Positions 1 through 64,000 of a stretch of DNA of 64,000 bases are shown here, in pieces. The position numbers and the translations under genes are program-made. Each line of letters starts with the position of its first letter. The stretch's first letter is position 1. The notes under the pieces are model-generated. The model searched no databases. It was not told where the DNA came from and saw only the letters and a list, made by a program, of their open reading frames with translations. The DNA comes from Bacteroidetes bacterium 2013_40CM_41_45 (GTDB lineage: Bacteria; Bacteroidota; Bacteroidia; AKYH767-A; 2013-40CM-41-45): positions 124,001 to 188,000 of the forward strand of contig NGFH01000001.1 in the NCBI GenBank assembly GCA_002215675.1. Reading direction: 5' to 3'.

Positions 1-29
1 GTATAAAAACTTTTTCATCGGGCTTTTAA

Positions 30-37
30 TACTTTTG
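30..37 (+). promoter_or_regulatory. candidate promoter -7 element for asd
   Basis: TACTTTTG matches the Bacteroidota -7 consensus TAnnTTTG and lies 23 bp before the asd ATG. No clear TTG -33 element is visible at the usual spacing, so this rests on the -7 match and its position. Confidence 0.45.
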
Positions 38-60
38 AAGCCTGAAAATTAATTAAAAAT

Positions 61-1050
61 ATGAAAGTTGCCGTTGTAGGCGCTACCGGCTTGGTGGGCG
101 GAATGATCCTGAAAGTTCTTGAAGAAAGGAATTTCCCTGTAACGGCACTCATTCCAGTCGCTTCAGAAAGATCTGTCGGGAAAGAGATTGTGTTTCAAAA
201 TACAAAATTCAAAGTTCATGGTATGGCAGAAGCGATGAATATGCGGGCGGATATTGCGCTCTTCAGTGCCGGAGGAAATACATCACTGGAATGGGCGCCA
301 AAATTTGCTGAAGCGGGCGCCACCGTTATTGACAACTCTTCTGCATGGCGAATGGACCCCCAGAAAAAATTAGTAGTTCCTGAAATAAATGGCGATGCGC
401 TGACAGCGGCTGATAAAATCATTGCCAACCCCAATTGTTCAACCATTCAGATGGTGATGGTTCTCCATCCACTGCACAAAAAATTCCGTATCAAAAGAAT
501 CGTTGTATCAACATACCAGGCGGTTTCAGGAGCCGGTAAAAAAGGGGTCGACCAGATGATGAACGAAAGAAAAGGCGTTGATGGTGGAAAGGTCTATCCT
601 CACCCCATTGACCTGAACGTGATTCCGCAGGTGGATGTTTTCCTCGACAATGACTATACCAAAGAAGAAATGAAGATGGTGAACGAAACCAGGAAAATTC
701 TTCGCGATGATTCATTACGCATCACAGCAACCTGCGTTCGTGTTCCGGTTCTTACCGGGCATTCCGAATCGGTGAACGTAGAATTTGAAAACGATTTTTC
801 TGTGGATGATGTAAAAAATATTTTGTCATCAACTCCTGGAGTTAAAGTTGTGGATGATGCAAAAAAAGGGCTGTATCCGCTTCCCATCCATGCTGCGGGC
901 TCCGATGATTCTTTTGTCGGACGAATCCGAAGGGATGAATCGCATCCGCGCTCGCTGAATATGTGGATTGTTTCTGATAACCTGCGAAAAGGCGCAGCAA
1001 CCAACGCGGTGCAGATTGCAGAATACCTGGCCGGCAAAAAACTTATTTAA
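61..1050 (+). CDS. asd: aspartate-semialdehyde dehydrogenase
   Basis: NADPH-dependent reduction of aspartyl phosphate to aspartate semialdehyde, the branch enzyme of lysine/diaminopimelate, threonine and methionine synthesis; cytoplasmic. The 329-residue length is normal for the bacterial family. The N-terminus has the nucleotide-binding GATGLVG loop (residues 7-13), the catalytic Cys is in NPNCST (about residue 126), and the substrate-side His is in TGHSE (about 234). The start is the ATG at 61, giving the expected MKVAVVGATG beginning. The stop overlaps the convergent lspA stop by a few bases, so the two genes meet tail to tail with no room for a separate terminator. No oddities. Confidence 0.97.
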   Translation: MKVAVVGATGLVGGMILKVLEERNFPVTALIPVASERSVGKEIVFQNTKFKVHGMAEAMNMRADIALFSAGGNTSLEWAPKFAEAGATVIDNSSAWRMDPQKKLVVPEINGDALTAADKIIANPNCSTIQMVMVLHPLHKKFRIKRIVVSTYQAVSGAGKKGVDQMMNERKGVDGGKVYPHPIDLNVIPQVDVFLDNDYTKEEMKMVNETRKILRDDSLRITATCVRVPVLTGHSESVNVEFENDFSVDDVKNILSSTPGVKVVDDAKKGLYPLPIHAAGSDDSFVGRIRRDESHPRSLNMWIVSDNLRKGAATNAVQIAEYLAGKKLI

Positions 1051-1688
1051 CTCTGCACAGTTTGTTCTGCCGCAGCGGGCCCGGCGATATCTTCTTCCTT
1101 ATGAAAATATTTTTTCTGGAAAAGCAATATCATTGCTACGCCTATGGTTATGGAGGAATCTGAAATGTTGAAAACAGGCCGGAAAAAAATAAACTCCTGG
1201 TTTGCCCAGAATGGAACCCACGAGGGGAAGTGCCCTTCTATAATGGGGAAGTAAAGCATATCCACTACCCTTCCCTGGAGGAATGAGGCATAGCCGCCCT
1301 CGGGAGGAAAAAGTTTTGCAATCTGGAAATTGCTTTCAGAAAAAATCATTCCGTAAAATGCGCTGTCAATAATATTGCCGATGGCACCGGCAAAAATCAA
1401 TGCAAACGCAGCGATTTGTCCTTTATGCTTTTTGTGCAAGACGAGATGCCGCAGGTACCAACCTATGCCGATTACAGCAGCTATCCTGAAAATACTCAGC
1501 AGAAGCTTTCCGATGCTTCCTCCCAATTCAAGCCCGAAGGCCATTCCATAATTTTCCGTGAAATGAATTATAAACCCGTTTCCTATCACATGGATTTCCT
1601 GCCCCAGGTACATGTGGGTCTTGACCAGGATTTTCACAACCTGGTCAACGAGCAGTACCAAAAAAATTATCAGGAGCGGCCTTTTCAA
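1047..1688 (-). CDS. lspA: lipoprotein signal peptidase (signal peptidase II)
   Basis: Inner-membrane aspartyl protease that cleaves the signal peptide of prolipoproteins. Four hydrophobic segments are visible, with the family motifs ENYGMAFG, GNIID, RVVDMLYFP and FNISDSSI carrying the conserved Asp residues. No ATG exists upstream of the conserved part. The frame can begin at a TTG at 1742 or a TTG at 1688; I chose 1688 because MKRPLLIIFLVLLVDQ matches the family N-terminus, while the extra 18 residues are translated from a low-complexity repeat tract. The C-terminus has a short hydrophilic, Ala/Glu-rich tail. Last gene of the rpiB-ridA-ileS-dksA-like-lspA unit, a common Bacteroidota neighbourhood for ileS and lspA. 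Confidence 0.93.
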   Translation of the reverse strand: MKRPLLIIFLVLLVDQVVKILVKTHMYLGQEIHVIGNGFIIHFTENYGMAFGLELGGSIGKLLLSIFRIAAVIGIGWYLRHLVLHKKHKGQIAAFALIFAGAIGNIIDSAFYGMIFSESNFQIAKLFPPEGGYASFLQGRVVDMLYFPIIEGHFPSWVPFWANQEFIFFRPVFNISDSSITIGVAMILLFQKKYFHKEEDIAGPAAAEQTVQS

Positions 1689-1764
1689 TTGCGAATTGAG
1701 GATTGGTGATTGCGAATATAATTCACGCGTCTCAGCCCGCAATTTAAAATCCGCAATCCGAAAT
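1686..1764. repeat. degenerate AATTGCG/AATCCGC short-repeat tract
   Basis: Between dksA-like and lspA the DNA contains overlapping words built from AATTGCGAATTG, GATTG(G)TGATTGCGAA and AAATCCGCAATCCG, a quasi-tandem tract of 7-8 bp units. It accounts for the non-conserved N-terminal extension of the longest lspA reading frame. Related but different tracts occur at 33117, 34704, 35105, 35340, 51428 and 55287. Confidence 0.5.
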
Positions 1765-1768
1765 GTTC

Positions 1769-2554
1769 CTAATCCCTATACTGGCTTAGCTTCGCTTCTA
1801 TGCTTTGCGTTGTGTGAGGAACAGCGCGAAGACGTTCCTTAGGAATCAATTTTCCTGTAACGCGGCATATGCCATACGTCTTATTCTCTATGCGGATAAG
1901 AGCGTTTTCAAGCTGCTCGATAAACTTTTTTTGCCGTGCTGCCAATTGCCCTGCCTCTTCTTTAGCAAGTGTGTCGGAACCGTCTTCAAGCACTTTAAAT
2001 GTGTTGGCCGTATCGTCTGTGCCGTGGTCATTTGCACTGGTCATCTGCGCCTGGAGGTTTTCAAGCTCTTTATTTGCCTCTTCAATTTTTCTAAGAATAA
2101 TCAGACGAAATTCTTCAAGTTCCTTATCGTTATACCTTGTTTTTGACAGGTCTTCCTTAAGGCGTGATTTTTTTGCAGGTGGAAGCACGCTTTTAACCGG
2201 AATACGAAGCGGTACAGAGGGCTTCTGAGCCAGGAATAATTGTTTGTCTGCATCCTCCTTTCTTACAGGAATAGGTGCCGGCTTGGGGGCCATAGGAACA
2301 GGCAAATCAATAGGTCTTTTATGATTTACTCTACCTCTTACTTTTACCTCGTGCCGTGCCGTGATTTTGCCTTTGCCAATAGCTTTTTTCTTAGCAACTG
2401 GTTTTACTTTAACCTTCTTTTTTGCAACAACTTTTTTCCGGGCAGGTTTCGTTGACTTCTTGGTCTTTTTTACCGCCGGTTTTGCTTTCGCCTTTGCTTT
2501 TTTCTTTGGCTTTGCCGATGCTTTCGCCTTCTTAACTTTTTTTGCCTTCTTCAT
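1769..2554 (-). CDS. DksA/TraR-family protein with histone H1-like Lys/Ala N-terminal tail
   Basis: The C-terminal half (about residues 130-261) is a DksA/TraR domain: a helical coiled-coil stretch with a DDTAN segment at the tip, then the degenerate zinc-finger region GICRVTGKLI-P-ERLRAVPHTT. Only one of the four zinc cysteines remains, as I recall for Bacteroidota members of this family. The N-terminal 60-70 residues are almost pure Lys/Ala/Pro/Val (KKAK, AKAKAK, KKKVKVK), like bacterial histone H1-like proteins, followed by a Pro-rich linker. Family members usually have about 120-150 residues, so this is roughly double. The ATG overlaps the ileS stop (ATGA), implying translational coupling. 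Inferred role: an RNA-polymerase-associated regulator with a nucleic-acid-binding tail. Confidence 0.85.
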   Translation of the reverse strand: MKKAKKVKKAKASAKPKKKAKAKAKPAVKKTKKSTKPARKKVVAKKKVKVKPVAKKKAIGKGKITARHEVKVRGRVNHKRPIDLPVPMAPKPAPIPVRKEDADKQLFLAQKPSVPLRIPVKSVLPPAKKSRLKEDLSKTRYNDKELEEFRLIILRKIEEANKELENLQAQMTSANDHGTDDTANTFKVLEDGSDTLAKEEAGQLAARQKKFIEQLENALIRIENKTYGICRVTGKLIPKERLRAVPHTTQSIEAKLSQYRD

Positions 2555-5500
2555 GCTTTACTGATTTTTATTAGGGTACTTATGTCGTCATCCAGCTCGA
2601 CCGGAACACTGTCGCTTTCGCTGATATTATCTGTAAACGAGAGAGATGCCGCCAAAATTTCCGCGCAAATGTATACTTTATTTGCTAACACCGAAGGGGT
2701 GAGTCTGGGGTGCTTTTTAACCACTACAGAAATGTGGTCTGTAACCTCAAAACCCTTGTCTTTCCTGATATTTTGCACCCTATTGACAAATTCACGGGCT
2801 ATTCCCTCTTCATGTAGTTTCTCGGTGATTGTGGTCTCCAGCGCTACCGTAACGCGGCCATCACTCGCCACTTCACGCCCCGGAATATGGTCGTATGTTA
2901 TTTCTATATCCTCCGGAAGAAGCATTATGGCCTCTCCTGAAACCTGGACATCCAATTTCTGCTTCTGTTCCAACTGTGCAATTTCTTTTTGACTGAAGGT
3001 CCCGATAAGAGATGTAATTTCTTTCATTTTGTTTCCCGCCTTTTTTCCCAGCACTCTAAAATTCGGCTTGATTTTTTTGACCAGAATATCTGAATCGTCC
3101 GGAATAAATTCCAGCTCCTTCACATTCACTTCTGCCAGAATTAATTCTTTCATCGCAGTTACATTATTTACAAAGTCATTATCCGTTGCTGGCAACAGGA
3201 TTTTTTGAAGGGGCTGTCTCACCCTGATGTTTGCTTTTTTTCTCAGCGACAAAACCATAGAAGATATTTTTTGCGCGAGTTCCATGCGCTCTTCAAGGTT
3301 TTTGTCCACGTACTTGCTGTTGTATTGAGGGAAGTCAGCAATATGAACTGATTTCCATTTGATTTTTCCCGTAGCGTTATTCAAGTCTTTAAAAATTCTC
3401 TCTGCATAAAACGGAGCAACAGGCGACATGAGTAACGCCACCGTTTCAAGACAAGTGTATAGAGTTTGGTACGCTGAAATTTTATCTTCGGTGTAATCGC
3501 CTTTCCAGAACCTCCTCCTGCATAGGCGTACGTACCAGTTGCTCAAGTGGTCAGAGACAAAATCCTGGATGGCGCGTGCCACTTTCGTTGGCTCATAGTC
3601 ATTATAATTTTCGTCAGCAAACCGGATAAGTGAATTTAATTCTGAAAGTATCCAGCGGTCTATTTCGGGGCGCTGTGCAAGCGGTACTTCCTTTTCCTTG
3701 TAAGTAAATCCGTCAATGTTTGCATACAGCGCGAAGAATGCATATGTGTTATAAAGCGTTGAGAAAAACTTTCTCTGCCCTTCTTTAATTCCTTCCTCGT
3801 TGAATTTAAGGTTATCCCACGGCTGCGAATTGGTAAGCATATACCACCGCGTTGCATCTGCCCCGTATTTTTCAATCGTTTCAAACGGGTCGGCCGCATT
3901 GCCGAGGCGCTTGCTCATTTTGTTTCCCTCCTTGTCAAGCACTAGTCCATTGCTGACAACATTTTTAAAGGCGATTGAATCAAACAACATTCCGGCAATA
4001 GCATGCAGCGTAAAAAACCAGCCACGTGTCTGGTCTACGCCCTCCGCTATAAAATCTGCGGGAAAACTTTTCTGAAACGCTTCTTTATTCTCAAATGGAA
4101 AATGGAATTGTGCATAGGGCATAGAGCCGCTGTCGAACCAAACATCAATCAAATCTTTCTCGCGAACCATTTTCTTTCCTGCTGGTGAAACGAGAATAAT
4201 GTTGTCGACATAAGGGCGGTGTAAATCAAAATCATCGCGCATGGCATCAATATGCTCGAGATGCGATGTGTCCATAAATCCTGCCGAAATGGATTTCTGT
4301 ATTTCGCTTTTCAATTCTTCAATCGAACCGATACATTTTTCTTCTTTAGTATCTTCCGTTCTCCAAACCGGCAGCGGGATTCCCCAGAACCGCGAGCGCG
4401 ACAAATTCCAGTCTACAAGATTCTCGAGCCAGTTGCCAAAGCGGCCTGTGCCTGTGCTTTCAGGTTTCCAGTTAATGTTCTTATTCAGCTCAACGAGGCG
4501 TTCTTTTTTAGCAGTCGTGCGAATGAACCATGAATCCAGCGGGTAATAAAGAATGGGCTTGTCTGTGCGCCAGCAATGCGGATAGGAGTGTTCGTACTTC
4601 TCAACCTTAAATGCCTTGTTTTCTTTTTTAAGCTTGATGGCGATGCGCTCATCCACTGATAAATATTTGTCTCCGCCTTGCTTTTTTCTTTCCGCTTCTT
4701 TCTCTTCGTGCGTCAGGTATTCTTCGCGGACAAATTCTCCCGCAAAATCAGTTACCTCTTTTACAAACCGTCCTGTCTTATCAACCAGCGGTACATCGTT
4801 TCCGTTTTCATCCCTGACCAGAATAGGCGCTATGCCTGATTGTTTTGCCGCCCGAAAATCATCTGCGCCAAATGTTGGCGCAATATGAACTATTCCCGTT
4901 CCGTCCTCGGTAGAAACAAAATCGCCAATAATTACTTCAAATGCTTTCCCTTGCGGTTGAACATATGGAAGCAATTGCTCGTATTTTAACCCCTTCAAGT
5001 TTTTACCAAGGATGTGATCTGTAATTTTATACGGTACATTTTTGACTATGCCTTGTTCATATTCCTCAAAGGGAATGGACGAATATTTTTCCGGAAAATA
5101 TTTTTCTTTCACCGCTTCAGCAAGGACAACTGCTACGCGATCATGTGTATACGGATTGAACGTATCTACTTTAATGTAAGTGATGTCTTTTCCTACGGCC
5201 AAAGCACTGTTCGAGGGGAGTGTCCAAGGTGTAGTTGTCCAAGCCAGAAGGTATACCTCTTCTTTCGGAACAACATTTAAAATTCGTTTTGCATCGTCAT
5301 TAAGAACAATTTTGAATTGCGCTACAACACTCGTGTCTTTAATATTCCGGTATGCCCCCGGCATATTCAGCTCGTGTGAGCTTAATCCTGTTCCTGCTGC
5401 CGGAGAATACGGTTGTATCGTATATCCTTTATAAAGCAATTCCTTTTCATAAAATTGCTTCAGCAGCCACCAGCATGTTTCTATGTATTTGTTCTCGTAC

Positions 5501-5952
5501 GTGATGTAGGGATGCTCAAGGTCTACCCAATAGCCCATCTTCCGCGTAAGGTCCTCCCATGCCTCTTTGTACTTCATTACTTCCCTGCGGCATTCTTTGT
5601 TGTAGTCTTCCACCGAAATTTTTTTCCCGATGTCTTCTTTCCGGATGCCGAGTGTTTTCTCCACTGCAATTTCTATCGGCAGCCCGTGCGTGTCCCACCC
5701 TCCTTTGCGTTTTACCTGGAAGCCCTTAAGTGTTTTGTAACGGCAAAAAATATCTTTGATAGCGCGCGACATCACATGGTGAATGCCCGGCAAGCCATTG
5801 GCTGATGGAGGCCCCTCATAAAAAGTAAATGGCGGTTTTCCGTCTCGCGAAGAAATGCTTTCCTCAAAAATATGTTGCTCTTCCCAAAACTGAAGGATTT
5901 CCTTTTCGCGAGAGGGAAGGTCGAGGGTTTTATATTCGGGGTACTTTGCCAT
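2551..5952 (-). CDS. ileS: isoleucyl-tRNA synthetase
   Basis: Charges tRNA-Ile; class I synthetase with an editing domain. From the ATG at 5952 the protein has 1133 residues. The HIGH-box region reads PPSANGLPGIHH (about residues 48-59), and the KMSKS loop is KMSKR (about 678). The length and the PAAGTGLSSHE segment resemble the eukaryote-like, mupirocin-insensitive IleRS2 type more than E. coli IleRS (family knowledge; not tested). The open frame extends 25 residues further upstream, but that stretch is not synthetase-like and the conserved protein begins MAKYPEYK, so 5952 was chosen. Central gene of the operon: 77 bp after ridA, overlapping dksA-like by 4 bp. Confidence 0.97.
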   Translation of the reverse strand: MAKYPEYKTLDLPSREKEILQFWEEQHIFEESISSRDGKPPFTFYEGPPSANGLPGIHHVMSRAIKDIFCRYKTLKGFQVKRKGGWDTHGLPIEIAVEKTLGIRKEDIGKKISVEDYNKECRREVMKYKEAWEDLTRKMGYWVDLEHPYITYENKYIETCWWLLKQFYEKELLYKGYTIQPYSPAAGTGLSSHELNMPGAYRNIKDTSVVAQFKIVLNDDAKRILNVVPKEEVYLLAWTTTPWTLPSNSALAVGKDITYIKVDTFNPYTHDRVAVVLAEAVKEKYFPEKYSSIPFEEYEQGIVKNVPYKITDHILGKNLKGLKYEQLLPYVQPQGKAFEVIIGDFVSTEDGTGIVHIAPTFGADDFRAAKQSGIAPILVRDENGNDVPLVDKTGRFVKEVTDFAGEFVREEYLTHEEKEAERKKQGGDKYLSVDERIAIKLKKENKAFKVEKYEHSYPHCWRTDKPILYYPLDSWFIRTTAKKERLVELNKNINWKPESTGTGRFGNWLENLVDWNLSRSRFWGIPLPVWRTEDTKEEKCIGSIEELKSEIQKSISAGFMDTSHLEHIDAMRDDFDLHRPYVDNIILVSPAGKKMVREKDLIDVWFDSGSMPYAQFHFPFENKEAFQKSFPADFIAEGVDQTRGWFFTLHAIAGMLFDSIAFKNVVSNGLVLDKEGNKMSKRLGNAADPFETIEKYGADATRWYMLTNSQPWDNLKFNEEGIKEGQRKFFSTLYNTYAFFALYANIDGFTYKEKEVPLAQRPEIDRWILSELNSLIRFADENYNDYEPTKVARAIQDFVSDHLSNWYVRLCRRRFWKGDYTEDKISAYQTLYTCLETVALLMSPVAPFYAERIFKDLNNATGKIKWKSVHIADFPQYNSKYVDKNLEERMELAQKISSMVLSLRKKANIRVRQPLQKILLPATDNDFVNNVTAMKELILAEVNVKELEFIPDDSDILVKKIKPNFRVLGKKAGNKMKEITSLIGTFSQKEIAQLEQKQKLDVQVSGEAIMLLPEDIEITYDHIPGREVASDGRVTVALETTITEKLHEEGIAREFVNRVQNIRKDKGFEVTDHISVVVKKHPRLTPSVLANKVYICAEILAASLSFTDNISESDSVPVELDDDISTLIKISKA

Positions 5953-6029
5953 GATAAAAAGAGGCACAAAAGTACGCCTAAAACGTATGCAAAAAATAAG
6001 AGGGCTATCGGGGATTGTTATACGCAACC

Positions 6030-6452
6030 TTAAATGGTGGCGATGACTTTCAGTTCAATCGCAATCGGTGTGGGCAATGATTTAATCTCGACCGTTGTGC
6101 GGCAAGGGGGATTGCCTGAAAAATATTCTGCCCAAAGCTTGTTGTATATGGCAAAGTCTGTTTTCATGTTGGTGAGAAAAACAGTTACGTCTATTATTTT
6201 ATCCCAAGAGCTTCCTGATTCTTCCAGCACCGTTTTCACGTTCCTGAAAACACTGTGGCATTGTTTCTCTATGTCATAAGAAACAATGTTTCCCTTTTCA
6301 TCCTGCTCGACTCCAGGGATTTTTTTTTCTCCTTTTTGTCTTGGGCCAATGCCTGAAAGAAAAAGAAGGTTGCCTATTTTCTTCGCATGCGGATATAAAC
6401 CAACCGGTTCGGGGGCTGCTGAAGAAATTACAGATTTATTTTCTCCTGCCAT
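6030..6452 (-). CDS. RidA family (YjgF/YER057c/UK114) deaminase-like protein
   Basis: A 140-residue single-domain protein. RidA proteins hydrolyse reactive enamine/imine intermediates released by PLP enzymes; related subfamilies act as aminomuconate deaminases. The family signature is visible: LFLSGIGP near the start, DVTVFLTNM in the middle, and PPCRTTVEI, whose Arg is the catalytic Arg of the family. There are extra residues (about 60-70) between the first strands compared with E. coli RidA, so a specialised subgroup is possible. It lies 17 bp downstream of rpiB and upstream of ileS; a link to Ile synthesis is only suggested by ileS. Confidence 0.9.
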   Translation of the reverse strand: MAGENKSVISSAAPEPVGLYPHAKKIGNLLFLSGIGPRQKGEKKIPGVEQDEKGNIVSYDIEKQCHSVFRNVKTVLEESGSSWDKIIDVTVFLTNMKTDFAIYNKLWAEYFSGNPPCRTTVEIKSLPTPIAIELKVIATI

Positions 6453-6469
6453 ATTCTAATTGTCCTCTC

Positions 6470-6925
6470 TCACTTAACCGCTTTCTCTGCCGACGGGTTT
6501 ATTTTCTTCACTCTTTTTTCGTGCCGACCGCCTTCGAAAGATGAATTCAAAAATGCTTCTGTTATTTCATATGCTTCCGGGTCTGAAACAAATCGTGCAG
6601 GTACGCAAAGAATGTTTGCATCGTTGTGCCTGCGCGCAAGCGAAGCTATTTCCTTGTTCCAGCATATTGCAGCTCTTATTCCTTCGTGCCTGTTTGCCGC
6701 CATTGCCATTCCATTAGCGCTTCCGCAGAGCAATATCCCAACCGTGTTATTATTTTCTTCGACATATTCCGCCAGCGGATGAACATAGTCCGGATAGTCG
6801 ACCGGCTCGGGACTGTTGGTTCCGAAATCTTTTATCTCTTCTCCTGCCGAAGAAAGCTTCACTTTTAGTTTTTCCTTCAGTTCGTACCCTGCATGGTCGC
6901 ATGCAATGCAAATTAATCTTTTCAT
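6470..6925 (-). CDS. rpiB: ribose-5-phosphate isomerase B
   Basis: Interconverts ribose 5-phosphate and ribulose 5-phosphate in the non-oxidative pentose phosphate pathway; cytoplasmic. The 151-residue length is normal. Family features: ACDHAGYELK at the N-terminus, the phosphate-binding/active-site segment LLCGSANGMAMAAN with the catalytic Cys, and RRHNDANILCVPARF. First gene of the five-gene minus-strand unit; a TAATTTTG promoter element lies 20 bp upstream of the ATG. The C-terminal residues are Lys-rich and end in SAEKAVK. Confidence 0.95.
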   Translation of the reverse strand: MKRLICIACDHAGYELKEKLKVKLSSAGEEIKDFGTNSPEPVDYPDYVHPLAEYVEENNNTVGILLCGSANGMAMAANRHEGIRAAICWNKEIASLARRHNDANILCVPARFVSDPEAYEITEAFLNSSFEGGRHEKRVKKINPSAEKAVK

Positions 6926-6945
6926 TTCTTATACCTTTTTCATCA

Positions 6946-6953
6946 CAAAATTA
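6946..6953 (-). promoter_or_regulatory. candidate promoter of the rpiB-ridA-ileS-dksA-lspA operon
   Basis: On the minus strand TAATTTTG matches TAnnTTTG, 20 bp before the rpiB start. A TTTG about 23 bp further upstream (6977-6980) could serve as a slightly distant -33 element. Confidence 0.5.
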
Positions 6954-7373
6954 ACCATAAATACTCACTCTGGCTACAAATGAACAATATGGTTGTTAGC
7001 TCTTTATTTTTCTGTTCATAACTGGTTGCTTCTTTTCATTTCACACCCTCTTCCTTTTTTTCATCTATACTTTTCACCAATGGTTAACATTTATATGAAC
7101 GATATCCCTTGTTTTGTTTTCAACATCATACAATATTAACAGATTGTTCAATAGTACCTATTGCTCTCAAAACCAAATTGTGCTGTTGTTAGCAACCTCA
7201 CCAAAAAGGTTCATTTGTTTTTGAAAACTGAAAATAAAAGAGATTTTTTAAATCTTATCAACCAAACTAACAAACCATTAATAACATATTGTTTTTTAAA
7301 TAATATAAATTAATATATATAGTGTTGTTAACTATTCATTTTTCGAACAGATAATTTGAAGTAGATTTGTTCT
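6954..7373. other. AT-rich intergenic region without a recognisable gene
   Basis: About 420 bp separate the divergent rpiB operon and the MORN-repeat gene. The DNA is very AT-rich, especially 7270-7340, and has no long reading frame, tRNA or clear terminator. TAGATTTG at 7362-7369 matches a -7 element but is only 4 bp from the annotated downstream ATG. Confidence 0.5.
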
Positions 7374-8894
7374 ATGAAATTAATCATGAGGGGTATTGTT
7401 TTCGCTGTGTGCCTGTCCATTTTGTGGTGCTATGCTATGGGGCAGGAAGAAGTTGTGAAGGACGGATACATAAAATTTTATTATCCCAATGGAAATGCAT
7501 CGAGCGAGGGAAATATGAAAAGCGGCAAGCCGGACGGATATTGGAAATCGTACTATGAAAACGGGGTACTGAAATCGGAGGGGAACAGGGAAAATTTTAA
7601 ATTGAGCGGCCCCTGGAAATTTTATAACGAGAAAGGCACCGTAGTGAATTTATTTAATTACAAAACCGGAAAGAAAGATTCGATTCAAAAATCCTTTTAT
7701 GAAAACGGTACGATTAAGTCAGAAGAAAGCGACAGCATGGATGTGCTGAACGGAATAAGTAATTTCTACAACGAGGAAGGTCAACTCGTTAAACAAACAA
7801 CGTTTGCAAACGGAGTAGAGACCGGGCTGTCGAAAGAATTTTCCAATGGGCGAATCATAACACTTACCAGCTATAAAAACGGAAACATTACCAAGGAAGA
7901 AAAAATAAACCGTGTAGACCGAAACGGGATGAAGCAAGGCACCTGGAAAGAATTATATGAAGACGATGCCGTAAAGAGCGATGGTTTTTACCGTGACGGG
8001 AAACGTGACGGCATCTTCAGGGAATTTGCAAGGGATGGAAGGGTAACCAAAAAAGAAGAGTACCGGAATGACATCCTGGTGGAAACAGTACAAACCGTTG
8101 AAGAAAAATATGATGTTAAGAGGGATTATTACGGAGATGGAAAGATAAAATCTATCGGTACATACAAACGAGGATTGCCGGATGGTATTTTTCGTGAGTA
8201 CGATGCCAAAGGCAACCTAAGCGATACGGCAAGAGTTTTTGCCGAAGGAAAATTATTACGGCAAGGCAAGCTGGACGACCAGGGAAGAGAACAGGGACTG
8301 TGGCGGGAGTTTTATGAGGACGGTAAAATAAAATCGGAAGGAAATTACAAGGATGGCAAGCGCGAGCAGCAATGGAGCTATTACTTCAATAATGGGCAAA
8401 TAGAGCAGTCGGGAGAATATGTAAAAGGCAAACCCAGCGGAGAATGGAAAAAATATTTTGCCGATGGCAAGCTGAACCGCGATGAATTTTACGACAACGG
8501 AAAAGAAAACGGAATGATGACAGAGTATTCGCCCGACTCGACTATTATTGCCCGGGGAAATTATGTGGATGGAAAAAAGGACGGTGCTTGGAACTTCAAC
8601 AACAATGGGTACATAGCCGAGGGAAAATTCTTGGAAGACCACGAAGATGGGATGTGGAAACAAACCTCCACCGACAAACGAACTCTTTTTGAAGGAAGTT
8701 TTGTTGACGGGCAGGAAAACGGAGCGCATACTTATTATTACGAAGACGGCCACATAAAAGAGCAGCAACAGTGGCGCCAGGGTGTACGCGAAGGCACATG
8801 GAAAAAATACGATGCAACCGGAAACCTCATCATAGAAATCACTTATTCCGGAGGAAGTGAAGTGAAACTGAACGGGGTAAAAGTTTCGCAGTAG
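7374..8894 (+). CDS. secreted MORN-type (YwqK-like) repeat protein
   Basis: A 506-residue protein with an N-terminal signal peptide ending near YAMGQ, followed almost entirely by repeats of about 22-24 residues with the pattern G-x-W-x-x-Y-x-x-G-x-(I/L)-(K)-x-E-G-x-Y-x-x-G-K-x-(D/E)-G (for example DGYWKSYYENGVLKSEG). This is the MORN_2/YwqK repeat, often labelled YwqK family antitoxin in Bacteroidota, though no toxin partner is adjacent and I see no toxin function. Probably an exported beta-meander scaffold. ATG 7374 is used, but the ATG at 7386 also gives a good signal peptide and would fit the nearby TAGATTTG element better. No T9SS domain was seen. Confidence 0.85.
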   Translation: MKLIMRGIVFAVCLSILWCYAMGQEEVVKDGYIKFYYPNGNASSEGNMKSGKPDGYWKSYYENGVLKSEGNRENFKLSGPWKFYNEKGTVVNLFNYKTGKKDSIQKSFYENGTIKSEESDSMDVLNGISNFYNEEGQLVKQTTFANGVETGLSKEFSNGRIITLTSYKNGNITKEEKINRVDRNGMKQGTWKELYEDDAVKSDGFYRDGKRDGIFREFARDGRVTKKEEYRNDILVETVQTVEEKYDVKRDYYGDGKIKSIGTYKRGLPDGIFREYDAKGNLSDTARVFAEGKLLRQGKLDDQGREQGLWREFYEDGKIKSEGNYKDGKREQQWSYYFNNGQIEQSGEYVKGKPSGEWKKYFADGKLNRDEFYDNGKENGMMTEYSPDSTIIARGNYVDGKKDGAWNFNNNGYIAEGKFLEDHEDGMWKQTSTDKRTLFEGSFVDGQENGAHTYYYEDGHIKEQQQWRQGVREGTWKKYDATGNLIIEITYSGGSEVKLNGVKVSQ

Positions 8895-8955
8895 AACATC
8901 TGGGAGGATTACTGTAATTTGCACATCCGGACCCTTATAATCCCAAAATATCCCT

Positions 8956-8987
8956 GTTGATTCATTTTTGAAATATTTTTATCTTCG
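8956..8987 (+). promoter_or_regulatory. candidate promoter for the BNR-type T9SS gene
   Basis: TTG at 8956-8958, a 21-bp spacer and TATCTTCG at 8980-8987 (7 of 8 to TAnnTTTG). The ATG follows at 9014. Confidence 0.4.
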
Positions 8988-9013
8988 GGGGTCCAAATTA
9001 CGGGGGCTGAAAG

Positions 9014-12000
9014 ATGAAAAATCTTTACAGGAAAAAATCAGTTTATCTTTTTGCCGCACTCATATGTGCAGTGGTATTTTATTCACCTGTGCGGTATCAT
9101 AAGACCATTGAAAGCAGCGAAGAACCGAACGGAGGCTTGTCCAAAAAAGACATGATGGATAGAGCATGGGAGTATGAATTTGAAATCACTAAAGACCCAG
9201 CGCTTAACACTGTTCCCGCAGAGCGATTGCTTGCTGCTTATAAGTATGCCAGAGAACTTGAAGCGAGTGGAACGCGGGCAGCCATTCCCAATTTTAGCTG
9301 GACGGAAAGAGGCCCCGATAATTTTGGAGGGCGCACCCGCTCCATTATGGTTGACCCGAATGACCCTCTGCAAAAACGTGTATTTGTCGGTAGTGTAGGT
9401 GGGGGACTATGGAGAAACGAAGACGTTACTTCATCGTATTCAGTATGGACTCCCGTTAACGATTTCTTTGCCAACATTGCTGTTACCTCTTTAACCTATA
9501 ATCCTCTTAACACTCAGGAATTATATTTCGGTACAGGAGAAGGATATTCAAATGCCGATGCAGCGCGGGGGCTTGGAATATGGAAATCTGCTGATGGCGG
9601 AACCACCTGGAACCAGCTTGCTTCTACAAACAACAGCAACTTTTATTACGTGAACCGGTTGGTTGTGCATCAAACTACAGGCGATATTTATGCTGCCACC
9701 AATTCAGGATTGTTCCGTTCGCAGGATGCTGGCGCGACATGGACAAAAGTCCTCGGCTCCGGTGTGGGTGCGGCCACCAACAATTTCAGTGATGTGGAAG
9801 TTTCATCCGGCGGAATTATTTGGGCATCTACACGCACCAACGGGGAAATATACAATTCAACTACCGGCAATTCCGGAGCATGGCTCAAGCTCAACAACTC
9901 AACCAATGGTATGCCTGCAACAGGAATAAGCCGCCTTGATTTTGCGCTTTCTTCTTCTAACCCACAGGTATGCTATGCTTATTGTGCCATAGGCGGAGTA
10001 GATTTTTATAAGACTACTGATGGCGGAGCCAACTGGATGCTGCTTCCGAAACCGGTTGATGCTGATGGAGGAATAGGAAATGACATTACCCGGTCACAGT
10101 ATTGGTATGATATGAGCATTGCCGTTGACCCGAACAACGAAAATATTGTCTGGGTAGGCGGAGTGGATTTATTCAGGTCAACAAACGGAGGTGCATCCTG
10201 GCTGCAAATGAGCCACTGGTATGGTGGTTATGGATTCCAGGAAGTACATGCCGACCAGCATATAGCCATTTACCAACCAGGCAGTTCCACAATAATTTAT
10301 TTTGGCAACGATGGAGGAATATGGAGAAGTGCCAATGCAAATGCTGCTGTGCCTGCAATAGGCTCACGCAATAACGGGTATAACGCAACGCAGTTTTATG
10401 CATGCGCTATAAACCCAACCGCTTATTCAAACCAGTTTCTTGCCGGGGCACAGGACAATGGCTCCCACGATTTCACTGCCACGGGGATGAATTCTACCAT
10501 AGAAGTAACAGGTGGCGATGGATGTCTTTGCCACATAGACCAGAACGAACCCAATTACCAGTTCACCTCTTATGTTTATAACAATTACTATCGCTCCACC
10601 AATACTGGGCAATCGTTTTCTTCTGTGAGTTTTGGTAACACAGGCAGTTTTGTAAACCCCACTGACTACGACAACAACGCAAACATTATGTATGCCGCCA
10701 TCAGCGCAGGAAATTATTTGGTGTGGAGTAACCCGCAAACCGGCAGCACCACCGCAACAATTCCTATAGCAGCATTCGGGACAGGCACTGTGAGAGCAAT
10801 TTCTGTCTCCCCTAACACAGCCAACAGGGTTTTCTTCGGGCTAAGCAACGGAAGTGTTGTGCTGGTGGATAATGCAAACGGAGCAGCGCCTGCGGGAGTG
10901 GATATAAGAACAGCAACAATGCCCTCGGGGAGCGTGTCATGCATCGCAATAGAAACCGGAAACGACAACCATTTGCTTGTAACATATTCTAATTACGGAA
11001 CCAACAGTATTTGGGAAACCACAAATGCGTTGTCGGCTGCACCCGCATGGACATCAGTTGAAGGCAACGTTCCGGATATGCCCGTGCGCTGGGCATTATT
11101 CAATCCCAACAATAGCCAGCAGGCAATTATTGCAACAGAACTGGGCGTATGGTCAACCGATTTTTTGAATGGAACATCCACCGACTGGGCGCCATCTAAC
11201 ACCGGGCTGGCCAATGTGCGGGTTACTCAGCTTAAGATGAGAACATCAGATAATTTAGTCATCGCGTCAACGCATGGCAGGGGATTATTTTCTTCTGATG
11301 TTTTTACATCGCCTTATGTTGATTTCACGGCAACATCAACGGTCGCCTACCTAAACTCGCCTGTAAAATTTGTTGACGGCTCTTACCAGGCGCAGACATG
11401 GAGCTGGGATTTTGGCGATGCCACTACTTCCAATGTTAAAAGTCCCACTCACAATTATACCACTCCCGGACTGAAGACCGTTGTCCTTACTATTAACGGA
11501 AACGGTGCACTCACGAGGACAAGAACCAATTATATCCAGATTCTTCCTGACGTGGGAACTCCTTACGCACCTGCTAATGGGGGCGACTTTGAAACCAATA
11601 CATTGTACTTCGGAGCGGAGACAAAATTCGGAACTGGCTGGCAGCGCGGCAACTCGGCGGTTACAAATAAAAGCGGAACAGTAAGCCCCAACAATGCGTG
11701 GGTTACCGGCCTTTCCGGAAATTATGTGTCCAATTCTCACGCCATTCTATATGCCCCGGATTTTAATTTCATCGCACCGGGCACATACACCATTCGCTTT
11801 TACACTAAGCATAAGTTTGAAACCGGCTGGGACGGATACAGGGTAGAATATTCCCTCAACCGCGGAACATCATGGAATATCCTCGGAACCGTTGCGCCCA
11901 ACTGGTATGATTTTTCAAACACAACACAAACCACGGCATTCCCATTTGGAGAACCATACTTTAACGCGCAGGCATCAGCGTTTACATTGAAGTCATACGA

Positions 12001-12682
12001 TGTTTCTTTCCTGGCGGGAAATGCAACGGTTGCATTCCGTATCGTGTTTCGCTCCGACGGTTCGGTTAATGATGCAGGCGCAGCGATTGACAACTTTGAA
12101 ATTCTTGGCCCTTCGAATAACCCGTTACCGGTTGAGTTGCTTTCGTTTACCGGCACAGCATTTGGCAGCCACAATGAACTGTATTGGACAACAGCCTCTG
12201 AAACCAATAACGGAGGATTTTATATTCAGCGTTCGGTGAACGGGCGGGAGTTCACTGACATTGGCTTTACAGAAGGCGCAGGTAATTCCAATGAGACAAA
12301 AAGTTATTCATACAGCGATAATAATATATCTGCCGAGCTGTATTATTACCGCCTTAGGCAAGTTGATTTTGATGGAACTGAAAATCCTTCAGGAATTATT
12401 GCCGTCACAAAAACATCAGACAGACCGTTTGCTGTTGCAACCATATCGCCTAATCCGTTTATCAATGAGTTAAACATTGATTTCAGGAGGCCGTATAGCG
12501 GGGAGATTACTCTCCGTATTTACAGCATAAGTGGAAAAGAAATGCTTACGGAAAACCGGGTGTTGAAAAACTCGGCAGGGTTTACTGTAAACATAAATGG
12601 GAATAATGTATCTTCGGGCGTCTATTTTATACAGCTTATAGCAGGAGAAGAAAAAAAGATTTTAAAAATTGTTAAAGAGTAA
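9014..12682 (+). CDS. T9SS-sorted secreted protein with BNR-like propeller, PKD and jelly-roll domains
   Basis: 1222 residues. An N-terminal hydrophobic signal segment (about 10-25) is followed by a long BNR/sialidase-like beta-propeller region (about 100-750) with recurrent S-x-D-G-G-x-(T/N)-W motifs. Then come a PKD domain (about 769-835, with WDFGD), a jelly-roll/MAM-like domain (about 860-1035), a PVELLSF fibronectin-like linker found in many T9SS proteins, and a type A sorting domain that starts at SPNPF and ends in GVYFIQL and KILKIVKE. Sialidase Asp-box repeats alone do not prove enzymatic activity; an adhesin or a binding protein is equally possible. Same family as the gene at 27186. 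Confidence 0.88.
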   Translation: MKNLYRKKSVYLFAALICAVVFYSPVRYHKTIESSEEPNGGLSKKDMMDRAWEYEFEITKDPALNTVPAERLLAAYKYARELEASGTRAAIPNFSWTERGPDNFGGRTRSIMVDPNDPLQKRVFVGSVGGGLWRNEDVTSSYSVWTPVNDFFANIAVTSLTYNPLNTQELYFGTGEGYSNADAARGLGIWKSADGGTTWNQLASTNNSNFYYVNRLVVHQTTGDIYAATNSGLFRSQDAGATWTKVLGSGVGAATNNFSDVEVSSGGIIWASTRTNGEIYNSTTGNSGAWLKLNNSTNGMPATGISRLDFALSSSNPQVCYAYCAIGGVDFYKTTDGGANWMLLPKPVDADGGIGNDITRSQYWYDMSIAVDPNNENIVWVGGVDLFRSTNGGASWLQMSHWYGGYGFQEVHADQHIAIYQPGSSTIIYFGNDGGIWRSANANAAVPAIGSRNNGYNATQFYACAINPTAYSNQFLAGAQDNGSHDFTATGMNSTIEVTGGDGCLCHIDQNEPNYQFTSYVYNNYYRSTNTGQSFSSVSFGNTGSFVNPTDYDNNANIMYAAISAGNYLVWSNPQTGSTTATIPIAAFGTGTVRAISVSPNTANRVFFGLSNGSVVLVDNANGAAPAGVDIRTATMPSGSVSCIAIETGNDNHLLVTYSNYGTNSIWETTNALSAAPAWTSVEGNVPDMPVRWALFNPNNSQQAIIATELGVWSTDFLNGTSTDWAPSNTGLANVRVTQLKMRTSDNLVIASTHGRGLFSSDVFTSPYVDFTATSTVAYLNSPVKFVDGSYQAQTWSWDFGDATTSNVKSPTHNYTTPGLKTVVLTINGNGALTRTRTNYIQILPDVGTPYAPANGGDFETNTLYFGAETKFGTGWQRGNSAVTNKSGTVSPNNAWVTGLSGNYVSNSHAILYAPDFNFIAPGTYTIRFYTKHKFETGWDGYRVEYSLNRGTSWNILGTVAPNWYDFSNTTQTTAFPFGEPYFNAQASAFTLKSYDVSFLAGNATVAFRIVFRSDGSVNDAGAAIDNFEILGPSNNPLPVELLSFTGTAFGSHNELYWTTASETNNGGFYIQRSVNGREFTDIGFTEGAGNSNETKSYSYSDNNISAELYYYRLRQVDFDGTENPSGIIAVTKTSDRPFAVATISPNPFINELNIDFRRPYSGEITLRIYSISGKEMLTENRVLKNSAGFTVNINGNNVSSGVYFIQLIAGEEKKILKIVKE

Positions 12683-12683
12683 T

Positions 12684-12929
12684 ATGCCTCTTACTAAAGA
12701 ACAAAAGACAGAACTTAAAAAGCTGCAAAAGATTTTTGCCAGGCTGGAGGGTTATGCTGCCGCAGAAAAAATGTCGGTGGATGAATATATGAGTCATCTC
12801 AGCGGCAATGAAGAAGAAGCCAAAGCATTCCGGCATTTTGTTGCCGAGAAAACAAAAACCCGGAAAAATATTTTTGTAAAAGAAACATCCGATGAGCCGG
12901 TAAACATCCCCTACTTCGGCTCGTTTTAA
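12684..12929 (+). CDS. small hypothetical protein
   Basis: An 81-residue charged protein beginning MPLTKEQK and ending YFGSF. It has no signal peptide or membrane segment; the first half looks helical (LKKLQKIFARLEGYAAAEKMS). The frame can start earlier inside the T9SS gene (12669), but the ATG at 12684, two bases after the upstream stop, gives a clean non-overlapping start and suggests co-transcription and coupling with the T9SS gene. Followed directly by a strong terminator. I do not recognise the family. Confidence 0.65.
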   Translation: MPLTKEQKTELKKLQKIFARLEGYAAAEKMSVDEYMSHLSGNEEEAKAFRHFVAEKTKTRKNIFVKETSDEPVNIPYFGSF

Positions 12930-12944
12930 GAAATTGTAATTTCA

Positions 12945-12979
12945 AAAAAAATCCCCCGCATCTGCAGGGGATTTTTATT
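12945..12979. terminator. bidirectional intrinsic terminator
   Basis: Stem AATCCCC/GGGGATT around a short loop, flanked by an A-run on the left and a T-run on the right. It therefore works for the plus-strand small ORF and for the minus-strand lytic transglycosylase ending at 12999. Confidence 0.8.
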
Positions 12980-12998
12980 TTCAGTGGAAGGGATATTT

Positions 12999-14525
12999 CT
13001 AAGCTCCTATAACAACTTTAAGCTTGGTTCCCGGCTTAAGGTCGTTTGTATTCTTGATACCATTGAGCTCTTTAAGCTTTTCAACCGTCATGCCTTCGTA
13101 TCTGTGGGCAATGTTCCATAGAGTATCTCCCGGCGCCACAACGTGATGAATAATTTTTACCGCGCTTCCCTTGGGAGAGGCTTCGGTATTTTTTGCGGTA
13201 TCCGGCACTACGGGAACTTTCATCGAATCAGTTTTTGCTTCTGCAGGGTCCGCTTTTTCGTAAACCGTAGCATATACCATCAACTTTTGTCCTCGATATA
13301 CTTTATTTCCTTTCATTTTATTCCAGCGCTTGATATCTCCTGCCGAGCAGTGATACTTAGATGCGATGGACGCAAGGGTTTCGCGCTTTTTCACTGAGTG
13401 ATATTTTTTTACTGTATGGCTCACGAACATAGTGGGGTCGAGCGAACCGTCATCCCCCGAAGCGAACAAAGCGCCATTCTCAAGCCCGGGAGGAAAAATT
13501 TTATCGCACACATTCAAATACGCAGCAATTTTATTTACCGGAAGACGCAACACATATGAATCATCCCCATCAGGAATTACCTGGCGCTTGTAAACCGGGT
13601 TCAGGTACTGAATCATTTCAACAGGAACATCAATGGCAGAAGAAATGTCTTTGAATGATACCTTCTGGTCAACGTACACAGTGTCTGCTTCATAATACGA
13701 AATCACAGGAGGAACAGGAACAAGATTATGCTCTGATGTGTAGTTCATTAAATACGTTACCGCAACAAATGCGGGAACATAACCACGGGTTTCCCTGGGA
13801 AGATAAGGTGATATTTCCCAAAAGCTGGTTTTGCCTCCCGAGCGTACGATTGCTTTATTGACATTTCCCGGGCCGCAATTGTATGCTGCAATAACAAGCA
13901 GCCAGTCCTTATAAATGTCGTACATGTTTTTGAAATATTGGCATGCGGCATAAGTAGCTTTAACGGGGTCGCGCCTTTCGTCTATGTAGGAGTTAACTTT
14001 CAAGCCATAAAGTTTTCCGGTGCCAAGCATGAACTGCCAGATACCCGTTGCCCCTGCGCGTGAAACCGCCGTAGGATTAAGAGCCGATTCAACAATAGCG
14101 AGGTATTTTAACTCCAGCGGAAGCCCATTCTTATCAAGCGCTTCTTCAAATATGGGGAAGTAATAATTGGCAAGCCCCATTACCCGTGCAGCAAGCTGCC
14201 GCTTGCGTATGGAATACAAATCAATGTATTCTCTTACTTGTGGATTATAGCCGAGCATGATGGGCGATTGAATTTTCGCCATGCGCGAACGATACACCTC
14301 ATCGCTGTACGATGGAATATCCAGCGGCTTAAAATCACCGTATGCATTTACTCCTGCGGTGGCAAAATTCAGCCGCTGGATGTAATTGAGAGTTACTAGT
14401 GAATCAAGATTGGCTGCAATGGGGTCGTAAGAATCGTCAACGATGGTAGTATCCTGTGCGTTGACTGAAAATGCCACTGATAGCAATAGCAATGACAGTA
14501 TGATAGTCCCGTAAAGATTTTTCAT
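12999..14525 (-). CDS. MltD-like membrane-bound lytic murein transglycosylase with LysM domains
   Basis: 508 residues with a signal peptide (MKNLYGTIILSLLLLSVAFSVNA). A GH23-type SLT domain (about residues 140-270) contains the ES signature in AIVESALNPTAVS, GATGIWQF and AAYNCGPGNV. Two LysM peptidoglycan-binding domains follow in the C-terminal part (about 385-430 and 460-506, with YHSVKKRETLASIA and HHVVAPGDTLWNIA). It cleaves glycan strands with 1,6-anhydro product formation (family knowledge). A Pro/Thr/Lys linker separates the LysM units. Single gene with its own terminator; no obvious partner. Confidence 0.93.
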   Translation of the reverse strand: MKNLYGTIILSLLLLSVAFSVNAQDTTIVDDSYDPIAANLDSLVTLNYIQRLNFATAGVNAYGDFKPLDIPSYSDEVYRSRMAKIQSPIMLGYNPQVREYIDLYSIRKRQLAARVMGLANYYFPIFEEALDKNGLPLELKYLAIVESALNPTAVSRAGATGIWQFMLGTGKLYGLKVNSYIDERRDPVKATYAACQYFKNMYDIYKDWLLVIAAYNCGPGNVNKAIVRSGGKTSFWEISPYLPRETRGYVPAFVAVTYLMNYTSEHNLVPVPPVISYYEADTVYVDQKVSFKDISSAIDVPVEMIQYLNPVYKRQVIPDGDDSYVLRLPVNKIAAYLNVCDKIFPPGLENGALFASGDDGSLDPTMFVSHTVKKYHSVKKRETLASIASKYHCSAGDIKRWNKMKGNKVYRGQKLMVYATVYEKADPAEAKTDSMKVPVVPDTAKNTEASPKGSAVKIIHHVVAPGDTLWNIAHRYEGMTVEKLKELNGIKNTNDLKPGTKLKVVIGA

Positions 14526-14680
14526 GATACTATTTACTGTAACGGTTAATAAGGGTTACACCTATTTCTCACAATTTATTTCCACGTAAACTGTAAAAAT
14601 AGTTTTAACGCTCAATTCAAAATGAAATAACCGTGTAGTTTTCAACTAAAGCGGCTTAATTCTATAAATAGTGAAAGATA

Positions 14681-16840
14681 TTATTTCATTATTTTCATTT
14701 CAGCAATCAGGTTTTTGGCGCCCGCATATTTGTCAATCACAAACAATACGTACCGGATATCAACGTTAATACACCGTTTTAGCTGGGCATCATACGCAAT
14801 ATCACCGCTCATGGCTTCCCAATTCCCGTCAAATGCAATACCTATCAGTTCTCCTTTCGAATTCATAACCGGGCTTCCGCTGTTACCGCCGGTAATATCG
14901 TTGTTGGTAATGAAGCAGGTGTTCACGGTTCCGTTCTGTGCATATTGGCCGAAGTCTTTTTTATCATAAAGTTCTTTGAGATGATGAGGCACAATGAATT
15001 CTTCATTAGTGGAATCTTCCTTTTCCATTACACCGTTCAGGGTTGTATAGTAATCATAAAACGCAGCATCGGCAGGAACATAATCCAACACCTGTCCATA
15101 GGTGAGGCGCATGGTAGAGTTAGCGTCAGGATAAAATTTTCTGTCGCTTTGCATTTTCATCAGCCCTTCAACATAAAGACGCATTGCCTTTGTACGCTTT
15201 TGCTCCGCAGCCCTCACCTTGGGAGCGTAATTATCTATATAATTATTATAAATGGAAGACATTAAAGTAAAGCCGGGGTCTTTTTCAAGCGTCTTCGCTT
15301 TTGGTGCAGCTAAAAATTTATTCATTCTTTCCTGTGAACAGAAAATGGTTTTGTCATACACCCAGTCTGCATATTTGTTAAAGTCACCGCCAAATTTCTT
15401 TTCAGCGGCTTCAAAAATATTTGCCTGCTGTTCCTTGGAAACAGAAGCATGAAACATTTTCAGCAATTCGGCAAAAAGTTTTTTATCAGTCGATACATTG
15501 TAGTCCTTGAAAGATTCTGCTGCGGCTTCCTTTAATTTACCTGACGTCTTTGAAATTTCTTCGGGCTTTGCTTCTTTGGTTTTCAGCAAATCGTTTAATG
15601 CTTTGAACTGAAAAGCGAAGATCATTATTTCGGGCCCCTGGAAAACCGCTTCATTCAGATATGTGCGGTGCAAAGTAAACGGCCGTGCATCGGCATACGA
15701 TTTTTCAATTTCAGAAAGAACATTTCCATATCGTTTTTTTCTGTTCTCATCAGCATTCACCCATGCGGCAAACTCTTCTTCTCCTTTCTTTTTTCTGTCA
15801 TAAACTTTCTGGCGGTTCAGCCCTTTGATTTGCCCGATGAAGTATTTCCAGTAATTACTCGATTGCGCATACTTCGATGCATACTTAATTCGCACCACGG
15901 CATCGGCATCCATGTCGGTTTTAATAATAGAAAGTTTTTTATCGCGAATCTGGACAGTGGCAGGACTGGTTATATTGGTCGCCTGCTGTACTCCCCACGA
16001 GGTAAGGTACCGCTCTGTTCTTCCCGGGTAACCCATCACCATTGCAAAATCATTTTTAGTATAGCCCGCAATAGAAACCGGAAGAAAATATTTTGGGTGG
16101 TATGGCACATTGTCTTTCGAGTTTTCTGCCGGCTTGCCATTAGGCGCACAGTAAATTCGGAACATAGAAAAATCACCTGTATGCCGCGGCCACATCCAGT
16201 TATCGGTGTCGCCTCCAAACTTTCCTATTGCCGATGGCGGGGCTCCCACCAGCCGGACATCCTTGAACGTTTGCGTGACAAAAAGATAATATGCATTGCC
16301 GCTGAAAAAGCTTCTTACACTTGCTTCGTAACCGCTGCTGTCTTTTTTCACCGCATCGGTTATTGCGGCAATGGCTTTAGTAATGGCAGCAGTGCGCTGG
16401 GCTTCGGTCATAGTGTCGCTCACATTTTTCAGGATGCTGTCGGTAACATCTTCCATGCGGATTAGGAAAGTAGCAGTGAGCTCTTCGTTGCTTAGTTCCT
16501 GGTCGTGTGAGTATGCCCAGAATCCGTTAGTAAGGTAATCGTGCTCAACAGAACTATGGCTTTGTACAGCATCAAATCCGCAGTGGTGGTTGGTCAGCAA
16601 TAGCCCGTCAGCAGAAACCATTTCTGCTGTGCAAAAGCCACCGCCCAGGGCGACAATAGCATCTTTTATAGAAGAATGATTAACGCTGTAAATTTCTTCG
16701 GCAGTAAGTCTGCAGCCCTTCTTCTGCATATCGGCTTCATTAAGGCGCTTGAGCAAAAGCGGAAGCCACATGCCTTCATCGGCACGGGATGATTGAAATA
16801 AAAATGCAATTGTGAGCAGAGATAAAAAAATCTTTTTCAT
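14681..16840 (-). CDS. S46 family dipeptidyl-peptidase (DPP7-like)
   Basis: 719 residues with a signal peptide (MKKIFLSLLTIAFLFQSSRA). A chymotrypsin-fold serine exopeptidase that releases dipeptides from peptide N-termini in the periplasm. The catalytic His is in TNHHCGFD (about residue 85), and the Ser is in TGGNSGSPV (about 653-655). The specificity residue 18 positions after the Ser is Gly (FDGNWE). In this family Gly there marks DPP7 (broad/hydrophobic) and Arg marks DPP11 (Asp/Glu), so a DPP7-type enzyme is inferred. Length is typical. A TATCTTCG element at 16861-16868 (minus strand) may be the -7 box. Confidence 0.93.
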   Translation of the reverse strand: MKKIFLSLLTIAFLFQSSRADEGMWLPLLLKRLNEADMQKKGCRLTAEEIYSVNHSSIKDAIVALGGGFCTAEMVSADGLLLTNHHCGFDAVQSHSSVEHDYLTNGFWAYSHDQELSNEELTATFLIRMEDVTDSILKNVSDTMTEAQRTAAITKAIAAITDAVKKDSSGYEASVRSFFSGNAYYLFVTQTFKDVRLVGAPPSAIGKFGGDTDNWMWPRHTGDFSMFRIYCAPNGKPAENSKDNVPYHPKYFLPVSIAGYTKNDFAMVMGYPGRTERYLTSWGVQQATNITSPATVQIRDKKLSIIKTDMDADAVVRIKYASKYAQSSNYWKYFIGQIKGLNRQKVYDRKKKGEEEFAAWVNADENRKKRYGNVLSEIEKSYADARPFTLHRTYLNEAVFQGPEIMIFAFQFKALNDLLKTKEAKPEEISKTSGKLKEAAAESFKDYNVSTDKKLFAELLKMFHASVSKEQQANIFEAAEKKFGGDFNKYADWVYDKTIFCSQERMNKFLAAPKAKTLEKDPGFTLMSSIYNNYIDNYAPKVRAAEQKRTKAMRLYVEGLMKMQSDRKFYPDANSTMRLTYGQVLDYVPADAAFYDYYTTLNGVMEKEDSTNEEFIVPHHLKELYDKKDFGQYAQNGTVNTCFITNNDITGGNSGSPVMNSKGELIGIAFDGNWEAMSGDIAYDAQLKRCINVDIRYVLFVIDKYAGAKNLIAEMKIMK

Positions 16841-16927
16841 GGGTTGAAATTTAAGGATGGCGAAGATAAAAGTTTGACGGCAACATCAGCATGGCGGGAA
16901 TAATGTATAACGTTAACAGGATAATTT

Positions 16928-16935
16928 TAATTTTG
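16928..16935 (+). promoter_or_regulatory. candidate promoter -7 element for the GNAT gene
   Basis: TAATTTTG matches TAnnTTTG and lies 19 bp before the ATG at 16955, giving a short leader. No convincing -33 TTG at exact spacing. Confidence 0.45.
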
Positions 16936-16954
16936 GAGGGCTAATTGAATTCGT

Positions 16955-17455
16955 ATGCTCAATATTCGCCCGGCAACTGCTGACGACCAGCAAGCCATTA
17001 TGGAAATTTATAACGAGGCCGTGGAAAACACAACGGCAACCTTTGATACAGAGCCGCGCACATTTGAAAAACAATTGGAGTGGTGGGGAAAGCACAAAAA
17101 AAATCATCCTGTATTTATATCTGAAGAAAAAAATATGATTACAGGGTGGGCATCGCTCAGCCCCTGGAGCGACCGGTGCGCCTATGATTCAACGGTAGAA
17201 GTCTCTGTTTATATACACAAAGATTTTCGGGGGCGCGGCATCGGCTCCAAATTGCTGGAAGTCGTTACGCTCGAAGGAGGAAAAGTTGGCAACCACACCG
17301 TGATTTCAAGAATTAGTGAAGGCAATGAAATCAGTATTCATATTCATGAAAAGCTCGGCTACAAGCACATCGGAGTAATGAAAGAAGTGGGATTTAAATT
17401 CGGAAGATTACTGGACGTAACTATGATGCAGTATATTTATGAAAAGGAAAAATAA
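16955..17455 (+). CDS. GNAT acetyltransferase of the phosphinothricin acetyltransferase (PAT/MnaT) type
   Basis: 166 residues forming a single GNAT fold. Family marks: MLNIRPATADDQ at the start, NTTATFDTEPRT (substrate side), the acetyl-CoA loop FRGRGIGSKLLE, and the C-terminal HEKLGYKHIGVMKEVGFKFGRLLDV typical of the PAT/YncA subgroup. Such enzymes N-acetylate amino acids or analogues (methionine sulfone/sulfoximine, phosphinothricin); the true substrate is unknown. Single gene flanked by minus-strand genes. Confidence 0.92.
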   Translation: MLNIRPATADDQQAIMEIYNEAVENTTATFDTEPRTFEKQLEWWGKHKKNHPVFISEEKNMITGWASLSPWSDRCAYDSTVEVSVYIHKDFRGRGIGSKLLEVVTLEGGKVGNHTVISRISEGNEISIHIHEKLGYKHIGVMKEVGFKFGRLLDVTMMQYIYEKEK

Positions 17456-17465
17456 GCTACCCTCC

Positions 17466-17813
17466 TCAGTTGTTTTTCTGTGCAAGCATCACTTCTCTTC
17501 GTGTAAGCACGTAGCGCAGAATAATTTCTGTTTGTGCAGGAGTTAAATTTGCCCTGGGACCCATAGCAGGAACTTCTTTCATCCATTTTTCTTCCGTGAA
17601 TTTTGTTGGCCGGTAAAGCGTGTGACACGCACCGCATTTATTTACGTACAGTTCATATCCATGGCGCAACGAAACAGAATCTTCGTTCGCCCACTTCTTG
17701 TTTGCAGATGATACATCTGCCGCAGTTGGCAATAACAATGACGGAGAGCAGCAACAGAGGAATAATACTGCAACAACAAATATTTTTTTCAGGAAAATTT
17801 TGTGCGGCATCAT
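17466..17813 (-). CDS. small c-type cytochrome lipoprotein
   Basis: About 115 residues from ATG 17813. A short hydrophobic leader ends in a Cys cluster (LFLCCCSP), which suggests a lipoprotein. There is one haem-binding CGACH and a likely distal Met ligand in EVPAMGPRANLTPAQ. The open frame reaches 17849, but that start would overlap the upstream gene; ATG 17813 sits one base after the upstream stop (TAA-A-ATG), so the pair is probably translationally coupled. Inferred role: electron transfer on the periplasmic face. Works as a unit with the outer-membrane protein upstream. Confidence 0.8.
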   Translation of the reverse strand: MMPHKIFLKKIFVVAVLFLCCCSPSLLLPTAADVSSANKKWANEDSVSLRHGYELYVNKCGACHTLYRPTKFTEEKWMKEVPAMGPRANLTPAQTEIILRYVLTRREVMLAQKNN

Positions 17814-17814
17814 T

Positions 17815-18654
17815 TTATAACCCGAAGCCCAGAAGCAGGCGCACTTCAAGTTTTTCGTATTCGTTTAAGTCGAGCGAGCCGGGGGCCTTGTCAGATTTTT
17901 TCAAATTAGTTAGCTGAGGAAGCACATTAAGAATAATAAAATATTTATTGCCGCTAAAAAATAAAGAAGGCCCTCCGAACAGCGCAGAATGTTCCCATTC
18001 CGATTCAACCATTACATTATTATTTCTAAGCTCAAGTCCCAACCCGAAATTACTTTTAAGCATGTGCATGTATGCAGCATCTGTCTCAAACAAGATTTCT
18101 TTTTCAGACTCTTTCTTTCCGTGGACAACTTGCGCTTTCCATTCCATTTCGCCTACAAGGTTTAAGGCGAGAATATTTTTTTCGGTTCGTTTATCGAGAA
18201 TAATTTTTCCTTCAAGCTCTGTTTCTGCAGGGCTGCAGGTAAGTTCTCCATATAAAGCAAGCCCAACAGCATTTGCATCGGCAGAACTAAGACGCCATTT
18301 CCATTCGCTCGAAAATGAGAACTCCGATTCAGATTCTATTCCGCTCGAAGCAGTGTCTGCGATTCCTCCGTTTACGTCTATATAAGAAGCAGATGCAATG
18401 TGCGAGGCGTTTAAATATAATGCGGTTTGCAGTTTATCAGTGAGCCCTATTTCAAGTTCAATGCGCTGGTCAAGACGCCTGTAAAAATAATTTCTGCCTG
18501 TGCGCCATGTATTCCAAACTTCAAAGTCTTTGACTCCCTTGGGAAGCGTAATGCTTTGATACGTCCTGGCAAAATAGCGGTCTTGCGCAAAAGCGGTAAA
18601 GCTGGAAACAACAATCAATAAAAAAATGGACGCTATGAAAGGAATTCTGTACAT
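17815..18654 (-). CDS. putative outer-membrane beta-barrel protein
   Basis: 279 residues with a signal peptide ending AFAQ. The rest is a series of amphipathic strands with alternating hydrophobic residues, ending in LRLLLGFGL, consistent with an outer-membrane barrel. No catalytic motif. It is directly coupled to the downstream cytochrome c gene, which hints at a role in an extracytoplasmic redox or metal process, but nothing in the sequence specifies a substrate. I do not recognise a named family. Confidence 0.65.
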   Translation of the reverse strand: MYRIPFIASIFLLIVVSSFTAFAQDRYFARTYQSITLPKGVKDFEVWNTWRTGRNYFYRRLDQRIELEIGLTDKLQTALYLNASHIASASYIDVNGGIADTASSGIESESEFSFSSEWKWRLSSADANAVGLALYGELTCSPAETELEGKIILDKRTEKNILALNLVGEMEWKAQVVHGKKESEKEILFETDAAYMHMLKSNFGLGLELRNNNVMVESEWEHSALFGGPSLFFSGNKYFIILNVLPQLTNLKKSDKAPGSLDLNEYEKLEVRLLLGFGL

Positions 18655-18751
18655 ATCAAATTAATTAAGGGCGGCAAAAGTAGAATCAAGCCCAAAGTGG
18701 TCAATACCTCAAAGAGGGTATTTTAACAAGAGAAATGGACAGGAAGTTATA

Positions 18752-19432
18752 TCAGGAAAAAAGGTATTTGTTGGGAGCAAGCAAACTATTTTTTACCGCA
18801 TACATTACCAGCCCTGCCGTGTTATTCACATTAAGCTTGGCAAGAATATTTTTGCGGTGCGTGGTGACAGTATGAGTGCTCAGGAAAAGCATATCGGCAA
18901 TTTCCTTGGTGCTGTATCCTTCAGAAATCAAGCGTATGATTTCCAGTTCGCGCAGCGAGATGCGCACACCCTGGCAGGAAACGAAATCGCGCTGTAATGA
19001 TTTACTGGGCTGTGTTTGACCGGCAAGAAGGCAGTCGGTAATTTTTCCGCAGAAAAATTTTTCACGTGCAGATGTGGCTTCAATCGCTTCTATGATTTCT
19101 GCGCGGTCGCACTCTTTAAGAAGATAGCTGGTTACTCCATCATCTAAAGCGGAAAGAATGGTGTCTTTATCGGCACGGCTGTTGATAGCAATTACCTGCA
19201 CCAGTGGAAAACGGTCGCGGACAAAATATAATGAAGAAGCAAACTCTGTATCGGTCTGGTCAATCAGCAAAACGTGCGGAGATTTTTTTTCAAGAATTTC
19301 CTCCAGCGTATCCATGGTGTGCGCGTTTCCGGCCCACTTAAATGCAGAAACGCTTTCTACAAGCGATTTCAACCCCTCGCAAAGCAGGAAACTTACATCG
19401 GCAACAGCAACATTTATTCTCTCTTTTTTCAT
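18752..19432 (-). CDS. NarL/FixJ-type response regulator
   Basis: From ATG 19432 about 226 residues: a receiver domain followed by a LuxR-type helix-turn-helix (LRELEIIRLISEGYSTKEIADMLFLSTHTVTTHRKNIL). The receiver keeps the phospho-acceptor-like Asp in LLIDQTD and the Lys in SYLLKE, but the N-terminal acidic pair is reduced to AD (VAVADVS) and the residues after the Asp are unusual, so phosphorylation may be weak. The open frame extends 27 residues upstream, but that part is not receiver-like. No histidine kinase gene is adjacent, so it is an orphan. Confidence 0.88.
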   Translation of the reverse strand: MKKERINVAVADVSFLLCEGLKSLVESVSAFKWAGNAHTMDTLEEILEKKSPHVLLIDQTDTEFASSLYFVRDRFPLVQVIAINSRADKDTILSALDDGVTSYLLKECDRAEIIEAIEATSAREKFFCGKITDCLLAGQTQPSKSLQRDFVSCQGVRISLRELEIIRLISEGYSTKEIADMLFLSTHTVTTHRKNILAKLNVNNTAGLVMYAVKNSLLAPNKYLFS

Positions 19433-19614
19433 TACGGGTGCTAAAGTATACTTATGTTTTTTAGATGCAAAATTTTTTTCCGAACATTTATTTGCATTGT
19501 TCAAACAAAGCATTATTTGGGCTTTTCGGAGAATTGAAGTTCAAAAATTTTGAATTGGCAAGTAAATTGAAACACTGCAAAACAACACGAAAACAGACGG
19601 CCAGGAAATTTTTT

Positions 19615-20160
19615 TTACTCCGGAACCCAGGAACGTCCTATGGCAAGCGACTCGAATGCGCGTTGACCGGCAGATTTGTACCGTTCATAGTTTTTCTTTT
19701 CAACGTTGAGAGTAAGGAAAAATATTTTGTCATCCTTCAGCAAGGTGTACATCACAAGAACTACATTTCTTTTACGGTCTTCCGCTACCGACTTTATATA
19801 TTGCTTATCTCCTGTTGCAAGTTTCTGCGAAGAAGTTATTTTGAAATTCCATTCGGGACTGAGTGTATTGCGCGCGAAATTTTTTAGCCGGTTAATATCT
19901 TTTATGCCGCTGTCGGGAAAAGAACGCAGCACAAGCATGTCAGGATATTTGTCCATTGCGCTTGTCTTGGGCGCAAGAAAGGCAACAACTTCCCCAGCAT
20001 TTAATTTTGTTTCCGTCCATTCTTTTGGATAAGAGATAGAGATGGTATTGTCGCCATTATTCCATGTGAGCCACCCCTCTTTTTGCTGGGCGTAGACGGT
20101 AACAGAAAAAAGTAACAGAAAAAATACGTTACGCTTATTTACTCCTGCACAGAATTTCAT
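19615..20160 (-). CDS. exported PsbP/DUF1795-like protein
   Basis: About 181 residues from ATG 20160, chosen because it starts a normal signal peptide ending VYAQ; the frame also runs upstream to 20202. The mature part (WNNGDNTISISYPKEWTE, later FFLTLNVEKKNYERYKSAGQRAFESLAI) resembles the PsbP-like fold seen in many small exported bacterial proteins. No enzymatic motif. Function unknown. Confidence 0.7.
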   Translation of the reverse strand: MKFCAGVNKRNVFFLLLFSVTVYAQQKEGWLTWNNGDNTISISYPKEWTETKLNAGEVVAFLAPKTSAMDKYPDMLVLRSFPDSGIKDINRLKNFARNTLSPEWNFKITSSQKLATGDKQYIKSVAEDRKRNVVLVMYTLLKDDKIFFLTLNVEKKNYERYKSAGQRAFESLAIGRSWVPE

Positions 20161-20204
20161 CCCTGTAAATTTAACAAAATCGGTTTTTACCTTATGTCTC
20201 ATTC

Positions 20205-20245
20205 CTGAAAATAAAAAAGCCCTGCTTTACCGAACAGGACTTCTT
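20205..20245 (-). terminator. intrinsic terminator after the DUF6232 gene
   Basis: On the minus strand AAGTCCTG and CAGGGCTT form a stem around a 10-base loop, followed by TTTTTATTTT. Confidence 0.7.
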
Positions 20246-20250
20246 TTAGT

Positions 20251-20273
20251 GCGTCAACCTTACGGGGTTGCGT
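20251..20273. repeat. CCGUAA-hexaloop hairpin, copy 1
   Basis: CAACC-TTACGG-GGTTG on plus; on minus it reads CAACC-CCGTAA-GGTTG. Allowing one bulged base, the stem extends with GCG/CGT. It shares the ACC-TTACGG-GGT core with two hairpins near 39.5 kb. It lies between the DUF6232 stop and that gene's terminator. Confidence 0.6.
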
Positions 20274-20296
20274 CAGTATTTTTATATGCATTCAAT

Positions 20297-20761
20297 TTAT
20301 TCTTCCCAATACCGTGCCATTACCTTTTGATGAGATTTAAGCGCCCTGCGAACGGCCAGCACAATTCGCCTCACATAATTCTTTTTAGTGCTGACAACAG
20401 TATCTCTTTCTCCTTCTGCGGTAATAATATGAACCGTATATTTTTTATGTCTTCTCAGCAGCCCGGTAATGCCAGAGAAAACCAAAAAAACCCCCAACAA
20501 TACGGCAATACGGTTTGGAGTTAACACCATAGACCCGATGTAAAAATTATCCTGTGGTTGTCCCTGCAACAGATGAAATGCACCAAGTGATATCGCCAAC
20601 AACCCTGCAACAATGCAGAATACAGCCGGCACAGCACTTACTTTTACCTGGTTCATGCGGGCGTCTATAATTCCCGGAACTAAATATGTCGCGTCGCGGG
20701 TAATAAATTCACGGGTGGTGACTTTTGTGCCATTCCCATCAGTGTAAATAACGTTATTCAT
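20297..20761 (-). CDS. DUF6232-like membrane protein
   Basis: 154 residues. The N-terminal VIYTDGNGTKVTTREFITRDATYLVPGI and the following transmembrane pair (about residues 43-66 and 83-105) fit the DUF6232 pattern: a short pleckstrin-like strand region, two membrane segments, and a cytoplasmic basic tail (KKNYVRRIVLAVRRALKSH). No catalytic motif. Single gene with a hairpin and a terminator downstream. Confidence 0.72.
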   Translation of the reverse strand: MNNVIYTDGNGTKVTTREFITRDATYLVPGIIDARMNQVKVSAVPAVFCIVAGLLAISLGAFHLLQGQPQDNFYIGSMVLTPNRIAVLLGVFLVFSGITGLLRRHKKYTVHIITAEGERDTVVSTKKNYVRRIVLAVRRALKSHQKVMARYWEE

Positions 20762-21000
20762 GTTTTTTGTTTTTTGTTGACATGCTTAATGCCAATAAAA
20801 ACATGCCATTCTGCTGTGCGCAGTTTTTATCTGATTTTTTTGTCCGAAAGGCATGAACCTTCAGACATGCGTGGAAAAAAATACCTGCTGTGCATGATTA
20901 ACCACAAAAGGCGGAAATAGAAAATCCGAATAAGTTTGCCCTCCATGAAACAACCGTTGCCATTGTGCTGGTGGGGAAATTTTTTGAACCGGAATAGAAT
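20762..21000. other. intergenic region with no recognised gene
   Basis: About 240 bp without an open frame. A weak hairpin CTGC-TGTGC-GCAG followed by TTTTT sits near 20811-20832 on plus, but no plus-strand gene ends before it. Confidence 0.35.
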
Positions 21001-21040
21001 AAAAAAATTCCCTTCCCATTTGCAGAGAAGAGAATTTTTC
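21001..21040 (-). terminator. intrinsic terminator of the T9SS gene at 21067
   Basis: Minus strand: AAATTCTCTTC pairs with GAAGGGAATTT across an 11-base loop, followed by TTTTAT. Confidence 0.7.
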
Positions 21041-21066
21041 CTGGCGTATAAATAATACGGTTTTCT

Positions 21067-22260
21067 CTATCTTATAAGAACCATTTTAGTGTTGGCAATA
21101 ATGCCGGTTTCATTAGTAAGCCGCACCGCATAAATTCCTACAGGCAGATTTTCTGGAGAGAAGTCAACACGGTAGTTCACATTTTCTTTTACGTAATCGC
21201 GGAAGAGCACGGCAATTCTGATTCCCGTCATATCATATAGTTCAATCTCGGCAATACCTGATTCCGGAAGCACAAAGGTTACTGCTGCACGCTTGCCACG
21301 ATTAGGATTCGGGTCAAGATGGATAATGATTTGCGGCATCACGGTTACGACAACAGAATCAACGGAAGAACAGCCATTGGAATCCGTTACCATTAAGAAG
21401 AGGGTATAGACAGATGCAGAATTGCAGAAAGAGATATTCTGTGTAGTATCACCCGTGCTCCAGAGGTATGTGTAAGGAGGCGTTCCGCCAATGGCCGAAC
21501 CGAACAAGCTTGCACAGTCGGGTGCAACCACTGTAGTGTCGTTTCCCGCATTAGCAACAGGTGACTGATTGACGATTATATTAACGGTGTCCGTTGCTGT
21601 GCAGTTGGCGGAATTGGTAACCTGTACCCAGTATGTTCCGCTTACGGTAACGGTAAATGTTTGTGCCGTAGAGCTGTCAGACCACAGATAGCTTGTGAAA
21701 CCGGGACCTGCATCCAGCTCAATACTTTCTTCACCCGAACAAAAAGCAGTATCATTTCCAAGATTAACACTGCAAGGGACAGGTGGCGGCGGAGCGCACT
21801 CACCAAGATGGTCACCGTGCGCAAGATGCGCAGGCACAGCATGAGGACTTATACATATAGTATGAGCATCCAGAGGGTCGCCGGGAGGAATATGGCAAAC
21901 TAGCACTTTGGTGCTGTCGTGGCCGCAACGTGCGTCAACCACAGTTACAGTTACAGTATCGGAAGAGGAACATGCCACTGAATCGGTTATGGTTACCATG
22001 TAATCTGTATTCGTGGTAGGGCATACATTTATGGATTGTGTGGTATCACCTGTGCTCCATAAGAATGAAAAAGGGGGTGTTCCGGTGGGGGTTGCCATCA
22101 AAGTAGTACAGCTCATGGGAGGATAGCCAATGTAGACAGAGACATCACTTCCTGCATTAACGCTGCATTGCGCAATTACCTGCGAATTATTAAAACATAG
22201 TAGGGAGAGCGATAAAAAAGGCAATAAAAAAGCTTTTACAAAAGAGTTTTTTGATTTCAT
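21067..22260 (-). CDS. T9SS-sorted secreted protein with PKD/SprB-like repeats
   Basis: 397 residues. The signal peptide ends near VIAQC. Several Ig/PKD-like repeats follow with the pattern NAGSD...GTPPFSFLWSTGDTTQ (at least three: about residues 33-108, 162-232 and 235-308). In the middle is a His/Cys-containing segment (KVLVCHIPPGDPLDAHT) that I recall from many Bacteroidota surface proteins. The C-terminus is a type A sorting domain (HLDPNPNRGK, then MVLIR). Likely a surface-exposed adhesive or structural protein with no enzymatic motif. Preceded by an unusually structured leader (22326-22456). Confidence 0.85.
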   Translation of the reverse strand: MKSKNSFVKAFLLPFLSLSLLCFNNSQVIAQCSVNAGSDVSVYIGYPPMSCTTLMATPTGTPPFSFLWSTGDTTQSINVCPTTNTDYMVTITDSVACSSSDTVTVTVVDARCGHDSTKVLVCHIPPGDPLDAHTICISPHAVPAHLAHGDHLGECAPPPPVPCSVNLGNDTAFCSGEESIELDAGPGFTSYLWSDSSTAQTFTVTVSGTYWVQVTNSANCTATDTVNIIVNQSPVANAGNDTTVVAPDCASLFGSAIGGTPPYTYLWSTGDTTQNISFCNSASVYTLFLMVTDSNGCSSVDSVVVTVMPQIIIHLDPNPNRGKRAAVTFVLPESGIAEIELYDMTGIRIAVLFRDYVKENVNYRVDFSPENLPVGIYAVRLTNETGIIANTKMVLIR

Positions 22261-22325
22261 GTTACCAGGGATTGAAAATTAAATTGTATCGAAAAATTGA
22301 ATAGAGAAAAACGTATATAAAAAGA

Positions 22326-22456
22326 AGGGCCAGCGTGATTACACACTGACCCAACGTTTTCGAACTCTTGAAAATCTAAAGAACCGGTTTTCCTGCCGTG
22401 CCACAGTTGTTGATTTTTTAACAATAAAAAATTCCTGCCGCACGATAAGCGGCAAA
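22326..22456 (-). promoter_or_regulatory. two terminator-like hairpins upstream of the T9SS gene at 21067
   Basis: Reading the minus strand, GCCGC-TTATCGT-GCGGC (22437-22453) is followed by AGGAATTTTTT. About 100 bases later an 11-bp stem GGGTCAGTGTG-TAAT-CACGCTGGCCC (22327-22352) is followed by TTCTTTTTATA. Both lie before the T9SS start at 22260, in the gap to a divergent gene. They could be leader attenuators or the ends of a small RNA. Confidence 0.45.
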
Positions 22457-22593
22457 AAAAGAACCAATTAAAAAACCCTTAAATATTTAATCTTTAAGAC
22501 GTTGATGCGAAACCGGCTGTGGAAAAAAATCATCAACCGGAGAAGGAATTACCCTAAAAGGAGTGCTGAAATTTATTTCCTTTACACAAGACC

Positions 22594-24216
22594 ATGAAAA
22601 AGACCATGAAAAAAGTAATACTTGCCTTAGTACTGCCGCTGATTTTCTGTTCCGGAATCTTTGCGCAATTTTCAGAAAGTTCTCTTGAATATTCCATTCC
22701 CCTTGAAAGGACAATGATGCAACGGTACGAAGAAGCGCTGTCGGCTAAAGACATTTCTTTTCATACCGCATTTCGTCCATGGACAACGACAGAATTGCGA
22801 AAGGCAATTCCATTCGATTCGTTAAATACATTTCCCATTAAAGACAGTCATTTTAATAAAACATGGTTTGGCAGAAAGCTCCGCACCGAGCATTTGTTTA
22901 CGGTTAACGAACCGGATTTTCTTTTAACGGTTGACCCGCTATTTGATTTCAGCGTAAGCCGCGAAACAGAACGGCAAGAAAATCTGTACGTAAATACACG
23001 CGGAGCAAGGATTCTCGGAACACTGACCGACAAGTTTTCTTTTTACACCGGATTTTACGAAACACAGGCAACGTTTCCGCATTATCTTGATTTATTTATC
23101 GGCACTTTTGATGTTGTTCCGGGGCAAGGGAAAGTAAAACGCATTGAAGGAGTATACGACTACTCGATGGCTTTTGGCGGAATTACCTATACGCCCTCGC
23201 AATATTTTAATGTTCAGCTTGCGCACGACAAAAATTTTATCGGTGACGGTTATCGTTCCCTTTTGCTATCAGATAACGCATTCAATTACCCTTTCCTGAA
23301 ACTTACTGCAAACGTATGGCGGTTCAAATATTCGGTCCTGTATGCGCAGTTCATGGATTTGCTTTCTCCTCACGACCCCGATATCGGCTACAGGAAGAAA
23401 TACGGTACGTTTCATTACCTCGATATAAAAATCGGCAGGTCACTGTACTTTGGTTTTTTTGAAGGGGTAATTTGGAAGAGTGATTCGCTTGGTTCGCGCA
23501 ATTTTGAGCTCAATTATCTCAACCCGGTTATTTTTCTGCGCCCTGTCGAAGCATCGCTCGATTCTCCCGATAACATGATGCTTGGCTCAAATGTCAGATG
23601 GAAGGTTTCAAAGCGCACTTCCTTTTATGGGCAGCTTCTCCTGGACGAATTCAAGCTAAATGAGATTAAAGCCGGAAACGGTTGGTGGGGAAATAAACAC
23701 GCGTTTCAGGTCGGACTTAAATCATTTTCAGTTGCAGGAATCAAAAACCTGAACCTGCAGGGTGAATTGAATTTTGTGAGGCCATACACATACCAGCACC
23801 GCTCTACTTTGCAGAATTATGCTCATTACAACCAGGCGCTGGCGCATCCGATGGGAGCTAATTTTATTGAAGAAGTTTTTCTTGCCGACTATCGTATAAA
23901 ACGATGGCATGCAGCGGCAAAAATTGTAACTGCAAAAATCGGGATGGATTTGAACGGAGAAAATTATGGCAACAATATTTTCGAAAATTATTTTTCGTAT
24001 CGAAGTCAATATGGCAACTATATTCTGCAGGGGCGGAAGACCGATTTTCTTTATTATGAACTTAAAGCAGGATACCTGGTGAACCCCGTCTATAACTTTA
24101 ATGTGGAAATCGGAGTTGCCTCGCGCGAACTAAAGAATAATATATCGGATGAGAAAACGATGCTGTTTACATTCGGCATCCGTACCTCGCTGTTCAATAA
24201 ATACTACGACTTTTAA
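22594..24216 (+). CDS. RemB/Wzi-like outer-membrane protein
   Basis: 540 residues with a signal peptide (through GIFAQ). The mature protein has the layout of the Bacteroidota gliding-motility protein RemB and capsule-assembly Wzi families: a helical N-terminal region with RPWTTTELRKAIPFDS, then many amphipathic beta strands including AHDKNFIGDGYRSLLLSDNAFNYPFLKL and YLNPVIFLRPVE, and a terminal aromatic Phe (KYYDF). Inferred location is the outer membrane, acting in surface polysaccharide attachment or motility. It precedes wecA-like and wecB, which supports a polysaccharide role. ATG 22594 used; ATG 22606 (after a duplicated ATGAAAAA) is equally good. Confidence 0.82.
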   Translation: MKKTMKKVILALVLPLIFCSGIFAQFSESSLEYSIPLERTMMQRYEEALSAKDISFHTAFRPWTTTELRKAIPFDSLNTFPIKDSHFNKTWFGRKLRTEHLFTVNEPDFLLTVDPLFDFSVSRETERQENLYVNTRGARILGTLTDKFSFYTGFYETQATFPHYLDLFIGTFDVVPGQGKVKRIEGVYDYSMAFGGITYTPSQYFNVQLAHDKNFIGDGYRSLLLSDNAFNYPFLKLTANVWRFKYSVLYAQFMDLLSPHDPDIGYRKKYGTFHYLDIKIGRSLYFGFFEGVIWKSDSLGSRNFELNYLNPVIFLRPVEASLDSPDNMMLGSNVRWKVSKRTSFYGQLLLDEFKLNEIKAGNGWWGNKHAFQVGLKSFSVAGIKNLNLQGELNFVRPYTYQHRSTLQNYAHYNQALAHPMGANFIEEVFLADYRIKRWHAAAKIVTAKIGMDLNGENYGNNIFENYFSYRSQYGNYILQGRKTDFLYYELKAGYLVNPVYNFNVEIGVASRELKNNISDEKTMLFTFGIRTSLFNKYYDF

Positions 24217-24301
24217 TTGTTAATATCTCATTTGATATTTCGTGCCTGCTCTTTCGTAAAGCCGCACGGTGCAGAACTATTTTTGCCGGGAACAAAATAT
24301 A

Positions 24302-25390
24302 ATGCTCAACATTTTTTTAAGCGCGCTCACTTCCTTTATTATTGTTTACATTTCAATTCCTTCCATCATAAAGGTAGCGAAGCTCAAGCACCTGTTTGAT
24401 TTTCCGGACGAGAGAAAAGCGCACAAAACCGAACGCCCGACCCTCGGCGGGCTTGCTATTTTTGCGGGAATTATTTTTTCATTTTCGTTCTGGACGGCGC
24501 AAATGTATTTCCCCATCCGGCAATACGTAATAGCAGCAATGGTCATTTTGTTTTTTATCGGGATGAAAGATGACATCATTATTATTTCCCCGTTCAAAAA
24601 GCTCATCGGGCAAATCCTGGCTGCGTTCATAGTGGTATACTTCGGAGAACTTCGCCTCACCAGTTTCCATGGCGTCTTCAATATTTATGCATTGCCCGAA
24701 TGGTTAAGTATTACGGCAACCATTTTCAGCATTCTCGTAATTATTAATTCCATAAATTTTATTGACGGCATTGATGGCCTGGCCGCAGGCGTAGGCATTA
24801 TTGCCTGTATGGTTTTCGGAGTATTCCTTTATTATTACGGGGAGTATGTTTTATCCATGCTTGCCTTTTCATTGCTAAGCGCGCTGCTGGCATTTATGAG
24901 ATACAATTTTTCTCCTGCAAAAATTTTTATGGGAGACACCGGCTCACTTTTGGTTGGATTTATTCTATCCATACTTTGTATACGCTTTGTGGAAATCAAT
25001 AAATCGGCAACAGCCGCATTCATTACGTCAAACTTTTCCCCGGTGCTTGCTATTTCGGTTCTCATCGTTCCGCTTTCGGACATGCTTAGAATATTTTGCC
25101 TGAGGATTTACTACGGCAAATCGCCTTTTGCCCCCGACCGCAATCACATTCATCATTGCCTGCTCGACCTTGGAATGAGCCACCGCATGGCAAGCTTTAC
25201 CCTCTACGCAACAAGTATTCTTTTTATTGCGATAACTATCTTGCTTCGCAAAATGAATTCTATGGAACTGCTGACAATAATTGTACTGGCAGCATTAGTT
25301 TTAAATATTATTCCCTTTGTTGTACGCAGCTTTAAAACTTCAGGCAGGTATATCGGAGTGCCCAAGCCGCAGGAGCAAACACAGATTTGA
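24302..25390 (+). CDS. WecA/MraY-family polyprenyl-phosphate sugar-1-phosphate transferase
   Basis: About 362 residues with around eleven transmembrane segments. It transfers a sugar 1-phosphate (in WecA, GlcNAc-1-P) from UDP-sugar to undecaprenyl phosphate, the first membrane step of O-antigen or exopolysaccharide synthesis. Motifs: DDIIIISPFKK (Mg-binding Asp pair), NFIDGIDGLAAG, MGDTGSLLVGF and the His-rich DRNHIHHCLLD, all WecA-like rather than MraY-like. The start is ATG 24302, because the 11 residues upstream in the frame are not family-like. The last codons overlap the downstream wecB start. Confidence 0.92.
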   Translation: MLNIFLSALTSFIIVYISIPSIIKVAKLKHLFDFPDERKAHKTERPTLGGLAIFAGIIFSFSFWTAQMYFPIRQYVIAAMVILFFIGMKDDIIIISPFKKLIGQILAAFIVVYFGELRLTSFHGVFNIYALPEWLSITATIFSILVIINSINFIDGIDGLAAGVGIIACMVFGVFLYYYGEYVLSMLAFSLLSALLAFMRYNFSPAKIFMGDTGSLLVGFILSILCIRFVEINKSATAAFITSNFSPVLAISVLIVPLSDMLRIFCLRIYYGKSPFAPDRNHIHHCLLDLGMSHRMASFTLYATSILFIAITILLRKMNSMELLTIIVLAALVLNIIPFVVRSFKTSGRYIGVPKPQEQTQI

Positions 25391-26547
25391 AAACGCATAA
25401 GGTATTGTTTGTTTTCGGCACGCGGCCCGAAGCCATTAAAATGGCTCCGCTCATTAAAATCTTTCAGCAGGAGAAAGAGTTTTACGAAACCAAAGTTTGC
25501 GTAACGGCTCAGCACCGTACCATGCTCGACCAGGTGCTGGATTTTTTTCAGCTCACTACAGACTACGATTTGGATTTAATGAAAGATAATCAATCGCTGA
25601 ATGATATTACTTCTTCCTGCATCAGGGAACTTGGACGGGTAGTGGAAGATTACGAACCGGACCTGGTTTTTGTGCAGGGTGATACAACCACAACATTTGC
25701 CGGAGCATTGACAGCGTATTACCGCAAGTGCAAAGTAGCTCATGTAGAGGCAGGCATGAGGACCGGCAATAAATTTTCTCCCTTCCCCGAAGAGGCAAAC
25801 CGCAAGATAGTTTCGCAATTAGCCGATTTTCATTTTGCCGCAACAAAACGGGCAGCGGAAAATCTTCGGAATGAAAACATAACTGAGAATGTCTTTGTCA
25901 CGGGCAACACCGTAATTGACGCCCTGCGCATGGGACTTAAATTGACACGCAAGATGAACGAGATGATTTTTTACGATACATTTCATGGTGTTGATTTTTC
26001 AAAAAAAATAATTCTTGTAACCGGCCACCGCAGGGAAAGTTTTGGTGACGGCCTTCGCAACATCTGTCATGCAATTAAAGAAATTGCTGTGACGAGAAAC
26101 GATGTTCATTTTGTCTATCCCGTTCACATGAATCCGAATGTTGCAAAACCTGTAAAGAATATTTTGGGAAACTGCAGTAATATATCTCTGTGCGAGCCCC
26201 TCGCCTATCACAACCTGCTTTGGCTGATGAGCCGGTCCTATCTGGTACTTACAGATTCGGGAGGCATACAGGAAGAAGCGCCATCGCTGGGTAAGCCGGT
26301 TCTGGTGATGCGCGAAGTAAGTGAGCGTATGGAAGGTGTTGAAGCTGGAAATGCTTTGTTAGTTGGAACTTCAACCGAAAAAATTTCTTCAGCGGTAAAA
26401 CGTTTACTTGATGATTCTGCTGAATACGGCAAAATGAGCCGTGCCGGAAATCCGTACGGTGATGGCAGGGCATCGGAGAGAATATTTTCAATTGTTTCTT
26501 CCCGCTTTAATATTCCTGTCAGAACCGCGCTGCACACCGAAGTTTAA
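25387..26547 (+). CDS. wecB: UDP-N-acetylglucosamine 2-epimerase, non-hydrolysing
   Basis: 386 residues. Converts UDP-GlcNAc to UDP-ManNAc, a precursor for ManNAc-containing surface polysaccharides. Conserved stretches: FGTRPEAIKMAPL at the N-terminus, HVEAGMRTG, FPEEANRKIV, DSGGIQEEAPSLGKPVLV and a variant SERMEGVEAG where most members have TERPEG. The start codon is TTG at 25387, because the conserved N-terminus begins right there and no ATG is available before MAPL. This TTG overlaps the TGA stop of the wecA-like gene (TTGA), so the pair is translationally coupled. Confidence 0.94.
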   Translation: MKTHKVLFVFGTRPEAIKMAPLIKIFQQEKEFYETKVCVTAQHRTMLDQVLDFFQLTTDYDLDLMKDNQSLNDITSSCIRELGRVVEDYEPDLVFVQGDTTTTFAGALTAYYRKCKVAHVEAGMRTGNKFSPFPEEANRKIVSQLADFHFAATKRAAENLRNENITENVFVTGNTVIDALRMGLKLTRKMNEMIFYDTFHGVDFSKKIILVTGHRRESFGDGLRNICHAIKEIAVTRNDVHFVYPVHMNPNVAKPVKNILGNCSNISLCEPLAYHNLLWLMSRSYLVLTDSGGIQEEAPSLGKPVLVMREVSERMEGVEAGNALLVGTSTEKISSAVKRLLDDSAEYGKMSRAGNPYGDGRASERIFSIVSSRFNIPVRTALHTEV

Positions 26548-26581
26548 GAATATTGTAATTTTGTTCATTAATATTTTTAAG

Positions 26582-27088
26582 ATGAACAAAACACAAACAC
26601 CGGTTCTGAACAAAAAACAAATTGCTCAGAAAATAAACCGCATTGCCTGGCAGGTTTACGAGGACAATTTTTCAGAAAAGGAAATCATCATTGCCGGAAT
26701 TGCAAAAACAGGATTCTTGCTGGCGCAGCGTATAGCGGCTGTGCTCGGAAAAATTTCCCCGCTAAAAATAAAGCTCGTTAAAATAATTCTGGATAAAGAG
26801 AATCCATTAACCTGCAACATCGAGCCACAACTATCAGCCAAAGAACTGAAAGGAAAAATTGTTGTTCTCGTTGACGATGTTCTGAATTCCGGAATGACGC
26901 TTACCTATTCGCTTTGCCCGTTCCTGGATTCTGACGTTAAGAAAATCCGCACCGTTATCCTGGTGGACAGGAACCATAAACGGTTCCCGATAGGAGCCGA
27001 TTTTACAGGCATCTCTCTAGCTACCACTCTGCAAGAACATATTACCGTTGACCTGGAGGGAGACGAGGATTCCGTGGTGTTGAGCTGA
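26582..27088 (+). CDS. PyrR-like phosphoribosyltransferase-fold protein
   Basis: 168 residues from ATG 26582; the longer open frame overlaps wecB and is not family-like. The type I PRTase PRPP loop is VVLVDDVLNSGMTL, and the later VDRNHKRFPIGADFTGISLAT matches the PyrR pattern of the uracil phosphoribosyltransferase/pyr attenuator family. The loop has NSGMT where classical PyrR has YTGRT, so activity may differ. It follows wecB by 34 bp. No pyr genes or attenuator structures are visible nearby, so a role in pyrimidine regulation is not supported by context. Confidence 0.85.
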   Translation: MNKTQTPVLNKKQIAQKINRIAWQVYEDNFSEKEIIIAGIAKTGFLLAQRIAAVLGKISPLKIKLVKIILDKENPLTCNIEPQLSAKELKGKIVVLVDDVLNSGMTLTYSLCPFLDSDVKKIRTVILVDRNHKRFPIGADFTGISLATTLQEHITVDLEGDEDSVVLS

Positions 27089-27153
27089 AAATATATTTCA
27101 AATGCTCAAGTAATTCAAGGAATACTCTAATATGGCTATCCCAATCATTTCCA

Positions 27154-27161
27154 TATCTTTG
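27154..27161 (+). promoter_or_regulatory. candidate promoter -7 element
   Basis: TATCTTTG is an exact TAnnTTTG match 24 bp before the ATG at 27186 of the second BNR-type T9SS gene. It lies inside the upstream extension of that reading frame, which supports the downstream start. Confidence 0.5.
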
Positions 27162-27185
27162 CATAACAAAGACTCATCAATTATC

Positions 27186-29750
27186 ATGAAAAAAATTACA
27201 GTTTATATTTTATTTCTGTGCCTTGTTTTATCTGCTCACGCACAGCCATGGAGAACCATAGCAGAATCCAGAAAAACAGACCCCAATTTTTATGACCTGC
27301 AACAGGCATTTACCGAGTATTTTAACTCGTATACAAATACCGGACAATACGCTGATGTGTTCAGGAAAAAAAAGGGGTTCCAGGAAAGCGAAGAAGTGCC
27401 GGGATTCGAGCAGTTCAAACGCTGGGAATATTTTTGGGAGCCACGTGTTTATCCGACAGGAGAATTTCCAAACTCATTGGATGTTTATAATGAATGGAAA
27501 AAACAACAGTCAGACAATTCGCGCTCTTCTGCCGGCAGCTGGACATTGATGGGACCTATAAGCGCCGTTCCTTCGGGCGGTGGTGTCGGAAGAATAAACT
27601 GTATTCGCTTTAATCCCCTTAATGGAAATATTGTTTGGGCGGGCGCACCTGCGGGCGGGCTTTGGAAGTCGACAAACGGAGGCACCAACTGGACCACTAA
27701 TACTGATAATCTTCCCGTGATTGGAGTAAGCGACATAGCCATAAATCCAACGGATACAACCGTCATGTACATTGCAACCGGTGATAAAGATGCTACGGAT
27801 ACATACAGTGTAGGGGTTATGAAATCGACCAACAGCGGAGCCACATGGTCTGTCACAGGTTTAACATGGAACATTAATATGCAGAGAATAATCAGTCGGC
27901 TCATTATTAACCCGTCTAATCCCGACATTCTGCTTGCAGCAACCAGCAGCGGAATCTATCGCACCCTTGATGCCGGCACAACCTGGCTTTCGGTAAAAAC
28001 AGGCAACTTCAAGGATATGGAATTTATGCCCGGCAATCCCAATGTGATTTATGTTGTAAGCGGGTCGCAATTTTTTAAGTCTACCGATGGCGGAACTACT
28101 TGGGGCACAGCAATAACGGGCACAGGATTACCTTCAACTAATATTTCCCGTGTTGCTATTGCCGTTACTCCTGCGAATCCGAATGTTGTATATGCCCTCT
28201 ACTCTGCCGGGGATAATGGGTTTCTTGGCTTTTACAAATCGTCCGATGCAGGAGATAACTGGACGCTGCAATCTTCCTCACCTAATATTCTTGGATGGGC
28301 TAATGATGGTAGTGATGTTGGCACCGGACAGGGTTGGTACGACCTGGCAGTAGCGGCTTCACCCACAACTGAGAATACCGTATTAGTGGGTGGTATCCAT
28401 ATATGGAGGTCAACCAATGGTGGCACAAGCTGGACTCTTAGTGCTTTTAATTCTGCGCACGCTGACTGTCACGACATTTATTTTGCAAACGCAAGTGGCA
28501 CCAATGTATTTGCCGGAACCGATGGCGGAGTATTTTTTTCCAACTCTACCGGCACTAGCCCCTGGACGAACAAAAGCGCCACCCTTCAAGTTCAGCAGGA
28601 CTATAGGTTAAGTAACTCACAAACGGTTTCAACGACCGTTGTAACCGGCGCCCAGGATAACGGAACCAATAAAATTTCTTCCTCTGGCATGACAGAAATA
28701 TTGGGTGGAGACGGAATGGAATGTATTGTTGATTATACCAATGCTAACATTATTTATGGGGAACTGTATTATGGCGACCTGAACAAGTCTACCGACGGAG
28801 GCGCAAACTGGAGCAGCATTGCTCCCGACAACAATGGTGCGTGGGTAACTCCGTATGTAATGCATTCTTCAAACCACAACACACTTTATATTGGGTATAC
28901 GAGAATATATAAAAGTACCGATGGAGGAAATTCATGGAACAGCGGCAACAATAACATAGCAGATTTCTATCGTTCTATGGCAGTTGCTCCCTCTAACGGC
29001 AATTATGTTTACGCTGCCGGGCAGAACTCCTTATACCGTTCAACAGATGGCGCCGGAACCTGGACCAATATTGGTACGGGGCTACCGACAGGATCTGCTG
29101 CTATTACGTACATAGCAGTAAAGTATGATGACCCGCAAACACTTTGGGTAACATTTTCCGGTTACAGCAGCGCATTAAAAGTATATAAGTCAACAAACGG
29201 AGGAACATCATGGAGCAATGTAACTGCAACCGGGTTGCCGAATGTTCCTGCCAACTGCATTGTTAACGAGCCCAACAACAGCATGGAGGCTGTTTACATA
29301 GGTACAGATTTAGGGGTGTATTACAGGAACAATACGCTGTCGAATTGGGTTCCCTTTATGAGCGGGCTTCCCAATGTTCCGGTTTTTGAACTTGAAGTTC
29401 AGGTAAGCGCGGCAAAATTAAGAGCGGCAACATACGGCAGAGGAATCTGGCAATCAGATTTGGCAGTTGGCATTGTCGGAACAAATGAGTTGACCAAGGA
29501 AGCAGATGCAATAATGGTTTACCCCAACCCATCAAACGGCACGTTGTTCATTCAGCCGGATAAGCAAAAAGAAATTGAAGCCATTGAAGTATATGATGTA
29601 ATGGGTAAAAAAGTATTGGAAGTTAAAAACCCTCTCGTAAAAGAAAATCTTATCCAGCTTGATATTTCAAAATTCAAAAACGGAGTTTATTCCGTTGCAT
29701 TAACAACCCGCTCGGACAAAACAATCAAAAAGATTTCTTTGCTAAAATAA
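27186..29750 (+). CDS. T9SS-sorted secreted protein with BNR-like propeller repeats
   Basis: About 854 residues from ATG 27186, which begins a signal peptide ending SAHAQ; 18 upstream residues in the open frame include the promoter and were dropped. Most of the protein is a sialidase/BNR-type beta-propeller region with repeated KST(D/N)GG-x-(T/S)W motifs, an NPT/NPSNPDI pattern and GAQDNGT. The C-terminus is a type A sorting domain (MVYPNPSNGTLFI to IKKISLLK). It resembles the propeller part of the 9014 gene but has no PKD or jelly-roll domain. Enzymatic activity cannot be inferred from Asp boxes alone. Confidence 0.88.
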   Translation: MKKITVYILFLCLVLSAHAQPWRTIAESRKTDPNFYDLQQAFTEYFNSYTNTGQYADVFRKKKGFQESEEVPGFEQFKRWEYFWEPRVYPTGEFPNSLDVYNEWKKQQSDNSRSSAGSWTLMGPISAVPSGGGVGRINCIRFNPLNGNIVWAGAPAGGLWKSTNGGTNWTTNTDNLPVIGVSDIAINPTDTTVMYIATGDKDATDTYSVGVMKSTNSGATWSVTGLTWNINMQRIISRLIINPSNPDILLAATSSGIYRTLDAGTTWLSVKTGNFKDMEFMPGNPNVIYVVSGSQFFKSTDGGTTWGTAITGTGLPSTNISRVAIAVTPANPNVVYALYSAGDNGFLGFYKSSDAGDNWTLQSSSPNILGWANDGSDVGTGQGWYDLAVAASPTTENTVLVGGIHIWRSTNGGTSWTLSAFNSAHADCHDIYFANASGTNVFAGTDGGVFFSNSTGTSPWTNKSATLQVQQDYRLSNSQTVSTTVVTGAQDNGTNKISSSGMTEILGGDGMECIVDYTNANIIYGELYYGDLNKSTDGGANWSSIAPDNNGAWVTPYVMHSSNHNTLYIGYTRIYKSTDGGNSWNSGNNNIADFYRSMAVAPSNGNYVYAAGQNSLYRSTDGAGTWTNIGTGLPTGSAAITYIAVKYDDPQTLWVTFSGYSSALKVYKSTNGGTSWSNVTATGLPNVPANCIVNEPNNSMEAVYIGTDLGVYYRNNTLSNWVPFMSGLPNVPVFELEVQVSAAKLRAATYGRGIWQSDLAVGIVGTNELTKEADAIMVYPNPSNGTLFIQPDKQKEIEAIEVYDVMGKKVLEVKNPLVKENLIQLDISKFKNGVYSVALTTRSDKTIKKISLLK

Positions 29751-29767
29751 TTCAGGATGAAAAATTT

Positions 29768-29805
29768 CTGAAGGCGCCTGGTTTCGGGGCGCTTTCTTTT
29801 TGTCA
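29768..29805. terminator. terminator between convergent genes
   Basis: GCGCC-TGGTTTCGG-GGCGC-type stem with AA/TT flanks, followed by TTTCTTTTT on plus and an AT-rich tail on minus. It serves the T9SS gene ending at 29750 and possibly the convergent barrel gene. Confidence 0.6.
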
Positions 29806-29812
29806 GCTTAAT

Positions 29813-31579
29813 CTAAAATGTGCTAATGAGCCCGAAGTGTATTTTTCCGTTTCGCACCTGCACTTGTTGGTTTTCCCGGCCCAGCGCATAGATGAAAGAA
29901 AAAATCCCAAGGCGCGTTTCAAAAGTTATTCCCCCGCCAAAACCAAGCAGGTCTCCGCTGCCTACAGATGCATTGCGGCTTTCATCTCTGAAATAGGCAC
30001 GGTTAACAAAAGCAAGCAGGTAAGAATTTTGTTCAAGCAAAAAACGATATTCAAGATTACCGATAACATAGAGAGAAGCGAAAATCGACTCTTCGTCATA
30101 GCCGCGCACCGTTTTTAATCCGCCTATGCGGAATAATTCGTTTCTGAAGATTACGGGACTATACTGATACGCGGCTTTGATTCCGGCAGTAACGGTACTC
30201 TGTCTTGCAACCGGTAAAAAATAATCTGCGCCTCCCGTTGCATAATATTGTGTGCTGCGAAGTTTAACGCTGTCGTAAACTGCCGGGTTAAGTTCAGCAT
30301 TTTTGTGAATGATTTTATCTCCAATTCGCCCTTCCGCATCAGCAGAAAACCCTCTGCGGGGGTTAAGCCGGTAATCGAGCTTTTCGGCATGAAATGCAAG
30401 TCCGTACTGCGTTACGCTTACGTCAGCAAAAGACGGCAACGTTGTAGTGGATTGAAAAGCAGCGGGAGAAAGAAGGTCGCTTTCTTTCAAGCTTATAAAT
30501 GCTTTTAAAAAATTGTTGCCGTGAATGATGTATTGCAACCCTGCGGTTTTCACTACATCAATGTACGTGGTGTCTTTTTTGAAGATAGATAAAAATAAAT
30601 CGGCTCCCAGGGGAGTTGAAAACAAAAACGGGTAAACGAACCTGACTTTTAAATCCTGCGAAAGCGGCTCGGGCCTTTTCCAGTTCAGCTCAATAGCCTC
30701 TCCCTTCGCGAAGGAATTAACCAGCTTAAGGTGCGCATCGCCTGTGAGTTCATATTTGCCGGGAGAATTTTCAGGAGGAGGAACAATTCCCACTACCAGG
30801 TCGAACTGGCTGGCGCGCCTGCTTTCAAGAAAAAGCTCAACGCGCGCTTTTCCCTCGGTAAATACAACATTGAACGGTTTCAGCTCCTTTACAAAAGCAA
30901 TTTCCTGGATGCGCGCACGTATGTCGCGGATAAGAGATTCGTTGTATAAATCTCCGGGCCTTATGCTAAGGTAACTGTAGAGATAAGAATCTGAAATGGT
31001 AGCGTTGCCGAATACCTTTACGCTGTCAATTTTTATGAGTTTATTTCTTGAAAGATTTAATTGCGTGGTTACAAAATCATCCTTCATTTCAATGCTGTCG
31101 AGACTAACTAAGGCAAAAGGATAACCGTTGTTTTCGCACCAGAGCAGGATTTTTTCCATAAGCTTAGCTGCCCGCGTGTAATCAATAATTTTTCCTGAAA
31201 AAACTTTTTCATTAAATCCGGAAGAACGAAGAATTCCCTCGTCCACATTGCCGGCCCCCAGTTTCAGCCAGCGGTATTTTTCTCCGGGATGTATGCACGC
31301 GGCAAGCAGCAGCGAATCGGACTGCAACGAATCTATGCCTGCAGAAAGAAATCCTTCTTTTCGGAAATCGTCTATTATTTTTTGCAGCTCTTTGTTGCGG
31401 CTAAGCGCATCGTGAAAATCTTTTTTATGAGAAAGCATATTTTCCAATGCGGGAGAAATATTTTTTTCATCAGCACAAAACCGGACAGAAAGTTGATATT
31501 GCCCGAGCGAAGAGAAAAAAGAAAAACCCAAAAAGGTTAAAAATATTCCGGAGAAAAATCCTTTTGAATTTGAAATCAC
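29813..31579 (-). CDS. BamA/TamA-family (Omp85) outer-membrane protein
   Basis: 588 residues with a signal peptide (through SLGQ). POTRA-like segments occupy about residues 90-260 (for example LIKIDSVKVFGNATISDSYLYSYLSIRPGDLYNESL), followed by a C-terminal 16-strand surface-antigen barrel with the conserved loop motif GGLKTVRGYDEESI and a final aromatic (HFGLISTF). It is much shorter than BamA, so an accessory Omp85 protein such as a TamA-like or two-partner-type translocator is more likely than the essential assembly factor. GTG start at 31579. No secreted partner gene is adjacent. Confidence 0.85.
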   Translation of the reverse strand: MISNSKGFFSGIFLTFLGFSFFSSLGQYQLSVRFCADEKNISPALENMLSHKKDFHDALSRNKELQKIIDDFRKEGFLSAGIDSLQSDSLLLAACIHPGEKYRWLKLGAGNVDEGILRSSGFNEKVFSGKIIDYTRAAKLMEKILLWCENNGYPFALVSLDSIEMKDDFVTTQLNLSRNKLIKIDSVKVFGNATISDSYLYSYLSIRPGDLYNESLIRDIRARIQEIAFVKELKPFNVVFTEGKARVELFLESRRASQFDLVVGIVPPPENSPGKYELTGDAHLKLVNSFAKGEAIELNWKRPEPLSQDLKVRFVYPFLFSTPLGADLFLSIFKKDTTYIDVVKTAGLQYIIHGNNFLKAFISLKESDLLSPAAFQSTTTLPSFADVSVTQYGLAFHAEKLDYRLNPRRGFSADAEGRIGDKIIHKNAELNPAVYDSVKLRSTQYYATGGADYFLPVARQSTVTAGIKAAYQYSPVIFRNELFRIGGLKTVRGYDEESIFASLYVIGNLEYRFLLEQNSYLLAFVNRAYFRDESRNASVGSGDLLGFGGGITFETRLGIFSFIYALGRENQQVQVRNGKIHFGLISTF

Positions 31580-31646
31580 GGCAAGGCAGCTGGTACAATA
31601 AAACGTAAATAGCGCGTATTAATTATTATTCAGAATAGACCATTTC

Positions 31647-32327
31647 TCAATCCAGTTTCCAGTCGATAGGTTCTTTGCCTTGCTGCAACAGAAGTTCGTT
31701 AGTTTTTGAGAAATGACGGCACCCGAAAAATCCACTATCGGCAGAGAATGGCGAAGGGTGCGCAGCTTTTAGAACATAATGTTTTGTTTTATCAATGAGC
31801 GCTTCCTTTGCCTGGGCGTATTTTCCCCAAAGAAGAAACACCAAGCCCGATTTTTGAGAAGATAGAAGCCGGATAACTTCATCGGTAAAATTTTCCCATC
31901 CTTTGTGCTGGTGAGAGCCAGGGGAATTTGCCCGTACTGTTAAAGTCGCATTAAGCAGCAACACGCCCTGCCGCGCCCATTTCTGAAGATTACCATGCTT
32001 GGGGGGCGGGATACCGAGGTCAGTTTTTAATTCTTTAAAGATATTTACCAAGGATGGAGGAGGTGCAATGCCGCCGGGAACAGAAAAACACAAACCATGC
32101 GCTTGCCCCGGCCCATGATACGGGTCTTGCCCAAGCAAAACCACTTTCACATTTTCAAATGGAGTAAGGTCAAAGGCGGCAAAAATATATTTAGCGGGAG
32201 GGTAAATCGTTTTTCCTTCTGCCCTTTCAGAATAAATAAAGTTTTTCAGAGAGATAAAATATTCAGAACTGAATTGTTCTGACAAACTGGCCCTCCATCC
32301 TTGTTCAATAACATCTGCTGCGGGCAT
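31647..32327 (-). CDS. ung: uracil-DNA glycosylase, family 1
   Basis: About 226 residues from ATG 32327, where the family-like sequence starts. Removes uracil from DNA in base excision repair. The water-activating loop GQDPYHGPGQAHG (catalytic Asp about residue 66), the uracil-binding LLNATLTVRANSPGSH and the leucine/His loop HPSPFSADSGFFGCRHF (His about 190) are all present. The open frame extends 19 hydrophobic residues upstream, which is not family-like. Single gene. Confidence 0.96.
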   Translation of the reverse strand: MPAADVIEQGWRASLSEQFSSEYFISLKNFIYSERAEGKTIYPPAKYIFAAFDLTPFENVKVVLLGQDPYHGPGQAHGLCFSVPGGIAPPPSLVNIFKELKTDLGIPPPKHGNLQKWARQGVLLLNATLTVRANSPGSHQHKGWENFTDEVIRLLSSQKSGLVFLLWGKYAQAKEALIDKTKHYVLKAAHPSPFSADSGFFGCRHFSKTNELLLQQGKEPIDWKLD

Positions 32328-32432
32328 GTAAGAAATTGTTTTTTTTATTAGCAACCATAGCAAAGGTAAGCAGTATAAAAGCACATTATAATAAATTGAG
32401 AAGATTTGCGTTTATAGTGTTGAAAAAACCCT

Positions 32433-32462
32433 TTGCTGTCTGAATATATTAAATTACTTTTG
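32433..32462 (+). promoter_or_regulatory. candidate promoter for the small lipoprotein gene
   Basis: TTTG at 32433-32436, about 18-19 bp spacer, then TTACTTTG (one mismatch to TAnnTTTG), ending about 50 bp before the ATG. Confidence 0.45.
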
Positions 32463-32511
32463 TTGTTAATTGCAGGCAGGGAATTAAAAACCTGACCAAA
32501 ATATAAGAAAA

Positions 32512-32670
32512 ATGAACCGTAGAAACCATAAGAATATTGTAAGAAATCTCATCGCATTTTCTCTAATCCTTGCGATGGCAGGATTGATGGGCTCTTGTAA
32601 GGCAAAGGAGAAATGCCCGGCATATGGCAATGCCCAGCCGGCTAAGCACAGCGCCATAAAAAACAGCTGA
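32512..32670 (+). CDS. very small lipoprotein
   Basis: A 52-residue ORF starting MNRRNHKNIVRNLI, with a hydrophobic stretch ending in a lipobox-like MGSCK and a mature part of only about 24 residues, CKAKEKCPAYGNAQPAKHS. Bacteroidota lipobox context (GSC plus charged +2) fits. It has its own promoter-like element and a terminator-like hairpin, so it is a stand-alone transcription unit. The CPAY motif seems familiar from small Bacteroidota proteins, but I cannot name a family. Confidence 0.72.
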   Translation: MNRRNHKNIVRNLIAFSLILAMAGLMGSCKAKEKCPAYGNAQPAKHSAIKNS

Positions 32671-32694
32671 TAATTATTTTTTAAAAAATTGTCG

Positions 32695-32728
32695 AGGTGA
32701 CTTTAGTATAAAAAGGTCACCTTTTGTT
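32695..32728 (+). terminator. terminator after the small lipoprotein gene
   Basis: AGGTGAC and GTCACCT form a 7-bp stem with a 14-base loop, followed by TTTGTTTT. It overlaps the 3' end of the convergent osmC-like gene. Confidence 0.6.
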
Positions 32729-33107
32729 TTACATCGGGGTGAATACTTTTGGCTACCGGGCAATTTAGGGCAATATCCTCAAGCAATTTCTTCTGCTCGT
32801 CCGAGTAATGATTAGGGGGAAAAGATATTTCAACCTGAATTTCTGAAATTCTTCGCGGGGCTGATGCCATTATCTTGGTAATTTTTGCTGATGTATTATC
32901 AATATTTAAACCCCGTCCGTTAGCAGCAATTCCCATGGTAGTAAGCATACATGTTCCCAGGGCAGTAGCGACAGAATCGGTTGGTGAAAATGATTCTCCC
33001 CTGCCGTGATTATCTGTTGGAGCATCGGTTTCAATAACTACTCCCGATTTGGTATGTGTGGCTTTGCAGTGAAGCTCCCCGGTATAAATGATTTCTGATG
33101 TGGGCAT
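32703..33107 (-). CDS. OsmC/Ohr-family protein
   Basis: 134 residues. OsmC-fold proteins reduce organic hydroperoxides using two cysteines. Both are visible, in ATALGTCMLTTMGI and ALNCPVAKSIHPDV. The N-terminus (YTGELHCKATHTKSGVVIETDAP) matches the YhfA/OsmC subgroup of Bacteroidota rather than classical Ohr. Cytoplasmic; substrate unknown. It lies 30 bp downstream of the DUF421 gene on the same strand, with a short repeat-like tract between them. Confidence 0.9.
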   Translation of the reverse strand: MPTSEIIYTGELHCKATHTKSGVVIETDAPTDNHGRGESFSPTDSVATALGTCMLTTMGIAANGRGLNIDNTSAKITKIMASAPRRISEIQVEISFPPNHYSDEQKKLLEDIALNCPVAKSIHPDVKQKVTFLY

Positions 33108-33116
33108 GGGGAAAAA

Positions 33117-33137
33117 GTTTAGGGTTTAGAGTTAAAG
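33117..33137. repeat. short GTTTAGGGTTTAGAGTTAAAG tract
   Basis: A quasi-tandem tract of TTTAGGG/TTTAGAG units between the DUF421 and osmC-like genes. It is another of the short-repeat families seen elsewhere in the window. Confidence 0.4.
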
Positions 33138-33647
33138 CTATGTGGTTTTAGCAATCACTTTGTGCGACTTCCGTTTACGGGTGGTTTTCTTTTGGTAATT
33201 TTCACTCAGTATGCTGATGTTGCCGTCCACTTCAAGCACAGCAAGGTCAACGTCAGAAATACTTTCCACTCCATGTTCACGCACAGCCGCTTCGAGTTCA
33301 TTAATCGTCAGCTTTTCCCTGAATAGATTTTTGACAATCACATTTCCCTTGTGTATCAGAATCACCGGCTCCCCCTGGAGCAACCTGCCGAATTTTTTGT
33401 TGCGGTATAAAATAGATTTGAACAAAGCATTCACCACAAATAAAGTCGCTGCTGCAGCAATGCCCTCGAAAAGCCCGGTGCTGGGACCCACCATTGCATT
33501 TTGCACCGAATTGCTGATGAGTAAAATAAAAACTAAGTCAAGGACAGACAATTGTGCAAGTTCTTTTTTGCCAAAAAGCCGCAGTGCAATTACAATGAAC
33601 AGGTAAATTACCGTAGAACGGAATATGACATCAATGTAGGTATTCAA
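33138..33647 (-). CDS. DUF421/YetF-family membrane protein
   Basis: 169 residues. Three predicted transmembrane segments in the first 90 residues, with the family signature RLFGKKELAQLSVLDLVFILLISNSVQNAM, then the cytoplasmic YetF-like domain (LQGEPVILIHKGNVIVKNLFREKLTINELEAAVREHGVESISDVDLAVLEVDG). The frame begins with TTG at 33647, which gives the expected N-terminus; no ATG is available nearby. Function of the family is not established. Confidence 0.92.
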   Translation of the reverse strand: MNTYIDVIFRSTVIYLFIVIALRLFGKKELAQLSVLDLVFILLISNSVQNAMVGPSTGLFEGIAAAATLFVVNALFKSILYRNKKFGRLLQGEPVILIHKGNVIVKNLFREKLTINELEAAVREHGVESISDVDLAVLEVDGNISILSENYQKKTTRKRKSHKVIAKTT

Positions 33648-33719
33648 TGAAATATAATTTTCTGATAAAAGTAGCGTTTCATTTCAAATTCCCGCTGAAT
33701 TAAAACACAGATTTTGAAC

Positions 33720-33727
33720 TAACTTTG
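33720..33727 (+). promoter_or_regulatory. candidate promoter -7 element for ispG
   Basis: TAACTTTG matches TAnnTTTG, 13 bp before the ATG at 33741, so the leader would be very short. No clear -33 element. Confidence 0.4.
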
Positions 33728-33740
33728 ACTCGGAATTCTC

Positions 33741-35744
33741 ATGGAAATAGATTCGTTAAAATATTGCAATTCGCTCACAGGGTACTCGAGGCTTAAAACC
33801 CGGGAAGTCAGGGTTGGAAACATTGGCATTGGAGGCAACAATCCTATTCGCGTTCAGAGTATGACTACAACCGATACAATGGATACGCTGAAAACGGTTG
33901 AGCAATCTATCCGGATTATTGAAGCAGGCGGAGAGCTGGTTCGCATTACCGCACCCAGCATGAACGAGGCAAATAATCTTGAGAACATAAAAAGAGAATT
34001 AATAAAAAGAGGATATACCACTCCACTTGTTGCTGACATTCATTTCACACCCAATGCAGCAGAGATTGCCGCCCGCATTGTTCAAAAGGTGAGAGTGAAT
34101 CCGGGCAATTATGCCGACAAAAAAAAGTTCGAACACATTGAATACACCGATGCCGATTACGATGCTGAGATAGAGCGCATCCGTACGCGTTTTACACCGC
34201 TTGTAAAAATCTGTAAAGAGCATGGAACGGCAATGCGCATTGGAACTAATCATGGTTCGCTCAGCGACCGTATCATGAGCCGTTACGGAGATACCCCGCT
34301 CGGCATGGTAGAAAGCGCCTTTGAATTTTTACGCATATGCGAGGAGAATAAATTTTATGATATTATTCTTTCCATGAAATCGAGCAACCCTATAGTAATG
34401 GTTGAAGCATATCGTTTGTTAGTAAACAGAATGGTGGAAAGGCAAAACAGCAAAATCCTTCCGTCAACTGACGGAGAGGATTTAGGAGGGGTGTATCCTT
34501 TGCATTTGGGAGTGACGGAGGCCGGTGAAGGCGAAGACGGAAGAATAAAATCCTCTGTAGGAATAGGAACATTGCTCGAAGACGGGCTTGGAGATACCAT
34601 TCGTGTATCCCTCACCGAAGACCCTGAGTTTGAAATTCCTGTAGCAAAACAATTAGTTGAGAGATATCATCATCGTACATCATTGCGAGAACTAATTTCC
34701 GAAACGTCCAACATCCAACGTCCAACATCCAACCCATTCGAGTATAAGCGCAGAGAAACTCATGCCGTTCATAACGTAGGGGGACATAACGTTCCCCGGG
34801 TCATCGCTGATTTTTCGGGCATAGAAAAATTTACGCGTGCTACTTTCTTTTCTATCGGGCATAATTACTCTGTTCCACGCAATGATTGGAGCAACAGCGA
34901 TCAGGCTGCGGATTATATTTTTCTTGGCGACAATCTGGTTGATTTCAAAACACCCGAACCACTAGGCCTGATTTATAATTACCGGGCATGGAAAAATCTT
35001 TCGGATAGAAATAATGCATACCCGCTTTTCAGTGTGAAAGAATTTTTAAGTGCAGAAGAAAAGTCAGAAGAGATTAATTTTATTTTGATGGATAATGATT
35101 CACTGTACAAAGTACAAAGTACAAAGTACAATGAGCCGGTTGTCCTGGTTTTTGAAACAAAAAGCGAAGCTGCAATGACGGAATTACGAAAAATGTTTTT
35201 TGTCTCACCGCCTGCCATTCCGGTAATTATCAGAAGAAAATATTCTGATATATCACCCGAACAATTTCAATTATTTAGTGCAACCGATGTGGGGGGATTG
35301 CTAGTGGATGGTTTAGGTGACGGAGTTTGGTTAACGTTGAACAACAAACACCAAACGACAAACAACAAACTAATCAATACCACCTCCTTCGGAATTCTTC
35401 AAGCTACCCGAACACGTATTTCCAAAACAGATTATATCTCTTGCCCATCATGCGGGCGTACTCTTTTCGAATTACAGGAAACTACTGCACGTATCAGGGC
35501 AAGAACCAATCACCTGAAGGGATTAAAGATTGCCATTATGGGCTGTATTGTAAACGGCCCGGGAGAAATGGCTGATGCCGACTACGGGTATGTGGGTACC
35601 GGGGTGGGGAAAATAAATCTTTACAAAGGCAAAGAAATTGTCAGGCGAAATGTGCAGACGGAAAATGCCGTTGATGAGTTGGTTGAACTGATTAAGTCAA
35701 ATGGAGATTGGGTTGAAGAAACTAATCTGCAAGCCGCGGATTAA
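33741..35744 (+). CDS. ispG: 4-hydroxy-3-methylbut-2-enyl diphosphate synthase, long Bacteroidota-type
   Basis: 667 residues. Converts MEcPP to HMBPP in the MEP isoprenoid pathway using a [4Fe-4S] cluster. The TIM-barrel domain starts with TREVRVGNIGIGGNNPIRVQSMTTTDT, and the C-terminal domain carries the cluster cysteines in CPSCGRT (about 569-572) and GCIVNGPGE (about 602). The long form with a central insert is normal for Bacteroidota, plants and Chlamydiae. Odd: three short low-complexity tracts occur in frame (about residues 322-331, 455-463 and 534-543), each translated from a different quasi-tandem DNA repeat. They lie outside the cluster motifs and are probably loop insertions. Confidence 0.96.
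   Translation: MEIDSLKYCNSLTGYSRLKTREVRVGNIGIGGNNPIRVQSMTTTDTMDTLKTVEQSIRIIEAGGELVRITAPSMNEANNLENIKRELIKRGYTTPLVADIHFTPNAAEIAARIVQKVRVNPGNYADKKKFEHIEYTDADYDAEIERIRTRFTPLVKICKEHGTAMRIGTNHGSLSDRIMSRYGDTPLGMVESAFEFLRICEENKFYDIILSMKSSNPIVMVEAYRLLVNRMVERQNSKILPSTDGEDLGGVYPLHLGVTEAGEGEDGRIKSSVGIGTLLEDGLGDTIRVSLTEDPEFEIPVAKQLVERYHHRTSLRELISETSNIQRPTSNPFEYKRRETHAVHNVGGHNVPRVIADFSGIEKFTRATFFSIGHNYSVPRNDWSNSDQAADYIFLGDNLVDFKTPEPLGLIYNYRAWKNLSDRNNAYPLFSVKEFLSAEEKSEEINFILMDNDSLYKVQSTKYNEPVVLVFETKSEAAMTELRKMFFVSPPAIPVIIRRKYSDISPEQFQLFSATDVGGLLVDGLGDGVWLTLNNKHQTTNNKLINTTSFGILQATRTRISKTDYISCPSCGRTLFELQETTARIRARTNHLKGLKIAIMGCIVNGPGEMADADYGYVGTGVGKINLYKGKEIVRRNVQTENAVDELVELIKSNGDWVEETNLQAAD
34704..34733. repeat. 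in-frame CCAACATCCAACGT repeat tract in ispG
   Basis: Two near-identical copies of ACGTCCAACATCCA in a row, exactly 30 bp, encoding TSNIQRPTSN. Confidence 0.7.
35105..35131. repeat. in-frame GTACAAA repeat tract in ispG
   Basis: GTACAAA repeated three times plus GTACAA, encoding the low-complexity peptide YKVQSTKYN. The unit is 7 bp and unrelated to the other ispG tracts. Confidence 0.75.
35340..35370. repeat. in-frame AACAACAAAC repeat tract in ispG
   Basis: Degenerate repeats of ACAACAAAC / ACCAAACG units, encoding NNKHQTTNNK. Third unrelated repeat family within the same gene. Confidence 0.65.
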
Positions 35745-35761
35745 AATTAGCAGCAAATAAT

Positions 35762-37753
<1,992 letters not shown>

Positions 37754-37989
37754 TTATACAATTATTCATTTCACAAAGTCATTTATATGACTGGTTGCAG
37801 TCAATACAAATAACCTTTAACATATAATTTATAGCGTGTAACTTGTTTTCAGGAGAGGAAATAAAGATACGATTTTAATGATGAAATCGCAAATTATTTT
37901 CAAACATTTTCAGGTAATTTTTAACATGAAAATGGTATAAAATTACAGGGCAAAATCAGGGGTTAAATTCAAAAAAATACAGTGTCCTT

Positions 37990-38514
37990 TTACTTCTTTT
38001 TTGACCGTTTTTTAAGCCCTTTAATACGGTTCAATATATGGGCTGGTGTTGCCGATTTAAGAGGCAATTTAAGAGCCGCCTGGACGTACAAGGGCTTCCT
38101 GTGAGCGAGAGAACTCATGATGAAATCAAACAGGGCCACATCCCCTAAAGATGCAAGCAGCGGGCGGGTTTGCCGTTCTTTCGCAAGACGGTGATAAAGC
38201 TCTCCTGCCGCGGCTTCCACATAAACAGTAATACCGTTGTCATTCATCCATTTCATGTTGTCATAAAAACAAGGGGTGCCGCCACCGGTTGCGATAACTG
38301 CATTGAGATTGCGTTTGGTTTTTCTCAAAACTTCCGCTTCGGTTTTTCTGAAATATTCCTCTCCCCTTTCGGCAAATATTTGGTTGATGGTTTTTCCTTC
38401 TTCGGTTTCAATTTTATGGTCAAGGTCAATAAAGGAAACCTTCATCAACTCGGATAATTTTTTTCCAAGCGTTGATTTTCCGCTACCCATAAATCCTACC
38501 AGGAAAATCCTCAT
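37990..38514 (-). CDS. aroK: shikimate kinase
   Basis: 174 residues. Phosphorylates shikimate in aromatic amino acid synthesis. Walker A GFMGSGKST (residues 7-15), the DLDHKIE/EGKTINQIFAERGEEYFRKTEAEVL shikimate-binding region, the ATGGGTPC motif and the LID Arg in RQTRPLL are visible. The C-terminus is Lys-rich (LKKRSKKK). The start overlaps the stop of the terC gene upstream by four bases (ATGA), so the two are coupled. Confidence 0.95.
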   Translation of the reverse strand: MRIFLVGFMGSGKSTLGKKLSELMKVSFIDLDHKIETEEGKTINQIFAERGEEYFRKTEAEVLRKTKRNLNAVIATGGGTPCFYDNMKWMNDNGITVYVEAAAGELYHRLAKERQTRPLLASLGDVALFDFIMSSLAHRKPLYVQAALKLPLKSATPAHILNRIKGLKKRSKKK

Positions 38515-39302
38515 TGTGCTTTTCGGCTTTCGTGTTTGCGTTTCATACGAAGATTCAGCATCTCCACTCCCAGTGAAAATGCTACGGAAAAATAAACATA
38601 CCCCTTCGGCACATGGAAATGCAGCCCGTCTGCAACCAACACCATGCCAATCATAATCAGAAATGCAAGAGCGAGCATTTTAACGGTAGGGTGATTGTTT
38701 ACAAAGCGGCTCACAGCTCCTGAAAAAGTAAGCATCACCATCATAGCAATCACCACGGCAATAATCATCACCAGCACATTATTCGCTAAGCCTACGGCGG
38801 TAAGAATACTGTCGAAAGAAAAAACAACATCAATAATCATAATCCTGAAAATAATATTGCGGAATGATTTTGTGCTGTGCCCGTCTTCGCGGATCTCTTC
38901 TTCTCCTTCAATCTTTTTATGAATCTCACGCGTGGAACTGAAAAGCAGAAAAATTCCTCCGGCAATCAGAATCAAATCCCGAAGAGAACAATCGTAAATA
39001 AAAGTTGCATCTGTCGTGCCGGTCAGGTTAAAAAACGGAAACTGCTCCGAAATATAGAACAGCGGTTTTGTAAGCCGGATAATCCAGGTTATGGATAATA
39101 GAAGAGCAATTCTCATCAAAAGCGCAAGCGATAATCCCAGCGAACGAGCCCTTCTTTGCTTCTCCCCGGGGAGCTTGCCTGTAGCAATGGAAACAAAAAT
39201 GATGTTGTCAATACCCAGAACAATCTCGAGCAGCGTTAAAGTCAATAAACTTACCAATGAGGCAAGGCTGAAAAGAGCGCCAAAATCAAAAGATGATTCC
39301 AT
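38511..39302 (-). CDS. TerC/YkoY-family integral membrane protein
   Basis: About 263 residues from ATG 39302; the open frame could start at a TTG seven codons earlier. Around seven transmembrane segments, with the family signature LEIVLGIDNIIFVSI near the N-terminus and VDVVFSFDSILTAVGLANN in the second half, whose Asp residues are proposed to bind metal. TerC homologues are linked to metal (Mn) export; tellurite resistance is not implied without other ter genes. Translationally coupled to aroK downstream. Confidence 0.92.
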   Translation of the reverse strand: MESSFDFGALFSLASLVSLLTLTLLEIVLGIDNIIFVSIATGKLPGEKQRRARSLGLSLALLMRIALLLSITWIIRLTKPLFYISEQFPFFNLTGTTDATFIYDCSLRDLILIAGGIFLLFSSTREIHKKIEGEEEIREDGHSTKSFRNIIFRIMIIDVVFSFDSILTAVGLANNVLVMIIAVVIAMMVMLTFSGAVSRFVNNHPTVKMLALAFLIMIGMVLVADGLHFHVPKGYVYFSVAFSLGVEMLNLRMKRKHESRKAQ

Positions 39303-39493
39303 TTTAGTTAGCAAATGCTTCAAAGTAAATGAAAAACAGGATGTGTGTTTTACACTTTATAAGTTTTTCTGAAAAATCTTACGCCTGTAATCTATTGCCT
39401 GAATGAAAAAAACAGCCGTTTATAGCAGGGCTATCATTGCATTGCAATCAGTGATTTAACCCTTAGGTCAGCAAAAACTAAACAGGGTTAAAC

Positions 39494-39514
39494 TTCAGCC
39501 CCGTAAGGTTGAAC
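39494..39514. repeat. CCGUAA-hexaloop hairpin, copy 2
   Basis: Plus strand TTCAGCC-CCGTAA-GGTTGAA: a 7-bp stem with one G-U pair around a CCGTAA loop. Located between the terC promoter region and the cysteine desulfurase stop. Confidence 0.6.
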
Positions 39515-39524
39515 TCAGAATCAG

Positions 39525-39544
39525 CCGTACCCCGTAAGGTGCGG
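39525..39544. repeat. CCGUAA-hexaloop hairpin, copy 3
   Basis: Plus strand CCGTACC-CCGTAA-GGTGCGG: a 7-bp stem with one U-G pair and the same loop as copy 2, 10 bp downstream of it, followed by TTGATTTTTTTTT. It could act as a terminator on plus, but no plus-strand gene ends here. Confidence 0.6.
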
Positions 39545-39587
39545 TTGATTTTTTTTTCACCCTATCCTAAACAGAAGGGACAAAAAA

Positions 39588-40724
39588 TCAAGACACTTTA
39601 ACAGCGTAAAGCTCCCTCAGCTTCTCCAGGGCAAAATCAACTTCTTCTTTCCGGTTGAACTTGCTGAATGAAAACCGCACCGATGGTCTTGCCTCATCCA
39701 CGTTCAACGCTTTCAAAACATGAGACCCCGTTTCGCTTCCCGATGAGCAGGCGCTTCCTCCCGATGCGGCAACGCCGGCAATATCCAGGTTAAATAAAAG
39801 CATCTCGGCAAAATCAGTAGCAGGAAAGCAAACATTCAAAACGGTGTAAAGAGAAGTTCCCATGCAGTCGCCATTAAATAAAATGCCGGGGATACTTTCA
39901 GATAAATGTTCAGCCATGTATTTTTTAAGAGCGAGAATATGTTTTTTATGCTCGTCCATATTTTCATAGGCAATCTCCAGTGCCTTGGCAAGGCCTACAA
40001 TTCCATAAACATTCTCCGTGCCGCCGCGCATATTGCGTTCCTGTGCTCCTCCATATATAAACGGGTTGATTTTTACATTGCGATTGATGTACAGAAATCC
40101 AACGCCTTTGGGTCCGTGAAATTTGTGCGCTGCACAGGAAATAAAATGAACTGGGATATCGCTAAGGTCAATTTCATAATGCCCCACGGTTTGCACCGTA
40201 TCGCAATGAAATATAGCATCGTATTTTGCGCAAAGCTGGGCAACACTTTTCAACGGGAGCAGGTTTCCTATTTCGTTGTTGGCATGCATGAGAGAAACCA
40301 GGCTGTGAGGATGTTCTGCTAAAAGTTTTTCAAGATGCTCAAGATTTACATGCCCGGTTTCATCAATGCCGACAAAACTCAATTTCACTCTGCCTTGCTT
40401 TTCAAGTTCTTCAAGCGTATGCAGCACCGCATGATGTTCTATAGGAGAAGTGATGGCATGCGTTATTCCCAAATCGCGGATTGAACATAGGATTGCCATG
40501 TTGTTGGCCTCGGTTCCTCCGGAAGTGAAAAATATTTCTGAAGGAGAAGCGTGAAAATATCCTGCCACTTTTTTACGCGCCTGTTCTATGGCCGCCTTTG
40601 TCTCGCGCCCGAATGAATGAATGGAAGACGGGTTGCCATAGTGTTGTTTCATATACGGAAGCATAGCCTCCAGCACCTGCGGATCTAAAGGACTAGTAGC
40701 TGCATTATCGAGATAAACGCGCAT
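39588..40724 (-). CDS. cysteine desulfurase, NifS/IscS family
   Basis: 378 residues. PLP enzyme that moves sulfur from cysteine to an active-site Cys for Fe-S clusters or tRNA thiolation. The PLP Lys is in AAHKFHGPKGVGFLY (about residue 200), the N-terminus is YLDNAATSPLDPQVLEAMLPY, and the reactive Cys is in GGSACSSGSETGSH (about 323), in the extended loop of group I (IscS/NifS-like) enzymes. No isc or suf genes are adjacent, so the partner pathway cannot be assigned. A TATCTTTG -7 element lies 22 bp upstream. Confidence 0.94.
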   Translation of the reverse strand: MRVYLDNAATSPLDPQVLEAMLPYMKQHYGNPSSIHSFGRETKAAIEQARKKVAGYFHASPSEIFFTSGGTEANNMAILCSIRDLGITHAITSPIEHHAVLHTLEELEKQGRVKLSFVGIDETGHVNLEHLEKLLAEHPHSLVSLMHANNEIGNLLPLKSVAQLCAKYDAIFHCDTVQTVGHYEIDLSDIPVHFISCAAHKFHGPKGVGFLYINRNVKINPFIYGGAQERNMRGGTENVYGIVGLAKALEIAYENMDEHKKHILALKKYMAEHLSESIPGILFNGDCMGTSLYTVLNVCFPATDFAEMLLFNLDIAGVAASGGSACSSGSETGSHVLKALNVDEARPSVRFSFSKFNRKEEVDFALEKLRELYAVKVS

Positions 40725-40746
40725 CTGTTTTTTCGGAAATTTTGCT

Positions 40747-40754
40747 CAAAGATA
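40747..40754 (-). promoter_or_regulatory. candidate promoter -7 element for the cysteine desulfurase gene
   Basis: Minus strand TATCTTTG, exact match to TAnnTTTG, 22 bp before the ATG at 40724. Confidence 0.5.
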
Positions 40755-40805
40755 AAATATGTTACAGAATGGTTTTGAAGCCGGAATGAAAATATTAACG
40801 CAAAA

Positions 40806-40846
40806 AAAACCGCCCCGATATTGCATCGAGGCGGAAAAAAAATAAT
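40806..40846 (-). terminator. intrinsic terminator of the first giant T9SS gene
   Basis: A 10-bp stem CCGCCTCGAT/ATCGGGGCGG with a 5-base loop and a long run of T on the minus strand, six bases after the stop at 40852. The A-run on the other side makes it symmetric. Confidence 0.85.
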
Positions 40847-40851
40847 AAACT

Positions 40852-43800
40852 TTATTCTTCTTTAGTTTGCTTTACAAACAGTTTCTGCATGGGCTTAATA
40901 ATTTCGCTATTCAGCGATTTAAGGCGGATGAAATAGACACCATTCGGAATGAAGCGGATATCAACAGGGTCAACAATATTCAATCCTTTTTCTGCAGTTC
41001 CCACTTGCGAGAGAACTGTTTTTCCAAGCGCATCAATCAACTCAAATAACACAGGCCCGCTGGCGTCAGAATTAAAACTGTACTGAACTTCAGTCTGAGC
41101 CGGGTTTGGAAAAACAGATAGAACACTATTATCGAGGAAGCTAACAGCCACTAGCTGCGAGAAGGATTCCTTTCCGTCAAAATCAACTTGGCGAAGACGA
41201 TAATAACTTACACCCGGCAGAGGCATATTGTCGATGAGAGAATAATAAAGAGTCACTGAAGAATTTCCGGCTCCGTTTCTTCTGCCTACTTGTTCAAAGT
41301 TAATTCCATCAGAGCTGCGCTCAACCACAAAATGGTCATTATTAATTTCTGTTGCCGTAACCCAGGCTGTTAAAACTGTTACACCTTCTATATGCGCATC
41401 AAAGCTCAGCAATTCAACCGGAAGTGGCGCTCCCGATTGCCCAACTGTAAAATCAGAGAAGCCGGTCATGCCGTTGCGTTTTGTAATTGCTGCGGTGCTG
41501 GTTCCGTTGCAGGTGCCGTTCAAGGTCCATCCGCTGCCGGGATTTTTCAGAATTGTCCAGGCATTTCCGGTATTGTTTGTAACCATCGACATGTTACTGA
41601 ATAATAACATATCGTAAGTAGCAGAAGAAGCATTTGCTTCGGCAGTCAATGTCCAGTATCCATTATTAAACGGAGCAAGCGTTGCATAATTATTAGTAGG
41701 ACACTCAGGCCCCAGCGGACCGGGCTGAATAGGAACGGCTGCGTCATTGAAATATGATAAGATGGTCGGTATGCTGTGCGTACCAATAAAATCAACCTCT
41801 GCAAGATTTAATCCTTTAGCTGCTGTTCCAATGGGGAAATAATATGTTCCTGCCGAGCCGGTAAGACTTCTTCTGAGATTTCCTTCTACATAACTGCCTG
41901 CACCGAATGATGAAATTGCACCGGGAGCAGTATTAGTGACATGCAAAGTTTTAATTCCGGTTATTATTTTTCCTCCCGTAACGGTTCCCAACTGCAAATT
42001 GCCTCCAACATTAGCATTGTCAAGAATGGTCATGTGGTTAGAAGTCTTATTCATCCAAAGATTTCCGAATGTGTTGGCGCCAATCATAGAGCCGTCAAAA
42101 TATTGCGAGGTTGTTCCGGTAACCCGAACGGTAGATGTTGTGGCAGCGGTTACATTTCCGTTGTTTACAAAATTGCCGCATACATCAAGTTGGGCAGTGC
42201 CCGTAAGTGTTATGCTTGCCCCTGTCTTTATATCAAGTCCCCTGCATGCTGCAGTCGGTCCGGTTGGAATGACAGGATAATTTAATGCACCGGAGTAGAG
42301 AATGGCGCTGGTATTGCAATCTGGTGGACCGCAGTTTCCCCAGTTAGAGGGATCAAACCAGTCTGTGCTCACCGTTCCTGTCCAGAAAACTACGGCGGGT
42401 GGGCTTTGATAAATAATAGGAGAGGCACCAAAAGCATTAAAGTCCATGTCGAAACCAATATTATTTTGCCAATGGTTCATGAGGAACAGCAGGAATGTCT
42501 GACCTCCTGAAACAGCAAGGGAGGTATTAAATTCAGCTCCGCTGGGAGGAGAAGAATTAGACGGAGCGGCTGAACACATACCGGTACTATAGGTTATCGA
42601 TCCGTTACACGAAGGAAAATTTAGCGCGTTAAATGTAAGGTTACAACGCACCCACGGTAAATTGTTGGCATTAATCTGGGGGCATGCACCCGCTATGCGC
42701 GATGCCTGGTCAGAACCAAAGGAGGTTATATCCATTAGAACCCAGTCATAATCGGTCGCTGGGTAGGTAGTTCCGTATGGTTTAAGTCTCCACGCCAATG
42801 TTCCCGGGCCACTTGTGGTAAATACGAGCCATAATGAATTGAGCTCGCCTGATGTGAGACAACTATTATTTCCTGTTGTGAAATCACAAACCCAACCTGT
42901 TCCATAAAATCCCGGGCTGGGAATTGAGAATGTAGGACTGCAAATAGGTAACGGAACAACACAGTCCTGCCCCGCAACGTAAGGTTGTTGATTAACAGGA
43001 GTTGCTTGGTCTACAACAATAATGCTGTAATTTCCGGTATTGTTATTGATTCCGTCAACACGCACATAATACATCGTGCCCGATGTTAAGCCGCTTATAG
43101 CAATTTCCGAAGAAGAAATTAAAGGATTGGGAGCGTTACACGTGGGGCCTATCCTGTTACAGGACAACAACGTATAATTTGCAGGATTAGAACAACTGCC
43201 CGACAAGCTATACAGTGCAATTTGCGTGGAGCCGATAGTTCCCGATGAGGTGCGGATACGCACACTTCCTGATGCGGGAGCGATGAAAGAATGCCATGTG
43301 GCATTAATATTTCCCGTTGTCCAGCAACCCGGTACCGCTGCGGGTTCAGAAGCAGAACCGGTACATGATGTATTTCCATTCACACTAACAAGCAAGTCAA
43401 TGTATTGAGCATTGCATGGCAGGTCATTAGCCGGTGCAAGTCCGAATGACTGAATATTCAGGTTGTAGGTCGAAAACGCTGTTGGCGCACCAGCTTCATC
43501 AACAATAATATAATATGTTCCTGCAGAAGGAAAAGTTACCTGCGCAACAGAATTTCCTGATTGCGGTATAGGGGTAAGACAAACAGTGCCAACTGAACCC
43601 GGGCATCCGCTGTAAACGGCAAGTGTAGGCGTTCCGCTGGTTCCTGACAATGTAATGCTGGTACATTCCGGTCCGGTTGCTGTGTATTGATAAACGCGGT
43701 CTTCACCACTATATGATGTATTGCATATTCCTGTTTGCGATGTATAGTCGGCACCATAACATTGCGTGGTGTGACTGGTTACAGAGTAAGGCAAGGCACT

Positions 43801-45801
43801 TATAACCGTAGCATTGGCGCAGGTGGAACCTTGGAGAGGCCCCGGCGAAGGAGTAGGTGAACAGGTAAGATTTGAAACCCATCCCGCCAGATTTCCGAGG
43901 CCATCTGATTTGAAATGTGCTGTGAGACATCCGCCCGAAACGTTTGACGTTACCACACTGCCGCATCCTGCGCTGCTGGTGGGCCCGGCTAAATTGAAGA
44001 GAGGCACTGCCGATGTATCCGCTGTAAATGTACTGGCGGGTGTTCCGCTGAAAATTCTCAGGCGGTCTCCGGCATCATTCAGGAAAATGGATGTGAAAGA
44101 AATGGTAACATACTGGTTTGCCACTGCAGGACAAAGTTTTACCATCCCGTTTGCATTGTTAGAATAGTTAACAGGAAGGTCAAGCGCCGAATCGTAGAAA
44201 GGTGAACCGCACGAATAAAATGGTCCCAGAGTTCCAGATACAGGCACGTAATAATAACACGGGTTTACAACCAAAGCAATGGGAGCCGAAGCTGTCCATT
44301 GGGTGTAAACGGGGTCCATAAGGTCGCACGATTCGTTCGAAACGATTTCGCACCATACATTGTGATTACCCGCTGCTAAGGTTGCAAGCGTAGTATAGGT
44401 GATTGCGTTTCCAACAGGGGCGCCATCAAGATACCATGTATATGAAGGAGAACCTGCATTAAAAGCAGCTGCTGTAAAAGTAACCTGGTTGCCACGGCAA
44501 ATAGTGTCAGTTGGAAAATTGTGTGAGATGGCGACTACCGGTGGCTGATTAGGAGTAACACTAAATGTAAGTGATTGAGAAACTCGCGTAGAGGGAGAAT
44601 AACACACTACCGGAGATGTTGTTGGAGTAGGCCAGGTGACTGTAAGTGTAATCACATCTCCCGTTGCAAGATTAGATGTTTGCCAGGTAAGGGCACCGGG
44701 ATTTGAAATATTATTTTGGGTCAAAACAGGTGCTCCATTCTTCTTCCATATAAATGTATTAGGCGTAGGGACCGGGTTTATAAATGGTGGCGAAAAGACA
44801 TAAAAATCTATAGTCTGAAGTTCGCAAATGGTAGGATTCATATTTGTACTATCACCAATAACATTTCCCAGATAATCCATCGCATAAATGCGAAGCTGTG
44901 GAGAAGTAGTAAAAGCAGATACAGTAATGAGAACGCTGCTGAAACTGGAATGACAAACAGCTCCGCTATGAGTTGCTGTCCATCTAAGGGTATAAGTACC
45001 AGTACCGCCAGCAGGGGTAAACGTAGTATTGTTGGTATTCACATTACCAAATTGAGTTACTAATGTGCTGGGGCCTGAAAAAACGGACCATGTGCCCAGG
45101 CCACCAGGATTAGGAAAAGAGTTGGCAAGACTTATGGCATTCGCGGTTAATGTCAAGGATGGAGTCCCTGAACAAAGGGTTTGAGCCGAACCTGCATTTG
45201 GTGCAGGAGTAGCAACTCCCCAAAGAGCAATGTCGTCAAGAATTAACGGAACAGCTGCCGATGCACTGGAAGCATAAATTCTGAATGTTATAGATGAAGA
45301 CAGATTGCAAAATGACAGCACTGTTGATTGTACCGCACCGGGAGCAACCTGATTAGGAGCCTGGGTAGGTCCCATGATATTTGCATTGTAACCATCCGCA
45401 CTGGTCCTTACATAATAATTTATGACGGTGGCTACATTTCTTCTTGCTTTAAAAACCAACTGTGTTAATGATGCCCTGGCTCCGGCAGCAGGAGTAAAAG
45501 TAAACTCATAATATGTTGTTGTTGTAGATACCGGTGCTGTTGTTGGCCAATTGGTTGCAGCGTATTCACTGCCCGAGGCTAAGCATGTAATGGCACCATT
45601 CTGACTGAAGTTTGAAAAAGTCGCCAATGTAGCGGGTATCGCTGCCGTTGCAGCTAAGCTCGGACTTGCGCAGTTATTTGTGGCAGTTGTGAAAGTATAA
45701 ATACCCAACTGCGCCTGTGCAAAAGCATTGTTGGAAAAACCAACTACCAAACAAATGCAAAAAGAAATTTGATAAATCTCAGAGAGTAATTTTTTTTTCA
45801 T
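40852..45801 (-). CDS. giant T9SS-sorted adhesin-like protein, paralogue 1
   Basis: About 1649 residues from ATG 45801, which starts a signal peptide ending AFAQ; a GTG two codons earlier was not used. Order of parts: an N-terminal beta-sandwich domain (about 30-200), Ig-like repeats (about 200-510), a CUB-like core beginning YYYVPVSGTLGPFYSCG (about 515-800), pre-peptidase-like domains (ANDLPCNAQYI; NTGNYSIIV), a parallel-beta region near WFDPSNWGNCGPPDC, then the PVELLSF linker and a type A sorting domain (VFPNPAQTE to GVYFIRL). Cys residues are frequent. Probably a cell-surface adhesin; no enzymatic motif. The core is nearly the same as in the neighbouring paralogue. Confidence 0.88.
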   Translation of the reverse strand: MKKKLLSEIYQISFCICLVVGFSNNAFAQAQLGIYTFTTATNNCASPSLAATAAIPATLATFSNFSQNGAITCLASGSEYAATNWPTTAPVSTTTTYYEFTFTPAAGARASLTQLVFKARRNVATVINYYVRTSADGYNANIMGPTQAPNQVAPGAVQSTVLSFCNLSSSITFRIYASSASAAVPLILDDIALWGVATPAPNAGSAQTLCSGTPSLTLTANAISLANSFPNPGGLGTWSVFSGPSTLVTQFGNVNTNNTTFTPAGGTGTYTLRWTATHSGAVCHSSFSSVLITVSAFTTSPQLRIYAMDYLGNVIGDSTNMNPTICELQTIDFYVFSPPFINPVPTPNTFIWKKNGAPVLTQNNISNPGALTWQTSNLATGDVITLTVTWPTPTTSPVVCYSPSTRVSQSLTFSVTPNQPPVVAISHNFPTDTICRGNQVTFTAAAFNAGSPSYTWYLDGAPVGNAITYTTLATLAAGNHNVWCEIVSNESCDLMDPVYTQWTASAPIALVVNPCYYYVPVSGTLGPFYSCGSPFYDSALDLPVNYSNNANGMVKLCPAVANQYVTISFTSIFLNDAGDRLRIFSGTPASTFTADTSAVPLFNLAGPTSSAGCGSVVTSNVSGGCLTAHFKSDGLGNLAGWVSNLTCSPTPSPGPLQGSTCANATVISALPYSVTSHTTQCYGADYTSQTGICNTSYSGEDRVYQYTATGPECTSITLSGTSGTPTLAVYSGCPGSVGTVCLTPIPQSGNSVAQVTFPSAGTYYIIVDEAGAPTAFSTYNLNIQSFGLAPANDLPCNAQYIDLLVSVNGNTSCTGSASEPAAVPGCWTTGNINATWHSFIAPASGSVRIRTSSGTIGSTQIALYSLSGSCSNPANYTLLSCNRIGPTCNAPNPLISSSEIAISGLTSGTMYYVRVDGINNNTGNYSIIVVDQATPVNQQPYVAGQDCVVPLPICSPTFSIPSPGFYGTGWVCDFTTGNNSCLTSGELNSLWLVFTTSGPGTLAWRLKPYGTTYPATDYDWVLMDITSFGSDQASRIAGACPQINANNLPWVRCNLTFNALNFPSCNGSITYSTGMCSAAPSNSSPPSGAEFNTSLAVSGGQTFLLFLMNHWQNNIGFDMDFNAFGASPIIYQSPPAVVFWTGTVSTDWFDPSNWGNCGPPDCNTSAILYSGALNYPVIPTGPTAACRGLDIKTGASITLTGTAQLDVCGNFVNNGNVTAATTSTVRVTGTTSQYFDGSMIGANTFGNLWMNKTSNHMTILDNANVGGNLQLGTVTGGKIITGIKTLHVTNTAPGAISSFGAGSYVEGNLRRSLTGSAGTYYFPIGTAAKGLNLAEVDFIGTHSIPTILSYFNDAAVPIQPGPLGPECPTNNYATLAPFNNGYWTLTAEANASSATYDMLLFSNMSMVTNNTGNAWTILKNPGSGWTLNGTCNGTSTAAITKRNGMTGFSDFTVGQSGAPLPVELLSFDAHIEGVTVLTAWVTATEINNDHFVVERSSDGINFEQVGRRNGAGNSSVTLYYSLIDNMPLPGVSYYRLRQVDFDGKESFSQLVAVSFLDNSVLSVFPNPAQTEVQYSFNSDASGPVLFELIDALGKTVLSQVGTAEKGLNIVDPVDIRFIPNGVYFIRLKSLNSEIIKPMQKLFVKQTKEE

Positions 45802-45874
45802 GAGCACTGATTTAAGATGAAAAAATATTTTTTGTTGCCATTAATCCATCTGCTCTCGCCTACACCAGAACTGC

Positions 45875-45882
45875 CAAATATA
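45875..45882 (-). promoter_or_regulatory. candidate promoter -7 element for giant paralogue 1
   Basis: Minus strand TATATTTG, exact TAnnTTTG match, about 73 bp before the ATG at 45801. No clear -33 TTG at ideal spacing. Confidence 0.4.
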
Positions 45883-45959
45883 ATAATTATTCGCGACTTC
45901 TTTTAACCCGGCTTTTTTAATAATTTTAAACACCCAGATGTTATTTTAATTAAAATTTA

Positions 45960-48900
45960 TCACTCCTGAATTTGCCTTACAAACCGTGCTTGCATGGGCT
46001 CTATGATTTCATTTCCGGCAGATTTTATCCTTATGAAATATGCTCCCTGGGGCAAGTCGCGGACACTGTAGTCATTAATTTCATTCAAACCTTTCTTTAC
46101 ATCCAGCAACTCCGACAACTGAACTTTTCCGAGCATGTCTATAATTTCCAGGTTAACTTTTCCCTCTGCAGCCGTAGTAAATCTCATATTGATGCTTGAA
46201 GTTTGTGCCGGGTTGGGAAATACATTAAGCACATTATCATTCACGAAACTTACAGCAACCAAACGGGACTTAGTATCAGTGCCATCAAAGTCAACTTCAC
46301 GAAGGCGGTAATAGCTGATGCCTTTTATCGGCTTTGTATCCAGCATGGAATAATAAAGTGTTACCGAGGAATTTCCTGAACCCCTTCTTGTGCCAACCAT
46401 TTCGAAATTAATTCCATCCTGGCTTCGTTCAATAACAAAATAATCACAGTTCACTTCTGTAGCTGTAACCCATGTGGTGAGCACATCTTCACTCTGTATC
46501 ACGGCATCAAAGTTGAGCAAGTCAACCGGCAGAGGAAGTCCCGACTGCCCTGAAGTGAAAACTGAAAACCCGCTCATGTTATCACGTGCTGTGGCAGAAG
46601 CGGTGCTGACTATGCAATTACCGTTCAAGGTCCACGGTCCGGCTGGAGTAGATGCTTTCAATACCGTCCACGCATTAGCCCCCGAACTATTGGTATAGTT
46701 TAAATTATAGAGCGTCATCTTGTAAGTTGCAGAGCCGGCATTTGCATTAGCAGTCAAAGTCCAATAACCATTGTTCAACGGAGCCATGGTTGAAAAATCA
46801 TTTGTGGGACACTCCGGCCCGAGTGGCCCCGGCTGGATGGGAACTGGTGTGCCTGTGAAGTAGCCAAGAATGTTACCGATAGAATGTGTTCCATAAAATT
46901 GAACAGAAGCCAGTTGAAAGCCCGCAGTTGAAGTTCCGACCGGCCAGTAATATGTTCCGGCGGTGCCGGTTAAATTTCTTTTCAGGTTTCCTTCTACATA
47001 GCTTCCCGGTCCGCCCGATGTTACAGAACCCGGTGCGGTATTGGTGCTGTATAAAATTTTGCTGCCCGTAATAATTTTCCCTCCTGTAACATTGCCCAGA
47101 GTAAGAGTGCCCGCTAAATTGGCATGATCTAAAATGGTCATGTGGTTGGATGTTTTATTCATCCATAAGTTATCGAATGCACTCGAGCCAATCATATTGC
47201 CGTCAAAATACTGCGCTCCCGTTCCCATAACCCGCACGGTGGATGTTGGAGCAGCTATCAGACTCCCGTTGTTCACATAATTGCGGCAGATATCTAATTG
47301 CCTTCCGGCATTAATGGTAACCGAGGCGCCTGCTTTAATATCAAGGTCGCGGCACACAGCACCATTGGCATTAATCACAGGCATAAATGCAGAGCCGACA
47401 GTAATAACTGCTGTAGTGCTACAGTTAGGAGGGCCGCAGTTTCCCCAGTTAACAGGGTCAAACCAGTCCGTAGTATTTGCTCCTGCTGTCCAGTACAAGA
47501 CACTTGGTGGATTCTGATATGCAATAGGTGAAACACCGAAGGCATTAAAATCTATGGTGAATCCTCTTTGGTTTTGAGTCCAGTTGCTTAGATGGAGAAG
47601 GAATGTTTGATTGGGAGTAACAGCAAGAGAAGAACAGAAGCTGGGGCCAAATGGGCTCGTTGATATAGCAGTTGAAGACGGGCACATGCCTGTTTGATAC
47701 TGAGAGGTTGCACAAGGTGCAAATAAGATAACATCGCTGATGTTGCAGCGCACCCAAGGCAAGTTATTGTTATTTATCTGCGGGCATGCGTTAGCTATGC
47801 GTGTTGCCTGGTCAGGCCCGAAAGAAGTTATGTCCATCAGTATCCAGTCGTAATCAACATACGTACTCCCGTTAGGTGTTAACAGCCATGATAACATTCC
47901 GGTGCCATTGGTAGTAAATACGTACCAGGCAGAAGAACGTTCTCCGGCAAACATGCAGGTATTATTTACGGTTCCGAAATCGCAAACCCATCCTGTAGAA
48001 ATAAAACCGGGGTCCCCCACCTGGAATGTGCTGTTACAAACCGTCATAGGCACAACGCAATCCTGCCCGTCAGAATAGGGCTGCTGTGTGCTGTTTACAT
48101 CGGCAACAATAATGCTGTAATTACCGGTGTTGTTATTTCTTCCGTCCACTCTTATGTAGTATATGGTATTTGGTACAAGGTTGCTGTATATAATATCAGA
48201 CGAGGAAGGACTTGGAGTGGATGCACAACTTGGCCCCGCCTGGCTACACGCAATCAGGCTAAGCGAATTGCAGTTGCCGGAATAAAGTGCAATTTGAGTC
48301 ATATCAATAGTTCCCGGAGTAGTTCTAATATGTACAGCAGACGGATTGGGAGTAGCAGGAGAAGTGAAACTGTACCAGGTTGTATTCAAATTGCCTCCGG
48401 TCCAACAACCGGGAACAGCAGGTTCTGATGCCGAGCCGGTGCATGAGTTGTTACCGTTTGCGTTCACCAGCAAGTCAAGATACTGAGCGTTGCAAGGCAG
48501 ATCATTAGCCGGTGCAAGTCCGAATGACTGAATGTTGAGGTTGTAATTTGAAAAAGCTGTTGCTCCACCGGCTTCATCAACGATAATGTAATATGTTCCC
48601 GCAGAGGGAAAAGTTACCTGCGCAACAGAATTTCCCGATTGCGGTATAGGAGTAAGGCAAACTGTGCCCGCGGCACCAGGGCATCCGGTGTAAACTGAAA
48701 GTGTAGGTGTTCCACTCGTTCCTGACAATGTCATGCTTGTACACTCCGGTCCGGTTGCCGTGTATTGATAAACGCGGTCTTCGCCATTGTATGTTGTATT
48801 ACAGATTCCTGACTGCAACTGGTAATCCGAACCATAACACTGTGTTGTGTGACTGGTTACTGAGTATGGTAATGCAGCAATTACCGTGGGGTTTCCACAA

Positions 48901-50819
48901 GTGGAACCGGGCAACGGCCCTGCTGAAGGAGTTGGTGAACAGGTAATGTTTGATACCCATCCTGCAGAATTACCAAAACCGTCTGATTTAAAATGCGCAG
49001 TAAGACATCCTCCTGAAACATTAGAGGTTACCACGCTGCCGCATCCTGCGCTGCTGGTAGGTCCGGCTAAATTGAAAAGAGGCGCGCCCGATGTATCAGC
49101 CGTAAAAGTGCTCGAAGGGGTTCCGCTGAAAATTCTCAGGCGGTCTCCGGCATCACTCAGACTAATGGACGTGAAAGAAATGGTGACGTACTGGCTTGCT
49201 ACTGCCGGGCAAAGTTTTACAAGCCCGTTTGCACTGTTCGAATAGTTTACAGGAAGGTCAAGCGCTGAATCATAGAAAGGCGAACCGCATGAATAAAATG
49301 GTCCCAGAGTTCCTGATGCAGGCACGTAATAATAGCATGGGTCTACAACCAAAGCAACAGGAGGAGATGTTGCCACATTATTAAAAATTGGGGGAGCACT
49401 GTCACAGGGTTCGCTGGAAGTAGCATCACACCAAATGTTATGAGTACCTACTGACAATGTTGCGGACGTAATGTATGTGCTGGCTGTTCCCACTGGAGCA
49501 CCGTCAAGGTACCATTGATACGTAGGAGTTCCCGCTTCAAGGGGATATGCAGTGAAAGTTACCTGGTTGCCGCGGCAGATAGTATCTGTGGGAAAGTTGT
49601 GTCCAATGGTAACCAATGGCGGCTGGTTGGCGGTAACGGTGAACTGATCGCTTTGGGATATCCTTGGATTGGGTGACATGCATGCTCCGGGCCAGTTAAC
49701 TTCAAGGGTCACAACGTCATTATTCGCAAGCGATGACGTAGAATAAGTGGCAGAAAAATAATTTCCAACATTATTTTGAACCAGCACAGGTGCACCATTT
49801 ACTTTCCATGTATATGTGTTGGGCGTTACATTGATAAAGGGAGAATTAACATAGAAATCTACCTCTTCAAACTGGCAAATGGTAGGATTAGGCGGAATAG
49901 GATTACCAAAAATGTCGAGGGTATAAGTGGTTAGAGCAGGAGGAGTACTTGGATTATTAACCGTTACAGTAACGGTATTGCTTGTTAGAGGACATGCGCC
50001 ACCAACGGCACAGCGGTATTGATAACTGCCGGCCGCAAGACCGGAAACAGTAAGCGAAGAAGTAGTGTTACCTGAATACACTGCACCTGCAGGAGTACCG
50101 TTAACTACAGGTAGACCTGTCGGAACATAAATCCATTGGTATGTCCATGAAGGCCCCGATGATGTTGTTAAACTAATTGCAGTCGAACCGCCTGCACAAA
50201 CGGGATTCGGAGAAGCAGCGGGCTGTGATGATATACCGATAATGGTTTGTGTACCTCCAATATTACCTGCACCTGCCGGAGTAGGGCTTCCCCCTGTTAT
50301 GGTAAGGTTCGTTGTTGCTAAAGCTGCTACCGTTACTGTATTTCCAATTGTCGGAGTTGAAGCAACATCCATAGTTATCCAAAAATAATAAGTTCCTCCA
50401 TTGGTATTCATAAGAGTAGCTAAAAAACCAGCCGCGGGAAATGTTTGAAGCCCTGGACCGCCTGGAGTTAATGTTTGGATTAAAGTAGTGGCTGTTGCAA
50501 AACTTGTATTAGTACCTCGCCATAATTTAAAATTTAAAATGCTTGCAGCAGCATACCCGGCATTAGTTGTAAAACTTAACCCAGTTAAACTGCTCGCTGT
50601 CAAACTCCCTGCAGAACCGATAGTAAAATAATAAATAGGAACTTTTACTGCATTGGGACATACATTAGCTGCGGCAACAGCAGGATTAGGTGATGCAAGC
50701 GTATAGATCCACGCAGCTTTCGTTGCTAATGGGAATAAAAAAAATATCACAGAGAATGCAACTATTATTGCATTACGTATTACAGATGTCAGGTTTAAAA
50801 CCGGGTAATTTTTTCTCAT
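45960..50819 (-). CDS. giant T9SS-sorted adhesin-like protein, paralogue 2
   Basis: 1619 residues with a signal peptide (through ATKAA). The N-terminal part differs from paralogue 1: a BatD/Big-like domain with SPNPAVAAANVCPNAVKVPIYYF and an Ig-like segment (about 200-290). From about residue 385 on it follows paralogue 1 domain by domain: the QPPLVTIGHNFPTDTICRG Ig-like unit, a CUB-like core (YYYVPASGTLGPFYSCG), the ANDLPCNAQYL and NTGNYSIIV repeats, the WFDPVNWGNCGPPNC region, a PVDLLNF linker and a type A sorting domain (VFPNPAQTS to GAYFIRI). Same strand and order, 158 bp upstream of paralogue 1, so a tandem duplication with a replaced N-terminus. Confidence 0.88.
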   Translation of the reverse strand: MRKNYPVLNLTSVIRNAIIVAFSVIFFLFPLATKAAWIYTLASPNPAVAAANVCPNAVKVPIYYFTIGSAGSLTASSLTGLSFTTNAGYAAASILNFKLWRGTNTSFATATTLIQTLTPGGPGLQTFPAAGFLATLMNTNGGTYYFWITMDVASTPTIGNTVTVAALATTNLTITGGSPTPAGAGNIGGTQTIIGISSQPAASPNPVCAGGSTAISLTTSSGPSWTYQWIYVPTGLPVVNGTPAGAVYSGNTTSSLTVSGLAAGSYQYRCAVGGACPLTSNTVTVTVNNPSTPPALTTYTLDIFGNPIPPNPTICQFEEVDFYVNSPFINVTPNTYTWKVNGAPVLVQNNVGNYFSATYSTSSLANNDVVTLEVNWPGACMSPNPRISQSDQFTVTANQPPLVTIGHNFPTDTICRGNQVTFTAYPLEAGTPTYQWYLDGAPVGTASTYITSATLSVGTHNIWCDATSSEPCDSAPPIFNNVATSPPVALVVDPCYYYVPASGTLGPFYSCGSPFYDSALDLPVNYSNSANGLVKLCPAVASQYVTISFTSISLSDAGDRLRIFSGTPSSTFTADTSGAPLFNLAGPTSSAGCGSVVTSNVSGGCLTAHFKSDGFGNSAGWVSNITCSPTPSAGPLPGSTCGNPTVIAALPYSVTSHTTQCYGSDYQLQSGICNTTYNGEDRVYQYTATGPECTSMTLSGTSGTPTLSVYTGCPGAAGTVCLTPIPQSGNSVAQVTFPSAGTYYIIVDEAGGATAFSNYNLNIQSFGLAPANDLPCNAQYLDLLVNANGNNSCTGSASEPAVPGCWTGGNLNTTWYSFTSPATPNPSAVHIRTTPGTIDMTQIALYSGNCNSLSLIACSQAGPSCASTPSPSSSDIIYSNLVPNTIYYIRVDGRNNNTGNYSIIVADVNSTQQPYSDGQDCVVPMTVCNSTFQVGDPGFISTGWVCDFGTVNNTCMFAGERSSAWYVFTTNGTGMLSWLLTPNGSTYVDYDWILMDITSFGPDQATRIANACPQINNNNLPWVRCNISDVILFAPCATSQYQTGMCPSSTAISTSPFGPSFCSSLAVTPNQTFLLHLSNWTQNQRGFTIDFNAFGVSPIAYQNPPSVLYWTAGANTTDWFDPVNWGNCGPPNCSTTAVITVGSAFMPVINANGAVCRDLDIKAGASVTINAGRQLDICRNYVNNGSLIAAPTSTVRVMGTGAQYFDGNMIGSSAFDNLWMNKTSNHMTILDHANLAGTLTLGNVTGGKIITGSKILYSTNTAPGSVTSGGPGSYVEGNLKRNLTGTAGTYYWPVGTSTAGFQLASVQFYGTHSIGNILGYFTGTPVPIQPGPLGPECPTNDFSTMAPLNNGYWTLTANANAGSATYKMTLYNLNYTNSSGANAWTVLKASTPAGPWTLNGNCIVSTASATARDNMSGFSVFTSGQSGLPLPVDLLNFDAVIQSEDVLTTWVTATEVNCDYFVIERSQDGINFEMVGTRRGSGNSSVTLYYSMLDTKPIKGISYYRLREVDFDGTDTKSRLVAVSFVNDNVLNVFPNPAQTSSINMRFTTAAEGKVNLEIIDMLGKVQLSELLDVKKGLNEINDYSVRDLPQGAYFIRIKSAGNEIIEPMQARFVRQIQE

Positions 50820-50831
50820 CTCAGGCGTATT

Positions 50832-50849
50832 AATTCATGCGCATGAATT
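50832..50849. promoter_or_regulatory. 18-bp perfect palindrome at the predicted start site of giant paralogue 2
   Basis: AATTCATGCGCATGAATT, perfect inverted repeat, 13 bp upstream of the ATG and beginning right where transcription should start from the promoter at 50858-50887. Possible operator or 5' hairpin. Confidence 0.6.
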
Positions 50850-50857
50850 CAGTGCAT

Positions 50858-50887
50858 CAAAGATAGCAGAAAATTAATCAATACCAA
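50858..50887 (-). promoter_or_regulatory. candidate promoter of giant paralogue 2
   Basis: Minus strand TTG (50885-50887), a 19-bp spacer and TATCTTTG (50858-50865), both exact to the Bacteroidota consensus and spacing. The best promoter match in the window. Confidence 0.65.
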
Positions 50888-51160
50888 CACCTTATTTGAC
50901 AAAATGCCATATAGCTTTGGTGAAAGAATACTATTATGTAGTGAATGCAAATTGAAGCGTAATCTTGTTGCGGTTAAATAAAATCATCGGGGATAATTTA
51001 TCTCCGGTTGAGTTAACAAATCATTGCAAATTTTTTTCTGCGAGCACCAGAGTAATCCGCAGGAAACACTTTATTGCATAACGTTCTTGCCGGCAGCAAC
51101 TACATCACGGACATTGCAGAAAACTAAACCTTTCTTATTCTACGTGCGTTATACTGCTTT
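50888..51160. other. intergenic region with no recognised gene
   Basis: About 270 bp between the divergent paralogue 2 and a small plus-strand ORF. No open frame, tRNA or terminator seen. Confidence 0.4.
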
Positions 51161-51421
51161 ATGAAACCGATGCCCGACAATGATTTTAATGAGATGAGGC
51201 GCCTGTTTAATGCAGGAGAAAAAAACGCTCGCAGCAATTCACGCTTCGCTACGGAGTTTGAAAAAGCAGCGCTCTCCATAGTGCTCAAGCTCTATCCTAA
51301 AATCATGGATAAGCTTGATCCGCACGAAATTGTTCAGCTGGGAAATATTCTTTTGCGTTACAGCCGCTCGCTTGCCAGCGACATCGGTAATCTTACTTCA
51401 ACCTCGCGCAACAGGCAGTAG
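51161..51421 (+). CDS. small hypothetical helical protein
   Basis: 86 residues, hydrophilic, no signal peptide. The middle (FATEFEKAALSIVLKLYPKIMDKLDPHEIVQLGNILLRYSRSLASD) looks helical with regular hydrophobic spacing. ATG 51161 or ATG 51170 can start it. Unknown family. It is on plus between minus-strand genes; the repeat tract at 51428 follows its stop. Confidence 0.6.
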   Translation: MKPMPDNDFNEMRRLFNAGEKNARSNSRFATEFEKAALSIVLKLYPKIMDKLDPHEIVQLGNILLRYSRSLASDIGNLTSTSRNRQ

Positions 51422-51427
51422 AAAAAG

Positions 51428-51456
51428 TTATAAGTTATTTGTTATTCGTAATTCGG
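51428..51456. repeat. short TTATNNGTAATTCG-type repeat tract
   Basis: TTATAAGTTATTTGTTATTCGTAATTCG: a degenerate run of 7-8 bp units between two genes that converge. Confidence 0.45.
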
Positions 51457-51497
51457 AAAAAGAAATTGAAATTTCTTTCTCGCGTTGTTCTATGTGT

Positions 51498-51902
51498 TTA
51501 CCTTATCGTAAAACCCAATGCAGGAACAAAAGGATGACTGCCATCTAGCATTTCCGTTCGGATATATTCAAAATACAATTTATTTCCGGGCTGAATTTTT
51601 TGCAGTTGTTCTTTCATTTCGGGAGTGAGCATTTCTGAGCTGCTGTCAAAGACGTGTCCACCAGCCTGGTCATAAACACTCATTTTAAATGCAGTAACTT
51701 TTCCCCTGAAGGGATTTTTTTTGGCATCAGTGACGAGTGCATTAAGAGCAGAAATATTTCTTGCCTCATGCCCGGTGATAGAATCGGTTGAATTATTCAT
51801 CAGCACACCGGCGGAGCTTACAGCCACAGCACGAAAGTTCTGCGCGCAACACCAAAATGATTGCAATAAAAAAATACCTGCATAAATCAAAAAAGATTTC
51901 AT
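51498..51902 (-). CDS. exported protein with GldM C-terminal-like domain
   Basis: 134 residues with a signal peptide ending CCAQ. The mature part resembles one of the repeated domains at the C-terminus of GldM, a core T9SS/gliding component: FKMSVYDQAGGHVFDSSSEMLTPEMKEQLQKIQPGNKLYFEYIR..., ending LGFTIR. Single domain only, far shorter than GldM (about 500 residues), with no transmembrane helix of the GldLM motor. Start overlaps the stop of the upstream gene by one base (TAATG). Role inferred only from the domain similarity. Confidence 0.65.
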   Translation of the reverse strand: MKSFLIYAGIFLLQSFWCCAQNFRAVAVSSAGVLMNNSTDSITGHEARNISALNALVTDAKKNPFRGKVTAFKMSVYDQAGGHVFDSSSEMLTPEMKEQLQKIQPGNKLYFEYIRTEMLDGSHPFVPALGFTIR

Positions 51903-52303
51903 TAGTTTTTTGTCTCGATATTCTGAAAGGTAATTTTATGCTTGCCCTCGTCATTAATAATGATGAACGTTTGCTCTGCCACGGCGCGGGCGTATTTTAC
52001 TTTGTAGATGAGCTGAACAGTGGAGGGGTCATCCAATCCATGCTCAGTTACCTTTGAATCCGCAAGCTCAAAAGACTCAATGGCACCTATGGTATCTTTA
52101 ATCTTCTTCAGCTTTTCTATTTTCTGTTCTAACGGTTCGCTTTCATTAAATGAGGCAGTAAAGTAATCATTGATTTTATCGTACTGCTCCTTCTTCTGGT
52201 CAGTCAGAAAATTTTCTGCAACGGCACGCGCTTTTATGAGGTCAACTTTGTTCCATCCGCATGAGACAAAAAATAAAATCAGCAGATAAAAAAACTTTTT
52301 CAT
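51902..52303 (-). CDS. small lipoprotein, NTF2/DUF4878-like
   Basis: 133 residues with a lipobox (ILFFVSCGWN). The mature part starts with a helix (LIKARAVAENFLTDQKKEQYDKINDYFTASF) and continues into strands (VQLIYKVKYARAVAEQTFIIIND), the layout of NTF2-like/DUF4878 periplasmic lipoproteins. No enzymatic motif. One-base overlap with the GldM-C-like gene downstream and 32 bp behind the cytochrome gene; probably one transcription unit. Confidence 0.68.
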   Translation of the reverse strand: MKKFFYLLILFFVSCGWNKVDLIKARAVAENFLTDQKKEQYDKINDYFTASFNESEPLEQKIEKLKKIKDTIGAIESFELADSKVTEHGLDDPSTVQLIYKVKYARAVAEQTFIIINDEGKHKITFQNIETKN

Positions 52304-52335
52304 TACCCCGGAAATAAAAAATAAATACGGCTAAA

Positions 52336-52929
52336 TTATTTCATAGCCGTTATTTCATTAGGCGGCACATAAGCGTGAACGCTGTTACTGATAGGAGGCA
52401 AAGATTGCAGGTAAGCAAATATGCACTTGAGGTCTTCGTCTGTCATCTTGCCAATAAATTCCCATGGCATGGGAGGCATAATAGGCCTTCCGGCATCGGC
52501 CCCCATAAACTTGCCGGTGCGCAGGATCTTCATAAAAAGTTCTTCGGTCCATGCACCGCTACCGGTAGCACGGTCAGGAGTCAAGTTGGCGGCAAAAGAA
52601 ATTCCCCATGGGCCAACCCATGCAGTTAAATCACTGCTGCCCAAGTACCATTTGCCGGGAGTTATTTCTGTTGTGTCAACGGTGGGCAACTTCGTATCTG
52701 CCGGGCTGCCCGAAAGCACACGCGTTTCATCAACGATGGGCCCCTGCGGAGTCATAATTTTCGGGGAATGGCAGTCGTTGCAGCTGGCAATGACCGTAAG
52801 GTACTTTCCGCGCTCTATCATTTGTTCTTTAGTGAGAGCAGGTTTTTCTTCCTTCGATGTGCAGCCCGGAAGCGCTGCAGTTAAAAACACGGAAGAAATA
52901 ATCAAGAATGGCTTGTAAAAATTTTTCAT
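52336..52929 (-). CDS. c-type cytochrome lipoprotein
   Basis: 197 residues. Lipobox ALPGCTSK after a hydrophobic leader, then one haem site SCNDCHSPK (about residues 50-58), a likely Met ligand in MPPMPWEFIGKMTDEDLKCIFAYLQSLPP, and the GKYLTVIASCNDC pattern of small monohaem cytochromes that accompany dehydrogenases. It would face the periplasm. No dehydrogenase is adjacent; the next genes on the same strand are small lipoprotein and GldM-C-like genes. Confidence 0.88.
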   Translation of the reverse strand: MKNFYKPFLIISSVFLTAALPGCTSKEEKPALTKEQMIERGKYLTVIASCNDCHSPKIMTPQGPIVDETRVLSGSPADTKLPTVDTTEITPGKWYLGSSDLTAWVGPWGISFAANLTPDRATGSGAWTEELFMKILRTGKFMGADAGRPIMPPMPWEFIGKMTDEDLKCIFAYLQSLPPISNSVHAYVPPNEITAMK

Positions 52930-53048
52930 GTGAGTTGGTTTTGGTTTGAAGTGTAAAGTTAAGAAATTATGATACGATTTAATTTTCGTCTCACTGTAAT
53001 ATTAAAAAAATTTTCTCTTCTCCCCTATTCCCGATATTAAAAGTACTG

Positions 53049-53639
53049 CTATTTACTCACAAACACTTTATCCGTCAGCACTTGTCGGTTATCGAGCGCA
53101 TCGGAATAAATCACAAAATAAATTCCGGGCTGGAGCTGGCGCTTCGAATTTTTATTTCTTAAAATTATTTCACCTGAAAAAATCCCCTGCTCCATCACTT
53201 GCCCCATTGGGTTGATGATTGTGTAGCGGAGATTGTTTAGTTTTATGTTGGACGGGAGTTTAGATAATGGATATGGCAAGGTTAAGGAAGTGAGGTCGTT
53301 GATGCCGGTTACAATGGTAAGCTGAACTTTATTAGAGCTAGAGTCCGAACCGATTCTAAAAGATATTAATCCGGGCTGACTGAAATCCACGGTGTCTCCT
53401 TGTGTAAATTGATAAATGTTGTCTACATACCAATCGACTGTTATACCATACCAACTGCCCATCGTGGAATGCTCTTCTGTCAGAAGCTGCAAATGTTCTC
53501 CTGAAGAAACAGAATAATAATTAATACCTGCTGAATTATTGGTATTAGTGCCGTTGAGTATAATTATATTATAAAACATTTTCCCTTCGGCAAAAGAGAA
53601 AGCAAAAAAGAGCGTAGCGAAGAGTAAAATTTTTTTCAT
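53049..53639 (-). CDS. small T9SS-type secreted protein
   Basis: 196 residues. Signal peptide through FAEGK; the mature domain is Ig-like (STMGSWYGITVDWYVDNIYQFTQGDTVDFSQPGLISFRI). The C-terminus looks like a short sorting domain (LRYTIINPMGQVMEQGIFSGEIILRNK, QPGIYFVIYSD, ending VFVSK). Its sorting domain lacks the classical PNP motif, so T9SS export is likely but not certain. Single gene. Confidence 0.7.
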   Translation of the reverse strand: MKKILLFATLFFAFSFAEGKMFYNIIILNGTNTNNSAGINYYSVSSGEHLQLLTEEHSTMGSWYGITVDWYVDNIYQFTQGDTVDFSQPGLISFRIGSDSSSNKVQLTIVTGINDLTSLTLPYPLSKLPSNIKLNNLRYTIINPMGQVMEQGIFSGEIILRNKNSKRQLQPGIYFVIYSDALDNRQVLTDKVFVSK

Positions 53640-53755
53640 GGCTACATTATTTAGAATAAATAAATTCCCACCAGCAAAAAATTCCGAAAAGATTTCTTCT
53701 TAACGATGTAATTAAAAAATTATTACAAATAATTTTCGGGGTCCTGCCCAAGTGG

Positions 53756-54055
53756 TCATTTCTTCACGTTAATATATGGCTTCAGGTTATTCACATATTC
53801 TTCAAAAGCGCGCACTCCTTTTTGCGAAATCATAAGCGTAGTGCATGGGTAATTATTTTTGAATTCTTTTTTCACGCGTATGTAGCCGGCTTCTTCCAGC
53901 TTCGAAACCTGCACGCTCAGATTTCCTGAAGTGGCCCCGGTTTTATCTTTAATAAAAGTAAATTCCGCCTCCTTCACTCCTACCAGCAGCGATACAACAG
54001 AAAGCCGCAACTGCGAGTGAAGCAGCGGGTCCAGTTCTTTAAACGCATTGCTCAT
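53756..54055 (-). CDS. winged-helix transcriptional regulator (HTH_34/ArsR-like)
   Basis: 99 residues. A single winged-helix domain: LDPLLHSQLRLSVVSLLVG, then the recognition region KDKTGATSGNLSVQVSKLEEAGYIRVKKEF and the wing TTLMISQKGVRAFEEYVN. This is the small DNA-binding domain often placed next to a membrane protein gene in Bacteroidota. It follows the membrane protein gene by 12 bp in the same operon, and an inverted repeat lies over the operon promoter, so autoregulation is plausible. No ligand-binding residues can be assigned. Confidence 0.88.
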   Translation of the reverse strand: MSNAFKELDPLLHSQLRLSVVSLLVGVKEAEFTFIKDKTGATSGNLSVQVSKLEEAGYIRVKKEFKNNYPCTTLMISQKGVRAFEEYVNNLKPYINVKK

Positions 54056-54067
54056 GTTATAGAAAAT

Positions 54068-54661
54068 TTAAGCAGCAACCACTGTTTGTGATTTTTGAAA
54101 ACGCGATTTCAACAAATGCCCGGGTATGGCAAAACCAATAAGCGCTGCAGCGGCCAAAAGAAAAAGCTGAATGTCGAACGCAACAAAGAATGCAGCAATA
54201 CACAACGCCCAGTTAATGATGCCGCCCATAATCAATGGACGAAACCGCAACGCCCCTCCCCATACGAACAATTGAACTGCGTAAACCGTCATAACCATCG
54301 GGTAGGTGTTAATTCCAAGTTTACTCTGAAATACCAAGACAATACCAAGCGAAACTCCAAAAGCAATCAGCACATACTTCAGTATTTCGTCTACATATGT
54401 TTTTACGGGTTCCTGCTTGTGCTGGCGCCTGCCGTAAATAAAAGAAACAATTCCGCCGAGCGGCATCAGTAGCCAAACAAGGTAAGGTTGCTCAAAGCCG
54501 ATTTTCCAGAGAAGGTAGTTTCCTATGCTTGCTGCAAATACCAGCCAGCCCCAGAAGATGAAATGAAAGCTTTCATCAACCAGTTCATTTTTCGCAGTGG
54601 CAATCATCCGCTGGATTACCATCATACTTTCAGATTCTGATAATTGTTTTTCGTTTTCCAT
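54068..54661 (-). CDS. integral membrane protein paired with the regulator
   Basis: 197 residues. A hydrophilic N-terminus (about 30 residues) and about six transmembrane segments (WGWLVFAASIGNYLLW, LVWLLMPLGGIVSFIYG, ILKYVLIAFGVSLGIVLVF, YPMVMTVYAVQLFVWGG and two more), ending with a basic tail. Unknown family; the arrangement with an adjacent small winged-helix gene is recurrent in Bacteroidota as I recall. First gene of the operon. Confidence 0.72.
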   Translation of the reverse strand: MENEKQLSESESMMVIQRMIATAKNELVDESFHFIFWGWLVFAASIGNYLLWKIGFEQPYLVWLLMPLGGIVSFIYGRRQHKQEPVKTYVDEILKYVLIAFGVSLGIVLVFQSKLGINTYPMVMTVYAVQLFVWGGALRFRPLIMGGIINWALCIAAFFVAFDIQLFLLAAAALIGFAIPGHLLKSRFQKSQTVVAA

Positions 54662-54722
54662 TGTTGTAATTTTTTTGTTGGTTTAATAAAATAAATTAAT
54701 AGTTGTTTTTATAAATAAGGCA

Positions 54723-54758
54723 CAAATATAAAGTAGTTTATAATATAAACCAAATATA
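54723..54758 (-). promoter_or_regulatory. promoter and inverted repeat upstream of the membrane protein/regulator operon
   Basis: Minus strand: TATATTTG occurs twice (54751-54758 and 54723-54730), each an exact TAnnTTTG match. Between them is a perfect inverted repeat GTTTATA-A-TATAAAC (54736-54750). If the element nearer the gene is used, the inverted repeat lies between the -7 and -33 regions, a repressor-like position. Confidence 0.6.
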
Positions 54759-54882
54759 TTTTAAAATTATTTCCTAACTTGCTGAAAGTGAATGAGAATT
54801 TTTTTTGCCGGCTCCTTCAGATTTAATCCGGATGAATCCCTGGTTTCAAAACCGTCCTACTCCCCTACTCCGAACTAATCCC

Positions 54883-54890
54883 TATTTTTG
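54883..54890 (+). promoter_or_regulatory. candidate promoter -7 element for mnmG
   Basis: TATTTTTG matches TAnnTTTG, 14 bp before the ATG at 54905. A CTACTCCC-type short repeat lies just upstream. Confidence 0.45.
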
Positions 54891-54904
54891 CGCTCGGAAA
54901 AAAG

Positions 54905-56779
54905 ATGTTTCACGAATACGATATAATAGTAGTAGGTGCCGGTCATGCCGGCTGCGAAGCCGCGGCTGCAGCAGCTAATATGGGTTCAAAGGTTTTGCTC
55001 ATCACTATGAACATGCAAACCATTGCCCAGATGAGCTGCAATCCTGCTATGGGAGGCATTGCCAAAGGGCAAATAGTTCGTGAAATTGATGCTCTCGGTG
55101 GCTATTCCGGCATTGTAACAGATCGCACCACCATTCAGTTCCGCATGTTGAATCGCTCTAAAGGACCTGCTATGTGGAGCCCCCGGGCACAGAACGACAG
55201 GATGCTTTTTGCAATGGAATGGAGAAAGATGTTGGAGCAAACACCCAATGTAGACTTCTGGCAGGACATGGTTGTGGGATTAATATGTGACAAGGGACAA
55301 GGGGCAAGCGTCAAGGGAGTTATTACTTCAATGGGTCTACAGTTCAAGGCAAAATCCGTTGTGCTTACTAACGGAACATTTTTGAATGGATTAATTCATA
55401 TTGGAGAAAAAAAATTCGGAGGCGGAAGAACCGCGGAAAAATCATCGGTGGGAATCACTGAACAGCTTCTTTCCCTTGGCTTTGAGAGTGGACGTATGAA
55501 AACGGGCACCCCTCCCCGCGTTGACGGCCGCTCGCTGGATTATTCGCGAATGGAAGAACAGAAAGGCGATGAAAATCCCGGGAAGTTTTCTTTTACTGAT
55601 ACTCCTCCCCTGCTCAAACAGCGGAGTTGCCATATCACGTATACCAATCAAGCCGTTCACGATGAATTGAAAGAAGGGTTTGAGCAAAGCCCTATGTTTA
55701 CGGGACGCATCCAGGGAATTGGGCCCAGGTATTGCCCATCTATAGAAGATAAGATTAACCGGTTCGCGGAAAAGGAACGCCACCAGATTTTTGTAGAGCC
55801 TGAAGGATGGGATACTGTGGAAGTTTATGTAAACGGCTTCAGTACATCGCTGCCGGAAGAGGTTCAGCATAAAGCGCTCCGCAAAATGGCTGGTTTTGAA
55901 CATGTTAAAATGTTCCGCCCCGGCTATGCCATTGAATATGATTACTTCCCCCCTACCCAGCTAAGACCATCGCTGGAGACGAAACTTATTGATAACCTGT
56001 ATTTTGCGGGTCAGATTAATGGCACAACAGGTTACGAAGAAGCTGCGTGCCAGGGATTAGTTGCCGGTATTAATGCGCATCAAAAAATTAATGGCAAGGA
56101 AGATTTCGTTCTGAAGCGTTCTGAAGGATATATAGGAGTTCTGATTGATGACCTGGTCACAAAGGGAACCGATGAACCATACCGTATGTTTACTTCCCGG
56201 GCAGAATTCCGTACACTGCTTAGACAAGATAATGCTGATGTCCGCCTTACCCCCTATGGCTATCAACTTGGACTTGCGAGTAAAGAACGACATAATGAAG
56301 TAATTAAAAAGATAGAGAAAGTTCGGGAAATTGAAGAGTTTTTTAATACTACTTCTATCTCACCCGAAGACGCAAATGCGATGTTGGAATCTCTCGGGAC
56401 AAATAGTATAGAGAGGAAAACAAAACTCATTAATCTCCTGTTGCGTCCACAGGTTACCTTGGCGGATATGCTTAAATACGTTCGGGAAGTTCAAAATTTT
56501 TATTCTAACATAGACAATCGAGAGTATTTTGAACGGGCCGAGATAAACCTAAAGTACCGCTCTTATATTGACATGGAGAAGGAGCATGCGGAAAAAATAT
56601 CGCGTTTTGAGGACATTGTCCTTATCGAGAGCTTTGACTATGGCAAGCTCAAGTCACTTTCTATCGAAGCAAGGCAGAAGCTGGCAAGGATTCGTCCACG
56701 CACATTAGGACAAGCATCGCGCATAAGCGGGGTATCACCATCAGATATTTCCGTATTAATGGTCTACCTAGGACGTTAA
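54905..56779 (+). CDS. mnmG: tRNA uridine-5-carboxymethylaminomethyl modification enzyme MnmG (GidA)
   Basis: 624 residues. FAD protein that with MnmE modifies the wobble uridine of several tRNAs. FAD-binding [10 protein letters not shown] (residues 13-22), [21 protein letters not shown], and conserved [36 protein letters not shown] are present. Length is normal. A 31-bp GACAAGGG-type repeat tract lies in frame at about residues 128-138, where E. coli MnmG appears to be about three residues shorter. A parS-like site follows its stop. gidA is often near oriC. Confidence 0.97.
55287..55317. repeat. in-frame GACAAGGG-type repeat tract in mnmG
   Basis: Three degenerate copies of (G)ACAAGGG / GCAAGCG units within a loop-coding part of mnmG, encoding [11 protein letters not shown]. 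It belongs to the same phenomenon as the ispG tracts but with another unit. Confidence 0.6.
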
Positions 56780-56780
56780 A

Positions 56781-56796
56781 AGTTTCACGTGGAACA
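56781..56796. promoter_or_regulatory. parS-like ParB-binding site
   Basis: AGTTTCACGTGGAACA; its reverse complement matches 15 of 16 bases of the well-known parS consensus TGTTCCACGTGAAACA, with the mismatch at the outermost base. It lies one base after the mnmG stop and before the methyltransferase start, in a 32-bp gap. Confidence 0.8.
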
Positions 56797-56811
56797 TTCA
56801 TCAGGGCAGGC

Positions 56812-57705
56812 ATGAATAATATTATTTGCCCTAACTGTGGGTCAGCAGATGTAAGCGAGCGCCTTTCCACAAGCGATTACTTTATCACCAAGGATCTGTT
56901 TACTATTTACGAATGCACCAATTGTAAAGTTTTATTTACATATCCGTTTCCCCAACCTGATATGCTTTATTTGAAATACTATAAGTCGGAAAATTACTTA
57001 TCGCATAATAAAAAAGCATCCGATTTATTTTCTGCAGCTTACCGGATTGTCCAGAAAATAAATATACGTAAAAAGCTGCGGCTGCTGGAGAACGTAAATC
57101 AATCCGGAGAAAAGAAAATATTGGAAATAGGGACGGGAACGGGCGATTTCCTGGCAGCTTGTCAGAATCAAGAATGGAAGTGTTTTGGAGTTGAACCATC
57201 AGAACAAGCCAGACAGGTAGCGAAACAGTTTAATGACCTGGATTTATATGCTTCCATTGATGAAATAGGGGAGAAGGACTTTTCTGTAATTACACTATGG
57301 CATGTACTTGAGCACATTCCTGATTTAAGCGAAACAATTCTAAAATTAAAAGGCCTTCTTTCTAATAACGGACATTTAATTATTGCTGTTCCAAACCATA
57401 ACTCTTTTGACGCAAAACACTATAAGCAGTTTTGGGCAGGGTATGATGTACCCAGGCATTTATATCATTTCAATAGGAAGTCACTGCAATCTATAATGGA
57501 GTCGAAAGGATTTAAGCTTATGAAAACCAAACCCACGGTGTTTGATTCATTTTACGTTTCACTTTTGAGTGAAAAATATAAACGTAATAATTTCATTATC
57601 AATTATTTATATGGATTTATGATAGGGATAGCTTCCAATATTGCTTCGGTCTTTACAAAGGAATCTTCAAGCATTATCTTTATATTTCAAAAGAGAGGAG
57701 GATAG
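56812..57705 (+). CDS. class I SAM-dependent methyltransferase with N-terminal zinc ribbon
   Basis: 297 residues. The N-terminal CPNCGSADVSE...YECTNCK forms a CxxC-x(n)-CxxC zinc ribbon (residues 6-43). Then comes a Rossmann-type domain with motif I KKILEIGTGTGDFLAAC (about 102-117), ITLWHVLEHIPD (motif IV region) and a C-terminal region with FWAGYDVPRHLYHFNRKSLQ. This layout is common in methyltransferases of surface polysaccharide clusters; the substrate is not inferable. It follows mnmG by 32 bp and precedes a sensor kinase by 9 bp. Confidence 0.9.
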   Translation: MNNIICPNCGSADVSERLSTSDYFITKDLFTIYECTNCKVLFTYPFPQPDMLYLKYYKSENYLSHNKKASDLFSAAYRIVQKINIRKKLRLLENVNQSGEKKILEIGTGTGDFLAACQNQEWKCFGVEPSEQARQVAKQFNDLDLYASIDEIGEKDFSVITLWHVLEHIPDLSETILKLKGLLSNNGHLIIAVPNHNSFDAKHYKQFWAGYDVPRHLYHFNRKSLQSIMESKGFKLMKTKPTVFDSFYVSLLSEKYKRNNFIINYLYGFMIGIASNIASVFTKESSSIIFIFQKRGG

Positions 57706-57714
57706 AGGTTTAAC

Positions 57715-58935
57715 ATGCAGCAACAGGTGCTTAATTATATTCTTCTTCAGAACAATGCAGCGCAAAGCTTGTGGGTAAACTTTGCAGTCGCGGTTCTTGC
57801 AGTAATACTTTTCATACTCACCATTTACCTGTACATAAAATTGCGGACGCGCAGTTATGAGCGTGAGCGCGGATTGCTGGAAGAAAAAGTGAACGTGCGG
57901 ACCAGGCAATTGTCAGAACAAAATATTGAGCTCGAAAAACTTTCTCTCGTTGCCAGTAAGACAGATAATGCGGTTCTGATTTGCAATGCCGATGAATCTG
58001 TTGAATGGGCGAACGACGCTTTTTTAAGAATGCGATGGGGCGATAAAAATCCGGCTGGATTGTACGGACAAAAATTATCGGACACCAATTATTACACGGG
58101 GATAAAAAAATATATCGCAGAGTCGCTGGAGCAAAAAAAATCGGTGCGGTTTGAATCAAGTATGGCGGATGCGGCAGGGGAGAGGCGCTGGATTTCTTCT
58201 ATGCTCACTCCTATTTTTGATGAGAGCAGCGCACTGAAAAAATTTGTAATTGTTGATACCGATATTTCTCCCAACAAAGAACTCGAAGAAAAATTAAAAT
58301 CATCGCTGAGCGAAAAAGAAATTTTGCTGAAAGAAATTCACCATCGCGTTAAAAATAATCTGCAGGTTATTATCAGCTTGCTCAACCTGCAAGCCGGGTA
58401 TCTCCATGATGAGGAAACCCTGCGTGCTATGCAGGAGGGGCAGAACCGCGTTCGCTCTATGGCATTGGTGCACGAAAAGTTTTACCAGCTCGAAGGAATA
58501 AGTGAAATTGATTTTGCAGAGTACATAGAAAAACTCTGTCAGTATATTTTTCAAACGTATCCTGAAACCGCGCGCAAGGTTACTCTGGATGTTGAATCGG
58601 ACAATATAAAATTTGACCTGGACACGGCCATGCCTTGTGGACTGTTGATTAACGAAATCGTTTCCAACTCGCTTAAATATGCATTTCCCAACGGACAGGA
58701 AGGAAAAATTACTATTAAGCTCAAATCGATACCCGAAAATAAAATTCAGATTTCGGTAGGTGATAATGGCATTGGAATTTCTGAAGAATATAAATTGCAA
58801 AACCCATCTACGCTGGGATTACAGCTTATTGGTGCACTTACCAGCCAGCTCAATGGAGAAGTGGAAATGTTCGGTAACAACGGAACAACATTTAATATTA
58901 CTTTTACCTACCCATCTGTAAAAAAACCGGAATAA
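57715..58935 (+). CDS. sensor histidine kinase (HisKA_2 type) with PAS domain
   Basis: 406 residues. One transmembrane segment near the N-terminus (about residues 20-42), a coiled-coil (RERGLLEEKVNVRTRQLSEQNIELEKL) like the one following Y_Y_Y domains in large hybrid sensors, a PAS domain (about 75-190), then a HisKA_2 dimerisation box with the phospho-acceptor His in KEIHHRVKNNLQVIISLLNLQ (about 208) and an HATPase domain (NEIVSNSLKYAF, GDNGIGI, TLGLQLIGALTSQL). The large periplasmic sensor domain usual in such proteins is missing. Gap to the response regulator gene is 22 bp. Confidence 0.92.
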   Translation: MQQQVLNYILLQNNAAQSLWVNFAVAVLAVILFILTIYLYIKLRTRSYERERGLLEEKVNVRTRQLSEQNIELEKLSLVASKTDNAVLICNADESVEWANDAFLRMRWGDKNPAGLYGQKLSDTNYYTGIKKYIAESLEQKKSVRFESSMADAAGERRWISSMLTPIFDESSALKKFVIVDTDISPNKELEEKLKSSLSEKEILLKEIHHRVKNNLQVIISLLNLQAGYLHDEETLRAMQEGQNRVRSMALVHEKFYQLEGISEIDFAEYIEKLCQYIFQTYPETARKVTLDVESDNIKFDLDTAMPCGLLINEIVSNSLKYAFPNGQEGKITIKLKSIPENKIQISVGDNGIGISEEYKLQNPSTLGLQLIGALTSQLNGEVEMFGNNGTTFNITFTYPSVKKPE

Positions 58936-58957
58936 CTCTTCAAGCCGAAAAGCAGCC

Positions 58958-60085
58958 ATGAAAAAATTAAAAGTAATGATTGTTGAAGACGAGATGATTG
59001 TTGCAAAGGACCTGCAACGCATCCTGAAAAAGCTTGGCTACGAAACCACAGACCCATTTTCAGCAGGCAGGAAAGCGCTCGAACAGCTCGAATTTCTCCG
59101 CCCCGATTTTATTTTACTCGACATTAATCTTAAAGGAGAAATGGATGGCATTCAGCTTGCGCAGCATGTGTTCCAGGATTATGGAATACCGTTTATTTTC
59201 ATCACTGCATTTTCTGATAAGAACACTTTGAACCGCGCTAAAACGGTTGAGCCCTACGGATATATTATAAAGCCTTTCAGCGAAGATGACATACGCACTT
59301 CTATAGAGCTGGCTTTGTACAAGCACGGGAAAGACGTTGAAAGCCGCAGCAAAAGCAACACGTTTGCCGATGCGCTCGACAATATTGAACAGGGAATTAT
59401 TATTACCGATGCGTTGCGAAAAATTATTTTTATAAACCGGGCAGCCGAAGCTCTTACAGGTTCGGTAAAAGGTGAAGTAACGGGAACAGATATTGCAGCA
59501 GCCGTAAGATTGTTTGATGAAAGCAGTAAAACTTCTTTCATGCAACTTTTTGAAGGAGATGATAAAGACGCCGGTAGTAAAAACCGCACACTTCCGGTTT
59601 CGCTAAGCAATGGAAACAGTTCAGTAAAAATAACAGTGAATGCTTTCCCCGTAAAAACCAGCACGCAGAGAAACAGCGGCACTGCGTTGGTGCTCACCAC
59701 AGGAATCGGGAACATTGCAGAAGGCAACACGGAAAAGAACCTGATGAATTTCCTGGAGAATATTTATTCCTCAACGGGGTTCTTTATCAAAAAGGATACA
59801 AAGTTTGTGCGTGTTAATTACCGCGACATTCTTTTTGTGGAAGCGATGGACAATTATGTAATTCTGAAAATAACCGGTGGCGAACAATATGTGATTCATA
59901 GCTCAATGAAAGATGTTGAAACGCGCGTTCCACAGATGACGTTTGCCCGGGTGCATCGCTCCTACATTGTGCAACTTGAAAAAATTCAATCCATAGAAGA
60001 AAATATTTTAGTGGTGGAAGGGCATCGCATTCCCATAGGCAAATCCTACAAGGACAGCCTGCTGGAGCGGCTGAATCTTTTTTAA
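58958..60085 (+). CDS. response regulator with receiver, PAS and LytTR DNA-binding domains
   Basis: 375 residues. Receiver domain (residues 1-120) with the acidic pair VEDE, phospho-acceptor Asp in LLDINLKGEMDG, Thr/Ala in ITAFSD and Lys in IIKPF. A PAS domain (about 130-250) follows, with IEQGIIITDALRKIIFINRAAEALTG. A C-terminal LytTR DNA-binding domain (about 280-375) has VNYRDILFVEAMDNYVILK and FARVHRSYIVQLEKIQSI. Receiver-PAS-LytTR is an unusual three-part layout. It is paired with the upstream kinase and 12 bp from the downstream T9SS gene. Confidence 0.93.
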   Translation: MKKLKVMIVEDEMIVAKDLQRILKKLGYETTDPFSAGRKALEQLEFLRPDFILLDINLKGEMDGIQLAQHVFQDYGIPFIFITAFSDKNTLNRAKTVEPYGYIIKPFSEDDIRTSIELALYKHGKDVESRSKSNTFADALDNIEQGIIITDALRKIIFINRAAEALTGSVKGEVTGTDIAAAVRLFDESSKTSFMQLFEGDDKDAGSKNRTLPVSLSNGNSSVKITVNAFPVKTSTQRNSGTALVLTTGIGNIAEGNTEKNLMNFLENIYSSTGFFIKKDTKFVRVNYRDILFVEAMDNYVILKITGGEQYVIHSSMKDVETRVPQMTFARVHRSYIVQLEKIQSIEENILVVEGHRIPIGKSYKDSLLERLNLF

Positions 60086-60097
60086 GAAAGAAACAGT

Positions 60098-61540
60098 ATG
60101 ATTGGTATGAAGGGCCTGAAAAATATTTCCTGTGTTGTTTTGATTTTCTTCTGCAACGGTTTTTTGTTCGCCCAAAGCGGCTTGCTTGATTTTTACTCCC
60201 AGCTTGGTTTTTCGCACCATGAAAATTCCTCATTGGGAAATGAGGATTTAAGAACATCCAATTATTATCCTTTGAGAGCAACCAACTATAACTGGAATGT
60301 TCCAAACAGTACCTGGGATTTTGCAGATACAACTCTTTACACATACACGAGCCAGGGTTTAGCGGGGTCGCTCACGAAAAAAGACAGCTTTAATAATTTT
60401 ATTACCCGCACGTTAAACTCATACGATGCATCCAATCATTTGATAGAAACTCTTAACCAGTATTGGTCATCGGGCTGGGTAAACAATAACCGCGACACGT
60501 TTGCATTTGACAGTTATAACAACCTTACGCTTCAGGAAAACCTGCAGTGGAACACAAGTCAATGGCTGTTGACGGGGGGCTATACATATTATTACACGTA
60601 CAGTGCAGGAGGAAAAATTCTTACCAAGCTTACACTTACATGGAACACCAGCACGCTGGTTTGGGATACAGTTTCGAGAATAACAAACACCTACAACGCA
60701 GGAAACCAGGTTACTCAAATCATAGGGGAATCGTACAATCTGTCCCTTATGGCGTGGCAATTAATTTCCAAAAAAAACTTTACATATGATGCATCATTTG
60801 TAAATACACAAACCGTAGATTATCAATGGAGCGGAACGCAGTGGGATAACAACACGCAACTCATAAATATTGTATGGAGCAATTGGACGGGAGATGTAAA
60901 TACTTCCAATCCCCAGAGTTATATCTATCAGTTATGGAATGGTTCAAGTTGGGATAATTATAACCGGCTTACGTATGCATATGACGCTTTCGGAAGTGTT
61001 ATTCAGCTTACAGAGCTTTGGGCTTCGGGCAACTGGCGTGATGATTCGCGCCTTTCTGACTTTTATGACAATCAGTTTAATTACACAGGAATTCGTTCAG
61101 AGAGTTGGAATATTTTTACCACGGCCTGGGATACTTCGTATGAATACAAATACATTTATACTTACGATGTAAACAACGCCATCACCGATAGAATTTACCA
61201 GGAGTATGATGTCTTTAATCATGTATTTCAAAATAATTCCCGAACCGTATACTCCGATTTTATTTTTCTGGATGTGGGAGTAAATAGTTTAGCGATAGCA
61301 AATCCTGCCGTAACAATTTATCCTAACCCCGTTACCGATTTTGCTGAAGTAAGCATGCCGGGGAATAATAGTTTGTTTCAGTACAGGGTTTATAACTCAG
61401 CAGGAAAGCTTATGGCGGCAGGGGAGGAGAAGAAAAATAATTTCCGTATCTATAAAGCAGGCCTTGCAGAAGGATTATATCTTTTGCTCATTTCAAACGG
61501 GCAGGGAGCTCATCACATTTTAAAGTTTATTGTTCAATAG
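60098..61540 (+). CDS. T9SS-sorted secreted protein with Trp/Tyr-rich repeats
   Basis: 480 residues with a signal peptide through LFAQ. The mature protein consists of repeats of about 35-45 residues rich in Trp, Tyr, Asn and Ser (pattern W-x-(N)-x-x-R-x-x-x-x-Y-D-x-x-x-N/G-x-x-x-x-x-x-x-x-x-W-x-x-x-x-W), vaguely like YD-repeats of RHS proteins but with Trp pairs. The C-terminus is a type A sorting domain (TIYPNPVTDF to HILKFIVQ). Directly behind the kinase/regulator pair, so it may be an output or sensor-associated surface protein (inference). Confidence 0.82.
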   Translation: MIGMKGLKNISCVVLIFFCNGFLFAQSGLLDFYSQLGFSHHENSSLGNEDLRTSNYYPLRATNYNWNVPNSTWDFADTTLYTYTSQGLAGSLTKKDSFNNFITRTLNSYDASNHLIETLNQYWSSGWVNNNRDTFAFDSYNNLTLQENLQWNTSQWLLTGGYTYYYTYSAGGKILTKLTLTWNTSTLVWDTVSRITNTYNAGNQVTQIIGESYNLSLMAWQLISKKNFTYDASFVNTQTVDYQWSGTQWDNNTQLINIVWSNWTGDVNTSNPQSYIYQLWNGSSWDNYNRLTYAYDAFGSVIQLTELWASGNWRDDSRLSDFYDNQFNYTGIRSESWNIFTTAWDTSYEYKYIYTYDVNNAITDRIYQEYDVFNHVFQNNSRTVYSDFIFLDVGVNSLAIANPAVTIYPNPVTDFAEVSMPGNNSLFQYRVYNSAGKLMAAGEEKKNNFRIYKAGLAEGLYLLLISNGQGAHHILKFIVQ

Positions 61541-61657
61541 TTTTTACCGGGATAAAATAATCATCGGTGAAAATGTTGCTTAACTTTTTATTTTTACCGC
61601 CAGCCCGTTAAAAGGCGGGTCTATTCGCACGCAAACATTTTTCCAAAAAAATATTTT

Positions 61658-63142
61658 ATGGCAAAATCACTATTTGTAAAAAAACCGTTAAGCCTCCTGC
61701 TTGGCGAAGCAGAAGATTCTGAAAAAGGATTGAAGCGGACACTGACCGCGGGCAACCTGGTGGCTCTTGGAATAGGGGCAATTATAGGCGCGGGTTTATT
61801 TGTGCGCACTGCCGCCGCTGCCGCAAACAATGCAGGGCCTGCGGTTACCATCGGATTTATCATTGCAGGCGTTGGCTGTGCATTGGCAGGATTGTGTTAT
61901 GCTGAATTTGCATCTATGATTCCCATTGCCGGCAGCGCCTACACATACAGCTATGCAACTATGGGTGAATTTATTGCCTGGATTATCGGCTGGGATCTGA
62001 TTCTTGAATATGCCCTTGGTGCAGCTACCGTAAGCATTGCGTGGAGCGAATACCTGAATAAACTGCTGGGATATTTTAATGCATCCATTCCCTACCGGTG
62101 GAGTCATTCCCCATTCGAAGTTCTTAAAGATGCAAGCGGCACAGTGATTGAAAGCGGGATAATGAATTTTCCCGCACTTATTATTCTTATCCTTCTCACT
62201 TTGTTATTAATTAAAGGAACCAAGGAATCCGCTTTCGTAAACGGGATTATTGTAGTTACAAAAGTTGCCATCGTTGTTCTCTTCATTGTCTTCGGATGGT
62301 CGTTTATTAATCCGGCAAACCATACTCCGTATATTCCTCATGCCACCACATATACCGATGTGCAAGGCGTGCCTCATAACTTTGGTGGCATACTTGGCAT
62401 TTTGGGTGCAGCCGGAGTTGTGTTTTTTGCCTTTATCGGTTTCGATGCTGTGTCTACCGCAGCGCAGGAAGCAAAAAACCCAAAGAAGGATATGCCTTTA
62501 GGCATACTTGGCTCACTGGCTATCTGCACGGTGCTCTATATTCTCTTCTCGTATGTTCTTACGGGCGTTGCGAGCACAGAAGATTTCCGAACCGCAGGCA
62601 AGGAAGCTTCCGTTGCGTACGCCATTCAAACCTACATGCCCGGTTTCGGATGGCTTGCTAAACTGGTGACCGTTGCAATCCTTGCGGGCTTCTCGTCTGT
62701 AATACTTGTGATGTTGCTTGGGCAGTCGCGCGTATTTTATTCCATGAGTCATGACGGATTATTGCCACGGGCATTTGCTGACATTCATCCTAAGTTCCGT
62801 ACACCCTATAAGTCTAATATGATACTCTTTCTTTTTGTCGGCCTCTTTGCCGCATTTGTTCCGGGAGATATTGCCGGAGACATGACCAGCATTGGAACTT
62901 TGTTTGCATTTATACTTGTATGTGCCGGGGTTATGATAATGCGCAAGACAGAACCAAATGCTCCCCGCCAGTTTAGGACCCCGTTGGTTCCCTTGGTTCC
63001 TATACTAGGGATAATAGTTTGCGGAGCTATGGTATTCGGATTAGGATGGCCCAATTGGTCGCGGCTGCTGGTATGGCTTGTGATAGGTATTATTATTTAT
63101 TTCGGGTACAGTGCAAAACACAGCAGGCTAAGGAATTCGTAA
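61658..63142 (+). CDS. APC-superfamily amino acid permease (CAT type)
   Basis: 494 residues with about 12-14 transmembrane segments. The first helix contains GIGAIIGAGLFVRTAAAAANNAGPAV, characteristic of APC amino acid transporters. The signature FFAFIGFDAVSTAAQEAKNPKKDMPLGIL matches the cationic amino acid transporter subgroup (YfnA-like). Substrate probably basic or neutral amino acids (family inference). Own gene with 117 bp upstream containing no clear promoter match. Confidence 0.93.
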   Translation: MAKSLFVKKPLSLLLGEAEDSEKGLKRTLTAGNLVALGIGAIIGAGLFVRTAAAAANNAGPAVTIGFIIAGVGCALAGLCYAEFASMIPIAGSAYTYSYATMGEFIAWIIGWDLILEYALGAATVSIAWSEYLNKLLGYFNASIPYRWSHSPFEVLKDASGTVIESGIMNFPALIILILLTLLLIKGTKESAFVNGIIVVTKVAIVVLFIVFGWSFINPANHTPYIPHATTYTDVQGVPHNFGGILGILGAAGVVFFAFIGFDAVSTAAQEAKNPKKDMPLGILGSLAICTVLYILFSYVLTGVASTEDFRTAGKEASVAYAIQTYMPGFGWLAKLVTVAILAGFSSVILVMLLGQSRVFYSMSHDGLLPRAFADIHPKFRTPYKSNMILFLFVGLFAAFVPGDIAGDMTSIGTLFAFILVCAGVMIMRKTEPNAPRQFRTPLVPLVPILGIIVCGAMVFGLGWPNWSRLLVWLVIGIIIYFGYSAKHSRLRNS

Positions 63143-63182
63143 CATCTCGCTTTTTCTTTTTATAGAAGCCCGTTAGTAATTC

Positions 63183-63214
63183 TCTTCTCTTCTAAAGAGG
63201 AGTGCTTCTTTTTT
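63183..63214 (+). terminator. terminator after the permease gene
   Basis: Stem CTTCTCT/AGAGGAG with one wobble pair and a 5-base loop, followed by TGCTTCTTTTTT. Confidence 0.55.
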
Positions 63215-63327
63215 CAGGTTAAATCAGAATTACTTTTTCCAAAAAAAATAATTTAGTAATCTGATAATAAATATTTTGTTTTTACGTTATCTTGTTTTAA
63301 CCTGATAAACCTGAAAACCAAACCGCC

Positions 63328-64000
63328 ATGAAAACTTCTTACTCTCTTCGTTGTGCACTCATACTGGTGTCAATCGGCATTGGCAACAATTCATTTGCGC
63401 AGGTTAATACTTTCGAAAAAACATTCGGGGGAAATAAATCGGATTACGGTCACGCGTTTGCTGTTACCAGCGATGGCGGATTTATTATCACCGGGTTGAC
63501 ATTAAGCTTCGGTGATACATTAGGCGATACGTACCTGGTAAAAACAGATGCGAGTGGAAATCAGCAATGGGTTAAGATAATAAGCGGCCCGCAACTGGAA
63601 GGCGGAAACTCTGTTGTGCAAACTACAGACGGAGGATATTTTATTGTATGTCACACCGAGAGCTATGGCGCAGGCGACTGCGATTCCTGGGCGATTAAAA
63701 CAGACAATCTAGGAAACATTCAATGGAGTCAGACTTATGGCAGTCCCTTTGATGACGTTGGTTACAGGGGCATCCAAACCACAGATGGACACTATGTAGT
63801 TACCGGAATATACAGAGGCAGCGATTGGCATGGCGATGCCTTTGTTGCCAAATACGCTCCTGACGGAACCCCGGAATGGATTAAGAACTACGGAGACACA
63901 TCAGGGACAGAAGAACCTTTTCATATTCTTCAGACAACAGATGGAGGATTTCTTGTTGCCGGTGAAACCACTTCAAATACGAACGGGCTAAAAGATATTT
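63328..64000 (+). CDS. secreted repeat protein (SBBP/delta-60-like), 3' end missing
   Basis: Partial: at least 224 residues, open to the window end with no stop. Signal peptide (MKTSYSLRCALILVSIGIGNNSFAQ), then repeats of about 50 residues with the motif QTTDGGYFIV, KTDNLGNIQW and YGSPFDDVGY, typical of beta-propeller SBBP/delta-60-like repeats in Bacteroidota secreted proteins, often ending in a T9SS domain. That end is outside the window. Confidence 0.85.
   Translation, partial: MKTSYSLRCALILVSIGIGNNSFAQVNTFEKTFGGNKSDYGHAFAVTSDGGFIITGLTLSFGDTLGDTYLVKTDASGNQQWVKIISGPQLEGGNSVVQTTDGGYFIVCHTESYGAGDCDSWAIKTDNLGNIQWSQTYGSPFDDVGYRGIQTTDGHYVVTGIYRGSDWHGDAFVAKYAPDGTPEWIKNYGDTSGTEEPFHILQTTDGGFLVAGETTSNTNGLKDI

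Follow-up and report, generated by a model that had tools for sequence, protein, structure and literature searches.

We describe a predicted small-RNA gene of Bacteroidota that has its own promoter and intrinsic terminator and repeats a hairpin with the hexaloop CCGUAA. It lies at 39.5 kb of the window, i.e. the whole stretch of 64,000 nucleotides of Bacteroidetes bacterium 2013_40CM_41_45 DNA analysed here. A structured small RNA at this place is well supported, as far as sequence alone can tell. Covarying structured hairpins, an autonomous gene position, a promoter signature, a conserved loop and a presence in phages can all be read from the sequences. From these features we infer, with a probability of about 0.5 and without binding data, that the RNA acts in the manner of CsrB/RsmZ as a multivalent element docking or titrating an unknown CCGUAA-loop-binding protein. 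The preliminary description of three hairpins with a CCGTAA loop, all of which are present in the window, was confirmed as a real observation and one larger than described.

Table 1. Features of the predicted small-RNA locus and of the single hairpin at 20 kb (positions in the window).
Feature	Position	Strand	Remark
Predicted small RNA gene, ~110 nt	39446..39557	+	start inferred from -7 box, end from terminator
Palindromic operator CTTACGCCTGTAAT, proposed activator site of small-RNA promoter	39378..39391	+	consensus CTTACAnnTGTAAG
Bacteroidota-type -7 box TATCATTG (TAnnnTTG)	39432..39439	+	47 bp downstream of palindrome centre
5′ hairpin UUUAACCCUU...GGGUUAAA, loop long and variable	39455..39492	+	predicted by folding
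Hairpin 1, loop CCGUAA 39501-39506, no T tract after	39494..39513	+	
Hairpin 2, 15-bp stem, loop CCGUAA 39532-39537	39517..39552	+	predicted intrinsic terminator, T tract 39549-39557
Single CCGUAA-loop hairpin, 3′ UTR of DUF6232 gene	20250..20273	-	24 bp after stop (20297)
Hairpin AAGUCCUG..CAGGGCUU and T-run, different loop, terminator	20211..20242	-	next after the 20250-20273 hairpin

The gene is flanked by a divergent TerC gene and a convergent gene for a class-V aminotransferase of the cysteine desulfurase type. G-U wobbles in the hairpins assign the RNA to the + strand. Folding of the predicted transcript yielded -39.6 kcal/mol (z = -5.6), and 5′ stems of the AAACC/GGUUU type comparable to that of the window appeared in the folds of four other loci (L124, L128, L135 and L136). 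Hairpin 1 (TTCAGCC-CCGTAA-GGTTGAA) had been placed correctly except for its end, which is at 39513 rather than 39514, and hairpin 2 is longer than described. The two arms of the latter (39517-39531 and 39538-39552) lead into nine T, the predicted form of a textbook intrinsic terminator. Transcription and its start at 39446 are inferred and not backed by expression data. Further along the window, two adjacent ORFs on the - strand (40852-45807 and 45960-50819) encode 1651 and 1619 aa; the first bears a type IX secretion sorting domain, and near-identical hairpin sequences at 43018 and 48108 suggest that the two are tandem paralogues.

The stems of these hairpins appear free to change as long as pairing holds, whereas the loop is constant. 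For the tandem pair, a covariance model was built from 18 sequences and 17 base pairs, 12 of which vary on both sides. Paired cells in this alignment amounted to 90.8%, as against 74.7% in shuffled and at most 49.5% in slid controls. We also collected every CCGTAA with another CCGTAA within 60 nt in array loci without requiring a stem. We obtained 98 distinct 22-mers. In 89 of them the loop is enclosed by four or more contiguous pairs; the type of pair differs among hairpins at each of the eight positions, and the covariation score is 0.638 compared with 0.223 in shuffled and no more than 0.190 in slid controls. The pair closing the loop is usually C-G, with A-U or U-A possible. The proposed covariation around a fixed loop is thus far above both controls in relatives. 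In the folds of 30 arrays, 79 hairpins carried CCGUAA and each other loop was seen once. The count of 79 is selected because the arrays were found via the CCGUAA motif; the absence of a competing recurrent loop is not.

A genome-wide search recovered more copies in the own genome and in related genomes, in keeping with the preliminary description. The 12-mer ACCCCGTAAGGT occurs three times in the 3.38-Mb genome, twice inside the window, compared with no occurrence of its reversed control. Of the ten copies of the 10-mer CCCCGTAAGG, four form two tandem pairs (the second at C2:419953/419985), one is the 20251 copy, two are single terminators and three lie where there is no real stem; the covariance model has four matches in this genome. 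The third hairpin originally reported, at 20251, does exist, its loop reading CCGTAA on the - strand within CAACC-CCGTAA-GGTTG (5 bp and additional outer pairs), but it is a 3′-UTR hairpin and not a third copy of the small-RNA gene; the promoter signature was not found there. Model R1 matches this hairpin and the subsequent one at 46.4 bits (C7:144203-144274). No relatives of the adjoining DUF6232 gene were found in the order.

Each of the 11 genomes in the window's family (f1) has tandem CCGUAA hairpins 27-32 nt apart. The covariance model finds 1-5 copies in each of them, at least one per genome at E ~1e-11 or better, bearing in mind that many genomes are drafts and the E-values rough. Across 41 genomes (own and relatives) CCCCGTAAGG is mostly tandem, and almost all genomes of the family have such pairs. 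In the order's other families the arrays comprise 3-9 hairpins, and such arrays are sparse in other Bacteroidota. Array units of about 100 nt come in two types. Type B has two hairpins and type A three, the latter being CAAT-CCCGTAAG-ATTG, TCAA-CCCCGTAAGG-TTGA and CCCAG-CCCCGTAAGG-CTGGG with a T-run.

The genomic surroundings of the arrays indicate an independent gene. In families f1 and f4 the gene upstream almost always points away from the array and the one downstream mostly points towards it, which means that at these loci the RNA is neither leader nor trailer of an mRNA. Type B arrays sit between ribBA, identified from its sequence, and a gene of ~1450 aa. Arrays of family f4 (L139, L140, L141, L142 and L251) likewise lie next to ribBA, which speaks for common descent across families. 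Next to type A arrays lies a gene of ~175 aa and then a TonB-receptor-like gene, and one such locus (L132) carries a cobalamin riboswitch. Several f4 loci (L033, L141, L142, L186 and L251) have G/U-rich repeated linkers (ATGGTTAGNTTTT..GGTTGATTGTCAG) between the hairpins and a GTCAG/CTGAC lower stem; this linker may be a second recognition element.

Beyond the order, the covariance model gave few matches among 395 sampled genomes of the phylum. They include a pair in G381, pairs in the GC-rich genomes G176 and G224, and five hairpins with a terminator in G074. A search for pairs in the same sample matched 11 genomes, five of which (G000, G074, G176, G283 and G381) represent arrays also seen otherwise; the hits in the remaining ones were not folded and are probably due to chance. 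Across the 395 genomes, the 12-mer hairpin GCCCCGTAAGGC is not visibly enriched over a reversed-loop control, which speaks against a general terminator loop. The 49 copies of CCCCGTAAGG in G024 did not hold as arrays: 30 inspected places had little or no stem, many of them in genes, and a genuine array is limited to a single cluster of four. Weak or missing stems and a frequent genic position mark these copies as a different iterated DNA motif, which is genus-specific and unrelated to the small RNA. In that genome, dispersed copies of ATCCCCGTAAGGG(A/T) number about 45 (at L143-L172, for example), many of them genic and stemless, compared with three of the reversed control.

Most f1 arrays share the palindrome CTTACAnnTGTAAG at 104-125 bp ahead of the first loop, and it recurs 168-180 bp ahead of the first loop in L141, L142 and L244, which belong to two other families. 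At 13 of the 22 loci tested, from three families, a TAnnnTTG box follows 46-48 bp past the palindrome centre; palindrome and box coincide at only 0.4% of random genomic places and 0.6% of AT-rich ones. The box is similar to the -7 element of Bacteroidota, TAnnTTTG, and this geometry would put the palindrome near -60. The palindrome statistic is partly circular because the palindrome was defined on those loci. The same applies to the counts of the loop, since both motifs were first noticed in sequences that were later counted; spacing and stem covariation are less affected. For the family's type A arrays, no -7 box was found at the standard distance, and near-exact palindromes are no more frequent genome-wide than the reversed control. 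Those exact CTTACAnnTGTAAG palindromes that were inspected are often found 66-106 bp ahead of a start codon, in several cases that of a secreted or surface-type gene (in relatives at L302, L313, L314, L316, L264 and L266); this pattern points to a wider regulon, probably under the same activator.

The module is not confined to bacterial chromosomes. Scanning IMG/VR for two CCCCGTAAGG within 42 bp returned 34 contigs. Thirteen low-GC T4-like phage contigs carry TAACC-CCGTAA-GGTTA and, after ~10 nt, CCCGACC-CCGTAA-GGTCGGG with a T-run, and their scores with the bacterial model, 62-74 bits, reach the level of the model's own members. Many other matches have stems of 2-3 bp only. Gene content was read in four contigs; in these, the module directly follows a T4-like major capsid gene, identified by similarity to annotated capsid genes, and the next substantial gene resembles, by sequence only, a PhoH-like ATPase. 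The nearest named relatives of these phages infect Flavobacterium, Rhodothermus phage RM378 being more distant. The CCGUAA module was not found in the named relatives. Viral contigs with at least three CCCGTAAG were considered as arrays and rejected: all contain coding-type repeats with stems of 0-2 bp, hence there are no phage arrays of three or more. That phages carry this module too suggests a role for the system in infection.

A location behind a capsid gene raises the question whether CCGUAA hairpins merely protect RNA 3′ ends, by an unusually stable loop or a protecting protein, and are appended as a stability or termination module to RNAs needing persistence, e.g. capsid or dnaK mRNAs or a stable small RNA. 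Indeed, the last hairpin of an array is nearly always a terminator, and single CCGUAA terminators exist. Moreover, eight CCGUAA hairpins in G176 (L252 6106-6350, reverse strand) and one in G224 (L261 6138) come directly after a gene with a DnaK-like C-terminus, on which its naming as dnaK rests; like the phage copy, they are in 3′ UTRs of presumably abundant mRNAs. We nevertheless consider this explanation the less likely one, although a role in 3′-end stability is still possible. Upstream non-terminating hairpins hold the loop as strictly as terminating ones, and the loop occurs in only 2 of 111 terminators predicted in a 464-kb sample of the own genome (400 kb plus the window), which also rules it out as a general terminator loop; both observations contradict a pure terminator role. 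In addition, a named Flavobacterium phage relative ends its capsid gene with a UUCG-loop terminator, and the common regulated promoter points to a regulatory RNA.

Lower still ranks a base-pairing small RNA whose repeated loop serves as a seed for UUACGG in mRNAs or another RNA. An exposed invariant six-base loop in tandem would suit this role, there being sRNAs with several identical loops, but TTACGG is not enriched among 332 own genes, neither at start regions (5 observed versus 6.5 expected), where it gives no sign of broad base-pairing by the loop, nor just downstream of genes (6 versus 7.5). A seed fixed across classes and phages would, furthermore, need an equally fixed target, which makes this reading rather improbable. 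A dispersed extragenic palindrome of the REP/BIME/MITE kind, one of two possibilities originally raised, would account for several intergenic copies per genome and some tandem repetition (observed at L245) but can practically be dismissed, given about four copies per genome (four model matches in the own one) that behave as homologous genes in fixed contexts, orthologous positions across genera, conservation of the loop instead of the stem, and an own promoter. The other possibility, a structured RNA, has gained strong support from many further copies in relatives, compensatory stem changes around a fixed loop, conserved synteny and a common promoter architecture.

The docking or titration reading builds on the combination of a strict loop, a free stem and tandem repetition, which are the requirements of a loop-reading protein. 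A fixed loop that is kept with its own promoter in relatives, and as a module in phages, is probably a docking site for an unknown RNA-binding regulator. We propose that an activator binding the palindrome would turn the small RNA on and that the 2-9 loops per RNA would then occupy the loop-recognising protein as a decoy or sponge. Its occupancy might alter the fate of mRNAs carrying single CCGUAA hairpins, candidates being those with such 3′ UTRs as dnaK in some relatives and DUF6232 in the window genome. Protein binding and titration remain inferences.

Two obvious candidates for a general partner can be excluded. CsrA is absent from all 42 of 42 genomes of the order, with positive controls, and a CsrA-type sponge was rejected on this basis. 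In Bacteroides, the RNA-binding regulators known are RRM proteins. The window's genome, which is 99.5% complete, has no RRM_1 protein, and neither do other array carriers such as G019, G022, G024, G025 and G039. Consequently, neither protein can be the general partner in the order, and the partner in the window genome would have to be of a new type. All ten other genomes of the window's family do possess an RRM_1 protein. Whether the pieces form an independently evolved Gac/Rsm-like circuit of Bacteroidota is doubtful at present: it would consist of an activator, a sponge RNA, a new class of CCGUAA-loop-binding protein that is neither CsrA nor RRM, and a two-loop module on the capsid mRNA by which T4-like phages of these hosts tap or disarm it. 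Post-transcriptional control in Bacteroidota is largely open, and the order lacks CsrA, the classical small-RNA helper. With its invariant loop and recognisable promoter, this conserved RNA family offers a concrete bait for the missing RNA-binding protein.

Small RNAs with CCGUAA-loop hairpins appear to be previously undescribed, as there is no Rfam 15 match above the gathering score at the element, in the window or in related loci, and no paper describing such an RNA was found in the literature searched. CsrB/RsmZ are decoy or sponge RNAs for CsrA/RsmA, represented by CsrB/CsrC and RsmX/Y/Z in Gammaproteobacteria. Like these, the RNA is autonomous and intrinsically terminated and repeats one loop motif in several hairpins (here 2-9 per array). 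It also has a palindromic activator box upstream with the same TGTAAG half-site as the GacA box. The GacA box is TGTAAG-N6-CTTACA (PMC8523701, PMC3171408), whereas the element found here, CTTACA-N2-TGTAAG, has the half-sites in the opposite arrangement and does not meet the GacA/UvrY definition. Thus, the small RNA resembles CsrB/RsmZ in layout and fails two defining features: its only recurrent loop is CCGUAA instead of GGA, and the order lacks a CsrA/RsmA protein. FopS and GibS of Bacteroides are likewise multicopy Bacteroidota small RNAs ending in a terminator hairpin, linked to the RNA-binding protein RbpB (PMC11697453). FopS, however, has a seed in a single-stranded 5′ segment and a lone terminator hairpin (PMC11697453) and shows no repeated loop, in contrast to the 5′ hairpin and at least two CCGUAA hairpins of the RNA described here, and an RbpB-type RRM partner was not found in the window's genome. 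With Rho-independent terminators of preferred loop, e.g. UUCG, the element shares an ordinary last hairpin and T tract, but CCGUAA also occupies non-terminating hairpins and is rare among the other terminators of the genome. Finally, the hairpins recall REP/BIME elements in being intergenic and sometimes tandem; here, however, loops rather than stems are conserved, the stems covary, and the few copies are distinguished by fixed synteny and a promoter.
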